A DNA stretch of 64,000 nucleotides from Ceratorhiza oryzae-sativae (lineage: Eukaryota > Basidiomycota > Agaricomycetes > Cantharellales > Ceratobasidiaceae). This document shows, one piece after another, positions 1 through 64,000 of the stretch. How positions within the stretch are numbered: the first letter of the stretch is position 1; each line of letters begins with the position of its first letter. The stretch covers positions 340,386 to 404,385 of the forward strand of contig JARWMV010000010.1 of the NCBI GenBank assembly GCA_030998015.1. The letters run 5' to 3'. A model generated the notes under the pieces. That model did no database searches. It had not been told where the DNA came from and worked only from the letters and a program-made list of their open reading frames with translations. Made by a program: the position numbers and the translations under genes.

Positions 1-705
1 GACCACCCCCAGGCCCACCCAGACCCGACGCGTGAATCGACCGCCTGGTTCTGGAATGGGCGCGATGCCCGCGCTGTCCAGGTTCAGGTCATTACCGTGG
101 AAGACGAGCCCGAACCCGCGCACGAGCTCCCACCCGCCCGCATCATCCCGCCCTCGCCGCAGGATGCGGTGTTCTCGAACATTACCCCCGCCAGAACGGA
201 CGAAGTCGACCAGCTAGAGCGCGCGCTTGCCGAGGCGGGATTCCTGTCCCTCGACAACATTGCCGCACGGAGGAACAACGACCACGCGCCCCCTCAGTAC
301 AACGCCGCGCCGAGCTACGAGACTGTCGAGGAGCCAGCCACGCTCGCGTCCTATCTGTTCAAGTACGGGTTTTGTAAGTTGATTTCGTGACGCTATTTTT
401 TCATTTTGCTGACTGGTCGTCTGTCCGCAGTCTTCCCACTCTTCTGGGCAGTTGGCGCGTTTATCATCATCTCCGACCTTCAACACGATAATGGCTCGCT
501 GTCCGCTGTCGAGTCTCAACCACTGTCACCCACCGCACCAAAATCCCTATACGAGCTTCAGCTCAAGCGGGAAGAGATGGCACTCCTCCGTCTCGCCGAA
601 CTAAAATGGGCGTGGCGATGTGCCTACGCCTTTGCAATCTGGTTTGCGCTTGCCCTCATAATCTTGGCCGTCGTCGTTGGTACCGGCTGCATCCGATTAT
701 TCTGA
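1..705 (+). CDS. 3' part of an unrecognised two-pass membrane protein gene
   Basis: The reading frame is open from base 1, so the gene starts outside the window. The exon to 373 ends in phase 1 at GTAAGT. The intron runs 374-430 (ends CCGCAG), and the last exon 431-705 ends in TGA. The visible N-terminal part is Pro/Glu-rich and polar. It is followed by one hydrophobic stretch just after the splice junction (core LFWAVGAFIIIS), a polar, partly charged loop of about 50 residues, and a second, longer hydrophobic stretch (core FAIWFALALIILAVVVG) that ends six residues before the stop. This predicts a C-terminal hairpin anchored in a membrane with a long cytosolic N-terminal region. I do not recognise the family; many basidiomycete proteins have this layout. 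The gene model is convincing, the function is unknown. Confidence 0.7.
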
Positions 706-1106
706 ACTGGCTACACCCGCACCTGGGTGCCTCTGCATATACTCTACATTCACCGTTTTGGGCCATCCTTGCTTTCGTTTCTGAATTATGAATGTTTATT
801 CCCTGACCACCATAACGATCCTTCGTTTTCTGTCTCAATATCTCAATGTATATTATGCATTCCCAGTAGAAATTTACCATACTTGCATTTCTTGCCATTT
901 TCATTCGAGCGCCACGACTGAGAAGCTGGGTTTCCTCGACGCTTTTGGTTCTGTCGATCAGGTGACTGATCTTGAGGATTTCTTAGTGCCGACAGCTCCG
1001 ATGGAATTAAATGCGTTGACTCAACCTCGTCTTGGGCATTTATATACCCTGGATTGCAAAGTCAACTTTTGCATACACACTCATTCTTGCTCCGGCTCTG
1101 AACACC
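706..1106. other. intergenic, 3' end of the membrane protein gene and LYS1 promoter
   Basis: No coding signal is visible. The sequence is T/C-rich after the stop of the upstream gene. A TATA-like ATTTATATACCC lies around 1037-1048, about 60 bp before the LYS1 start, and would serve as its core promoter. Confidence 0.45.
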
Positions 1107-2421
<1,315 letters not shown>

Positions 2422-3029
2422 TGTCAACGCTAAAAGTTAGATACAGATCTTGAGTGAATTGAACAATGCGTGTCTGTATATGCGCCCCGGGCGTTTAGCT
2501 GATTGATTTGGCTGGATGGCTGGGCGAGAATATGTTGCTATCGACGCACACGCATGACGACAATCAGCGAGCTCGTTCTGGATTGGAACGCTAGCGACGC
2601 GCGAGGCGGGTTCGGCAAGGTCCAAGCCTGATAAGTATTTGATCTGTGCTGGATAAGGAGACAAATGCACGTGCCGTGTGGCATCAGCGTTCTAGCTCGT
2701 GTCCTTCCCCCGAAATCACCAACACAACCCGGACCTTGTTGTCCCTTGAACGACTCTTTGTACGCACTTTCTGGACTTGTCGGTGAGTTTTTTTTGAACA
2801 CTTTTCTGGACAAGGGAAGGGCCAATGAGTGCAACTGTGGGGTTGTGTGTTGCTCCGTTGCTTGGGGGAACCGAGGGTGGAGACGCTGTCCAGCCCGTAT
2901 CTTTGCGCCTGTCATCCTGACTCATTACCTTGCACTCGACAGGATCTTTCGCACGTTCTGTGGTTTAACAATTTCTGAGCACTCTCGCATTTGCCCCTTT
3001 CTCTCACCCCTGTAACGAACCCCGCCAAG
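2422..3029. other. intergenic between LYS1 and RAC1
   Basis: No convincing coding sequence. It should hold the LYS1 3' end and the RAC1 promoter and 5' leader; the leader just before the RAC1 ATG is pyrimidine-rich (TTTCTCACCCC), common in fungal promoters. Confidence 0.4.
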
Positions 3030-4058
3030 ATGTCGAACATGCAACCTACGAGTATCAAGTGTGAGTTTCGCGGCAACTGTCGCAAAGTCCGCTCGTTGCT
3101 GACAATTCGCCTGTAGGTGTCGTCGTCGGAGACGGTGCTGTCGGCAAAGTGGGTTTTCCCGGCTACGCGTCTGACTGATTCGGGCATTGACCATCGTTTG
3201 ATTGGGCAGACATGTTTATTGATCTCATATACCACCAACGCGTTCCCCGTGAGTGTTGCTTTACTTTTGGCGTTTGCGTCGTGCGTGCTGACCGCTCCAC
3301 CTGCCGCTTAGGGTGAATATATCCCGACCGGTGCGTTTTTACGTGGCTTGTCCGGCCCGCGTCACCATATCTGATATGACTAGTTTTCGACAATTATTCC
3401 GCCAGTGTCATGGTCGACGGCAAGACCATCTCCCTCGGTCTTTGGGATACGGCTGGCCAGGAGGACTATGACCGTCTGCGCCCGCTGTCGTACCCCCAGA
3501 CTGACGTCTTCTTGATCTGCTTCTCGCTCGTTAGCCCACCGAGCTTTGAGAACGTCCGAACCAAGGTCTGTTGTCTCATATTCCCTGTCCCTAGGTTCTG
3601 ATGTCTGAATACTGACCGCTGCGTGGATGCGAATTTGTAGTGGTGGCCCGAGATCTCGCACCATGCGCCCCAGACCTCGCTCGTGCTCGTCGGCACCAAG
3701 TTGGATTTGCGCGAGGACCAGGCGACCATTGACAAGCTTCGAGATCGGTGCGTTGTGCTGCTTGTGTCAGTCGCCAAGCGGATGTAGTCATGCTGATATA
3801 CATATCGGGTGTAGCCGAATGGCGCCCATTAGTTACCCGCAGGGCGTGCAGATGCAAAAGGACATTGGCGCAGTCAAGTACCTGGAATGCTCGGCCTTGA
3901 CCCAAAAGGGGCTCAAGACGGTGTTTGACGAGGCCATCCGGTCTGTCTGTGAGTTGGTTTTTTGAGTGATGCGATCAGGTTCGGGGGAACTAATGTGCCT
4001 TGCAGTGTCCCCTCCCCCTAGGGTGACGAAGAAGAAGAGCGGGTGCATAATTGTCTAA
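3030..4058 (+). CDS. RAC1: Rho-family small GTPase Rac1
   Basis: Membrane-bound molecular switch for polarised growth, actin organisation and NADPH oxidase control in filamentous fungi. Eight exons: 3030-3060, 3117-3148, 3210-3248, 3312-3330 (only 19 nt), 3384-3565, 3641-3747, 3815-3948, 4006-4058; 198 aa. Visible motifs: P-loop GDGAVGKT, effector segment with YIPTVFDNYS, switch [22 protein letters not shown], base recognition GTKLDL and [10 protein letters not shown], a basic tail with KKK, and a C-terminal CAAX box CIIV. The choice of Rac over Cdc42 rests on [11 protein letters not shown] with WWPEI, the PISYPQG segment and the [10 protein letters not shown] block. The frame is intact and all splice sites are GT-AG. 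The loop before PISYPQG is slightly longer than in most Rac proteins. Assignment is near certain. Confidence 0.95.
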
Positions 4059-4602
4059 ACTGCCCCGCCACGACCCAAGGGACGACCATTACGACGTGAC
4101 CAGGAATTGCCTCTCCCTTTCCCCTATACAGTATTTCCACTTGCTCGGATTCTCCCCTTTTTTCTCTGTTACTCTTTGCGCTCCTGATCTTACTTGGTCG
4201 TTGTTTCTTGACTTGTTGTGTGTCTTGTACCTTCCGAATGGAGCTCTACGCGGGCTCTTGGCGTTGATGACGATGGTGTGTCTTACTCCTTAACTTAGAT
4301 GATGGTTTTGTGTGAGGACTGCGCACGATGTAAGATCCAGCGCAAGACGTGCGCAACGCGTTCAGTGTGGGTCGGGTACGTATGTTGCAGGGCACCAATT
4401 GACCATTGGCGCCGTCAAGGGCATATGTCATTCGCGTTATGTAACGAAGCCTGCGGACGTCTTCCTGACTTCGTCTCTGGGCTGTGTCTGGCACTGTGCT
4501 GGGAGGCTGCTTATAACCACACGGCTTTCGGGTGACAATATTAGAACATTCCTCGGGTTTATTGTTTGAACTAGCTGTTGTGTTGAGCGCGCGATAGATA
4601 CC
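4059..4602. other. intergenic between RAC1 and the UNC13-like gene
   Basis: No coding support. It contains the T/C-rich RAC1 3' end (around 4110-4220) and then the presumed promoter of the next gene. No clear TATA box seen. Confidence 0.4.
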
Positions 4603-7600
4603 ATGTCTGTCAACTCGACGCGGAGCACCGTCAATGGCCGGCTAACAGATAGCACACTATACCAGTCAGTACACGGGGCTTGTCGGGGGCTAGTGCACAG
4701 TTGATTTACTCTGTCGTCTGCGCTACCAGATACTGCCTCCGAGTCGCGTGAGTGGATGTGTCGACTGCGTTGCGATCCGTAGCTCATGGTGCGAGCCGTG
4801 TAGATATCTTGCGTACCTCATTACCCCACGCCCGCGTAAGCCAGAAGAGCCCGAGCCCGAGGAACAGCCTGCGGCCAAGGAATCATCCAGGCTCTCGGCC
4901 CTCATCAACTTTGCGGACCTCATCCCGACGAGGAGCGATGGCGGACGCGAGGTCAAGTTCCCCAAGGACTTTTTGTCCAAGCTCGAGGAGAAGATGCAGA
5001 AGATTTTTATGGGCAAGGATCCAGCGTGAGTATCTGAATCAGCATCGTCTACTCATTGAACCAATCTGATCGCGTGGCGTGCACAATAGCTACACGGACC
5101 GATTCACGCGCGCGACTGTCGGTGCCTTTTGGGGTAGCTTTAAAGACTCGCGGTTCCTTAAGCAGATGAAAGAGAACAGGCGAATCGAGGAGCTCATTCT
5201 GATGTATGTCACCTCGTCGACGACGATCCTGAAAAAGGACAAGGCGCTCGAAGGAGACGGCTGGAAGATCGAGTTGAACAGGCAGGTCGCGATCTTTATT
5301 CGGATATTGCGCGAAGCGTTGCGAACGGTGCACCACGTCCCGCCTGAGCTCACATCCCGGCTGGATATGTATTCAACCAAGTTGACACCACCGCAAGAAG
5401 AGAGTTCGACACTGGCGAGCGCGACCTCGAGGCGGCCGCCTCGAGAGCGGGATTCATGGGTTCAGGTGGCACCCGAAGGGTCGATTGCGGATATGCCACT
5501 TGTTCAGACGGTCGGGAAGCTATTTAGGATCGAGGATGCAGATTTGCAAAAGGATGTGAGTGCGGCTGCCAAGATCTGCACGGACAAGGTGCGTTGATAC
5601 GCTACGTGACTGGCTCAGTGTGTGATTAAATTATTTGGTGATAGGCGGCCATAGTTGACCTCAAGGTGAGTCATGCCATTTATTGACCTCAAGCAGCCTC
5701 AAATTTGGCACAGACATGTCTGAAAAACATTACTGTTGGGATGCCCTTCCCAGGCCGGCGAGAAGACTTCCAGACAGAGGCGGCCTTCCAGCAATGGCGC
5801 ACAACCGAAAACTCGCAGCTCTCGCAACTCATGGTAGCCATGATCCGACACAACCCGGCACTGGCCAAATTTACACCATCTGATATCACCGCTGCGGCGA
5901 TACCAAATCCAGGCGCGCGGCCCGAGTCGGTGTACACTGACTCCGCCCCCAACTTTAATCGGCATGATTCAATCTCGAGCAGGTTCTCGACTATTTCGGT
6001 TGGCGATAATGAGGACGAAGCCGCCGAGGCGTTTACCTATATCCCTCCGAATCCTAAAAAGGCGTACAAGCGGCTCGTCGAATTGTGTGTGGATGCGGAT
6101 CTGGATGCCATGCATACTTTGCCCGAGGACCAAGAGGTTTCGCTCACTATTCTTAGCCCGAGAAATCACGAGATCATCAACGAGTGTGCTGTGCGTTGGA
6201 GGGTCCTTCAAACCTACCGGGTCGCATGCTTCTTGGATATCGTGCGATACAAGTATGAGCGTGAGGAGGTTCCACTGGAGTGTTTGCCCGAAGCGTTGCA
6301 GGTTGTCAACAAGACGATTGGCGAGATAGCTTTGGATCATTGGCCCAGCCCAGACGTGAGTGGGGTTTCTTTTTTGAGGGGTAGATCCTCTGGGAGTCTA
6401 AATTTGGTGCCAGGTCGACTACTTATCGACAATCTATGGGTCACTGTACAATATCTTGCTTGGCGCGGTCTATGGGTCGGTTCGAGAACTTTCAAAGCTG
6501 AAACCTGATGCTGTTCTTCCATATGATGACATTCTTCGAATGATTCATGGTCACGAACTTCTCGCTCGTTACGAGGACGAGATCAACAACAGGCTAGGCG
6601 AGCTCATGGATCATATTCGCACATTGGCTGTACATGAATATACCGAACTCAGCAGCGATATGCTCGGCACGGAGGATCCGGACCGAGCGTACCCACTGCT
6701 GGAATTGTTGGGTCGTGTCGAGAAGACGGCCAAGCTTTTGGATAAGAGGTTCGGAGAGCCGCTAACTGGGTAGGTTGCTTTCGTCGTGAGTCCGACTTAA
6801 CATCAATTACGTGGATCACAGGAACGTGGATATTGTCTCGCTGGTAGTCGAGAGCCAGGTGCCCCTCTATCTCGGAGATCTCGAGGACCAACGCGAAACG
6901 TTATATGTAGCATCGGTGGTCACAAACCCACCCACAACTTCGGTCGATGCTGTGTTTGATCTCTACCGACGGGTTGGCAGTTTGCTCAAACTTCATGCTG
7001 CGTTTTGCCCATCGTATGTGTCCTTGGCCTCAAAGTTGAATAGACTATGTGCTAATTGTGATCGGGGCCAGCTCTGGAGTCGCCTTTGATCTCGTTGGAT
7101 ATTTCGAACCATATGTACACCACTGGATTCGACAGACGGATAGCAAGACCATTCAATGGGTTCAGGCGGTAGGTAGTTCTTTGGTTTGGGATAGGTTCGT
7201 CTGATTGTTGTCTTAATCCAGGCTATCGCGGAAGACAAAGTTCGTAGCAAGCGAGCTCCCGGTCTACTATTTTCGTGCTAATTGGATGTTTCTATAGTTC
7301 ATCCCAGAGGGAGAGGATCGCAACAGCTCTTCGATTGTCGATTTGTTTGGATCCCTCAATAGCCCTATTGACTTCATCCTGGATCTCGAATGGCCAGAAG
7401 AGTATCATAATGCGCGCTTTTTGACACGCTTGGCGTCCGTAAGTTGTCCCCCGCGCATGTTCAACTTCTGGAACTGACAGAGTTAATAGACCATCAGCCA
7501 GGCAATCGAGAAATACTGCCGCACCATCGAAGAGCTGTTCGAGAGGGAAATGTTCCCACGGGGCGGGACAGATCTGCAACCGCAGAAGCAATCCGCTTGG

Positions 7601-9503
7601 TTGGAGAAGGCTAAACAGTTTACAAACGTTGGCGAGAAGAAGATCGAGGTGTTTAACTTTACGCCCGAGGTCAGTAGGATTGATTTTGATCTGGGTCAAA
7701 GTGCTAAAAGCATCGGAAACAGCCCTGCGTCAAGCTGAACAATATCGAGGCTGCGCGTAAACTACTCGACAACATTCAAAACAAGATGCAAGTGGACAAA
7801 ATTGTTGTTGCGCTTGAAGATCAGCCGCCGCCGCCACCTGAGAAGGGCGAGAAGTCCCGGTACTTGTTCACCGTCAAGATTGTCCAGGCTGAGAATCTAG
7901 TTCCGCTCGATAACAATGCGTCTACCATGCTGGACACATTTGTTGTGCTGAGCGATGAACACGGAAATAAACTTGCCAAGACCAAGACAATTTACGACAC
8001 CTTGAACCCCCGATGTGAGTGTTTTTATGAACGTCCTAATGTGTTGTGCTAAGTCAATTTCTAGGGGAAGAAACCTTTGATATCACAGTCATTGAAAACC
8101 CTCTTTGGGTGATGGCGTCTGTTCGTGATCGTCAGCTAGTTGGGAGTCATGATACTGTCGGACGAGGCTACCTTTGCTTGGATCCCAGGAGATTCGGCGA
8201 CTTTTTGACACACGACCTATGGCTTGATCTCGAGCCGGGTGGACGAATCCTCGTCCGAGTGAGCATGGAAGGCGAAAAGGACGATGTGATGTTCTATTTT
8301 GGGCGAGCCTTCCGATCGCTGAAGCGAACCGAGAACGAGATGGCGCGCATATTTGTCAACAAGGTTTGCAGTCTCGTCATTCCACAAAATGAAAGCTAAT
8401 TGGGCGATTTTGGATAGATGTCGCCTACCATTCGGCACAGCTTGTCTCGAGCAACGCTACGGTCTTTGATCAAGAGCAAGCCAGTATATGATTACAACAA
8501 GGCGATTGGGAACGTGACGGCATTCTACCGTTCGGCCATAGGCGCAATAAACGAGCCGGCGGTTCCACTTCCACCAGAAGAACGCCAACAGCTGCGCAAG
8601 CAACATGAGGCGCTAGGAGATATCGAAATCGAGGCTGCGATCTCGGCATTGTTTGACCATTTCGACGTTAACCTGCCAGTGCTCCACTCGAATTTGAGTC
8701 CTACCACCCGGGAGATGGTAATGGTCAAAGTTTGGAAGGAGATTCTCGGAACGCTTGAGAATTTGTTGCTACCCCCTCTAAGCGATGTACCAACCGACAT
8801 GAAACCGCTTGCAGATAAGGAGGTCGAAATCGTGTTCAAGTGGCTTGACGTACGTATGAATACATTTCGCTCGCTACGGTGTACTAACACCGTGATTATA
8901 ATCCTCAGTTTTTGAAGAATTATTTGTACGCGGATGGCAATGGTCTTTCAAACGAACTGTTGCAGAATCAAAAATTCCGTAACCTGAAGACTATCCCGCT
9001 TTACTATGATTGGCCAACGTGAGTTACAATCAATCATTCTACACTTTTCATAGGACTAATGATCTCGTATCCAGTGACAACTTGATGGAGGAGTGCGTGA
9101 GGGTCATGCAAGAAAACTTGCGTTCTTCCTCGTCGACCGTACGAAGAGCCAAGTCTGTATATTCTCAAAACAGCCTCGGGACCATCAAACAACGGAAGCG
9201 CGAGAAGAAAAAGGATGGCAAGAACCAGAACTCGGATATTATCCTGAGGATCCTACGTATGAGGTACGCGCACATGCTCCAACGTTCCATACCATTATTA
9301 ACACTCCACTCAGGCCTGGTACAGCCGATTTCATACGCCAACAAATGTCCACCTCGGCTACCATGATGGAATCCCAGCGTAACAATCCAGGTGGTGCACA
9401 ACAGCGACTTCGTCCCCCAGCATCATCCAACGGAGAGGGCCGAAAATCGTGGCGTGCGTCTCGCGCTTCGCCCGTTCCTCCAGTCCCCCCTCTGCCACGG
9501 TAA
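4603..9503 (+). CDS. MHD1-C2-MHD2 protein of the UNC13/Munc13 family (fungal Ync13 type)
   Basis: Proteins of this family act in vesicle tethering and exocytosis at the plasma membrane; fission yeast Ync13 supports septum and cell wall integrity. Eighteen exons: 4603-4664, 4730-4747, 4804-5025, 5090-5588, 5645-5665, 5714-6355, 6414-6769, 6822-7013, 7072-7168, 7222-7239, 7298-7438, 7490-7669, 7723-8014, 8065-8363, 8418-8849, 8909-9018, 9075-9263, 9314-9503. The total is 3960 nt, 1319 aa, with no break. The middle holds the long helical MUN/MHD1 region (about residues 480-900). A C2 domain follows at about 7850-8260 (FTVKIVQAENL, then DTFVVLSDEHGNKLAKTKT and NPRWEETFDI). MHD2 lies in 8418-9020 (MVKVWKEILGTLENLLLPPL). 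The C-terminus is Ser/Pro/Arg-rich. Three exons are 18-21 nt. The start is the first ATG giving a continuous spliced frame. Domain order supports the family strongly; the exact N-terminus is less sure. Confidence 0.88.
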
Positions 9504-10955
9504 TCAACAAAGAACAATTATATATACCCCGGCTTGTGTGTGATGTATCAATGCTTTGACCTGAACATTTGCTTTTCCCTCTCTCCATCCACCTCGGTTT
9601 TTCTTGCCTTAGCCCCACCGACTAGTTTGTGTGTGAATTAGCACTTTCTTGAGTCGCATTTATGCTTCGTCTCTACTCATTCTAAAATTCAAACGTGAAC
9701 TCCATGCTGGATTGGCTTGCATTTCTCTATCGTTTAGAAAAGGCTGTGTACGAAACCGTACCCTGGAGGCTTAACCCCTATCCCAAGGAACCATCCCGGT
9801 CACTCTCAAACGTACATTCTTCCTCAAGCACGCCATTTTTTAAACTCAGAAACCCGACCAGTTATTCTACATTATGTATTACCGGCCCGTATCCCTATAC
9901 AAACCTGAGCATTCCAATCACCATTGAGACTGTGTCGTCGGTTACTTTTACGAGTCAACAAACATATGAGGTTGGCTGCTAATAAAAGACTTTGTGGATT
10001 TTGCCATCCCAATTCTTGATGACGGATCTGACTGTTTAGACGGCGGTTCAACGGTTTCGGAGGCGTGTTGTTTCAAGCTGGTTATCAACCAAGACTAACT
10101 TTGAACCATGCTAAGCAGCCGGTCACGCCGGCCTTGCCTGTAGAGGCAGCTACCACTTTATTTAAACTCCCAGGGGGCCATTTGTAAATCATTTTTGTTT
10201 ACCACCTGGATTGAAATTTTAGCACAGTGAAGAGCAAACAAACCGACTTGGACAATTGGCCAACATTGCTCCGAACGCTTGTCATTCTCTTCCAACGCTG
10301 CCGACATCCTCCGAGACTTCACCATCTGTTTCCACAACACCCTATCTTGGGACCCAGCTTTCACATCGAATGTGTTTTATTCCAAGCTTTCTCAGCGAAA
10401 TATACCCAAGGTTGAGCTTGGTGAGGGGGCGAGGCCCCTGGTATCACCCAGGGACGTGCATTCACAGAATATTCAGGGTCGTCTATTTGTGTGGAATTCC
10501 AAGAAGGCATAACGGCGGTTGAATTTTCGGGAGGGTTGTACACGACATTATAGAAATTTGTAGACCATTTTATTTTTTAAACACACTAAACGCATGATCT
10601 ATAGACTTGGCGCATTTTGTTGAAGTCATGATTGCCTCTCTTTGTCCTTGGCGACTTTTATTTGCCCAGGTCAGATCAAGAATTTGCAATTCTGCTGATC
10701 AGACCTACTCCCTGCTTCATTTCTGATGTGCTACTCGACTCTGCCGAGATTTTCTCTTTCTAGACTTTAAAAAAGGCTCAAAACAGCAACAATATAGAAG
10801 CTTAACCTCCGTTTGCATCTATTTTATAGTACGAGCCCTCGAATTAGCACATCACTGGTGTTGGTTTCGTTGGAGCCAATCAATAATCACAAGAAACAGG
10901 TATGCCCTTGCTTCATATCTGGCCAGCCAGTGTTTAATTCTCTGTGTGATTAGAA
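9504..10955. other. 1.45-kb stretch without a supported gene
   Basis: The first part is the 3' end of the UNC13-like gene, T-rich with short open frames. An open frame at 10279-10512 (77 codons, ending NSKKA) has somewhat protein-like composition (CFHNTLSWDPAF, PRDVHSQNIQGRLFVWNS) but no recognisable domain, no clear splice partner and no promoter. It could be a gene remnant. The end of the stretch is the presumed promoter of the PPR gene. Confidence 0.35.
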
Positions 10956-13577
10956 ATGTCACTTCGAGCAAACATAGCTCGCACGGCAGCCAAGTGCCCC
11001 AAATCACAGGCTTCACTGCTCCGTCAGGTATCATCCTCACATCGCCCACGTCTTACAGCGCCAGCACCAAAGCATGCGTATGCCTCCCGGGCTTTTTCTT
11101 CAACGCTTAGAATAAGCGGGGAAACCCCCGTTCGCTCCTCAGTCGCTTCTTTGGTGCGCGCAACCCTCCACCGGTATATCGAGACCCTGAGCAAACTATT
11201 CGCGACTCGGTCGAGACACTCTGCGTACTCTTGCGGACCGAACCCCCAGTGAGGCCTGCACTGCTCCATAAACCTTATGCCGAGTTGGTCTCGGCCGTAC
11301 TTGCATATCGAACATCAAGACCCAAGGATCCACTGGACCTTACGGACGTCGGCGTCGACGAACAGGCGTTAAACCAAAGACTGCATAGTCTATTAGAATA
11401 CAACGCATGGAACAAGCCGCATTCGTATCTCTCGTCTCCTTGATGCACTCGTTCATTCCTCCGATAGGACGTACCCACATCCTGCAGACCTCGAGCTAGG
11501 AGTACAAGTGTATAAGAATTTAGCCCGGGTATTTCTATGCGAGCCAACCTATACGGATACTAGCAACGCTGTATGGGCTCATGCGCTGCTGCGAAGGCCT
11601 GAAGAGGCTCTTGGCATCGCGAGCACGATGGAGCCCCCTCTGGATGGAGATGCATGGGCACCGATTGCATGTGCATTCGTACTCTCTTCGCCGAAATCTG
11701 CGGGAGATGAGATTCGGAAAATGATGCGCACTATGGCTACAAAAGGTGTCGAGCCTCCTCCAGGAGCGTGGGTCGCACTGGTGAGCTGCATACGCCCTCC
11801 GGAAATCCCTGCAGTGTTGAAGGCCTTGCCGAACGATGTGCGGGATGAAGTTCAGGTGTGGGCAACGGCATTGAACGTATTGGGCAAATGGAATTTAGCA
11901 AAGGATGTCGCTGCCGAATTGAGAATGCGGGCTGGGGTGGATGCGAGGGCGTGGGCAAGTCTTATAGCACACACTGGATTGGCGGAAGGGTATACTCAAG
12001 CAGAGGGCGTCGTGCGCGAGTTTGAAGAACTGGGCGGGGTTCCAGATGCGTCGATCCTTCGGGCTCTGATTGGCGCGCTCCCCACCGAGGATCGTACACC
12101 GGACGCGCTGAGAAGGCTAGAGAACACTCTTGGTGTGGGTGCGGACGAAGATGCTTGGGGTTTGGTCGTTGACGCGACGGTCCGAGTCGCAGAGGTTTGG
12201 GATGCTGCCCGTGAGAGTGGGGTCAACCTCACGAGCCAAACCCTGGATCGAGTCGTAGGAAGGGGAGACGTGCCGGTTGTCGAACGGCTGAGGGTATACC
12301 GGGAGGTAAACGCTGCGTGGCCGGTTGGGAGGCAGATGCAACGCGGGAACATCGAGGCAGAGAGCGGAGCGGCCAAGTCCCCAAAGGGAGTTGAAGCGTG
12401 GATGACGAGGGAAGACGCCTGGAGTAGCCCCGGACCGACGACAGGAACCTACATGACTCTTTTGACGGCTTTGGCGCGGGATCGATGTGAGTGGTAACTT
12501 CTCGAATGGGTATAACACATCGCCGACCAGATGCGTAGCAAACGGAATCAGTAAAGCAGCCTCTTCAGCTGCTGCGGTCGAACTGTTGACGGATATGCGC
12601 CAGCGCGGGATAACGTTTTCCCATATCGCACAAGCTCAGTCGTCCGATGTTGCCCGAGCGCCCATGCCCCCTCTGGCTGCCTTACGCTCTTGCTCATGCA
12701 AGGCGCTCCATCGCACGAGGCAGCCTTCAAGATGTATGCTTACGCCCGCGTGGTAGATCCCAAGTCTGGGGCATTTGGACTAAAGGAGTACAAGCAAATT
12801 CTGCGGGCGTTTGCCGAGCTACGGGTGCCAATGCGCGAGGAGGACGTGTGGAAAAATGGCAGACGCGAGGGGTGGGTGGAGAGTGTCGTTGGCAAACAGC
12901 CAGAGCGGAGCGAGATCTATGCGCCCCCTCCGGCTGCACTCTACTACGAGATCATGCGCGACATGCAGGGCGCCGGGCACAGCATCGGCACAGCAGAGTA
13001 CACAGTGATCCTCAAGGCCTACGCTGCCGTCGCGATATCATCTGAAACGGACACTGAACTAGCGGTAGCACACAATTCGCATGTGCTCGAGCATATACAG
13101 CGGATCCACACACTGCTCAAGCTGGACACGAATCTGGCGCCCGACACGGCACTGTTGAACGCGCTGATGAGCGCGTATGGCCACACAGGCTCGGTCAACT
13201 CTGCGCTTGCGATTTGGGAGCAGATGCAGATGAAACGCTCTGGGCCAGGTGGATGGGATGGCCGGAGTATCTCGATTATCATCGATGCGCTTGGAAGGGC
13301 CGGAAGGGACTGGTTGCCACATGCCAGGCAGATATGGAGCAGCCACAAGAAGCGATTCGAGGACCGGCTAAACACGAACAACTACACCTCGTGGGTCGAG
13401 GCGCTCTGTCGGATGGGAGAGTTTGAGGAGGCCGAGCGGGTGGTCTATGTGGACATGCGGGGTCGGGTAAAGCCAGACGAAAAGACGCTGCGGACATTGG
13501 TGTCCTTTGCATGGCGGGTGGGCAGGCAGGCAGAGGTTCTCGAAGATGTACGCAGACAGTTTCCAGATGTCATTTAA
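10956..13577 (+). CDS. mitochondrial pentatricopeptide-repeat (PPR) protein, frame disturbed
   Basis: PPR proteins bind organelle RNA and act in mitochondrial transcript processing or translation. The N-terminus is an Arg/Ser/Ala-rich presequence (MSLRANIARTAAKCPK). An 83-bp intron at 11028-11110 restores the frame that then runs RDPEQTIRDSVETL and on to 11443. The next coding frame (from about 11424, RISRLLDALVHSSDRTYPHP) is offset by one base, with no fitting intron. It continues to about 12493. An intron 12494-12551 (GTAACT to AATCAG) joins it to AVELLTDMRQRGITF, a typical PPR helix pair. Two further frame changes lie in about 12615-12690. The last segment, 12690-13577, is clean and shows repeats such as TALLNALMSAYGHTGSVNSA and SIIIDALGRAGRDWLP. 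The repeats are degenerate, as usual in fungal PPR proteins. Either several small introns are misread here or the gene is damaged. Confidence 0.72.
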
Positions 13578-14737
13578 ACGCGTATTTTCTGTCCGCTGGG
13601 GCTGTGCAGGACCATCCTCGCGCCGTGTCGCCCGGCCAAGTCTCGGTGACGTCAATGGGCGTCACGATCGTATGCGTTTGTTGCTCGTGCTCGTGAGGGA
13701 ACGCGTGAACGCGGGTCTGGGCCCCAGCGCGCGTACAGGAAGATCATGTTTGGTGTGCAATGGACACAGGGCATACGAGGCGCATACTTTTTATGAATGG
13801 AGCTGATGGTACGAGTCAACGGGATGTGCCAATCGGATCGTTGCTCTCACACTGAATAGGCCCGTAAGCGCGCGGTCCCTGCCGCCCAACGGCGTACGAG
13901 CCCGAACGAACGGCTCGACGCGTCGTCCTAGCACCAGCAGAAATGCACAAAAATCAGATAAATACGGCAGACGCAAGGTACAGGTCCGAATGCGGGTCGC
14001 AAAGTCTCTTGGACACCGGTCGAGACAAAGGCCGGGGCGCACTGGACAGAGGAAGACACGGTTGCAAATTCATCAGGACACCACGGTCACGTGATGGAGG
14101 GACTCAGGGTGGTCGGGCATTCTCTGGCATCCAATATCACTCCCCCTCTCCCGTCATCAGCTGGCACTCGCCATCCCTGCCAGCGACGGCGTGCAAGCCC
14201 TTTCTAGCGCTGTCCGCACACTCAAATACTGTAATTACGGTCAAATTCACTTGCATCTTGCACGCATCTGTTGTTGTGAGTAATGCGTCTACCACCGCCT
14301 CGAGGCCGCCCAGACGTGCGCCTCATTTCTTCTTCGTCGAGCTCGCACTGTGATTTTACCCACTTTTCCGCCCTCGCATCTACCCCTACATTCGTTATTC
14401 AGGGCGCTCATAGCCCGCCTCTCGCTCTTGCACTCGCACTCGCACTCTTGCTGACTTTGCCACCCCCTCTCCTCTTGCATTCCCCAGCTGTACACCCCAT
14501 ACACCCCCGATAGCTAGTGTTTACGACGCGTCGAGCTACACCTGCCTATCATCGAGCAAACTCCGACCAAATCTCACCACGAGGCTGGCCGTATCTCGAC
14601 CATCAAAATTCTCTCGGCCTCGATCTTGCAGCCGACCGGTCGCTGGCTAGTCTTTTTCTGCCTGTGAGCGCACCCTCGCACTGCGTTACGTACGTTATCT
14701 TATTGGCATCTTTTTTAGTATATTCCCACCGGCTAGG
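13578..14737. other. 1.16-kb intergenic region, pyrimidine-rich 5' leader of the next gene
   Basis: No supported gene. From about 14390 to 14510 the plus strand is strongly C/T-rich, including a short CTCGCACTCGCACT repeat. A long leader of this kind is common upstream of highly structured fungal regulatory genes. Confidence 0.4.
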
Positions 14738-17595
14738 ATGGACCCCTTTTCAAGCGCCACCGCCGGCTCTCTATTCGCTCCCGCTACCGCCTCCAAGCCG
14801 TCCTGGGCAACGCTCTTCTCTAATCGACAAAGCTCCAGGTCACCCATGCCCGCTCGTCCAGACTCTTCCGACGACCCCTTTTTCGCCATGTCTGCGCCCC
14901 TAGCAACTGCCATACCCCATCTCACCCAACCGGCGTCTACAGCTCCGATCCCCCACACATCAGTCCCGTTTGCCCCCACCGAGCTGGCTGTGCTCCAGCG
15001 ATGGAGCCAGGTATACCACTCGCATCGCGCACGCTGTCCCGTCGGCCCGCCCCCTGGCATGCCTACCGCTGTCTACGATATCTTTGAGCGTCTAGGTGGT
15101 GCCGCTCCTTTTGCTACCGCCACTCCCGACTACGCAGCCCAGCAGCAGCAAGCGACTATCCCCCCAGCCGCCGAAGAAACAGAGGCGTTCCGGCCTGAAG
15201 CCTGGTCGTCCGGCACCACAAGTGCACAGACCGACGCTCAGCCGGCATCCGGCATGTATAGGTCACCCGAAGGCGAAACCAGTGCACCTTCTTCATCTTC
15301 TCCCGCCCAGGGTCTACAGTCGAGTGGGGGTAGCGCAAGGCGGCAAGTCTATAGCGGCGTCGGCGGCGGCGTGCGGATCGGTAGTTCGCCATCTTACGGC
15401 GCGCTCGACCAGCACATGCGTGCGCTCGAGCTCAAGCGTGGAATGAAACGCAGTGCCTCTAGCCTGGGACGGAACAAAGCAAATCGAGTCGTGAGCGCAC
15501 CCACCAAAGGGTCTGGTGGAGATAAGAAGGGATCATCACCCTTGGTCGGCATGAAGAGCTCCAGTCCACTCATGACGCGCCATTCATCCCCTTTGGTGGG
15601 GCTCGGGTCTGGTCTGGATGGGTATGATCCCCAAAGCTTGTTTTCGGCGAACACGAGCATGGATGCGACAATGTATCCGGCGCAAACGATGCACGCCGCC
15701 CCTGACGCCCTTGGGTTCCCAGCTACTTTTTCAGCTTCCCAAGGGACTCTCGCCGAGTCGCCGAGTATTTTGGAGGGTCTCAGTGTGTCCCAGAGCCAAG
15801 AGCCTGATGACGATGCGTTGCCTGGATCCCAGTCGACACAAACGACGGTCGAAGAAATCGAAAAGCCGGCGCCTGCTCCGGCTCCCAAAGAAAAAGCCAA
15901 AGCTCGCCCTTCCACCTCGGTTTCAGAGCGTACCGACCCCAACACGATGCCAGATCGGAACGATCCGAACATTACGATCATTGACGACCCGGCGGCTCTG
16001 CGCGGGATGCGCTATGAGGATTTTGAACCGCACATGTTTATCGGTCGCAGTGCACTAGGGACCGAGTATCCACGTAACTTGGAACCTGGCGCTGGGCACG
16101 AGCGTATCCGGTGCTTGTTGTGCAAATGTGGATATGCAGGCCCCAACGGACGGAGCATGTGGAGACGACACGTGAGTCAAAAGCACGTTATCTTGCTTGC
16201 TGGCAAGAGGGGGACGGTCACGAAGAAGAAGGATGGGAGCAGTGCGGCCGTGCAACAACGTATGTTTCCAGTTTTTCATTTGGTGGGGGCTCTGGGACTG
16301 ATTCATGGACAGCGGACGAAGCAGCGGTGATGACTAGCTACATTGAAAAGCGGGAGCGTACGCTTGCAAGCAAGAAGCGTTACGCAAGCAAGAAACGAAT
16401 GGACCAAAAGCTGGACCGATTAGCCGCTCAGGGGGTTGATGTAGGCAAAGTGGTTGCGGATGAGGCTAAGCAGTTGATTCGGGATCTGGGAGGATCCGTA
16501 GAGGATGGAGACGGCGACGTCGAAGAGGAGGGCGACGAAAATGACGATTCTGGAATGGAGGACACCAAGCCCATGACAGTGAGCAAGAGCCGACCGCGCA
16601 CTGGTACGCTCCCGCTCCAGGACGTGCCCGCCAATTCGAGCGAGTCCAACAAGCCCAAACTACGCCTCAAACCGATGACTGCACCTGAAGAAGCTACTGG
16701 ACCAGAGAATGCGCTACCGCCATCGTCGCCTCTTTCTCCTGTGCCGACAACTTCTGTGTGCGTCTCGCCTGCGGAGCCTGTGCACCCCTGTCCGACGTTC
16801 ACCTTTGGAACGCCGCAGCCAGCGGCCAATCAGTACCTATACTCGCCGTTTGAAGACGAAGGACGGCGTGGATATGGTGTGATTGGTGGGCTAGGCAAGG
16901 CGTTTGGTGAGGATGGAGAGACTGGGGTGAAGCGTGTGCGTGCGTTCAAGTCGACTGCCCGGCTCGACGATGATGTGTTCCCCTTGCTGGGCACCGGATT
17001 GTCTTCACCTCTTCGCCTGGGACGTAGTCGTTCTGTGGGTCCAATGGAGAGTCCCAAGCGCGGGGCAGAGAAGGATCCAGGCGAAGCTGGAAGCGAGCCC
17101 GAGACGCCCCGCACGAACGCGGCCAAGGTTGCTGCACGGCGTCTCCAGATGTTCGCACTCGAGTCCCCCATTGCGAATCTGACGCCCGCCCGCATGAATC
17201 CACGAGGCACGCTCTCACGGTCGATGACCACGCCAGTGTTATCCACCTCACTTGGATCGCACGCGGCACTGATGATGGCTCAGACCCCCCTCGCAGACGG
17301 AGAAGAGGAGCTCGCGCGAGCACTGGGCCTAGCCCCCGACATTGGCCATGGATTGAGCGAAGATAGTCCTGTCCGCAAGCGCAAGCGTGGGCCGAACACG
17401 CCTTTCCCGATTTTCCCGAGCAGCAAGCTGCGAGAGAGCGAGACCATGATCGACGAATATTGGCCCTCGAGCCCGTTCACGATCAATACCCCAGCACCAT
17501 CATCAAAGCGTGCGCGCAAGGGTAGCGAGGGACCGATGGACAGTTATCTCGCTGAGATCTCTGTTAGTGAGTGGGATCCGACCGGGTTTTGGTGA
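14738..17595 (+). CDS. large low-complexity protein with a single C2H2-type zinc finger
   Basis: Two exons, 14738-16259 and 16313-17595 (intron of 53 bp), give 2805 nt and 934 aa with an intact frame. The N-terminal 400 residues are rich in Ser, Pro, Ala and Thr with repeated SSPLVGM-like motifs. About residues 455-480 carry CLLCKCGYAGPNGRSMWRRH then VSQKH, a C-x2-C ... H-x4-H finger. It is followed by a basic helical stretch (YIEKRERTLASKKRYASKKR), an acidic patch (VEDGDGDVEEEGDENDD), and several Ser-Pro sites. A nuclear-localisation-like RKRKRGP precedes the C-terminus. These suggest a nuclear DNA- or chromatin-associated protein regulated by phosphorylation, but no known family is recognised. 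An alternative donor GTGAGT at 17567 with an acceptor at 17629 would give a shorter C-terminus. Confidence 0.75.
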
Positions 17596-20500
17596 ACGTT
17601 GTGGAGCTGATGAGTGCCTCGGCTTGTAGGCGATTCGTGAGAAGGCAAAAGATGACGATGTCTCTCTGGCCTTTGAGCAGATTCCATGTGAACAGCTGTT
17701 GCTATCGAGGACGTCGTTGCGTCTACTGTGTCGATTATGTCTAGCCTGCTCTCTCAGGGCAAAGGCCATGTGCCTTTCTACTGATTCTGATCTGATCTAT
17801 ACCTGTTGTTTGCTTTACATATATGCACTTTTTTCATTCTCTTTTTTTCATTCTATGCGCTCATCTCTCCATTTTGGTTCAACCAGTCTCACATCCTTGT
17901 AACTTGCCCTACACCGCCGTTCGTGTATTTTTGCTTGGCTCGAGTTTCTTTTTTCCGTCTCTTTTTTCCCTTTTATCAAAGAAAACGTTTACAGTAATCT
18001 CGCAGCCCATTGGGTGTATTGTTTTTCTCCTGCTTTGTGGTGTGGTAGTGGACTGTAGCGTGGGGGAGCAGTGGGCTTGGGATCGTTATATATTGGTTTG
18101 TGCGGTGATTCCATGCGTACCGTCCGAACTGAGGTGATACAAGGGAAATAGTACTTGACTTAGAGTTTGACGAACTTCTGGAAGCAACTTTTCGGATGTA
18201 CGGAGGAAAGGGGATCTTACGATTGTGGGTTTACCCCAGAGAGTTTACGCCGAAAACTCCAAGGTCATGAGGGATCTATCAGCCAAAATAGGGGTCGGGT
18301 ATAATCCAACGAGGGGCTTCTTGTTACCGTCTCACTAGCCATATGTAGAACCAGCAAAGTGTGATGTGCAGGAGGAACAAACGTTCTGCGGGCCTATTTC
18401 ATTAGACGCCTTATTACTATAGGGTGCTGGATGAATTAGCTCGGTACGCCAAAACATCATCACCAATAAAGCGGCGAACATATGCGTGCTAGCGTAAACG
18501 GCATCGGTTCTAGCCTTGTGTGCTTTTTGTCACGAAAGTTCCCGAGCTATCAGACCCAAGAATCTAGCTTTGCAGGAGCACAGAGGTATGCTAAACGTGG
18601 AAATGTGAAGGGCCCCGACAAAGGTTCCCTTGCAACGGAAACGGACGCAGCGAATAGTCTATCCCCACTCCCTCCCAAGCCTCAAATGTTCCACTCTAAA
18701 GTAAAAAATCAGACTCCGAGTCCAGCCAAAGTACCATACACGTCCTAGCTCTCAAACTCACCAAGAGCATAACTTTGCTACAAGTCTCATGTGTATAGCA
18801 GAGACACTTGAGATGTAGGAGCCGCGAGCTCGGGCGTGGCCACTGCGTGATCGTGATCCTGTATATATCCTATCTGACGCGCACATTGCTTTAAGATTTG
18901 AGAAGTCATGTTTCGCAGGAAAGTCGAACAAGCTTTTTTTTAAGGTACCATTCGACCTGGGAATCGAAATCGGCAGAGAACAGCCGTGCCTATAGTCACC
19001 GGTGATGATTATTGCATATCATCATTGATAAGATCGAATGACCTACAAATGTAAATACCTGTACTTGTGAATTGTTCGTCAAACCCGTTAAAAACGAATA
19101 GCCCAAGCATTGTGGCCACACTGCAGCTATGTGCAGGTTTCGAGGCCAACTGCCGTAGTAGTTATTGGATAAAGGGCGCTGGCCATGCTGGATGAACCTG
19201 TAGGATGGAAGGTGTGTTATGTACCAGCTTGCCTCAAGGTCCGCAAAGTCTCAAGTACGTCATCCCCATGAAATTTAAGGTGTGAGGCCAACAAGAATCC
19301 CTGTAACAATATCAACAGCATCAGCATTTTACTTATTACAGGGGGTCGCTGATCACTACAAAGGCAAGTGGCCTTTCAGCTTTGCCTGTAAATCAGCAGC
19401 CCCCCACTCTATCAAGGAATCAAGTGAACTTACTACAATGGGTCAAGTTCTCGCACGTATACTCAGGTACATGCGCATTATTAGAGGGTGAGCTTCGGCG
19501 TTCGACTGGCATCGTCTGGATCGATAACCACGGGATTTACCGCAGTGTTGACGAGACCATCCCCGAGCAAGTCATGCCCTACAACCCACCAGCGGCCAAT
19601 AACGATGCGCAAGGTGAACAGGGTCCCGACGACATTGCGGTCCATGGTGGTCCACCGCAGTTTCAGAACGTAGCACACTTAGAGAATCATGTTCCGCTCT
19701 TGGGATCACTTCTTGGTTTGAACCTCTAGCAGGCTATAGCGGTCAGTGTAGAATTATAGCAAGAATACTATATCGGGGTTAACGCTGGTGTTGTTGAACA
19801 GAGTAATTGGCCCTTACACTCGTGGTTTCGTATTGTCACCGAGGCTCTTTTGTTACTGGTCGTTGGAAATGTGTTGACAGCACGCACTCTAGTTGAGTTG
19901 TGTAATATGATCAAAATTATCGTAACCCGCGAGCGGGTTGTCGACCATTTGCCTCGTTAGATTCTCTGTCAGACATATTATTCCTAGCACATGCCTACCT
20001 CTCTAGCCCTGTTTCTTTCCAAGTCGAGTAGTTATGGGTTATATGCACCACAAAACAGGTTCACTAAGTTTAGATACGTCAGCCCATGATTGTGCGATTT
20101 ACCATAGCATTGTAATAGTACCCATACCTGGATAGTTCACAACGACGAAGTATGAATACTCTCCAACTAGATCCTGCCCGTGAAGTTCTTGAGCACCCTG
20201 GCGATGGCGATACGGTATAACAAATATGCGATCGCCGACCGGGTCGTGTGGTTTATACATGTGGCCTTGTGAGTTCACAGGTTAAGACATGACGTCAACC
20301 AGCATGACCGGGCTTAAACACGTCGAAAAAACGCAGCTGGTTTGAACATTCGAGGCGCTTGTTAAAGACATGAAAGCATTGCAGCCAGAAGAAATTCGTG
20401 CACAATCCAATGTAGATCCCGACAAAAGATGACACGTTGAGCTTGAAACGGTACCGTATTATGTAAATAAATTTCTCGTGTCCAACAACAGGCAGGAGGG

Positions 20501-23500
20501 TGCCGAACGCTCAGAATAATGTCGAGCTGGTGGCTGCAAAAGTTATGTGTACGATAAACCGAAGGTCTGCGTGTGTAAGCATAGTTTAGCAATGTTGAGG
20601 ACTATCGAGGACTGTTGCAAGACGTTGAGAACTAGTGTTATTGCAAGACGAGGGTCACCCGATTCGGATATAGATAATTTAGGTATAGCTAGGTTTGACA
20701 CCAGGCCGCATACCAAGGGTATATCAGATAAACAAAAATTTACAATGACTTGGGTGCTAGAGGTGTGGTGGGGGGAATCACGCTTGTTTGGTCAAGTTCT
20801 GTTTACCATGAGGACTGAAAGGGCTAAGCTTTACCACCCTTACTAACGGTTTGGCGTATTTACCATCAGATCACTCATCCCAATCGCCAATAACTATGTT
20901 CAATCATCGCATTTCGTGAGTGTTAGTTGCCGTTTGCAAGGGCCTGAAGGCAGGATCACTGAAACGACAAAGGGAGGACTGGCGAGGCAGTATACAGCAA
21001 ACGAAATTTATGAGCGGATATTGTACACATTCATACGTTGCTACAAATGTGCAGACGATTAGCAACCTTTAATTTGGGGCGTTTGTCAGATTCGCCTTAT
21101 TAATCAGCCAGGTGAGCGCTCAATCAAACGCAAGGAGCCTATCGAGAGGCATGTCCTAAACTCGATTCTATAAACCGCACGAGTGGTTGTTCAAAATTCG
21201 GCTCAAGCATGAAACCAACCCAGTGATAAAGCTTTTCAACCGCCCGACTAGCCTGATTCCGGGATGGTGACTCCCAACGGCCCAGAGCTTTCATTTCCAA
21301 CAAATCGACCCAGGAAATGAATGAAAGAATGATAAAAATGTCTGTTGGACCGTGGCTAGACTCATCGCTTCATCTGGAATCCACCTGGTAACCACTTGGT
21401 TACTCCGCTATGCAGGTCGACGCCCACGTGGACATAGGAACTTGAGGGCAGGTCGGATGTTGGCGAAACCTTAGTTCAACTCGGCATTGTAAGATACATC
21501 CTTGAAGGGTGGCCTGAGATTTACAGATCCGTGAGCCGTCGGCGTTCGAGATTCCTTGTGTCAGAGATCGATGTTCACGTAGGAGGGTAATGCATCAGGC
21601 TGGGAGGTTTCCGGCAACGCCGACAGGATAATCTGAATAGCTAAAGGTTACGATTATAGCTACCACGAACCGAGGAAGGAATAGTTTAACGCCGAAATAG
21701 TACGGTGATGGATTATAAGCTCGACCAGCCCCCCGCATCATCGTATTCGCGAAATCGACTCGGTAGTGGCCCAAAATGGTGATATGGAAAACGACCAAAA
21801 ACGGTTCCACAATTGGTAAATAATAATACGAGCCCCTAACCGAAAGGCGGGGGGGGGGGGAAGGGTGCGAAGAGAGGAAGGTAGAGGGAAATAGAGTGTG
21901 CGCGCCTGGTACAAATCCCGCGAACCCGAGCGCTACGATCGCTGCCACCTTGCCTCCTGCTCCTACCTCAGCTACTCCATTAAAAAACCCAAACCACGTC
22001 CGATGAACTTGATTGCCGCAATCGTCCTGGTGCTAGGATACGTAGTTTACTGGATATTCAGATCCGCACTGTAGGTTTCTGCCGACATCTTGGCTAGACA
22101 GCTGACCCCAAGTTCCATTACCCCTACACCTTTCCTCAGTACTCGAACCATAACCATTCCAGCCAAGGCAGAGACGAACGCCGAGAATGCCAAAACGAGC
22201 AGGTTCGGCGATCCCAGCTTTGCAGCTCGAGACCACTCATTCGCTCCATAAGTCTCTTCGTGGCCTAAGTCAAGTTCTATAAGCTGGAGCGTGAAATAAT
22301 GGAGGTCGCGTACTTAGTTCTTCTCGAGTAGAACACGGCTCATTCTTTTAAACAGGAAGGGGTCGTTTAGGTTTGTGGGATAGGGGCAGACAGTCGTGAA
22401 AGAAGACATATGTACGGTGCAGGCTTAAATCTTTGACAGAAATTAGTGCGTCAGTCTGGGATGGCGTACGAGAACGCACCGCGCTCACAAACGAATTCCT
22501 CACCCCTGAGCCCTAATAATCAACCCCTAACTAATGCTACCCATGCACACTCAGCGAAAAGACGAACTTCCTGATGTTCCTAGGTGCGCATGCATTTGTA
22601 CGAAAAAAGGTTTGGAGGGATCCATTCGCAATAGGTTATCAGATGCAGTATATATCCAGGGACTGGCCGATACTGGTGTTGATGCAACAATCGATTGTTT
22701 TGACACATGATTGACGGGCACTCGTATTTCCTCATTCGCCTGGCTGGGATACGCCAAAAAGGTTTCCTTTTCCAGCAACAGAACACGTTTTCTGTCTAGC
22801 CCTGCAAACCTAACTTACCCAAGGACGAACGCCGGTCGCTAACTATTTCACAAGACTATGTTGACACCCACCAGGTTGTGGCCGAAGACGCTGTGAAACA
22901 TCCAACCTAGATAATCGGTGGGAAATATTTATGAACCAGCTGTTCGGAAGTTGAAGGACGGACCACAGGAGATCATCGGTCAGCACAAGTGATCTTTGTA
23001 ATAAGCCTTGCTTACGGCTCTTTGGACATACCGTCATTCCAAGGAAGCCTTGAATATGAGGAATATTGAAAGCGACCAACCAGCCATACCAGATTAAGGG
23101 CTCAGCAATAGTTGTATGTGAAGTGAGCAACCCCTATTTGCACTTGACACCGAGGTGCCAATTGGTAATGATGAGTAGAGATGAGGGAACACCGTGGCGT
23201 CTCACTAGGCAAGTCGGTTTTGATGGATTAATGGCTCGAAAGGTCAGCCGAGAATGCATATTGAGGAGTCCGTCGAAACGCTTAGGCAGACAAACACTAC
23301 CGTAGCCTTTGGGGTAGTTTTGCGGCGTTGACCACGACATAGGCTAGGCGAACAATGTGGTTTGATGAGAAAGCTAGAAGAGTGGGAGTGATTTAGAGCA
23401 AAGTGGGTGAGCAAGTCAGTGTTATTTGTCTCGCGAATTAGGGTGTTTCGTGCGGGCAAGGGTAAGAACCCAGCGGGGTGAGTTTTTATAACGAACGGCT

Positions 23501-24459
23501 AATAGATCTCGCAGGTACCGCTGGACCCCGGAGATCCCTGGGCAAAATGGGCTCCTCACTCCACAACCCTGACAACACTTTTGTGGTCTCTTGAAACAAA
23601 ACATCTATTATAATCTTCCTCTAGATCATTTTGGACGCGGGAGAGATGCAACGAGGCATTAGATTTATGGGCTCTCGATACATAGTACTAGAGTGGCAAT
23701 AGTAGAACGCTGATCAGTGTCCGATTTGTACCCAACAATGTTCTAATTGCAGTGGACGATACACGCGTGTAAATGACCCAAAGGTCGGGGCATACTAGCA
23801 AAGCTAAAGTATATACGATACCCGATATTAGGATTGGCTTACCTAGAAATTTAAAGAGTGACTGGTCTTCGGGTCTACAGTCGACAGTGATCGACACTTC
23901 ACATCAACACGAGGGACGAGCGCCTAGAGGCTGGGATGTGTCGCATCCACGTGGTGCAGATTATGATTATTTGGTTGTATATGGAAATAGAAACGCGTTA
24001 CTAAAGTCCAAGCACGTATAGTCACGTGGTGCAGATGACTGCCGACACCATCCGAATACTTGCACGGTCTATCTTCATAACCTCCATGCGCAGCTTAATT
24101 CATATGCACTGTCGACGGATTGCCCAAGACGAAGCGCATCTGACGACTTTCTTGGCGGCTTCGACGACCATGCGACACGCTTTCTACATAACCTGCCCAG
24201 ACCCGGAGCTTACTTAAAGAAGGCTCGGGAACCCCAGTACTTTTACCGATATCTTCAGAGAACTCAAATTCGCAGCCCACATGGACAACTTGGTAACGAA
24301 GTTCGCACCGTCAGATTCCCATAACGTACTTAGCATCCAACCCATAGGACGCAGAGGCGACAGTTGTGGACCTTGTGGATGTATTTCTTGGCGAGAACCC
24401 TCATAAAATGAACCAAGTAACTCGGCTGCACTTGCTATCATTCTCATTATCTCTTCACC
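17596..24459. other. gene-poor stretch of about 6.9 kb
   Basis: After the T-rich 3' end of the C2H2 gene (to about 18130) no gene with recognisable domains or a consistent splice pattern is visible on either strand. Open frames are short (under 120 codons) and unlike proteins, apart from the weak candidate at 19382-19729. A run of twelve G lies at 21849-21860. I see no LTRs, no terminal inverted repeats and no long tandem repeats. It may be decayed sequence, a non-coding RNA region, or hold a gene too diverged to see by eye. Confidence 0.5.
19382..19729 (+). CDS. weak candidate small ORF, unknown function
   Basis: An open frame of 115 codons. Its second half has protein-like composition (RSTGIVWIDNHGIYRSVDE, NNDAQGEQGPDDIAVHG) and ends GSLLGLNL before TAG. 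No domain, signal peptide or membrane segment is visible, and the frame upstream of the ATG is not obviously coding. Its isolation in a gene-poor stretch makes chance or a remnant quite likely. Confidence 0.25.
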   Translation: MPVNQQPPTLSRNQVNLLQWVKFSHVYSGTCALLEGELRRSTGIVWIDNHGIYRSVDETIPEQVMPYNPPAANNDAQGEQGPDDIAVHGGPPQFQNVAHLENHVPLLGSLLGLNL

Positions 24460-26576
24460 ATGAGGAGCGTGGCCGCTACTGTCCTCCTTGGAAGCACTAT
24501 TTGCCTGTGCTCGCCCGCACCCGGACTCAAGCCGGGCCCAAAAGAGCTTACGTCCAAGGCGTACCAGGACTCGATCAAGCTCGAAGGACTGTTAACCCAC
24601 GCCCGTAAATGGCAGGAGTTTGCGGATCGCGCCAACGGGACGAGGAGTTTTGGTACAAGAGTATGTCCAAACGTACTGGTGTAATTTATAAAGGTTTAAG
24701 TTTTGAAAACTAGGGGTATCAACTTTCTGCGGACTATGTGTACAATCTGGCAAAGCGATCGGGATACAAGGTCACTCGCCAAGGTGTCAAGTTCCCCCAA
24801 TCCACAATCTACTCTCAAAGCTTGACCATCGATACGAAACAATTCGGCTCTGGAGAGGTCATTGCGTTTAGCGTACGTATTTACTATTTGTAGAGACTAT
24901 CATACCTAAGCGTTATCCTGGATATTGTAGTACAGTCCTCCCACTCCGACCCAAGGCATCACGTCCAATTTGGTTCTCGTGCCCGATGGTCCAGCAAACA
25001 CGACTGGAGCTGGGTGCGATCCCACAGACTACGCTGGACTGGATGTGACCGGCAAGGTATGTACCCGAGAGACCTTGAGTATATCCATCGCTCAACCATA
25101 GTCCTTGACAATACAGATTGCGTTCATCTCGCGCGGCTCATGCACGTTTGCTATCAAATCTAGTCTAGCAAAAAATGCTGGTGCCGCGGCTGCTATCATA
25201 TACAACAATGTCGCAAACCAAGGTGCCATCTCTAGCCGTATTTCATACAACACGAGTGAGAGCGTACCAACTGTGATGATCGGGCTCGAAACCGCCCAAC
25301 CTTTCCTCGCTCGACTCAACGGTACTACGAGTGAGGCCGTATCTGCAACGCTCAAGGTCGACAGCTTGGTCAAGGACGTGATTTCGGAGAACATCATTGC
25401 GCAGACAGTGTGAGTATGGTGGCAAGAGGTCTCTATCCTAACAATAAGTTTTTGTCACAACAGATGGGGAAACCAGAGCAACGTTATTCACGTTGGCGGC
25501 CATCTTGATTCTGTACCGGCCGGTCCTGGCGTCAACGATGATGGATCGGGTAGCGCGACGGTCGCCGAACTGCTCGTCCAGCTCGCCAAGTTTAAACCGA
25601 GTCGGAATGCGGTGCGGTTTTCTTGGTGGACCAATGAAGGTGGGTCTTTTGATAAATGTGGCGTCGGTGAATAATATATTGATGGTTGCTTCCAGAGATC
25701 GGTCTGGTGTAAGTTTGGGATACGCACAGGTCCAATTGTTCTCTAACTTGGGTATAGCGGATCTCAATACTATGTCGACTCGCTCTCCGCGGCCGAAAAG
25801 GCCAAGATAGCTTTATACATCAACGTGAGCCCTTGTTGTATAGTTGTATGTTTGAGCTTACATCGAGAATGTAGCTCGACATGACGGCCTCTCCAAACTA
25901 CATCTACGGCATTCATGACGGAGACGGCTCTTCTGGGTCAAACAGCGTTACTCCCCCACCAGGATCGGCCGCGTTGGAAAAGCTATTCCAGGAAGATTTT
26001 GAATCGAAGAAGCTTCCATGGGCGAGCTACGCGTTTAGCGGAAGTTCGGACTATGACGCTTTCCTCAAGGCAGGGATTCCAGCTGGTGAGTTTAAATTTT
26101 TGGCAATAGTGAGAAAATCCTGGTATATCGATATGGAATAGGTGGTCTGGCCACTGGTGCTGGGGGAATCAAAACAGAAGCGCAGGCGGCCAAGTTTGGA
26201 GGACAAGCTGGGGTTGCTTTGTAGGTCTTCGCTCCCTATCGGACCTCCATCGATTCTAACATTCTTCTACAGCGACAAATGCTACCATGCTGCGTGTGAG
26301 TGGCCGAAATTCACGCATTTATTCGTGTGGGGAAGGGGAACTAACCTGGAACACATAGGTGATACGATCGACAACCTTGCGCTCGACGCGTTCCTCGTAA
26401 ACGCCCGCTCGGTCGCACACGTTGTCGCAACCACCGCCAACTCGACAGCACTTATCGATGCCGAAGCTGCTGATGCTGGCAAGATGAAAATTCAAGTGAT
26501 CCCCAAAGAACCCGCTGGGGGAGTCGGGCTCGTGGATCTGGGCTTCTCATGTCGAGGTCATCATGACGAGCTGTAA
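24460..26576 (+). CDS. secreted M28-family aminopeptidase with PA domain
   Basis: A two-zinc exopeptidase removing N-terminal residues from peptides, probably secreted for nutrient use. Eleven exons: 24460-24660, 24714-24872, 24931-25056, 25117-25409, 25464-25639, 25696-25708 (13 nt), 25758-25824, 25875-26085, 26142-26220, 26273-26295, 26359-26576; 1566 nt, 521 aa, intact. A signal peptide is plain (RSVAATVLLGSTICLCSPA). About residues 95-230 form a PA insertion (IAFISRGSCTFAIKSSLAKN). The catalytic domain keeps every expected metal and catalytic residue: HLD in GGHLDSVPAGP, the bridging Asp in GVNDDGSG, the Glu pair in WWTNEEIGL, Asp in LDMTASPN, and His in KCYHAACDT. Several Asn-x-Ser/Thr sites fit secretion. 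Substrate preference (leucine or broader) cannot be told from sequence. Confidence 0.93.
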
Positions 26577-26689
26577 GCAAAAGATAAAACTGAAAGGGTG
26601 AACAAATCAGAGTGTATCCGCCAAGGCATACAAAGTTGTCCATCGATTGAAATGAATCATTGCGCCCGACCCCCGTTCTGTCCCTTTGT

Positions 26690-27630
26690 CGAGCTCGAGA
26701 AGTGGAAGAAGTCGCAACGATGCGCCGTATACAAATCCAAATAATCAACGCTCTAATCGACCCCCTGGATATTCAGAGCGCGCGTCGAGCTATCATCCCC
26801 AAGTGCACCCAGACATAGGTCTATTACCTGATCTACGTTTGAGCCGAGAGATGATCTTCATTGTTATAACGACACATGATATACCGCCCTCGATACGCGT
26901 TCTTCGATTCATTTCGGGAGTCGGGGTATTCCATTCGCGAATGGCGAGTTGTATGCGCCTCGGTCGAGAGTATGTTGAGAGCCGACGATCATGAAACATA
27001 ATATGATTGCCACCGGTTGGCTCCAAGTCGGTTCAGTGTGTCCATGGACCGGCATCAGTTCAATCGTATGGAAGGACCACTCGACCCCGAGCATGGATCG
27101 TTCCATGTGGCGGGGTTTTTTTTTGCATCATCTACAGCCGACTCTGTGCCTCGGATATTCATTTCAAAAAGCCAAAGGTGATCGCAATTCAAACTGTCCA
27201 ATCCGTCTGTAGGATGGGTATGAAACCTGGCCGACCCGGACAGAACAGTTCTTACTCGAAGAGCGCAGACATATGTTCCAGGCAGAGCGTACGTGGGCCA
27301 TCGTCGCGCCGAAATCGAGCGAAATACACGTTCTTATTTTCGGAACACACCCATCGTAGCACGCGGGACACAGGACACGCGATACATCCAGTGCACTCAG
27401 ACATTTCCGCGATCTCAAACACGTACCACGCGTCCTCAACAAACTTGTCGCACCGTACAGATATCAAACACGCCACTCAACTCGAATGGGAGAAAATAAA
27501 ATTAACAACACGAGTCAAGCAAGGCCTGCCTCAGACTGTGTTCGTGCTGCAAACCCTGCGAGTTGATCTTGATCTTGAGAATCGTACACGCGGTTGCAAG
27601 CCCTCTGACGTCGTGGGCGTGAGGTGACCA
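26690..27630 (+). pseudogene. probable decayed coding sequence, family unknown
   Basis: Protein-like fragments occur in changing frames: NNQRSNRPPGYSERASSYHP near 26740-26800, then RHQFNRMEGPLDPEHGSFHV near 27050-27110, and DGYETWPTRTEQFLLEERRH near 27215-27270, the last preceded by a good acceptor (TCTGTAG). Stops such as the TAA near 26998 interrupt them. A 206-codon open frame at 27007-27627 exists in one frame, but the better-looking fragments lie in other frames. This fits an old broken gene rather than a working one. I cannot name the family. Confidence 0.35.
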
Positions 27631-29491
27631 GTCACATAGTTTTTTTAAATAAATAAACTAAACTATTGCTACCCAGCCTCGTGTGCCTTGGAAGAAAAGC
27701 CAGGCGTGTTCGCGAGATGATGGATTGGATCGAGGGCGTATAGGCCGAGTGGGCGCCTTTTCGGTGTGAACAAAGGGAGGCGGAATTAGCGCTTAGGGGC
27801 TTTGAGAGTTGTGGAGAGTGTGCAATTGAAAGGGGGGTGTACGTGGTTTGCATGCGAAGTTCAGGTCAGCTGGTTTGGAGAAACGATTGACTGGACAGAA
27901 ATGGGGGTTTCAGGGGGGCACACAGAATCGAGAATTGAGATGAAGGATGACGAGTTTGAATGCACTGCATACACCGGCTCCTCCGACATACCTCTACAGG
28001 AACAGTGATGTGGAAAATGTTTGGTGGGCGGATGCGATTTCTCTCATGTCGGTGTTCATGTCGGCGTGAAGATTCAGGATCGGTCAGGGCTGGGGCAGGA
28101 CAGAGTCGAGACGAGGGGCGAACGCGAGAATGATCTATTCAGAAATACGGATATGCTTGATTGAATGTTCAAGGATAGGACGTGAACGGCAGACATGGTC
28201 TAGGAGATGTGAGCATCAAGAATGAGACTAGATGCGTACTATGGAATATGTGTTTTCCTATCAGCCCGAAATGTATTTATCATCGCGACCGATCATGCCC
28301 AAGAGCCATGCGAAATCGGGGGTACTTCCTAGCGTACAGCCATATCTACCTGAACTAAATCGTGCCGACTATATGCCGACGTGCCCGCTCGGCCGGGAAT
28401 TTAGCACGTCGTCGTGGTTTCATCAGCCCGCGCGTGATAGACTACACATATGTTCCTGAGACGTGGCGCGGGGGAGCCTCTTAGCGTATTCCCCGTGCTA
28501 TAAGCTAGCCACAGACCTTTGTCCTAGGCCGATTTACTTGGTGGCGCGTGCGATAGGGAAGGGTGACCGGGCAAAGCGAACGAACATGAGCTAACATTTC
28601 ACGTTGATTAATGTGTAGACCTCTCTTCACAGCTTGCGGAGTTCTAGCGAGGTTTTTTTTTTAAATCTGAGCGGAGGAAATGTGAAGGCCCAGACACGAA
28701 ACGCGATTGCCACTCAGCACCCGGCGGGTGACGGTAGAGGCAAAACGTCGGGGCCGACGCCCTCGGGGCAGCTTGCCACTGTGAAAATGTGCGGGGCGCT
28801 CAAGATGCGGGAGAGTTTGGGTTGTTGGAATATGCGGCCGTCGGGGTCGGTTATGGCCGACGAGGCGGCGAGGAAATGGCGAGTGGACGGGTGTGGCAAT
28901 GCCGGCGGCGAGCATCGAGGCTCTATTGTCTCTGGAGAGAAGAGCCAAGCTTGGATGACGACAATAGGTGATGGATAATGAAGCTTGAGGAATAACGTGG
29001 TCCAGTGATCGACGCGAGACAATTATCGCTATTGTCCACTCACGGCGTGAGACAGAGGCTGATCGAGGACGTGCGAGCGTGTCCATTGTGCCCAGGCTCG
29101 TTGGAGATGTTCAAAGTAGCATAAATGCAGAAAACCGAGTGAGATGGGCATGGCACACGGGCGACAACGGGGGGTATATGCAACCGGGATTGGCTTCGGT
29201 GTATCATGCGGCCGGATGGGGGGCAATAGGGCCACACAGGGCCAAACATGTCCCGGTCTCACTGGACCCGTGTGCGATCATAGAAGCCTTTGGTTTGCTT
29301 TTCGGGAGGTCAATGGTCAATGGGGTCCGCGATTTGAGATCAGGGCCTTTGCCCTTCGGTGTGTCACTTGTGGTGTGACGAGTGGATGGCTGCGCGACGG
29401 CTGCCCCGCGTATATGTACCCGTGGTCCAAGCTCGGTCTCAGCATCGCTCCAGCCGCTCGATTCATCTCTGTTCATCTCCACGTGCCTACA
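27631..29491. other. 1.86-kb stretch without a supported gene
   Basis: Short open frames on both strands, GC-rich patches (28700-28960, 29380-29480), none with a recognisable domain. The last 100 bp, pyrimidine-rich, are the likely leader of the small gene starting at 29492. Confidence 0.4.
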
Positions 29492-29926
29492 ATGCAGTAC
29501 CGATCCCGCCCCGCCGCACCCGCCTCGCCCAGCGCATCCTCCTATGCGCCGTCGCAATCCACCCGCTCCCATGGCTCCGCCTCGTCCCACTACGACGCAG
29601 AGTCCACCTCGTCGCTCGTCTACCACTCTTCCGAGGAGGAGCCCGAGGACTTTGGCGACCCAGCCGTCCTCGCCCACGACATCTGCGACTTCTTCGGCGG
29701 CATTCCCGCTCCCAAAAAGGCGAAGAAGCCCAAGGCCCCCAAAGCACCCAAGCAGTCTGCCCACGTTGTTGAGCTTCCACTTGGCACATCCACCGCCGCG
29801 CAACCTCGCGAAGGCGGCTCTCGTCTCCGACGACTCTGCAAAGCCATTGTTCCGGTTAGTCTTGACAATGCCAATTCCTCACCTTCCGTCGCTCATTGTT
29901 CTATTGTGCAGTCATCAAAGGCCTAA
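29492..29926 (+). CDS. small hypothetical protein with acidic and Lys/Pro-rich segments
   Basis: The ATG at 29492 opens a frame with a Ser/Ala-rich start (SASSYAPSQSTRSHGSASSH), an acidic patch (HSSEEEPEDFGDP), a short hydrophobic-aromatic motif (LAHDICDFFGGIP) and a basic Lys-Pro-Ala stretch (KKAKKPKAPKAPK). A GTTAGT donor at 29855 and an acceptor at 29911 define a 57-bp, in-frame intron, so the same TAA ends both forms (125 or 144 codons with stop). Codon use and composition look coding. No family is recognised. The sequence after it has no clear continuation. Confidence 0.5.
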   Translation: MQYRSRPAAPASPSASSYAPSQSTRSHGSASSHYDAESTSSLVYHSSEEEPEDFGDPAVLAHDICDFFGGIPAPKKAKKPKAPKAPKQSAHVVELPLGTSTAAQPREGGSRLRRLCKAIVPVSLDNANSSPSVAHCSIVQSSKA

Positions 29927-30779
29927 GTGTCTCGTCTTTCTCCTTGGGGCTTGCTTGTCTGGGACAATTGGGTTCGCCTCGCGCGACATATTATCATCAG
30001 GAACACTACGATATCCGGGTCTACTATTCGTTCTATCACTGTATTTTTATAGAGGAGTATGTACTGCGTACCAATGTTATCATCCATGTTGTATATCTTC
30101 CCTTTTGCGACTCCGACACCCGTCGCTTGATATCCAAAAGCCCCCAAGAACAATGGGCCCTCCCAACGCATTCAGCTGCCACGTCGACCACTAATTGCTC
30201 TCGCGCCAACTCCCCCCAAACTCATGTCATCGCTGTGACCGTTATCGAGACCCTAGACAGAGCGCCACGCCGCTGGGAGACAGAGACCGTGAGTAACGCG
30301 ATATCTCGCAAACCCACCGCACGCCAAGCCAAATCGAGTCCGCCCTCTAGCACGCGAGCGACGCCGCTCCCTACTTCGCAGCAACCTTTGTTTCAACCAG
30401 TCCGATTTGGGGGGGATGGGGCGATGATTTAGCCACGAGGGGGCAGGAAACGGTAAAGGGAGGATAGGGGAAACCCGACGAGAAACTGGCAGCAAACGGG
30501 GTTCTAGCGCGTACCGACGGCTATTGTCTCTGAAATCTCCCTCATTTGCATGCACTTCCAGACATCATCGACGAATGAGGACCAAGCTATATTGCAAAAA
30601 GGCAGGCATAGATTATATTCGGGATTTTTTTCGAACGCAGGACTTCACACGAGGCCCGCTCGATCAGGTATCGTCTAGTTCTGGTCACAAAGCTCCACAA
30701 CCCTAAATACACGCCTATGCGCCTCCGCTACAAGAAACAAAGGATGAGCCGACGAAAAGTCTCGGTCGAGGATGTGCAC
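29927..30779. other. intergenic, one weak open frame
   Basis: The convergent space between the small gene at 29492 and SSS1. A frame open to 30432 has a plausible patch (ETLDRAPRRWETETV) followed by a GTGAGT donor near 30291, but I find no matching downstream exon. I do not call a gene. Confidence 0.35.
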
Positions 30780-31190
30780 TTACACTAGAATGTTGTTGCT
30801 GCGCAGCCGACAGGCAAAGTTTATCAGATCGCGACTTCGACATGCTGTACGTTGGGCCAAAGATGGCTACTCACATTGGGATATGAATGAGCTTGACGAA
30901 ATAGCCGATGAACCCCATGATACCGAACCCGATAGCGACCGCCTTGCAAATCTGCACATACTCTGTGACACCCAGTTAATTTCGCAATCTGCCAGGGAGG
31001 ATACCCGAGAAGATCCCCTGTCACGGTTTGCACACCTTTTTGAGTAGGTTTGGTACACCTGGCGAGGAACTGTGGGAGCATTTGGTTAGTCGTCGGAGAT
31101 TGCGCGCGTCTCGTTGGGGTTACTCACAAGCTTTCCTTCTCGCGCGAACTCCTGAGGCATCTCGACGAACTCCTTGACCTTGTCCGACAT
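30780..31190 (-). CDS. SSS1: Sec61 gamma subunit of the ER translocon
   Basis: Single tail-anchored helix of the Sec61 channel that takes nascent proteins into or across the ER membrane. Four exons on the minus strand: 31190-31128, 31069-31036, 30962-30875, 30798-30780; 204 nt, 67 aa, the usual length. The start [20 protein letters not shown] is followed by [16 protein letters not shown] (spanning an exon junction), the membrane helix [20 protein letters not shown], and the C-terminus IPINNILV. All junctions are GT-AG and phases agree. The last exon is 19 nt and is easily missed: without it the frame ends at a false TGA at 30871. The gene diverges from SMP-30. Near certain. Confidence 0.94.
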
Positions 31191-31730
31191 TTTTAGAGCG
31201 AGTATAAAGTAGAGGTGTGAGAGTGGGGGGTCAAAGTCGAGCTTAAGTGTTGGAAAGAACGTGGTCGAGTGCTGGCGGCCTACGTGGAGAATCATGACTA
31301 AGCGGTGGCTATGTAAGGGTTTGTCATCCCAAGTTGTTTCGGAACTCGACTGCTGGCAGACTCTATGCACGCTCTTGCTGGATCTTTCCAGGCGAACACG
31401 TCTGATCCTCGAGTATCCGTGCCGCAGATCGATTCAATTGAGGTCGGCCCGCCAATGTATGCTCGATTCTTCCCCGGTGTTAGCTGCTGTCTTGTGGGTA
31501 TTTAAGTTTCTTTACAATATCGCATTTTAATGGATCGAGTATGTTTACCGGCTGAACCTAAAGCTGAATCTGAGGAGGCCACCCAGCTGCTAGTTCCATT
31601 GGCCAAACAAATCCCGCCTTGTCCCTTACGTAATCCAATTCCTTGGCGCATCCCATCTATCCCCATTTGGATATATGAACCCGGACTATTTTGCTCTTAT
31701 CCATCACACTGTAGCATTCTTCGATCGACC
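31191..31730. promoter_or_regulatory. 540-bp divergent promoter region, SSS1 / SMP-30
   Basis: The two genes are transcribed away from this region. An AGTATAAAGT TATA-like box at 31201-31210 sits close to the SSS1 start; no equally clear box is seen for SMP-30. An in-frame ATG at 31530 could extend the SMP-30 product, but the downstream MSDPYSG start matches the usual size better. Confidence 0.4.
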
Positions 31731-33004
31731 ATGTCAGATCCGTATTCTGGTGTTGAATCTATTACCGTGTCTGAGCCTCTGCTCAAGACCCAATGTATTC
31801 TTGGTGAAGGTGCGCCGAGGACCAATTAGTGAGGCTACACAGCCAAAGTAACCTGTGCATGATCACTCAGGCCCATTGTACGACGCACGAACGGATACTT
31901 TCCACTTTTTGGACATCATGCGCAATCGAGTTTACAACTACCATCTCGGATCCAAGTCTTTGACCGTTCATGAATACGACGAGCCCGTGTCTGCTTTGGC
32001 GATTCGAGGCGATGGACTGGGAGTAGGTAGAATCTAATCCTTACATTGAGGCCTTTATTGAGAATTGTCAGCTTGCCTGCGCTGCCAAGCGTGGGTTTGC
32101 TTTACTCTATCCCCCAACGTCCGAATCGGAAAAGGGCCGTCTAGAGTATTTGGCGACACCTCTTGACAAGTATCGCGAAAGCAAGACTCGGTTCAACGAT
32201 GGAGCATGTGATGCGCGTGGCAGGTTCTTTGCTGGAACTCTATCTGTCGACAATGGAGCTGGTGGATCGTTGTGGAGTTATGGGCTAAAAGGCGAAGGTG
32301 TTAGGCTGGTTGATGATAATGATATCTCGGTAAGGGGCTGCGTATTTGTACTTCCGGGTAATGGCTAAGGGGCATAAAGGACTCCAACGGCCTAGGATGG
32401 ACGATCGATAACAAGACCATGTACTTTACGGACTCTCAAAATAGCCGAATCTTGGCCTACGACTATGACATTGAAACAGGTCAGCATATATCTACTTGGC
32501 TTGCACACGTATTTATATCATAAAAGGCACCGTATCTGGACGCCGTGTCCATATTGAGATACCTAAATCCCAGGGGTTGCCCGATGGATTATGCTTCGAC
32601 GACAAGAGGGATTGTGGAGTGCCTAGTAAGTTGGTTGCCTATTGACCATTCAAGCTTAACAGACTGAATCGGGTATAGTTGGACCGGATCTAAAATAGTT
32701 CGATTCTCAAAGGAAGGGAAGCCAACGCTTGTAGTGAATATACCTGGTGCCTTCAGCATAACAGCATGCACGTTTGGAGGTTTGTTTTTCCTTCACAAGT
32801 TCAATTACGATATTGACGGTCAAGTGTTACGCAGGCTTAAACAACGACAGACTGTTCGTAACAACGGCTTCTCCCGAACTAAGTCCCCACTCTGGTGTAA
32901 AGCTGAGCGACTTTCCTCAGTCTGGAGATCTCTTTGAGGTGGACCTAGGAGGCAAGTATAGAGGGGGGTCTTGGAGGCATGAGTTCCGTGGTCAAATCGT
33001 GTGA
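31731..33004 (+). CDS. SMP-30/gluconolactonase-family protein, one frame break
   Basis: Six-bladed beta-propeller hydrolase family acting on sugar lactones with a bound divalent metal. Exons: 31731-31809, 31871-32022, 32072-32329, 32380-32479, 32527-32625, 32679-32779, 32835-33004. Family hallmarks are visible: LGEGP with the metal Glu, RFNDGACDARGRFFAGT with the metal Asn, SDSNGLGWT, YFTDSQNSRILAYDYD, and QGLPDGLCFDD with the conserved Asp. The exon 32527-32625 shows a one-base break around 32607-32612: upstream the frame reads DDKR, downstream the exon must be read one base over (LWSA) to join YWTGSKIVRF in phase. The spliced length, 959 nt, is one short of 960, so the intended product is 319 aa. 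Either sequence error in a G run or a recent mutation. Confidence 0.88.
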
Positions 33005-33480
33005 TATTATAGTTTGAAGCTTTGCCTTGAAAAATAATGAAAATATAAGTATCTACGGTTGGGCGGTGTAATAGTATTTACTATAACGATCCAAATGCTG
33101 CGAACGATTGCATCGTGGTACTGCACGTAATTTTGGGTGTCAGGACTTAGGATTAGGCGCCTGCCGAGCGAACCGTTGCAGCCACGCTTGCCATTGGGTT
33201 CTATCTGTATTGAGTATCTATCGACATTTAAGGGTTCTAAGCTTTGCAATAACTTTAAATCTCCCCATTGCGCCACTAATTTACGCCGACTCATACTAGT
33301 CCCGGATACCCTCTAACTCTCGTCCTCTGAGTAGTCCAACCCTCCCCATCTATTCATAAAAAAGCTATCGTGTTACTCTGTTACGACCTTCCCAAAGGGT
33401 CGAGGGTCGTATTCTTAGTTAAGCCATCATGTGGAATCCCAGGTAGGCCATCCTTGTTGTTTTCATCAACCGATGTCCTA
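33005..33480. other. intergenic between SMP-30 and WDR24
   Basis: AT-rich, no coding support. The frame leading into the WDR24 start is open from 33370 but is not needed for the protein. Confidence 0.4.
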
Positions 33481-36400
33481 ATGGATCTATTCTTCGAACC
33501 GGAGTCAAGCTCTTCAGCCGCGGAAGATACTGCCTCTGCACATAGTCTGTCGCCGTCGCCTACTGGCGATGGCAATTACCAAGAGATATACGATGATCCC
33601 AGACCGAACGCTCCTCGTCAATCCACCTATGTCCAGTCTCCCTCTGAACCAAACACGTTCCCCAACATATCTGTACGAGCCCACATCGGATCTCGAATGT
33701 CTACTGCAGCGCTATCCCAAAGTCCCGACGGCTCTCGCTTGGTGGTTGGCGGCAAAGACACACTACGTATTCTTCGAATTGAGGATGGAGATACCCAACA
33801 GCCGACGGGTTATTTGAACTTTTCTCCTGCGCCTTCGCCCTTGATACCAAATGCCGATCCTTCGAATATACCAGGTCAGCGGACGTCTCGAACTTATGCC
33901 GCGGCCGCAGCCACAGATTCCTTGGAGAACCCAACAACCTCGAAGTTTTCTCTAAAGAATCGACGGGCCGCGAAGAGTTTGTCACGCTACTCGGGACCGA
34001 ACGATAGTATAGTGTACGAGGATGCCAATCTGTGGACTGGAGTCGGGACAAAACTTGGATTTCAGAGTTCGATTGTGGATGTGGAGTGGTGTCACCAAAG
34101 TACGTACCAAAATCATCCACGCCGTCTAAGTTCCAATGGTTATGTTGAAATGTACGACAAAAAAGGCTTGAGTAATATCATCATCACTGCATTCGGGGCC
34201 GGTGAACTCGTGAGTTGGGATTTAAACAAGAACGCTGGCTCGAAGATAGGTAAACGACTTATTTGCTCGGTGATCGCCCATACTCACTTCAGCAGATAAG
34301 CCAATTCAAAATGCGCACCTAAGGGCAATAAACTGCATAAAAATCAGCCCAATTATTGGATCAGCCTTGCTAACGGCTAGTCAAGACGGGTTTGTTAAAT
34401 ATTGGGTAAAGCTCTCCCAAAAGCATCCATGGCTTCACTTAACGTCAAACTCACTAGGATCTGCGGTCATTCAAATCCGCTGTCGTAGGAGTCGCTCAAC
34501 CTGGGATATCCGCACGGTCCCTCGCCTTTAGCCCATCACTTGATAGTGCTCAGCAGGTGCTGGTCGGACAGGGGGGAGGGGTACTCCTGCGCTATGATCT
34601 CCGCCAGGTATGCTGTCTTTATTGAAGAGTCACTTGAGGCTGTTAACAGCATATCTGGTAGCCTAAGCAGCCATTGGATCGACTTTCTACAGCTCATAGT
34701 TCTGCTATTTTAAGCATCGATTGGCAAGCTGTTGGCAACGGCAACACCTCTGGGTGGGCTGCGACTGGAGGAATGGATAAAACTGTGAAGGTACCGCGCT
34801 CAGATTCTACACTAAGCCATGAGTATATATACATGCCGTTAGATCTGGGATATGGGCGCTCCACAGATGTCTGCCGCACCGATCCATACGTTACACACAA
34901 CACACGCTGTCAAACAAGTGGCTTGGCGACCTGGACACGAAACCGAGCTTGCCATCGTTCATATGACATCTGGAATAGCTGTACAAAAGGGCAACGTGCC
35001 TGGTGGGACAACCTCTCTGGCTGGGATCGACATGAATTTACAAATTCATGCTCATGGAGCCAAGACACCTATGCTTTCGTCGTCACCCGCTTCTCATTAT
35101 GCACCTCGTGGACACAGACAACGGGCACTATCTCATTCCGAATCATCGTGACCTCCAATTCTGCAGAAAACCTCGTTCAGCTGGGAGCAGCTTACGCGAC
35201 CCAGAAAACGGGGTATGATGGTGACCCTGACCGGATTGAGATATGGGATGTCGACGTAGTTGGGTTGCCAAGTATGTCATTGATGATGCTGTCGCGGATG
35301 GTTCGGTCACCGAACTCGTCTGGCCGTCTGGTATCAGTCAACCTGGCTCGGCCCTCTGGGCAACATATGCAAGTGGAACATTCGGCCAGCATGACCTTCG
35401 AAACGTATTCCGACCCTTGGACTCTATTCCACGTAGTGGCATTACATGGGAAACTAGAGGGGTTGTCGCCTTTGCCGTGGATGCGGTTGAAAGAGGAGAA
35501 ATTCCATACGACGATGTGTAAGCACCTTTTGTTGGTCACAGCGATCGTTTAACGATGGTTAATAGTCGACCAGACGCAAAACTTTTGTTTACGAGCCGTG
35601 GGGGTAAAGACAAGTCGATCAGCGACCCGGATTATGTGCCTCGAACGCAGGTTAAAGGATCTGTACCCATCCCTTCGTTTGAATTAGGTGTGTTTGTCAA
35701 GCTCGCACGTGGTTACATACTTGAAGGGGGCTCCCGGGATGATATTTGTTTACACAATGCTCAGGCAAGTAAATCTAGAATCGCGAGTAATCCTATTAAC
35801 GTCATTTGTAAGATTGCCCTCGAGGCGGGCCAATACAGAGCTTCTCAAGCGTGGCAAATGTTGCGGGGGCTACTAACACCGTTTGTCCCAGAAGGTCCTA
35901 TCCCACCTCAGATGGACACACAAACGAGTTTTCTAGTCGATCACATCCAGTCAATCTCCCCAGTACTCATACCCCATCTCCGCACTCCAACCAAGGAAGT
36001 CGCAGTCGGGCGCCCTCGTCCGGCCCTATCCGTGGTTATTTTCCCCGCAAATCCCAGTCGCCTCGCCGGAAATATCCTCATGGACGCTCACGTCGCCCAA
36101 CTGCAACACGCCACACCTCGAGAGGAAGCAGTGGTAGTGGTCGTAGTCGTCCTACGACTCGCAGCCGATCTGTGAGCGTAGATAGCAACTCCAGCCTGAA
36201 GCACGTAGGTGGAGGCGCATTGGAGGACGAATCAGAGTCTTCAGACGGAGACATCGCAGAGAGCGAGAGCGAACCTGGCCAATCTTCGAGCAAAGTGCTC
36301 AGCCCGGTGAGCGCTTCGGGGAATCCACAACCTCGAGTGTATTCGCTGCCCCTTTCACGCCGAATGCGTAATGTGGATTTAATGCCTACGCCCAGGCTAA

Positions 36401-37896
36401 CTGTTTTTAACGAGGCGGACGAGCATAACCTCTCCTTGATGGGCGGTGGGAGTTCAGATGAACATCTCCTACCGACTCGGAGCCTCTGCACAACTCGCCC
36501 ACATCTGATTTAGAGGAATCGCATTCAGACGCAGATACAGAGGGTGATTTGCCTAGTGCAGCCTCTCTAGCTATGCTTCGGCCTGAAGCGGCCAATACTA
36601 GAAGTTTACTTCGTCGGCAAGATTCTCACAGCAGCATCGGTACAGCAAAGCCTTCATCGTTACATCCGGATGAGCCCACAAACAGCAAACTTCAACACCA
36701 GCATGCCCGGAGTGGTGATGGGTACAAACAGTCCCCGACTACATCGCGAACACATAGCCCCAATGGGAATAAAAACAGAAAACTCTTCGATTCTTCCAAT
36801 AGAATTACACCACGTAGGAGTAGCCAAGCATTGTTTTTGGATCGAGGGAGGTCAAGAAAATCAAGGCGGGAAGTCAACGAAGCGGAGGCGAAGTATCGGC
36901 AGATGGGATGGGAGGCAATGCGAGAAACGCTCACATATTACTCCGATAGGGTACGTGCAGTACTTACGATATATCAGATGCACACTGAGATTTATAGAAC
37001 AGGGAGATCTTCAGATGAGCGCTATGTTATCTATCATTGGAGGGAAGGATTTGGGAATATCGGATTCGGCTCATGAACGGCTCGTGGATGCATATCTAGG
37101 TGGGCTGGTGCTGATCATACACTGAGTAAACTATGTAACCCCGGGTAGATATGCTGTCTCGACTTCGCTTGTATGCACCTGCTGCCTATATTCGCAAATA
37201 TGCCATGGCTAGATACGCACGTCAGGCAACTACGGTTCGTCACTTTCATGTGCTTTATTTCGCTTGAACTGATATTCTGGAGTTCCCAGTTTAACACGAC
37301 TGTATACTCTGCGTGCGCGCGTTGTAATAAGACGCTAGTCCCCAGCGGCCCTCCCAATGGCGGGCTAAACGGGCGATACGCATTTTGTGCTAAGTGCAAA
37401 CGATATGCTTCTAATTGTTCAATCTGGTGAGAATTTTGCGGTTGACTCGTGAATTATGGGTCCTCATAACCCGTCCAGTCGACTACCCGTGAAAGGGCTA
37501 TACTTTCTATGCCTGGAATGCTCACATGGCGGGCATCAAGAATGTTACAGGTCGTATTACTTATCTCGCCCATTGGTCAATATGGATGGCTCTAGTACCG
37601 CAGCAAACTCGCGCACAAACACCATACTAGAACACGAGGCAAGAAGTGGAGTATCGTCCATTGCGTCATTGCCCACAGATGCCGAAAAGTTTGATGATGC
37701 GTCGTCGATCAACACGGAAAAAACACAAGACACATTGATCACAGATCCAAGTAACCGCAATAGTCTCGAACTACCGGCTCAAGAAAGCAAAAGCTCTGTG
37801 GATTGGGCACCTCAAGGGCATCCCTGTGCTGCAGGATGCGGCCATTTCTGCTGGGCATCTAACGATCGTCGAATGATTGAAATACAACGCGTATAG
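33481..37896 (+). CDS. WDR24: WDR24-type GATOR2/SEA complex subunit, several frame breaks
   Basis: Subunit of the SEACAT/GATOR2 complex at the vacuole that signals amino-acid status to TORC1 (yeast relative Sea2/Rtc1). Exons: 33481-34099, 34166-34249, 34296-34405, 34458-34607, 34671-34790, 34843-35517, 35566-36950, 36998-37099, 37149-37234, 37290-37426, 37479-37896. The N-terminal WD40 propeller shows LTASQDGFVKYWDLRS and RIEIWDV. A Ser/Arg-rich linker follows, then the helical segment EQGDLQMSAMLSIIGG, and the C-terminal zinc/RING region with CARCNKTLVPSG, FLCLECSHGGHQECY and GHPCAAGCGHFCW. Frame breaks near 35145, 35250, 35900, 36455 and 36950 each look like one lost base. Spliced length 3886 plus five equals 3891, exactly 1297 codons. 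Identity is secure from the C-terminal region. Confidence 0.88.
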
Positions 37897-38570
37897 CTCC
37901 ATGCCGCTTTTTAGAACGTGTTCAACTACATTCACCATGAATAGGATCTATTGATGTGACTGCCTATTTATCCGAATCAATCCATGGCGCCGTTCATGTC
38001 TCGTCCGTTGAAGATCGATCAGCCGCAACTGCGAGTAGCTTTTCCATAATTAAATTATTCCGCAGTGTTGAGTAGGCAACGCTGCTTGCGGTGAGGAGAT
38101 CGTCTAGGGTTTCGTATCGCGTTGGACTCGACGCTTGAGTCACCGGATCGCATATCTATGTTCCAGTACTATACGTCAGTCATTTTCCAGGCTGCATTGT
38201 CGACAGCCAACAACTTGCCTGCCAACCACGCTCTGTTACTTGAACAATAAATTCTGTCTCGTCCGACATAATTATTTTAGCCATCGGAGGTGCCCCCGCC
38301 CTGCTCGCAATAGGGCCAGTTGAGATGACCTCACTAGATCGCACCCCAAATGATAGCTCTTTCAGAGACAGTAAAAGCTCATCAGTTAACGAAGGTGGGT
38401 CCATCTTGCCTAACTCGTGCGTTCGAATGGACGGAGATGGGATACGAGCCTGGGCACCGTGGTTTATGGACTTAGTATCAATTGGTCAAAGGGTGAGCGC
38501 TTATGGCGCAAATGGAGCTTGAAGGATACATGACGGTATGTGCTGCATGATGAGTTTTATGAATTATTCA
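37897..38570. other. convergent intergenic region with a weak coding patch
   Basis: Between the ends of WDR24 (plus) and the dynamin-like gene (minus). Around 38265-38395 the plus strand reads a hydrophobic then Ser-rich patch (IIILAIGGAPALLAIGPVE). No start, splice partner or family is visible. Possibly a gene fragment. Confidence 0.3.
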
Positions 38571-41463
38571 TCACCCCCAGATAGCAGAAATCTCTCTCTT
38601 TGCTTGATCCAGACGCTCCCGCCTGGCCTTGAGCATATCCCGTTCCAAGGTTATTTCATGCGACTGAGCGAGAAGGGCTGCACAACGCTCCTTGGCATTA
38701 TCCCCACTCACACCCAACTTCTCGAATAGGCGCTTCTCTAAATCAAAGCAGAATCCCCTCACCAAGGTTTCATCAACAGCCATGGGGATGATGTCGATAG
38801 CGTTTGTATGCGACTGGAACATGCGGTTGAATATTGATTCACATCCACAGAGAAAATATAATCATACCTTGATAGTAGGCTCGTACTTCTGCCATGATAT
38901 CTATAACTTCTTCACTCGGATCTGGCTTCAAGAGTTTTGCCAGCTCTTGGGGTTGCACGGAGAGGCCCATCTTGGTCAGGTGGGCAATGACCTCGCTCAT
39001 CGACTGGGCGAAACTTGTTTTTGCTCCAAGTCCTTGACCCAAGGCCTTTACGAATTCCCCTTCTCCCTGGTAGTCCTTTCGAGCCAAGCGGTAGTATTGA
39101 TGAATTTCTCTTTGTAGTCGGATAGATAATGGTTGTTTGTAGTAAACGGCTGATTCTTCTCGACGCAAAACAGGAACTGAGTCTGACTATCGGCATTCTC
39201 TCGACATGTCATGACCTTTTCAGAAACTATAGCCCTAGTCGCCAAGTGATGGGTGTAAGCTACTCTATAATAATTATTCCCAGGAGGCTTACCCGACGGC
39301 ATTGAGAAGTCCACCGTGACTATGCTGCTTGAAGCAAGAATCGACAAGTTTGCGCATATAGATGCTCAGAATCCGTTCGACGTCATCCAGCAAGGTTATA
39401 GTCGGGCCGTGCCATTCTCGGACGAACTTTTTGATCAACTCTTCCTTGACGATAAATGGTGTGTTCCCATCAAGTTCTCGTGTTATCGCTCTGTGGTGGT
39501 TACAATAAGTACGCAAAGGGTGTTTTCAGCACCATTCGACCCACTGTTGAGATAATTTGGCAACGTCGTCTTCGAACATAGTAGTGGTGGAGATTTGGCC
39601 GACTTGAATTGTCTCCTCGCTCAGGAAAGCAATGCCACGCATCTTGGATGCTTCCTTTTCCTCGTCAGAGGTAGTTGGTCGCTTGAATGGGCGAAAATCG
39701 GGAGCGGATCGTCGGATAGCCTGGCGAAACTTCTGTTGGGCGTTACGGATTTTCTGGATGAGGCCTTCTCCATCTGGGATGCCTCCTACATGCCTCGCAA
39801 CCTCACGGTGAAAATCCATAACAAGGTTCAAGACCGCGCCTGCCGGGTCCTCCGAAATCTCAGCCGGGAGCGCCCGTAGACTTTCCTGGGTGCTCTGGCT
39901 CAACTTTTGAATCTCATTGAGGAGTGACGGCATCCTAAGATCGAGACGTTAATACTCGGTGAGAACCATAGTTATACCAAAATTCAAGTTACCGTTTTGC
40001 GATCTGGTCAGAAAGAATCTCACTCAAGCGCGCCGTGAGGCGAGCGGTTCCGAAGTGTTGGCGAACAGTGATCATTTGGGACGACCATGGCTCGCGAGTT
40101 TTGAAAAAATCTTCCTCGCGGCTGCGAGCTTCGGCCCAAGAAAGATTCTGCTGTAATTCGCTCGGGTTTGGTTGCTTGACGCAAAACCATCCTTTGGCGA
40201 GCGTTTCAGCTCGCCTCGAACAAAGCCGAGCCACTTTTGTTCTTCGCCCCTCTCAATGCGATCAGGCTTGGTCAGAACACCTAGAAAATTCGTTAGAATG
40301 GTCTGCAATACTAAACAGTTAAGCTACGAACTCACCAATAGTACGCTTTCCCTGAGGATCATGCTGTTTCGCCAGGCTACGAGCGCCTTGGTTCTCGAAG
40401 TCGGCTGGCATACACTCAGTTAACTGAGTCAAAAATACGATAGTGGTAAACTTACTCTCGCAGGTCACAGTCAGCAGAATGATACAGCTTTCTTTTCGAA
40501 TATACGACGTCACAAGCCGTTTGACCAGTTCAATGTCCCCTTCATCACTACCTTCGCGAACATTGGCAATAATACCTGGGCAATGCATTCACATTAGCAC
40601 GATTTTCCAGATATTAGTCGATATCTCATACCGGGCAAGTCGCAAAATGACAGATTCGTGACATCGGGACCGTGTATTTCGACTGAAATAAAGTTCTCAG
40701 AGAAAGCGACTGAGCTAAGCCCGCTTGCGGGAACGTCATCGTCGAGGTAAGCGGCGGAGTCTCGCCCTGGATTAAGAATGGCAAGCTGCGCTCGCCGGAG
40801 ACGTTCCTCCACTTCATGCTTCTCAGTAATAACGCCGCCAAAGGTAACGTTACGGATCGGACTAATATCGTCCCCATTTTCGTCTTTGAGAAAGCGTAGG
40901 TGAATCGTGCAAAACCAAGGCTCCTTTGAATAGGCCAGACGGAGCTCAGTGGGGCAACTGGAATGTAACTATATGAATTACCGAAATAGGTGAGATGAAG
41001 AGGTTACTGACCGTGTACAGGTCCCGGTAGCACGCGGGAGTTTTATCTAGGGTCGATTCAAAGGCCTCAGGTAGATTCCATGACCATACTCTTCACGTAC
41101 CCCGGAGATCGATTCAATCAAGCTCGACTTCCCCGCCGACTGTGAGCCAATAACGCATATCTGAGGGAGGTCTATGTCCGACTGTATGCTAGCAGGATGG
41201 TTCAAATATACAAGCTCAGCACGGGAAAGGTCACACAATTGGGATAGAAGCCACCTACCCAGTGTTGTGCAAGCGATTGATTAGGTCAAGCAGCTTGCGC
41301 TGCTGTGTTCCATAATTAGAGGCTGTGAGACCAACGCCCTTGAATATTCACATTAAGATGTTAAGTTTGACTTTTAAAGAGGCTGAGAGACTCTCACTGT
41401 AGAGAGAGCAGTATGCTCTTCCTCGGTGATTGAAGTGGCTGACGAGAACGACGAATCTGACAT
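38571..41463 (-). pseudogene. dynamin-like large GTPase, damaged
   Basis: Dynamin-superfamily GTPases of this fungal Vps1/Mx-like group remodel membranes. Exons on the minus strand: 41463-41398, 41338-41259, 41188-41101, 41046-41012, 40957-40632, 40575-40456, 40404-40336, 40280-39993, 39934-39293, 39186-38868, 38813-38571. GTPase motifs are complete: P-loop GSQSAGKSSLIE, the PRATGTCTRCP switch, FCDLPG, and VLTKPDRIE. The stalk region has SLRALPAEISEDPAG and, near the end, the coiled GTPase-effector region RDMLKARRERLDQAKRE. Damage: frame break near 40206 in an A run; an in-frame TGA at 39526-39528 with recognisable coding on both sides; a break near 39090; and another near 38808, where one extra or two missing bases are implied. 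The stop codon cannot be explained by a homopolymer slip, so I call it a pseudogene, with error still possible for the other breaks. Confidence 0.82.
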
Positions 41464-42316
41464 AGTGGCGCGGTGGAAATCTAGAAAATATCAAAGCAGA
41501 ACAGTCTGTCTTGGTGGTGCTCCAGAGGGTTGCGGGCACGGAGTCGATGTGGGAAGTATCTCAAGGTCAAAGGGGTTTTAAACGGAGGAAGAGGGTAGGA
41601 TCAGTGGCTACAGTCCCGCCCTGAAGTTAGCCACTCATGATACCCAAGATAAATGAAAAATTGCCACAATGCCATGGTTCCTAGCAGGTGATTGGGGGAG
41701 AAGGTTTGAGTTATGTCTTTAACGGGCAAGAAGTGGGTGATGGTTGATACGCCCGGTTTACCACCTGAGAATTAGGAAATCGATAATCTAACAGCGTCGG
41801 TCGCAATCACCGCGATGTCAGTGGTTGCATGTAGCCACTTCGCCAATCGTCAATCTACCCATATCCGTCCGCTGAGACCATGTGTTCCAAATTGTCAATC
41901 CAAATGCCAATTCCATGCCAGAGACCTTGTCGTATATGGTAAGAATTGACCCAACTCAACCTTATCCATTTCTCAATCAGCACAGCCCAACATTGAACGA
42001 ACTACGAATCCCGCAAGATCCGAGCTCTAAATTGGTCGAATTGACTTGAATGATGCCCCCGCCTATCCACGTACGTTACGAGCTATACCCCTGTAGAAGC
42101 TTTGTTATTCTTTTCAGACTGGACCGCCGACAACGTGCAATTCGATTGTTCACCCGTTTCCGCGGATTTGAACCCTCACACAAACAGCTATACGCGCTGA
42201 ATTTACTGGAACGAGGAGTGGTAATAGAAAGGTCGAACAAACGCGTGAGCAATCCAGTTCCTGCAAGGTATTGATTTTCAACTTTGCAATATTCAACCCT
42301 TACGGGCAGCTATTCA
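41464..42316. other. intergenic between dynamin-like and MFS genes
   Basis: No supported gene. It should contain the promoter of the dynamin-like gene (high coordinates from 41463) and the 3' end of the MFS gene. An open frame at 42050-42274 has no recognisable features. Confidence 0.4.
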
Positions 42317-44806
42317 CTAAGGTACATATCGGAAACTCGGTGTCTGAAACACTCAAGCGTTAGCATCCAAACGATTACTGTATTGCAGACATTAGCGCGA
42401 ACCTTATCAGCCAATTCGCGAGTATCCACAACCTTTCCCGACTCGGGTTCGCCATGGATTCGATTCCTTCGTGCATTTTCTCGACGGTAAGAGAACTAAG
42501 GGGCAATAACTAAAACGTCTGGAAACTCAGTAATCACGCTGCGTACCGTCAATACGAGGCACGTGAGCGCGCCGAGGAATTCGAATGCACAACAGACTAT
42601 GGCTGCGTATTAGACATCAAGTGCCATCACTAGTATTTTCAGCCAGCTACTCACGAGCCAGCCCCTTTCTGTGTCAACAATGAGACGTTGGCATCAACAT
42701 ATTATATTATAAAGGCTATACTCACATGTATCTCGGTCCTTCAGTGGCGGGGTATGCATGTGTCCCGAGCACGGACCTTCATGTTTGAATTTGCTTAAGA
42801 CGTGTTTGGGTAAGGATCTGAGATTTTCCTTACCCGCATTGTCCAATCATCATCAGCAACGGTATACCTGACTACTCTTCAGGATTGTGCATCGATTTTC
42901 TCTGCGTTATACTTACCAGCTGCCTTTTTCGATTCAGAGCCGAGATTATGCGAGACTGGACGCGCCGTGAGCACGATTTCTGAACCATACCTACTCCGAC
43001 TTACACCAAGACAAGGACAACCCAATGGTGGTATAAGTTCCTCCACAGCACAAACAGATTGCGAAATATCGAGCCCCTGGTTGGACTTGACAACCAGTAG
43101 CAATCTGACGCCATGGATAAGCGCATATAATCTAATTCAGGTAAAAGGCGCTTACAGGTATCCGAGCCCGCCTATGGTGGACGAGGCAAACATGAACAAG
43201 CCGCGGCTTTGAATCCGATCTGCCCGGAAACCAAAATCATTATGCAAGGTAGTGGGAGAAATCGAATAACGCACCGGATGCATAAGAAACAGCAGTCATA
43301 AAAATCGCGGCTACGGCGTATGGTGGAACCGCTGAAATAAAGCCGTTACTAGACGTATTCTGGTCAATCCACTGAAAAACTCACTTAGTAGCTGCGCACT
43401 TGCGTTGGCTATAACATTGGCGTTAATCTGGCCTGTCGCACACGAAACTTGGTCACGCACTGTATCCAAAGCTCTACAAACGAGAGGTTTAGTGTGAGGA
43501 ATCGCAGAAATAGCAGATCGGACCTACCTTGATGATGGTTGGAAGAAATACACTGATCGAGGCTAAGGCGATGTTTACTCCGAAATAGACGATGCCTGGC
43601 AAAGTGCTTCGGTAAAAAGAGGTTAACAGCTGGGGAGTACTAACCAGCGGCATAGACCTATCAGGAACACAGTTAGAACGTTCTCATCGACGCAAAGTTA
43701 AAGCCACATACCCTCCAGTCTTGAAGAGCCGCAACGACGTGTGACCTGTAGATATGTTTGTTAGTACACGCCCGCTAGACCCAGTCATAGATTCACTTGT
43801 TAACCGTCCCAGCCTCTTCTTTCATACCCCCTCGACTCATTCTGTCAATTGCTAAGTCTTTTTGAGCACCGTGCAACCATTTTGTGGTATCTGGGCGGTC
43901 CGGTAGAGCGAATAGAGTAAAAATACCCAAAGCGATGGTAGGAAGCCCCTGGAGCACAAGTAGTCAATATTGTGGGGGATTCGCCTACCAAAACACTGAC
44001 TTCAACAAGGAATAGGATTCTCCAATTAGCAATATGGCTATGGATGTGTTGAACCCCGAAGGCTAAACCGGACCAGCTCTGTAAGCAAGGCAGGAGGATA
44101 AACGAATCCATTCTCACCAATCAACCCTCCAAAAGCACCGGCCACAGCCGCAAAGCCGAACCAGATGGCTAGTCTCAGCCTATCTCGTGCCGTGTATAGA
44201 AGAAAGTGAAATATAACGGAATCATCGGACCAAAGCCGGCTTCGAATACCCCCAAGAAGAAGCGTGTAGCCAAGAGGCCGCTAAAATTGAACGCTGTGGC
44301 CTACGTGTGTCATTTTCATTTGTATAAACTCAGAGATAGCTGCAACGTGTGCTTACCTGCAGAGTGGACGCGAGACCCCAGCCTATCGTTGCCAATCCAA
44401 TCCAGAGACGTGGGCGAAAGAGCTTTGAAGTGACGACTGCCGGGAGCTGCATCATAATATACGAAAAGTAAAACATTGACGAGATCCAGTCGAACTTGGT
44501 CCCGGTCGGGTCGCCATCTAGCACATCCTCTGGGAGACCTTGCAGTCGAGCATTGCCTGAGGGTTGTGGTTAGAAACATAATTAATAAAGGGTAAAGCTG
44601 CTCAAAAGCTCACCCAAGTTGGACCTGTCTAGGTAGGCAAGTAGATAAAGTGTGCAAGTGAGCGGCATTATGACCATGTCGAGCTTGCGAACTAGCTTTT
44701 TCTCAATGTTGGGGTCCGCGCCATATGTAGCGGTGATGTGTTCTTGCATCTCTTCGTGCTCGACCTCGCGCTTTGTATTGCGGAGAGTGGTCGGTTCCTC
44801 GGCCAT
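42317..44806 (-). CDS. MFS transporter of the allantoate/nicotinate (Dal5/Tna1) type, two frame breaks
   Basis: Plasma-membrane proton symporter family for organic anions such as allantoate, nicotinate or pantothenate. Many short exons on the minus strand; the first are 44806-44614, 44556-44357 and 44300 downward, the last ends at a TAG at 42319-42317. The cytosolic start has MAEEPTTLRNTKREVEHEE and LVRKLDMVIMPLTC. Family signatures are visible in order: LLAYLDRSNLGNARLQGL, SSMFYFSYIMMQLPA, TRFFLGVFEAGFGPMIPLYF, then TTKWLHG in the central loop, VPPYAVAAIFMTAV, DRIQSRGLFMFAS, SHNLGSESKKAAG, and YPATEGPRYIKG. Frame breaks lie near 44178 (GG where three G are expected) and near 43065 (G run), both implying one lost base. 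Substrate cannot be fixed by sequence alone. Confidence 0.85.
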
Positions 44807-46526
44807 TGTGGGCTATTATATGGTCAAGTGGGACAAAGCGGTCGCTCAGAGTCTGCCCGGTATGGTAGGCAAGCCAGGGCGAGGGGAGATGCTGGCGCCA
44901 TCCGACAACGGAAAACCCAAAAGGCTGAAGAGTTCGAGAAGCCCATGATGTAACATTGACCGTCACCTTGCCGAGCCGAATTGAGTGTTTGATACTGCCA
45001 CCACCAATCAGCCGACGAGCTATGTTTAGATACACCTTCGGGTGCGCGTGAACGGTATGCTGCTATTGTAGGGAATTGTGTAGCTAAGCTCCAAGAATAC
45101 CAAGGCACTCGTGTTGCACGGGATGTGGTCAGACCCAACTCCAAAAGGAGGCTCACATGACTTACTGTGCAGGATGGCGCTTGTCGCTTGATCCACTCTT
45201 GATCAAAATAGGAACACACTGGTCCCGTGCCAACGTTCTACACCCTGGGCCTCCAAGTTTGGTCACGTAGTACTTGCCCCGATTTATTTAGCCTGGCATA
45301 TGTCCAGAAATACAAAATTATTTCTTAATGTGTTTTGAAAATTTCATGAAGGGCACCTTGAGTGTAGACGTATGCTAACTATTGATTCACAGATGCCTAA
45401 AGTAGATACAAACAAGTGCACGCATGAAGATTGCATCCAGGACACATTGCAAGATCTGTGTAAGGAATATGTGCTGGAATTTTGCCAGATTCTTGCACCT
45501 GCAGCCAGAATCTGGCACTTTTGTGCAGATCTAGCACAGGCACTGGCACCTTCTGCCAGAATGCCAGAATTCTGGTGGAATTCTGGCAAATCTGGCACTA
45601 TGCAGGATTTTTGCAGGATTGCCAGAATTCTGGCAATGAGTGACCTCAAAACTGCATCTATCTAGTTGTTTGAGACCTCATTAAATGCAAAAAAACAGGG
45701 CTTTCAAACTGTATACTCCACATATGGTGGAACCCTGTATTTGTGGTTTTGCAGTGCATGTACTGTTATTAGAATAGTGGGTCAATGACTAGCAACCATT
45801 AAAACATGCTGAAATTTCTTCACAAGTAGCTCATTAAATGCACAAAAATCCCAGCTTCTCATTAATATCACTTTACATGTGTATATTCATAAAATGATCA
45901 AGATTGCAGCCAATTAGTGCCCAGAAAATATTCACAAAAGTGCACAGATGCACAAACTGACCTTAAACAGGACATTCAGCTTTTTTGAATCAGCCCAATG
46001 TGCTCCTTAGGTCCAGAAACCCCTATCAACATGTCTTGTTTTTTGCCAGTTGCCTTACATTACTGTGAACCTGACTCACCCCTGGGTGACTGCACTGAAA
46101 CCTGTGGATAGACTGAGTGCAAGTGGGCACATGTTCTATAATGTTCTAAGAAGGTCTAGGGCATTAGATAGGGGTAATTGGCATCTCTGCACACACTAGT
46201 ATCCTCAGAATCACCTGAATCTGTCTGGGTGGCCATGTACAGCAATGTCCAGGGGGGTTTTCCTATTTCAGGGGTGTTTTGGTGGGATTTCACCCCTTAA
46301 AACTCCTCCAATGGATCTGAATTTTTGTCTGTGCCATCTGCTAGGTGGATTGCATCAGATGAGTACAGGGGAGTGATGTTTGCACAGCTGGTTTAACTAG
46401 TGTCTGTGGCATTGATCAGGGGGGTTTGTGTCAGTGGCAACAAGTCAAGTGACAGCATGGGTGCCTTATATCACAGGGGCAGAGCCTGTAGATGACTTGG
46501 CAATGACAACAGCAGGTGTAAGGGCA
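44807..46526. other. MFS promoter side and AT-rich repeat-like sequence
   Basis: 44807-45300 is the presumed MFS upstream region without coding. From about 45300 base composition becomes AT-rich and unlike the genic part, marking entry into a transposon-rich block. No transposase or polymerase motif is readable in 45300-46526. Confidence 0.45.
45470..45665. repeat. dense short palindromic repeat cluster (CCAGAATTCTGG type)
   Basis: The core motif GCCAGAATTCTGGCA or parts of it (GCCAGAATCTGGCA, CCAGAATTCTGGTGG, GAATTCTGGCAAATCTGGCA) recurs many times in about 190 bp. Copies face both ways, so the block can fold into several hairpins. It has no coding support. Origin unknown; a decayed MITE or LTR interior is possible. 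Confidence 0.6.
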
Positions 46527-46882
46527 ATGACAACATGTCACAAGGTAGAGAGTAAGAATAGAACAAGACTTGTATTGACAAGGAGGTTAAGTTTGTGAGG
46601 AAACCTTGTTGGACTTGGACTGGTTTATATACAATCTTCAAGCCACATCAAAACAAACACAACTATACTACAAGTCATGTCACTAAGCAATAGAAGCTGC
46701 TGTGGAGCTGTGGAATTTCACATCAAAGTTGAAATACATCTTGGTAAGCAGTCTGGAACATTTGATGAGTCACATGATACAGTTGTCCCATAAAAGGAAG
46801 GTGTATTTTGAAAATGTTCTTAAAAATTGTAATAATTCAAGAAAATATTATGTGATGGATATATGTGTGTCAGGCCATGACA
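46527..46882 (-). repeat. diverged solo or truncated LTR, 376-bp family, minus orientation
   Basis: Aligns by eye with the LTR at 62798-63173 in the same orientation: the shared blocks are ACTTGTATT, GGTTTATATACA, CCACATCA, GTGGAATTTCACATCA and GTTGAAATACATCT. The minus-strand start is TGTCATGGCCTGACAC, next to a purine-rich tract (TAGGGGCAAAC), as expected for a 3' LTR. More diverged than the other copies. The low-coordinate end is approximate. Confidence 0.65.
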
Positions 46883-47097
46883 GTTTGCCCCTATAATCAC
46901 TTGTAGTCCCTCATAGAGCACTATTCAGCACATGTGAGCACACTCATTAGACTTTGTCACAACCTCTGAAAGCAGTTGTTGGACTTGCTTTACAAGTGGC
47001 TAATGCCTCTGATGGTTCTGGGCTATGTCCAGACTACTGCTGATGCATGGCTTGTCTTGGCTTGATGCCTTATGTGTGTCTACTGTCTTGTGGCTTG

Positions 47098-48786
47098 TGT
47101 CACAAACTGACACACATATATCCACTCTACAAGATTTCCTTGATTTATTACATTTTATGAGATCATCTTCAAAACATACTTGCCTTTTATGGTATATCTG
47201 TGTCATGTGATTCAGGGGATGTTCTGGACTGATAACCAAGATGTATTTCAACTCTGATGTAAAATTCTGCAGTTCCGCAGTTGCTTCTACTGCTTCTATC
47301 TCTTTGTTATGGATCACTAACATTTTCTATTATTTTAGTCTGCTCTGCCAACCTCAAGCAATGCCTCTGTAATTAAATTGTGAAATACTCGAATTTGTAT
47401 GCACTCTGAATTGTACTATTTTCTGTTTCATTAAATAGTACAAATTTCCCACTCTCCAACACATATTTTATTAAGTTTTTACGATAAGATCTCAGAGAGA
47501 TACAGAGGTTGCGATATTTCCTCTTATCAGGAGATATTGATTACAACATCGCACCGCTCATATCTCGGCAACCGCTTACGCTATCAAAGCGATCTTGTGC
47601 TCTATCGATAGCCAATCTTCGGCGGTATCTGCTGCCCGAAGGTCGTCGCGATCCACCAGATCCTCGCGCCGGAATGGCCTGAAGATCATTAGAATCTTAC
47701 TGGACCATCAATCAAGATCTAATGACTCCAGTGAGTCAGGAGAGCTTTCCAAATTGATCCAGAAGCTTCTCTGACTCACTTTATGACTCACTGAGATGTA
47801 GCCTCCATTCATTACATGTATATACTATGATAATATGATCTACAAGCCAATAGCAGGTCTCAGATGCATCAATGCCTTTGATCCACACCCTGTCTTTACT
47901 CTTTTATCCTATACTGGGCTAGGGTGTACTCCAAGTATAGCAGTACCCTCTTTTGATGATCGCACTGGCATGCATGTATCTATTTGGCTCTGGAATGCCC
48001 TCAGGGTATAAAAGGACCTCCTCTGAGGCCCTTCCAGACCACCTTCCCTTCACTACTCAACCCAGACCGGTTATTGGTTTCCTTTTTCTCTTTCTATTTT
48101 CTCTTGTCTGTGTGTGATTTCTTATATAACTAGTACTGAGGAATAAAGTACCATATTAGTTATATACTGTCTGAGTCATTGTATTTTATATACAGAGATA
48201 TATAAGGATACAATATTGCCTGATTGAGCGTGACATTAAGTACCAGCTATTAGAGGAAATCTAAGTACCTGTAGCTGAGGAAGTATATGCATTAGGCAGC
48301 CCACCATCTATCCTATAAGCTATCACTTAAGTCTAGTATTAAGATTAGTATCAGTTAGTCCAAGCGACTAGGGCTGAACTACATTTAAGATATCTAAGGG
48401 AACCTGACCATAGTAGTCTTGCTCTTTATACCTATAAATTAGTCAGTTTACACTGTGAAAGATTAAGACTACCTTGAGTGTTACTTGATTGCATTGCAAC
48501 TACTTTGAGCCTTCTTACTCTAGTCTAAGAAGTATTGAGTATGATTAGTGTATACTAACATATCTACATTTGCTTAAGCTCTAGATATTCAAGTGTACCC
48601 TGACCCGTAACACTCTTATCAGTTGTGACTCACTGTACAGACTTGTTTGTTATGATGTGGCTTGTACTATGTATATAAACTGGGTCAAGTTCACAGAGGA
48701 CTCCTCAAGAACTTGACCTCTTGTCAAATACAAGTTCTTTCTTTTTCTTACTATTTTCCTTGTCACCTGACTTGTTGTCATCAACA
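47098..48786 (+). repeat. 376-bp-family LTR split by an insertion (likely 5' LTR of element A)
   Basis: The plus strand starts TGTCACAAACTGACAC at 47098 and follows the 63173-62798 LTR closely to CTATCTCTT at 47304. It resumes at 48613 with CTCTTATCAGTTGTGACTCA and ends ATCAACA at 48786. The two parts (207 and 174 bp), minus the 5-bp duplicated CTCTT, give 376 bp, the exact length of the other copy. TATATAAAC at about 48670 is the probable TATA box. It lies directly before element A in the same orientation, so it is probably its 5' LTR. Confidence 0.75.
47305..48612 (+). mobile_element. element D: 1308-bp LTR-like insertion with CTCTT target duplication
   Basis: Begins TGTTATGG and ends GTAACA, with TGTTA/TAACA terminal inverted ends and a perfect 5-bp direct repeat CTCTT on each side (47300-47304 and 48613-48617). 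There is no long reading frame. A TATA box (GGGTATAAAAGG near 48003) and AATAAA near 48144 fit the promoter and polyadenylation parts of a long solo LTR. A non-autonomous element with the same ends is the alternative. Confidence 0.75.
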
Positions 48787-49098
48787 TCAGGTCAAGTTCT
48801 TTCAATCGTAAGTCTCAGTGTCGTCTGAGATATGTCTGGAATGCCATTGGCGCTGTCTTGAGATAACTCCCTGTTGCTTTCCCCAATCCCACTCCACCTA
48901 TCCACAGCCACAAGACATTGTTGCCCTATACATGCCTCTGTGAAACCTTGCATACCTATATCAGTTGAAGTGCTACCAGTCTTCATGGAGACAGCTGCTC
49001 ACTGACCAAAGGTTGGGTCCCTCACATGTTGTAACAAGCTTCGGTTCTCTAATCTCCTTCATCAACAGGAGGTGGGGTTGCTCATTGCCCTTAAGTAG

Positions 49099-50240
49099 TT
49101 GAGCAACGGAGGTCACCTTCCTACTCCAATAGACTCAGGAAAGGGTCTATTTTCCTTTTATCTTGTCTTGCTCGAATACATCTCTAATGGAGCGCACAGC
49201 CCTCAAGTGGCACAAACCTTTACAGAAGATCAGCGCTGCCATTTGTGTGGGTGGTTTGGACACCTCTCCATCCACTGCTTCACCCTCAACTCAGTCGAAG
49301 ACATCCTTGAACAGGCTGGGCACATCAACTTTAACCACATGGTAATTGTCAAAGTCCAACCCCGGAAAGTCGGACAAGCCCAACAAGCCTTTGTTACCAA
49401 GCCGGGTGCCCCTGAGTGCAAAATCTGCCATCAGGCGAATGGAGCCACCTTCCCAGCACACTGCCCTTATTGTCCTAAGAAGGACAAATTCCTATACTAC
49501 TACACCATCCCCTGCAACCAGCTATAAGCTGGAGAACCTTGGCCAACAACTCCTTTGTCACCTGTTAAATACCATTGAAAACTTCCAAGACAGGTATCGT
49601 TATTACCAAAATAAGTATGAAGAAACTTGTGAAAAACTTCATGAAGCTGAGGCCCGTTGCACATACCTAACCAAGCAGCTGCGTGAACATCAGGAGGACG
49701 ACTTATCCCTCCTTCAAGACCATCTCAGACTAGAAGCACTAGTCCAAGAAACAATTGCACCCCACAAGTACGCCTTCCCTGTCTTCTCAATGCCATCAGA
49801 CCTCCCTCACCCCACCTTTCTAAGTGGCATGGGCTTGCCAATTCAGGAAGAAGCATCCCTTCCGGCAGCCCAAATCAATCCTCCCCAAGGAAGCACTCCT
49901 TCAGGATCAAACTAAACTGAAGAGGGTGGAGTGCCCATATTGTTGTCAAGACACCAAGAGTTGGGACCTGGATGATATGTGGTTAAGATTTGAGGGAATT
50001 GGAAACTTCAAAACTTATAGACTTGTGTGGGGAACAGAAATTCTATACTATCAAAACAACCCCCAATTTCCTGTACTTCCTTACCACCTCTGTCATCTTT
50101 AGAATTTACTCAAATCCTTCCTGAAATGGTGTCACCAGCCCCTGCCCCTGCTTGGGCAAACATGTCTGATGAAGACAAAGTAATCTATATGCTTCAGTCC
50201 ATGGACAAATTGTGAGAATGAACCAACAACCTCCAAAATG
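49099..50240 (+). pseudogene. element A 5' ORF with Cys/His knuckles, broken
   Basis: Three coding-like segments in different frames. The first (49200-49527) has CHLCGWFGHLSIHC, a CCHC knuckle, and a second Cys/His cluster (CKICHQANGATFPAHCPYC). The second (about 49520-49914) is a coiled-coil-like part (YRYYQNKYEETCEKLHEAEA). The third carries CPYC and DMWLRFEGIGNFKTY (49925-50100), then MSDEDKVIYMLQSMDKL before a TGA at 50214. It precedes the gag proper and ends at the insertion point of B. Probably an extended gag or a separate first ORF of the family. Confidence 0.55.
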
Positions 50241-50245
50241 ACATT
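50241..50245. repeat. target-site duplication of element B, left copy (ACATT)
   Basis: ACATT directly before the 5' LTR; the same five bases follow the 3' LTR. Five bp is the standard Ty3 integrase stagger. Confidence 0.9.
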
Positions 50246-50335
50246 TGTTATGACCTGTCAAACGGACATAACAAAACAACCAAATATTTTTACAGATTTA
50301 TGGCATTTTTCCTAAGTGGAACAAGCCATAAACAA

Positions 50336-50700
50336 GGTCACGTGACCTCGGCGCTTAGCCGGCGCTTACGGTGGTTACCCTGAACTCGCTCCAGCATTTC
50401 TCTCCATTGTTACTTGGAGTGAGGAGCGAGTTGTCATGTGATCTCGGCGCTTACAGCAGGATCACGTGACCTCAGCGCCTACGGTGGTTACCCTGAACTC
50501 GCTCCAGCATTTCTCTCCCTTGTTACTTGGAGCGAGGAGCGAGTTATCACATGATCTTGGCGCTTACAGCATGATCACGTGACCTCAGCGCCTACAGTGG
50601 TTACCCTGAACTCGCTCCAGCATTTCTCTCCCATGTTACTTGGAGCGAGGAGCAAGTTGTCATGTGATCTCGGCGCTTACGGCAGGATCACGTGACCTCA
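50336..50700. repeat. 113-bp tandem repeats in the LTR, each with a TCACGTGA palindrome
   Basis: TCACGTGA cores occur at 50338, 50462, 50575 and 50688, spaced 124, 113 and 113 bp; the first unit has 11 extra bases (TTAGCCGGCGC region). Each unit also carries GGTGGTTACCCTGAACTCGC and CTCCAGCATTTCTCTCC, and a second, degenerate palindrome (TCATGTGA or TCACATGA). The same array recurs in the 3' LTR at about 60171-60535. Placed upstream of the TATA box, it looks like an upstream activating array for a bHLH-type factor (E-box CACGTG). Confidence 0.8.
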
Positions 50701-50729
50701 GCGCCTACCCCTCGGACCTCGCGCAGCTC

Positions 50730-50735
50730 TATAAG
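50730..50735 (+). promoter_or_regulatory. TATA-like box of the element B LTR promoter
   Basis: TATAAG in CTCTATAAGATTCGG, just downstream of the tandem repeat array. Position fits the U3/R boundary of an LTR. Confidence 0.5.
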
Positions 50736-51027
50736 ATTCGGAGCCGCACAAACTTAAGACAAACAATTACCTAACCCATAGTACTGTACATAACCTACAC
50801 CTACTGCGGAGTGTGCTTAGATAATACGTCCGCAGCCACCGCAGCCACAGGTATATATAAGGAGGATAAAGCAAGACTGGACGCCTCAGCTTGCTTTATC
50901 TTGTCAACCACCATAGACCATAGCAAACACTGTAACTAGAACACCCAATACATACCCCATAGCACCAAACCGTCAACGCAGCCACTACTTAAGTGCTCCA
51001 CAAGGGAGCCTCCAGAGGGTCACAACA

Positions 51028-51148
51028 TTATAAAGCAAGCTCTTAACTTAACTAGTGGCGAACATAAGTATACTGCACAGATACTAAGGGCTGAGTACAC
51101 GAGAAAACCAGCTAACTCCTGTGATACATAAGAGAACACAAAGAAACT
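51028..51148 (+). other. leader of element B with the presumed primer-binding site
   Basis: The region between LTR end and gag ATG begins TTATAAAGCAAGCTC. A primer-binding site should lie here, but I cannot match it to a specific tRNA by eye. Confidence 0.4.
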
Positions 51149-52981
51149 ATGTCACAGAGACCACAAACTCGATCTCAAAGCAGAGTGGCAAATAGTAGGC
51201 CACAATCACCCAAACCCATTGCTTCCCCAGAGGCGGAAGGTAACCCAGATGAGACCCTCCCAGGAATGCCAGGGGGGTTGCCACAAAACCCACGACCAGT
51301 GGCTCAACCCAACCCCACTCGGGCCCCCATCTTGGGAGGGGAAATAGGGGGAATACCACTCCGCAGCCCTCAACCGCCAACTCACCTGATAAATCCAGAC
51401 CCAGAAGATATCTCAAATCCAGAGAGGGATGAGGTAGAAGATATGACCCGAACCATATACAAACAAGGCACGGCCTTGGCGGAAGAGGCAAGGACACAAC
51501 CCCAGCCAGGTCCCGGAGCCATAGCCACTGCCAACCCTATTCACACCATTGCCACCCATCAGGCGGGCGGGGCTCAAGGAACTTAGAGACAATAATCATA
51601 GGGAACTAGAAAAGGCAATCACAGGTATAAATCAGTGTCAAATATCACTAACCCGACAAGAAGGAAACGTGGACTGGATGGTAAGGTCAATGGAAACATC
51701 CAACAAAAATGTCCTCTATGTGGCAAAGAACCAGGACGACCTAAAAGCAGAAATGGGGAACCTGATAAAAGAATTAAAGGACATCTCCATGGAAATAAAC
51801 CGGTACTGGGAATGCAAGAGCGAAAGCTCGAAAGCTTAGAGAAGAAAACCGAAAACACAGGGGAGATCCTAATCGCACTAGAACAACGGGTAACCGATCT
51901 AGGAAATGAGCTCCGGAAAACAACTGAAGCAGGAAGGCCAAGGGAAAGGACAGAAGAAACCAGGGGAAGAACTAGGGTGGTCATAGGAAGCCCCTCACAT
52001 CCCCCTCAGCCTCCCCAGTACGAACACCCTTTCTGGGAAGAACCTTCCAGGCTGAGTCCACAATAAGACCCCAACAGAACCTCCATCCCAAGCAAACCAA
52101 CCTACCCTTGCTGCAAACCACACTCCTAAGGAGGCGAGACTAGGGAGACCCAGCAAATTTAATGGGAAAAAGGGGAAGGAAGCAGAGAACTTCATAATCA
52201 GCATGGAACTTTTCTTTGCTGACTATGACGAATCAGCCTTTGATGACCGAAAAAAGATATCTGCTGTGCTAATGAACATGGAGGATGGGGAAGCAGCAAA
52301 CTGGGCACAACCTTACCGCCGGAAACTACTAGCAGGCGAACACACAGGTATTCTTGCATCCTGGAAGGATTTCAGGAAGGGATTCCTGGATGCTTTTAAT
52401 GACCCAGTCATAAAGGAAAAGACCATCCGGAAACTAAGGAAATTAACACAGACCAAGAGTGCATTGGATTATGCTACCCAATTCCGGATCCTGATCCAAG
52501 AGGTAGACTGGAACCAGGAAGCCCTCAAGGACCAATTCAGGGAAGGTTAAAACCCGAAGTACGACAAGAGATCTTAAGGATTGAAGTACTGGCAAATGAG
52601 GCTGAAGGTCCATCATATACCTTAGATCAATTAATCGACTTTGCCTGCAAAATGGATGACATGCAGTTTGCAAACCAGAAAATGAATACAAGGACCAGCA
52701 ACTCATCAAATTCAACCTGGGCACCAGCGAAATACAAACAAGGGGGGAACAAGCCTTTAGGGACCAGCGGCAAACAGGGGAATACCCAAACCAACAACAT
52801 GGTAAGGATACCAAACAGTGAAAAGGACAGGCGAAGGAAAGAAGGACTCTGTATCAAATGCGGTAAATCAGGGCATGTCCTGAAGGAGTGCCGAGGCCAG
52901 TGGACCTACGACAAAGCTAAGATACAAGGGAAGGCCAGCAGACAAGTTGAGGAAGAAAGCAGCTCTGAGTCGGAAAACTAA
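51149..52981 (+). pseudogene. element B gag, broken by frame changes
   Basis: Starts MSQRPQTRSQSRVANSRPQS, a basic Ser/Pro-rich head typical of fungal Ty3 gag. Next come a coiled-coil-like part (ELEKAITGINQCQISLTRQE), the capsid-like core RRPSKFNGKKGKEAENFI and WAQPYRRKLL, and the nucleocapsid knuckle CIKCGKSGHVLKEC around 52850-52891. It ends in an acidic Ser-rich tail (EEESSSESEN). The frame changes near 51580, 51810, 52060 and 52548, so no single ORF covers it. The product would package the element RNA. Confidence 0.75.
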
Positions 52982-52998
52982 TTGGTCCTACCACTTCC

Positions 52999-53517
52999 AT
53001 GTTGGAGGACCCCAATATAACCCCTACCGCAGATGTATGTTACCTCAAGAAGTCTAGTAATCAATCAATAATATACACTACGGTAGAGGGAATCATGGAA
53101 CCAGCTAAGACGCTGATTGACTCAGGATCTTCAACCAACTTCATCGATAAGGCCTATTCAAGGGAAAAAGGGATCCCAACCACTCCCCTCAAACACAAGA
53201 AATCAATTGTGGCCATTGATGGAAATGAAATCAAGGATGCCATAGAAGAAAGGGCAGAACTAAACATCGAAGTGGAAGGGAAGACACTAAAATGCTCCCT
53301 TTATGTAATGACCCTAGGTGACACAGACATAGTCCTAGGGAAAGAATGGCTTGAAGAAGCAGAACCTATCATAGATTGGAAAGACCTTACCATCTCATAC
53401 CCAACGAAATCAAGGCAAGGGCAGCAAGTGAAAGCCTACAAATCCCAGAAGAATTTAGGGATTTTGAAGACCTATTTGGGGAAGAAGGTTTCCAGAACTT
53501 CCACCCCACCGAGGTAA
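52999..53517 (+). CDS. element B aspartic protease region
   Basis: A frame of 172 codons with the retropepsin active site TLIDSGSSTNFID around 53115 and the second conserved block DTDIVLGKEWLEEAEPIIDW. It matures Gag and Pol by cleavage. The frame ends just before reverse transcriptase, in a different frame, with a probable break near 53505 (FQNFHPTE, then a stop). In related elements the protease is fused to Pol, so this separation is likely damage. Confidence 0.75.
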   Translation: MLEDPNITPTADVCYLKKSSNQSIIYTTVEGIMEPAKTLIDSGSSTNFIDKAYSREKGIPTTPLKHKKSIVAIDGNEIKDAIEERAELNIEVEGKTLKCSLYVMTLGDTDIVLGKEWLEEAEPIIDWKDLTISYPTKSRQGQQVKAYKSQKNLGILKTYLGKKVSRTSTPPR

Positions 53518-53530
53518 CCTAGACTTCAAA

Positions 53531-56409
53531 ATGGACCTGATCGAGGGAGCGGAGCTGCCAAAGCCTGCAAAGAGGTACAGTATGTCGCCAGCAGAAACAA
53601 AGGCGCTCAGGGAGTACCTAGAGGAGGAACTAAGAAACGGGAAAATAAGGCCCAGCCAGTCAGTTGTAGCTGCACCCTGTTTCTATGTGAACAAAGCAGA
53701 TGGAGGGCTTAGGTTGGTAGTCGACTACCGTAAGATGAATGACATCACCAAGCCAGACAGGTTTCCACTTCCAATCCAAATAGAATTGATTGAGAGACTG
53801 AAGGATGCAACCATCTATTCAAAAATGGATGTTCGATGGGGGTTCAACAACATCAGGGTAAAAGAGGGAGACGAATGGAAAACAGCTTTCAGGACAGGAG
53901 AAGGCCAGTTTGAATGCTTGGTCATGCCATTCGGAGTAAAAGAAGGACCAAGAACCTTTACCAGGTTCATGATGGAAAAGTTCCGTGATATAATAGACGA
54001 TTATGTGGTAATCTACATGGACGATGTACTAGTGTTTTCCAGAAACAGGGAAGAACACGTACAACATGTCAGGGAAGTGTTAAGAAGAATGAGGGAAAAC
54101 CACCTCTTCCTCAAACCACACAAGTGTCAGTTCTTTGTGAAGGAGGTAAGCTTCATTGGAATTGTCATATCCCCAGAAGGGATATCGATGGAAAAGGAAA
54201 AGGTAAAGGCAGTTCTAGAATGGCCAGAACCTAACACAGTAAAAGAAGTCCAAGCCTTCCTAGGCTTCGTGGGGTTCTATAGAAGGTGGATAGAGAAGTT
54301 TAGTACCTTAGCCAAACCCCTCACAGATCTCACCCAAAAAGATGTCAAATTCCTGTGGGAAAGAAAACAACAGGAAGCATTTGAAGCTATCAAAGAAGCA
54401 GTAGCAAGAGAACCAGTCCTGATCCACCCAAACCCAAACAGGCCATACATACTGGAAACAGACGCCTCAGGAGTGGCCATGGGGGCGGTACTAAGCCAAA
54501 AGGGTGATGACAACCGATTGCATCCAATTGCCTTCCTATCGAAGAGCTTCACCCCACCAGAGAAAAATTATGACACCTACGACAAGGAGTTGCTTGCAAT
54601 TGTTAGGTCCTTAGAGCACTGGAGGTTATACTTAGAAGGGACAGAGGAACCTATTGTGATATACACTGACCATAGGAACCTCCAGTACTGGCAAAATGCC
54701 CAGATGTGGAATAGAAGGCATGCCAGATGGTATCTCACTCTGGCACCCTTCAATTTTCAGATTGTGTATAGACCAGGGAAACTCTCACAGAAGCCAGATG
54801 CCCTTTCCAGAAGGAGCGACCATGGGGATACCCCTATGGAACCACAGATCATGATTCCAGAAGAAAGGTTCATAGGTTTCATGGCAGAAGTACAGGGGAA
54901 TTTCTGGGAAGAGCTTAAAGAAGCTCAGGAAGAAGACGAATCTATCAGATCCTTAAGGCTGAGTGTGGCAAATAAAGAACAACTACCGCCCTCAGTACAG
55001 AAGGAATTTAGACGGTATGAAATGAAGGAGGGCCTATTAAGGTATGACGATAGGCTCTACATCCCAGATGACAAGGACTTGAGGTTGAGTCTCCTTGAGG
55101 AGTGCCATGACGCCCCAGTGGCAGGTCATCAGGGACAAGCCCGAACACTAGAATTACTATCAAGGGATTACTATTGGCCAGGAATGAAGGCCCAAGTAAA
55201 CCGATACGTGGAATCTTGTGAAACGTGTCAAAGAAGCAAAGGACACAAACAAGGCACTCCCCTGAAGTCCTTACCAATCCCATGGAAACCATGGGCAGAT
55301 GTCGCATATGATTTCATCGTCAAATTACCTGTCTCAAAGGGGTACGACAGTATCTTGACAGTTGTAGATCGCTTCTCCTGGCAGGCCCATTTTGTACCAT
55401 GTCTGGAGAGCACCAATGCAGAAGAACTGGCAGAAATATTCATAAGGGAAGTATGGAGACATCACGGGACCCCAGAAACCACTGTCTCAGACCGAGGGCC
55501 AACCTTTAACAGCCAATTCCTAAAGCCCTATACAAAGGAATTGGGACAAAGCCCAGATTCTCCACTGCTTTCCATCCAGAAACAGATGGTCTGTCGGAAA
55601 GGACAAATCAATGGGTAGAAGGGTTCTTAAGAACCTTCTGCAATTATAGACAAGATGATTGGGTAAAATGGTTACCCATTGCCGAATTCTGCCATAACAA
55701 CCACGTAAATGCTACAACAGGACAAACCCCATTTGAAACAGTATATGGAAAAAACCCAAGATGGGTTGTCCGAGAGGGAGAAGAACCATCTGAGGCACCC
55801 GCTGCAGACAACATGCGTAATCAAATGGAAAAGGTATGGGATGAGGCAAGAGCCTCAATGGAATTACACCAACAAATGGAAAAGAAAGGGAGGGAATTCA
55901 AGGTAGGAGACAAGGTTTGGCTGCTCCTAACAAACCTCTCGTCCAAGAGACCCTCCAAGAAACTGGACAACCGAAAAGGGGGGCCCTTTGAAATCACAGA
56001 AAAGATCTCATCCCATGCATATCGCCTGGACCTACCTAAAACTATACGTGTACACAATGTATTCCATGTAAATCTCCTCTCGCCATTCACAGAAGATAAA
56101 GACTTCCAAAGAAGGCAGGCCAAGCCACCACCAATCATAACGGAAAAAGGAGAGGAGGAATACGAGGTGGACCACATTGCAAATTATGAATGGCGGAATG
56201 GCGAGCTGTTTTACCAAATCAGATGGAAGGGCTACGACCCAATAGAAGACACAATGGAACGTGCCAGCAAGTTTGCTGACATGAAAGAGGTTCTAAATGA
56301 CTTGCAAAGGCGCTTACCAGACGCACCAATGCCAGTCAAGACAAGTCAGCACTCAGGTGACTCGAAAGGCAGGCCAAAGAGAACCAAACGAGGATCTGGA
56401 AAGCTTTAA
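53531..56409 (+). pseudogene. element B Pol: reverse transcriptase, RNase H, integrase, chromodomain; one break
   Basis: A 695-codon open frame to 55618. Reverse transcriptase: RLVVDYRKMN, ATIYSKMDVRWGFNNIRV, VMPFGVKEGPRTF, and YMDD at about 54014-54025. RNase H: ILETDASGVAMGAVLSQ, DKELLAIVRSLEHWR, TDHRNLQYW. Integrase: HDAPVAGHQGQ with CETCQRS (HHCC), the first catalytic Asp in VVDRF and the second in SDRGPTFN. The frame shifts near 55545, and the rest continues in another frame (about 55570-56409) with the catalytic Glu region (HPETDGLSE), GDKVWLLLTNL, and a C-terminal chromodomain (EYEVDHIANYEWRNGELFYQ). The chromodomain steers integration to methylated-histone chromatin. One base loss expl ains the break. 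Confidence 0.88.
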
Positions 56410-56465
56410 AAAGAGCCATCCAAGATACCCAAGAAAGGCCAGAGCCTGCTCTACCACCACCTCAC

Positions 56466-57321
56466 TTGCACCACAACACACCTGCGAAACCCCAAAACAT
56501 GCCTTTCGTCACTCACCCAGTCACACATCCCAACCGTTACACCCCACTTGCTGAAAATCAGGTGGCCCCACTTCGGCAGCCACCCACCACCAGGCGGCCA
56601 GCACCCTACCCTGGCAGGGAAAATCGTCCTAAACCAGGGATGTACTGCTCCAGTGTGGAAGACGCCCAGAGGTACGCTGAACGACTGTTGCCAGGGGCTA
56701 ACCTAGTATACATCCCAAAGAAGTTAAGGGATGAAAGGAACTGGATTGACGATGACAAGTACCTGGATCCCAGGTTAGGGGTCCTGACATGGCATGGAAG
56801 CCGGAAGCCAACAACAAGAAACGCCTTGTTAAGAACACCAATGTATGTCGTCGACAATATCATGGGACCAACAGTCGACATGGTGACCAAGGCAGCAAGA
56901 CAACAGAGGAGGGCCACAGGCCAAATGGCAGACGGAGGGGACTGGGAGGTGGAGCGCCAGGCAAAGGCATTGCTGGAAGAATGGAAGTTGACACCAGCTG
57001 CACCGTATGTGGGACTGCTCGAAGCAACTACCACTGATGAGATGTTTACTGCTATCAGGACAAAGCAGGCAAACATGAATGACTTCCGAAATTGGGTGAA
57101 GGTGCACCCAAACAAAAACACCAATTACGACACTGATATGACAAGCCCTTACATCAAGCCTAGAATCACTGGTCGTGGCTGAGGAAGAAGCCAAGCCAGA
57201 AATAAAGGAACCCACCCTGGACCCAGCTGCGGAGGAAGCCAAACAGGACTGGGACCGGTGGGAAAACGAGCTTGTCGAAGCTCTGGAGGAGGTGCCACTG
57301 TTGGAACCAACCCCCATATGA
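56466..57321 (+). CDS. element B accessory ORF-X, unknown function
   Basis: Follows the integrase in the place where most Ty3 elements go straight to the 3' LTR. A 238-codon frame (56466-57182) starts MHHNTPAKPQNMPF and has a Pro/Arg-rich head, then an ordered part: GMYCSSVEDAQRYAERLLPG, RNWIDDDKYLDPRLGVLTWH, AALLEATTT-like helical stretches and NWVKVHPNKNTNYDTD. From about 57160 an overlapping frame has an acidic, clearly coding tail (EEEAKPEIKEPTLDPAAEE, WDRWENELVEALEEVPLLEP) ending at 57321. A single base change would join them, so the protein may be about 285 aa. No known domain recognised. It could be a capsid-like, envelope-like or host-derived accessory protein. Confidence 0.6.
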
Positions 57322-57403
57322 CCACTTTGCCTCCCACAAATTGTCTCCCGAATGTATAAGAGTTTTATTTTTTCTTTTACACACCAAACTTAATACATTT
57401 CTT

Positions 57404-57945
57404 TTACTCTCTATTTTTACGTTTGCCCTTGAGGGGCCGGGTATAGGGCTTCTTGCCCCTGTTATCCTTCTTATTGGTCTGAACAACTGACCGGGTAGTG
57501 GGCTGCAGCCAAGGAGCCTCCCCCCCTGGGAGGTCGGCCATGTAGTTCTGGAAACACCCAGAACCAGACGCTGCAAAGGGCGAAGCCTCATCAAACAAGG
57601 GAGCAGAGCCCTCCTCGAAGAATTCGGCAAGAGCAGCCTGGTGAGACCGCTCCTCAAAGGACTTGTACTCCTGATCAACGAGCGCCCAGACACGCTCAAG
57701 GGTGGCCTCATGGGCCCGACCATCAAGGAGGATGCGCTCTTCTACAGAACAAGTTAGCTACGTGAGAATGACAAAGAACGAACACACATACCTGGCACCC
57801 CACAGAAGAACCAATCCCCAACACCTTGATAGAAGTCTTCAAGGGAGGCGTCGCACACAGCATCACAGTAGGCGCAGTACTCCCCCTCAGGGAGGGACCA
57901 GCAGGTGCAGTCAAGGGGATTGTAGTTAAGGGAAATAACACGCAT
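57404..57945 (-). CDS. element B antisense accessory ORF-Y, spliced and intact
   Basis: Two exons on the minus strand, 57945-57792 and 57741-57404, joined by a 50-bp GT-AG intron (GTATGT, ending CTGTAG), give 163 aa without a break. The first exon is Cys-rich (PLDCTCWSLPEGEYCAYCDA, DASLEDFYQGVGDWFFCGVP). The second is helical and acidic (EERILLDGRAHEATLERVWA, EEGSAPLFDEASPF), ending in a basic tail (KKDNRGKKPYTRPLKGKRKN). The Cys-rich head may bind zinc; the tail may bind nucleic acid. An upstream in-frame ATG at 58032 would add a hydrophobic segment, but that stretch looks like a T-rich leader. It converges on ORF-X and diverges from the Rep-like gene. Intactness among broken neighbours suggests selection or luck. 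Confidence 0.6.
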
Positions 57946-58487
57946 AGTAAAGAACAGGATGAGGAAGGAAAACAACAAAACCACAAACATTAAAAAATCA
58001 TGGTGCAACACAATAACTTGCACAAACATCAAAACAAGGACTGGTCAGGTGACACCAACAGACGTGTGACCATCTGCCAGAAAACAAACAACAAAGCATG
58101 GAAATCACATGACCTAGCCTAGTCACGTGACCACCTGCCAGAAAACAAACAACAAAGCACAGGAATCACATGACCTAGCCTAGTCACATGAATATACGCT
58201 ATCCCCTAACTACTGGAGGGGTCGGAGAGGGGGCACCGACCGAAGTGGGGGAGCGGAGGCCCCGAGCGTAGCAAGGATCAAGGCCGACGCAGAGGAACGG
58301 ATGGGAGGGCACCCCTTGGAGATGCGTCATCACCGAAATAAGGTCATGTGATCACAACAAATGCAAGACGGAGTCATGTGACAATCAAAACGGACCTTGC
58401 AGCTTATATAGACAAGCACAAGGCCCGAGATAACCCGCACTCTCATGCTCTCTTCCCAGTCCCCAAATACCTCTAAAACTGTAAACG
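57946..58487. promoter_or_regulatory. divergent control region between ORF-Y and the Rep-like gene
   Basis: About 540 bp without coding. It holds a tandem 61-bp duplication (58066-58126 and 58127-58187), CACGTG/CACATG motifs like those in the LTR, a G-rich block around 58215-58260, and a TATA-like CTTATATAG at about 58403-58411 on the plus strand, some 75 bp before the Rep-like ATG. Confidence 0.5.
58066..58187. repeat. 61-bp tandem duplication upstream of the Rep-like gene
   Basis: Both copies begin GTGACCAYCTGCCAGAAAAC and end CCTAGCCTAGTCAC/A; they differ at a few positions, mostly transitions. Each contains ATCACATGAC, and the junction gives GTCACGTGAC, the same palindrome as in the LTR array. 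Confidence 0.8.
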
Positions 58488-59670
58488 ATGCTAAGCGGAA
58501 ATGGATCGAACACGGCAACACCCCAGCCAAGCAGATCAAGCGAAGGGCAGAGGTCGGCGTCGCCATCGCCAGTGCCCTCGGTATCAAGCCGAGCCCCCTC
58601 ACCCGCTTCTATGCGGCCTACGCCGACGGATCAAGGGTCCGAAGAGCTGACCGAAACCGTGCCGGCCCCTCGGTTCTGCATCCAGACCAGGGCGGTGCTG
58701 CTGACCTGGTCGAAGCTACACGATCAGCCCTCAAGTGGGCTCGTCGCCCGATACGAGGCGTTCTGCCGCCAACGGCCAAATCATTGGGTGACTTCGGCGG
58801 TGGTGGAACGCCACAACCCCGAGGAACCGAACTACGACCCGGCCTGGCCCCTCCATGTCCATGCCCTCTCCATCAGTCAGGAGCAGAAGGGCGGCTGGAA
58901 CACCCAGAACACCGGTTCTGGGACTTCGAGGGGCAACACCCCAACATCCTGCCGAAGGACCTCAAGGACGGACCAGGAGGCAACCCAGCAAGGGATGCCT
59001 TCAACTATCTCTGGAAGGACGTTGGAGCTAATGGCGAGGAGATAGAGGACCTGATGGCGGGGGACCTGACCTTGGAAAGGTTGGAGGAGATTTTGGTAAA
59101 GGGAAAGGGCGGAAAACGGTCAAGGATGGAGGCAGACTTGGAGGATGGGACGGAGATTGTTGCCTCAGCAACAAAACAGGAGTACTACCAGGCGTTCAAG
59201 CGCCTCCGCCCCCTCCAGATGGTGACGACGTGGAACTCGGTACGAGCATATGCCGAGTACACATACAAGGAAGACCAGGGTTGCATGCCTGCAATCCCTG
59301 TGGAGTTAGAGGTCCCGGAAGACTGGGAGCACATCGACCGAGCAGACAGATGGTTTGCCGAGGAGGTCGAGAAGAAGGGAAGAGGGGTGCGCCATCGCAT
59401 CCTGGTGATAGAAGGAGAAACTGGAACGGGGAAAACGGCATATGCACGATCCAAGGGCTGCCACAGCCAGATGTGCAATGTGTGGAATATGGGCAACTTG
59501 TCGGAAGATGCCGACATTTGGATCCTGGATGACATGGTCCAGTCGAACGGAAGTACTCGCTCAAGGCCCTGAGCCAGTACGAGGCGGACTTCACAGGCAG
59601 GTACGCGCATGTGAAATCGATGAAGGTACGGCCAACAGTCATTCTGGGAAATAGCCGTCGGCAATCATGA
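58488..59670 (+). pseudogene. Rep-like protein gene (HUH endonuclease plus SF3 helicase), two frame breaks
   Basis: Proteins of this kind start rolling-circle replication of small circular ssDNA viruses (CRESS type, including geminivirus relatives) by nicking at an origin and unwinding. The start at 58488 opens a Ser/Pro-rich head. Within the first frame: endonuclease motif 1 RAVLLTWSK and motif 2 HVHAL. The frame changes near 58915. The second frame has a motif-3-like Tyr in FNYLWKD, then Walker A GETGTGKT (about 59412-59435), and Walker B DADIWILDDM (about 59509-59538). The frame changes again near 59548; the third holds the motif-C-like VILGN and stops at 59670. Length (1183 nt, two short of a multiple of three) and motif order fit a full-size Rep. 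As it stands the gene is broken. It lies inside an LTR element, not as a free insertion. Motif assignment by eye only. Confidence 0.75.
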
Positions 59671-59771
59671 AATGTTGGTTGGACATAGAGGGGGAAGAAG
59701 GGGACTTATGGGTATCAAGAAATGTGGAATGGGTGTATGCAGGAGGAAAGCCATTCTTTGTATTCCCTTAG
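59667..59771 (+). CDS. 34-codon ORF overlapping the Rep-like stop (ATGA)
   Basis: The ATG shares bases with the TGA that ends the third Rep-like frame. The product, MKCWLDIEGEEGDLWVSRN followed by a hydrophobic aromatic end (KPFFVFP), could be a natural C-terminal part of the Rep-like gene displaced by another frame change, a tiny separate ORF, or chance. Confidence 0.25.
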   Translation: MKCWLDIEGEEGDLWVSRNVEWVYAGGKPFFVFP

Positions 59772-59907
59772 AATAATTTATGGTACTGTACAACTTCTGC
59801 TATGCCCATCCAAACAGTTGGGGCTTTCTGAGAAGAAGCAGACAAATCCTCACCCCTAAATAACCTCCACAACAAAGAAAAGAAAAACAATCTCATGTAA
59901 CGGAGAG

Positions 59908-59996
59908 GTTAAGGGGTCTAGCCTGACTCAGCCTGACCTCATCGAATGATACTGAATCAGCCGAAAGGTCGTTGGTTCGAGTCCAGCGCCCTTAAC
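59908..59996 (+). tRNA. tRNA-like hairpin, probably a degenerate tRNA gene
   Basis: The B-box GGTTCGAGTCC is perfect, inside a good T arm (GTTGG, TTCGAGT, CCAGC at 59971-59987). The ends GTTAAGGG and CCCTTAAC pair over eight bases and the pairing extends outward with TCTCATG (59891) and CATGAGA. The middle is less regular: TGACTCAG and CTGAATCA can form an anticodon-like stem enclosing about 20 bases, as with an intron, but the D arm lacks the usual GG. It sits between the cargo and the polypurine tract of element B. Confidence 0.35.
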
Positions 59997-60066
59997 CTCC
60001 TTGGTGCATGAGATTCCTTTTGCATAAGGAACTAAACCATGTCTTGAGGTCCCCCAAGACATGTCC

Positions 60067-60080
60067 AAAGGGGGGGATAA
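60067..60080 (+). other. polypurine tract of element B
   Basis: AAAGGGGGGGATAA directly before the 3' LTR; it primes plus-strand DNA synthesis in LTR elements. Confidence 0.8.
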
Positions 60081-60862
60081 TGTTATGACCCGTCAAACGG
60101 ACATAACAAAACAACCAAATATTTTTACAGATTTATGGCATTTTTCCTAAGTGGAACAAGCCATAAACAAGGTCACGTGACCTCGGCGCTTAGCCGGCGC
60201 TTACGGTGGTTACCCTGAACTCGCTCCAGCATTTCTCTCCATTGTTACTTGGAGCAAGGAGCGAGTTGTCACGTGATCTTGGCGCTTACGGCAGGATCAC
60301 GTGACCTCAGCGCCTACGGTGGTTACCCTGAACTTGCTCCAGCATTTCTCTCCCTTGTTACTTGGAGCGAGGAGCGAGTTATCACGTGATCTTGGCGCTT
60401 ACAGCATGATCACGTGACCTCAGCGCCTATGGTGGTTACCCTGAACTTGCTCCAGCATTTCTCTCCCATGTTACTTGGAGCGAGGAGCGAGTTGTCACGT
60501 GATCTCGGCGCTTACGGCAGGATCACGTGACCTCAGCGCCTACCCCTCGGACCTCGCGCAGCTCTATAAGATTCGGAGCCGCACAAACTTAAGACAAACA
60601 ATTACCTAACCCATAGTACTGTACATAACCTACACCTACTGCGGAGTGTGCTTAGATAATACGTCCACAGCCACCGCAGCCACAGGTATATATAAGGAGG
60701 ATAAAGCAAGACTGGACGCCTCAGCTTGCTTTATCTTGTCAACCACCATAGACCATAGCAAACACTGTAACTAGAACACCCAATACATACCCCATAGCAC
60801 CAAACCGTCAACGCAGCCACTACTTAAGTGCTCCACAAGGGAGCCTCCAGAGGGTCACGACA
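60081..60862 (+). repeat. 3' LTR of element B
   Basis: 782 bp, TGTTATGACC to CACGACA, followed by the ACATT duplication at 60863-60867. It carries the same 113-bp repeats and palindromes (about 60171-60535) and the same TATA-like box as the 5' copy. Confidence 0.92.
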
Positions 60863-60867
60863 ACATT
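60863..60867. repeat. target-site duplication of element B, right copy (ACATT)
   Basis: Matches 50241-50245 exactly. Confidence 0.9.
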
Positions 60868-62130
60868 GGAGATGTTGAACATAACAATAAAACCTACACA
60901 GACTTGCTCAAAGCAAAACTTACAACAAACCAAGCAAAGATAGACACCAACGTGGCAGGACTGGCCACCAACATTAACAACCTGGTTGGCATGCTAGCAA
61001 TTCTCCAAACAACCATTATGCGCATTGAGGCACAAATCAACACCTCCTCAGGGGGCACTGGAGTCACCCCAGTAAAACCTTCCTCCAGTATGGCCCAGCT
61101 GCGACCAGCAGCTACTACTCCCTCCAGCAGGTCGACAGCAAAAGTTAAGATGGCTGCCCCACAAAAATTTGATGGCACAAAGCATGAAGACACTATTTTG
61201 TTCAGAATCGCATGTGCCCGATACATCAATACAAATATGAGTGGGCACTTGGCTGACCAAGTGGTTGCCTTTATCACATCCTATCTTGAAGGATCTGCCG
61301 CTGAATGGGTCAACTCATATGAAGAATTTGAAATCTTAAACCCTGGAACTGCAATCCCATGGCTTCATGATGCCAACTTGTTCTGGCAAGAATTTACCAC
61401 CTGTTATGGGGACTTGAACCACACCAAAAATAACTGCGATAAGTGGCAGAAACTGAAACAATCCAAGACAGTTCAGGATTACCTCACCCTATTCAACCTA
61501 TATTCAACAGGGCTCAACTACAACAATGCAGCCATGCATGACCAGTTTTATGATGGCCTATCATCAGATGTAACAGACAGCATGGTGGCCCAAAATTATG
61601 ATCCCCACACAAAGACATTTGCCCAGCTCACACAGCAGGCCCTGGAAATTGACCGCCACCTTATCTCATTTGGTAGCAAAAGGACGTCTCATGGAGGTAG
61701 CAGCAACAATGCCACATCCAGTAAAGCATCGATGGTCCCCCAGAGTGGCCCCCCAAAGGAAAAATTCAAGAGTGGGGAATGAATATACAAAATCAAGGAT
61801 GGCAGGGTGGTAAAGGGCCAAATTGTAGCCATTGGGCCCAATGCCAGGGGTTTCACAGTCCCCACTGTCCATTACGATGGCAGCAACTCCAATGTCCAAG
61901 AATCCTTCAAGGACATAAAGAAGGACAATCACCCACAGGTGGCCCCCAAGGCAAAGGATCCAGATGCAATGGACCTGGATAGTGCAGGAAAAGGGAAAGG
62001 AACAAATACCTGCTATAACTGTGGAGGACGTGGTCATATTGCTGCCAAGTGCCCTTCAGCCAAGATGTCAGGTTACAAAGCAGTTGTGGAGGATGTAGAA
62101 ACAACTGACAATGAGTTGGTAAAAGAATGA
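60868..62130 (+). pseudogene. element A gag, second part, with CCHC knuckle and in-frame stop
   Basis: Continues the gag frame cut by element B. It has KLTTNQAKIDTNVAGLATNI (coiled coil), the gag core KMAAPQKFDGTKHEDTILF and FITSYLEGSAAEWVNSY, then FWQEFTTCYGDLNHTKN. A TGA at 61780 interrupts, after which the same frame goes on to the nucleocapsid knuckle CYNCGGRGHIAAKC near 62014-62055. This is the retrotransposon gag (PF03732-like) arrangement by eye. Confidence 0.75.
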
Positions 62131-62797
62131 GCTCAAACCATGCCAGGGGGGCGGTCTTGGGCGCTATGTTACAAAATGCACAGAATGAAAATAAAAATAT
62201 GGAAATGGAATGTATGTTGTTAGGAAACCAATCACAACTCCAGTTTTTCTTTCATGCATTCCTGCTGCACACAACCCCCAAACACAAGTCTGCATATAAT
62301 ATGAAAAAATTCAACAGATGGGCCATGATTGACTCAGGGGCCACATCAGTATTTATACATGAAGACCTTGTTAAACAATATTGTATCCCTACTGTCTCCC
62401 TAAAAACACCAAAAAAACTACAAGTAATCAATGGAAGGGAGATCAAATCAGGGTCTGTGACCCACTACTGCACCTTTGAGTTGTGCATTCAGGAGCACTG
62501 AGAAATTCTCAGTGCTTATGTTGTGAACGTTGGCAAGAATGATTTAGTCCTGGGCATGTCATGGCTCAAATTCCATAACCCTGACATTGATTGGGATGGA
62601 AAGGACATGAAGTTCAACTCACCAATATGCTTGAAACACTGCATCACAAAACCCTTACACATACATGCAAACAAACCCAAGGAGCTCCAGTTGGACTCCT
62701 TAGACTCCCTCCCAGCAAAATATAAAGAATTCCAGAAAATATTTGTTGAAGAAGATGATGTCCAGCCATTACCACCCCATAGAAAGTGGGATATGGA
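62127..62797 (+). pseudogene. element A protease and first residues of reverse transcriptase
   Basis: A retropepsin site MIDSGATSVFIHED lies near 62326-62365 and the second block NDLVLGMSWLKFHNPDIDW near 62535-62595, separated by an in-frame TGA at 62499. After it SLPAKYKEFQKIFVEED and LPPHRKWDM mark the known junction into reverse transcriptase, where the sequence stops at the LTR of element C. Confidence 0.75.
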
Positions 62798-63173
62798 TGT
62801 CGACAGCGACAAGTCAGGCGGCAAGAAAAATAGTAAGAGAATGAAAGAACTTGTATTCGACGAGAGGTCAAGTTCTTGAGGAGTCCTCTGCGAACTTGAC
62901 CTGGTTTATATACATAGTACGAGCCACATCATAACAAACAAGTCTGTACAGTGAGTCACAACAGATAAGAGATAGAAGCAGTAGAAGCGACTGCGGAACT
63001 GTGGAATTTCACATCAGAGTTGAAATACATCTCGGTTACCGGTCTGGAACATTCCCTGAGTCACGTGACACAGATATACCATAAAAGGCAAGTATGTTTT
63101 GAAGATGATCTCATAAAATGTAGTAAATCGAGAGAATATTGTAGAGTGGATGTATGCGTGTCAGTTTGTGACA
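62798..63173 (-). repeat. 3' LTR of element C (376 bp)
   Basis: On the minus strand it runs from TGTCACAAACTGACACG (63173) to GTCGACA (62798) with TATATAAACC in the middle (about 62908). It matches the split LTR at 47098-48786 in sequence and exact length. The integrase stop codon lies inside its first bases. Confidence 0.8.
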
Positions 63174-64000
63174 CTTCCCCCCTTCAAGGCACGGGGGTCC
63201 TGGGGTGCCTTTGGGTGCGATTTGACATAGTCAGCAATGAGTTCTGGTGCGTTCACCAAGTCATCATAGGTTAACCATTGTCGCTCGTCATAGCCGAGCC
63301 ACTTGACATAGTATTTGAAGACGTTAGATCTTTTGTTGTATTGTGACTTTATGATCTGTTCCACTTCGAACTCTTCTTCCCCTTCAGGAGTTACCACAGG
63401 TAGTGGTGGGGGAACCTGATGGCCATAGGGGTCGTCTTTATATTTGGTCAGGAGTGAGACATGAAACACTGGGTGTATTTTCATGGTTATCGGTAGGTCC
63501 AATTTGTAGGCATGTGTGCCATGTTGTGCTACCACCTTGAATGGTCCAACTCTTTTATGGGCCAGTTTCCTGGAGGCCTGCTGTGTCCATATGTTTTTGG
63601 TATCAAGCCAGACTTTGTCTCCAACCTTAATAGCTTCAGGAGTTCGATGCTTCTGGTTGTAGTATTCCTTGATCCTCTGGTTTGCTATTTCCAGGGCTGC
63701 CTTAAGTTCGTCATGACCCTTTTGGAGCCATTCTGCATGGTTGTCTGCTAAAGGGAGTTCTGGTTCCTCCCTGTCCCCGACTGCTAGCCTTGGGTGGAAA
63801 CCGTAGTTTGCAAAGAATGGTGATTTGCCAGTTGAGGTGTTGACACCATTATTGTAAGCAAATTCAGCTAATGGTAAGAGCGCGACCCAGTCATCTTGTC
63901 TGTCTGATACATAGTGTCTGATGTACCCTTCCACTACTTGGTTGGCTCATTCGGACTGGCCATCTGTCTGAGGGTGGTATGCTGTGGAGTAGGAGGGTTT
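63161..64000 (-). pseudogene. element C integrase C-terminus with chromodomain, partial, in-frame stop
   Basis: Enters from beyond the right edge. Minus strand: YHPQTDGQSE with the catalytic Glu, then a TGA at 63947-63949 where the family has a codon for an ordinary residue, then 257 codons: DDWVALLPLAEFAYNNGVNT, NYGFHPRLAV, GDKVWLDTKNIWTQQ, HPVFHVSLLTKY, and a chromodomain (EFEVEQIIKSQYNKR, FKYYVKWLGYDERQWLTYDD). The stop is compatible with a CGA to TGA change, a CpG transition. A Ty3 chromovirus distinct in sequence from element B. Confidence 0.85.
63174..63185 (-). other. polypurine tract of element C
   Basis: Minus-strand TGAAGGGGGGAAG directly before the LTR start. Confidence 0.65.

Follow-up and report, generated by a model that had tools for sequence, protein, structure and literature searches.

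The locus analyzed here raises the question of why a gene resembling the Rep of circular single-stranded DNA viruses lies inside an LTR retrotransposon, and whether it is a regular gene of that element or a passenger. The window, i.e., the whole stretch of DNA analyzed, comprises 64,000 nucleotides of Ceratorhiza oryzae-sativae (contig JARWMV010000010.1, positions 340,386 to 404,385, forward strand), and the coordinates below are positions within it.

Structure of the Element and Position of the Rep-Type Gene

Element B is a full-length Ty3 chromodomain LTR retrotransposon (50246-60862), whose features are the following:

50241-50245 and 60863-60867, target duplication ACATT (5 bp) on both outer flanks of the element
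50246-51027, + strand, 5' LTR of 782 bp with TG..CA ends
51030-51041, + strand, probable primer-binding site of the self-priming (Tf1) type, its 12 nt being the complement of LTR positions 50888-50899
52056-52981, + strand, frame-broken gag (Retrotrans_gag over cut-off at 52056-52550; zinc knuckle below cut-off at 52403-52981)
52969-56409, + strand, aspartyl protease (52969-53517) followed by reverse transcriptase (RT), RNase H, integrase and chromodomain (pol)
56361-57182, + strand, ORF X, which overlaps the last part of pol and matches no Pfam family over cut-off
57404-57945, - strand, antisense gene, apparently of two exons, with a GT..AG intron near 57740-57800 (start and splice sites placed by eye)
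58045-58487, + strand, intergenic region that separates Rep from the antisense gene; it contains a 61-bp direct repeat in two copies (58066-58187) and a TATA box (58405-58412)
58488-59771, + strand, Rep-type gene (HUH endonuclease and SF3-type helicase) between pol and the 3' LTR, with three frame breaks
59883-60021, + strand, long hairpin lying between Rep and the 3' LTR and containing a sequence similar to the tRNA box B
60081-60862, + strand, 3' LTR of 782 bp

The TG..CA ends of the LTRs, the short target duplication and the order of the domains are those of Ty3 chromodomain elements. Retrotrans_gag, RVP_2, RVT_1, RT_RNaseH, Integrase_H2C2, the Tf2-type SH3 domain and Chromo were all detected over the Pfam cut-off, and rve, whose frame is broken, was found below it. 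In the window copy pol is carried by two frames (53468-55618 and 55510-56409). Self-priming is a trait of Tf1/sushi elements, and the 12-nt complementarity to the interior of the LTR, placed just after the 5' LTR, fits priming of this kind. The location of the Rep-type gene within the LTRs of a Ty3 element, as proposed by the first-pass annotation, was thus confirmed by the two LTRs and by the ACATT present on both sides. The LTRs differ from each other at 15 of their 782 positions, all 15 differences being transitions. Repeats at a 113-bp spacing were also observed inside the LTR, and the sequence CACGTG occurs four times in the 5' LTR and seven times in the 3' LTR. When the genome was searched with this LTR, the best 40 of 674 candidate places were scored. 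The element itself interrupts a gag-type frame that belongs to another retroelement (60775-61782 matches Retrotrans_gag over cut-off; the two halves were joined by eye).

Endonuclease and SF3 helicase motifs had been described at this place, and all of them were located. LLTWS and HVHAL are encoded in frame 1 (from 58488), YLWK, GETGTGKT (Walker A) and WILDDM (Walker B) in frame 2, and VILGN (motif C) in frame 3. The ending FFVFP is found in a further frame, which runs up to a stop at 59771. Since FFVFP is the C-terminal end of the unbroken Rep copies, the window copy contains three frame breaks, instead of the two initially counted, and the gene ends about 100 bases beyond position 59670, where it had been closed too early. 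Gag, pol and Rep are all frame-broken in this copy and, therefore, it probably cannot move by itself.

Neighboring Genes, Promoter and Tail Hairpin

ORF X appears to be coding, and in its most divergent copies the changes are commonest at codon position 3. In some copies it is about 30% different despite a near-identical pol. A third-position bias was also observed in both exons of the antisense gene, again in the most divergent copies; no Pfam family was over cut-off for this gene, and of the 30 candidates in a protein search with its exon 2, none reached E ≤ 0.01.

The antisense gene and Rep diverge around approximately 540 bp, with the TATA box ahead of Rep, in an ambisense layout like that of single-stranded DNA viruses. 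Among the five copies compared, the TATA box is the same in L017, L027 and L028, and its pattern was unmatched in L034 and L039. The intergenic region (58045-58487) showed no unusual DNA fold (z -1.3). The hairpin behind Rep folds far better than shuffled sequences (z -4.9 for 59895-60012), and in 16 aligned copies of different subfamilies its inner stem is nearly invariant and its middle variable. Its reading as a tRNA was rejected, being unsupported by ARAGORN or Rfam.

The Rep-Type Gene in Other Copies of the Element

The possibility that other copies of element B lack this segment was examined with the best 40 of 374 candidate pol copies, and it failed: Rep was present downstream and on the same strand in 34 of the 40. 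The remaining copies comprised one with a fragment, one without Rep, one at a contig end and three that were left out. The 27 best-scoring pol copies are 98-100% identical. A listed Rep on the same strand follows pol in 17 of the 40, at a distance of 1984-2052 bp in 13 of them and of 3.3-6.7 kb in the other four; for two of these four, a nearer Rep was listed in the protein search. The downstream DNA was read for 20 of the remaining 23 copies, and 17 of these stretches contained at least about 1 kb of Rep, preceded successively by pol, X and the antisense gene, with insertions in some. Rep itself is split by an insertion in L024, L032 and L036. L023 retains only a 3' fragment of Rep, L026 runs into the end of its contig, and L022, which has lost everything 3' of X, is the single clear case of absence. 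Rep is, thus, a regular gene of the element, found at the same place in nearly all the copies examined in this genome.

Additional searches of the genome were performed at the DNA and protein levels. The search with 58401-60080 (best 40 of 190 candidates scored) gave 23 full-length copies at 96-100% identity, and the protein search with a Rep relative matched at all 95 places scored (of 231 candidates). An unbroken Rep frame of 427-442 amino acids was found in 11 of the 40 loci read (L002, L005, L008, L011, L015, L017, L018, L028, L031, L033, and L038), and nine of these 11 keep every catalytic motif residue. In L008 the last Walker A residue is changed, and L038 carries a change at the same residue and another in Walker B; the HIH motif of L033 is intact. 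The other 29 loci lack a full Rep frame; this number includes L022, L023, and L026, with no whole gene beside their pol.

The copies L021-L040 are mosaic, with pol 98-100% identical and with 3' modules and LTRs that are 10-30% different. A near-identical pol joined to such divergent 3' modules and LTRs is a sign of recombination, and suggests exchange between subfamilies of the element.

Relatives and Family Membership of the Rep-Type Protein

A search of 5.8 billion proteins detected 49 relatives of the Rep-type protein at E ≤ 0.01, and 80 when a profile was used, the last of these being doubtful. Their identity was 47-79%, and they came from Ceratobasidium species and metagenomes; all of the relatives with an organism label were from Ceratobasidium (AG-Ba, 394, 395, 414, 428, and UAMH 11750). 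Candidates in this search need exact shared words of five residues, so distant viral Reps would be missed by it. Three alignments were built: A1, with 21 of the 49 relatives and two frames of the own genome; A2, with 24 of the 49; and A3, with 68 of the 80, from which twelve were dropped as short, redundant or of odd length.

HUH and Tyr-x-x-Lys are motifs by which CRESS-type Reps are defined, and the protein presents both, followed by SF3 Walker A, Walker B (DD) and motif C (Asn). L017, whose protein is unbroken (428 residues), has the motifs at residues 72, 123, 174, 310, 345, and 385, and CRESS Reps have the same order with roughly the same spacing. This ordered and spaced pattern, which was composed after the protein had been seen, did not occur in any of 300,000 residue shuffles of the L017 protein. 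Among the A3 rows with a letter present, the two His of motif II are conserved in 42 of 43 and 40 of 43, the Tyr and Lys of motif III in 44 of 46 and 44 of 49, the Walker A Lys in 51 of 53, the two Walker B Asp in 50 of 50 and 46 of 49, and the motif C Asn in 45 of 46.

Support from profiles was weak. No family of any kind exceeded its curated Pfam cut-off with this protein, and Gemini_AL1_M was the only Rep model that responded (best score 19.5 bits, cut-off 24). It matched eight of the 24 A2 members at E ≤ 1 (best 0.001, other values 0.026 or worse) over 96-100 residues, nearly the whole profile, ending at Walker A. The catalytic-domain model Gemini_AL1 had no match at E ≤ 1 in the Pfam scans of the window piece, the copies and the relatives. 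An unrelated P-loop protein, the other outcome contemplated by the first-pass annotation for such profile searches, was not shown by them, and on the Rep side they contributed the near-full-length, sub-threshold match to Gemini_AL1_M.

The remaining collections gave no closer relative. No Rep was among the PDB matches of a profile search, and the PDB sequences held no convincing relative. Matches to PHROGs were weak, DnaA-like and ATPase families among them, and ten weak NCBIfam families appeared, the one score shown being far under its cut-off. A tblastn search of plasmids with E up to 10 gave a single match at E 1, judged irrelevant. PF00910 had no match in the own genome and matched in seven of 14 control genomes. 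Protein and alignment scans of the viral collection detected no relative of the Rep-type protein, and two gemini-type Walker A patterns had no match there; a broader pattern gave 90 candidate stretches, the 80 listed lying on contigs of at least 6 kb. AlphaFold models reached a mean pLDDT of 37.5 and 39.6, too low for reading the fold. The protein is best regarded as putatively Rep-type, a label that derives from the motifs, their order, spacing and conservation, and not from a formal family match.

Two other kinds of mobile element were considered and rejected. A Helitron was discarded, since no Helitron or SF1 family was among the Pfam matches (E ≤ 1) and LTRs and a 5-bp duplication are present. 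A nested TIR transposon was discarded as well, since the tail hairpin and six pairs, each of 14-23 nt, were all that 56380-60080 contained, with no flanking inverted repeats, and no transposase family was detected among the ORFs scanned. Moreover, none of the patterns tried for a TAATATTAC-like CRESS nonanucleotide matched on either strand of 50246-60862.

A tree restricted to the Rep family was built with 26 rows (19 of the 80 relatives and seven of the 12 own-genome frames). The own-genome copies, AG-Ba and two metagenome groups each formed one clade with starred support, which would fit descent with the host lineages and amplification or homogenization within each. Two oddities were noted in it, the long branch of P0061 and the odd composition of the L038 row. 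The metagenomic relatives P0023, P0045, and P0078 share an inserted stretch of some 24 residues at a single position, and P0022 and P0043 start within it. This insertion, which looks like an unspliced intron, is missing from P0021, P0024, and the aligned own-genome and AG-Ba copies.

Selection on the Rep-Type Gene and Its Possible Role

The comparison of L002 with L028, L031, and L033 gave a dS of 0.35-0.42 and a dN of 0.04-0.07, corresponding to dN/dS ratios of 0.11-0.17, and the ratios rose to 0.18-0.39 when L038, an odd copy, was the partner. In 58922-59530, 57 of the 85 differences between L028 and the window copy are at third codon positions. The Rep gene is, thus, held by purifying selection between subfamilies, most strongly in its helicase part. 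Within the main subfamily dN/dS was 0.30-0.58, and, since these changes are few and mostly transitions, its recent copies may be drifting.

The best explanation overall, and one considered reasonably probable, is that a captured Rep has been kept as a gene of the element and acts on the DNA of the element. In Ceratobasidium-like fungi, Rep would have been captured from geminivirus-like circular single-stranded DNA viruses or plasmids by an ancestor of this Ty3 chromovirus and retained 3' of pol as a distinct gene, presumably transcribed from its own TATA promoter. The protein would nick, join and unwind the DNA of the element, with circular cDNA that has not integrated and is present in the nucleus as its most likely substrate, and more DNA template might thereby be obtained from each reverse-transcription event. 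A bolder version, in which the element is a hybrid replicon that combines RNA copying with Rep-driven rolling-circle amplification of circular DNA starting at the hairpin near the 3' LTR, is considered unlikely. An element with such a Rep gene would bring together two ways of replicating, reverse transcription and rolling-circle initiation, and would provide a route for moving and domesticating Rep genes of single-stranded DNA viruses in fungi. Retroelement cDNA circles are usually regarded as dead ends, and the question opened is whether they can act as replication templates.

Geminivirus Rep is also known to perturb the cell cycle or DNA methylation. Selection on Rep could, by the same token, be aimed at control of the host, with silenced copies becoming expressed through such perturbation, and this reading is possible but not likely. 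In agreement with it, 22 of the 25 differences between L002 and L005 are, like all of those between the LTRs, transitions, as expected under cytosine methylation or RIP-like mutation. An orchid Ty3 lineage with an AlkB demethylase was, moreover, related to host surveillance by its authors in the portion of the article available (PMC9289625). However, the catalytic residues of both nuclease and helicase are conserved in the Rep-type protein, and a pure binding role would not need them.

The regional distribution of the changes bears on another proposal, that Rep is kept mainly as a helicase that aids the unwinding of cDNA or RNA, its endonuclease part being a relic. Over six between-subfamily pairs, pN/pS was 0.05-0.10 in the SF3 helicase part and rose through the central part (0.12-0.21) to the HUH part (0.20-0.47), which is accordingly less constrained than the helicase; the first 60 residues gave values scattered from 0.24 to 5.4, with no consistent constraint. 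A parallel exists in the helicase domains of viral origin described in insect LINE elements, according to the part of that report available (PMC5563155). Nevertheless, the HUH and Tyr/Lys residues are nearly invariant in the database relatives, and the ratio of the HUH part is based on few changes, since in the N-terminal part the L027/L028-type copies are hardly further from the window copy than L011. The L028-type copies are at most about 8% different from the window copy in 58488-58890, with no third-position bias, and L034, L035, L039, and L040 are about 20% different, with at most a weak bias (30-39 of 77-85 differences). A role as helicase alone is, on balance, rather improbable.

A further reading, that the protein belongs to unrelated P-loop ATPases of the STAND or ORC/Cdc6-like kind and resembles Rep by chance, is very improbable. 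Sub-threshold matches to nSTAND3 (17 of 24), AAA_22 (nine of 24) and ORC1-type models (two of 24) were obtained in A2, the relative P0069 is annotated as a Cdc6-like ATPase, and no Rep family was over cut-off. Nonetheless, the nSTAND3 and AAA_22 matches observed span some 19-40 residues at Walker A, compared with the 96-100 of Gemini_AL1_M, and HUH, Tyr-x-x-Lys and Walker A, B, and C follow one another in order and are conserved across species. PRMT5_TIM (five of 24 in A2, about 60 residues) outscored Gemini_AL1_M by E-value in three cases, the window piece, L017, and L015, and P53_TAD and Jiv90 were among the isolated odd weak matches; all of these, together with the short P-loop matches, were taken as chance. 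Finally, that Rep is a functionless sequence copied passively with the element is hardly credible, for although most loci, including the window copy, lack a full frame, such a passenger pseudogene is contradicted by the substitution patterns between subfamilies, the 11 unbroken frames and the same motifs in other species.

Comparison With Known Systems

A captured Rep that serves the element, the explanation favored here, was compared with the systems it most resembles. With the geminivirus-like branch of CRESS-DNA Reps the protein shares the order and spacing of the motifs and the weak, near-full-length Gemini_AL1_M match; in contrast to them, it is carried by an LTR retrotransposon, without the nonanucleotide and without a virus relative in the searches made. 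Element B resembles the Tf1/sushi-like Ty3 chromoviruses in its LTRs, gag, protease, RT, RNase H, integrase, chromodomain and apparent self-priming, and differs from them by three additional genes 3' of pol, including the antisense gene and the Rep-type gene.

Rep-like genes in fungi, and a Rep-bearing TIR transposon in Tuber melanosporum, have been previously described (Liu et al., 2011; PMC3198968). In the available text of that work, the Tuber element is likewise a case of a fungal Rep-like gene multiplied with a mobile element. It is bounded by terminal inverted repeats of 37 bp, encodes transposase ORFs, lacks obvious target duplications and has its Rep interrupted, whereas the family studied here is bounded by LTRs, encodes gag-pol, has a target duplication and includes copies whose Rep frame is unbroken. 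The string "retrotranspos" is absent from the main text of that article.

A broken Rep fragment present in about one copy, thought to be inserted by a LINE, was reported in Chaetoceros tenuissimus (PMC8613185); as far as the available part of that report goes, it shares with element B a single-stranded DNA virus Rep sequence in a host genome and a link to retrotransposons, but it is not a gene carried by the retrotransposon. LTR retrotransposons with captured extra ORFs are known from bdelloid rotifers (PMC5408684) and from the AlkB Gypsy elements of orchids (PMC9289625); these have a foreign enzyme gene as an additional ORF, and no Rep or helicase is named in the abstracts of those articles. 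In the titles and beginnings of abstracts covered by the literature search, with preprints and most subscription papers outside its scope, no Rep gene in an LTR retrotransposon was found. The capture of ORFs by LTR elements is already known, and the combination of Rep with LTRs is far from the known examples.
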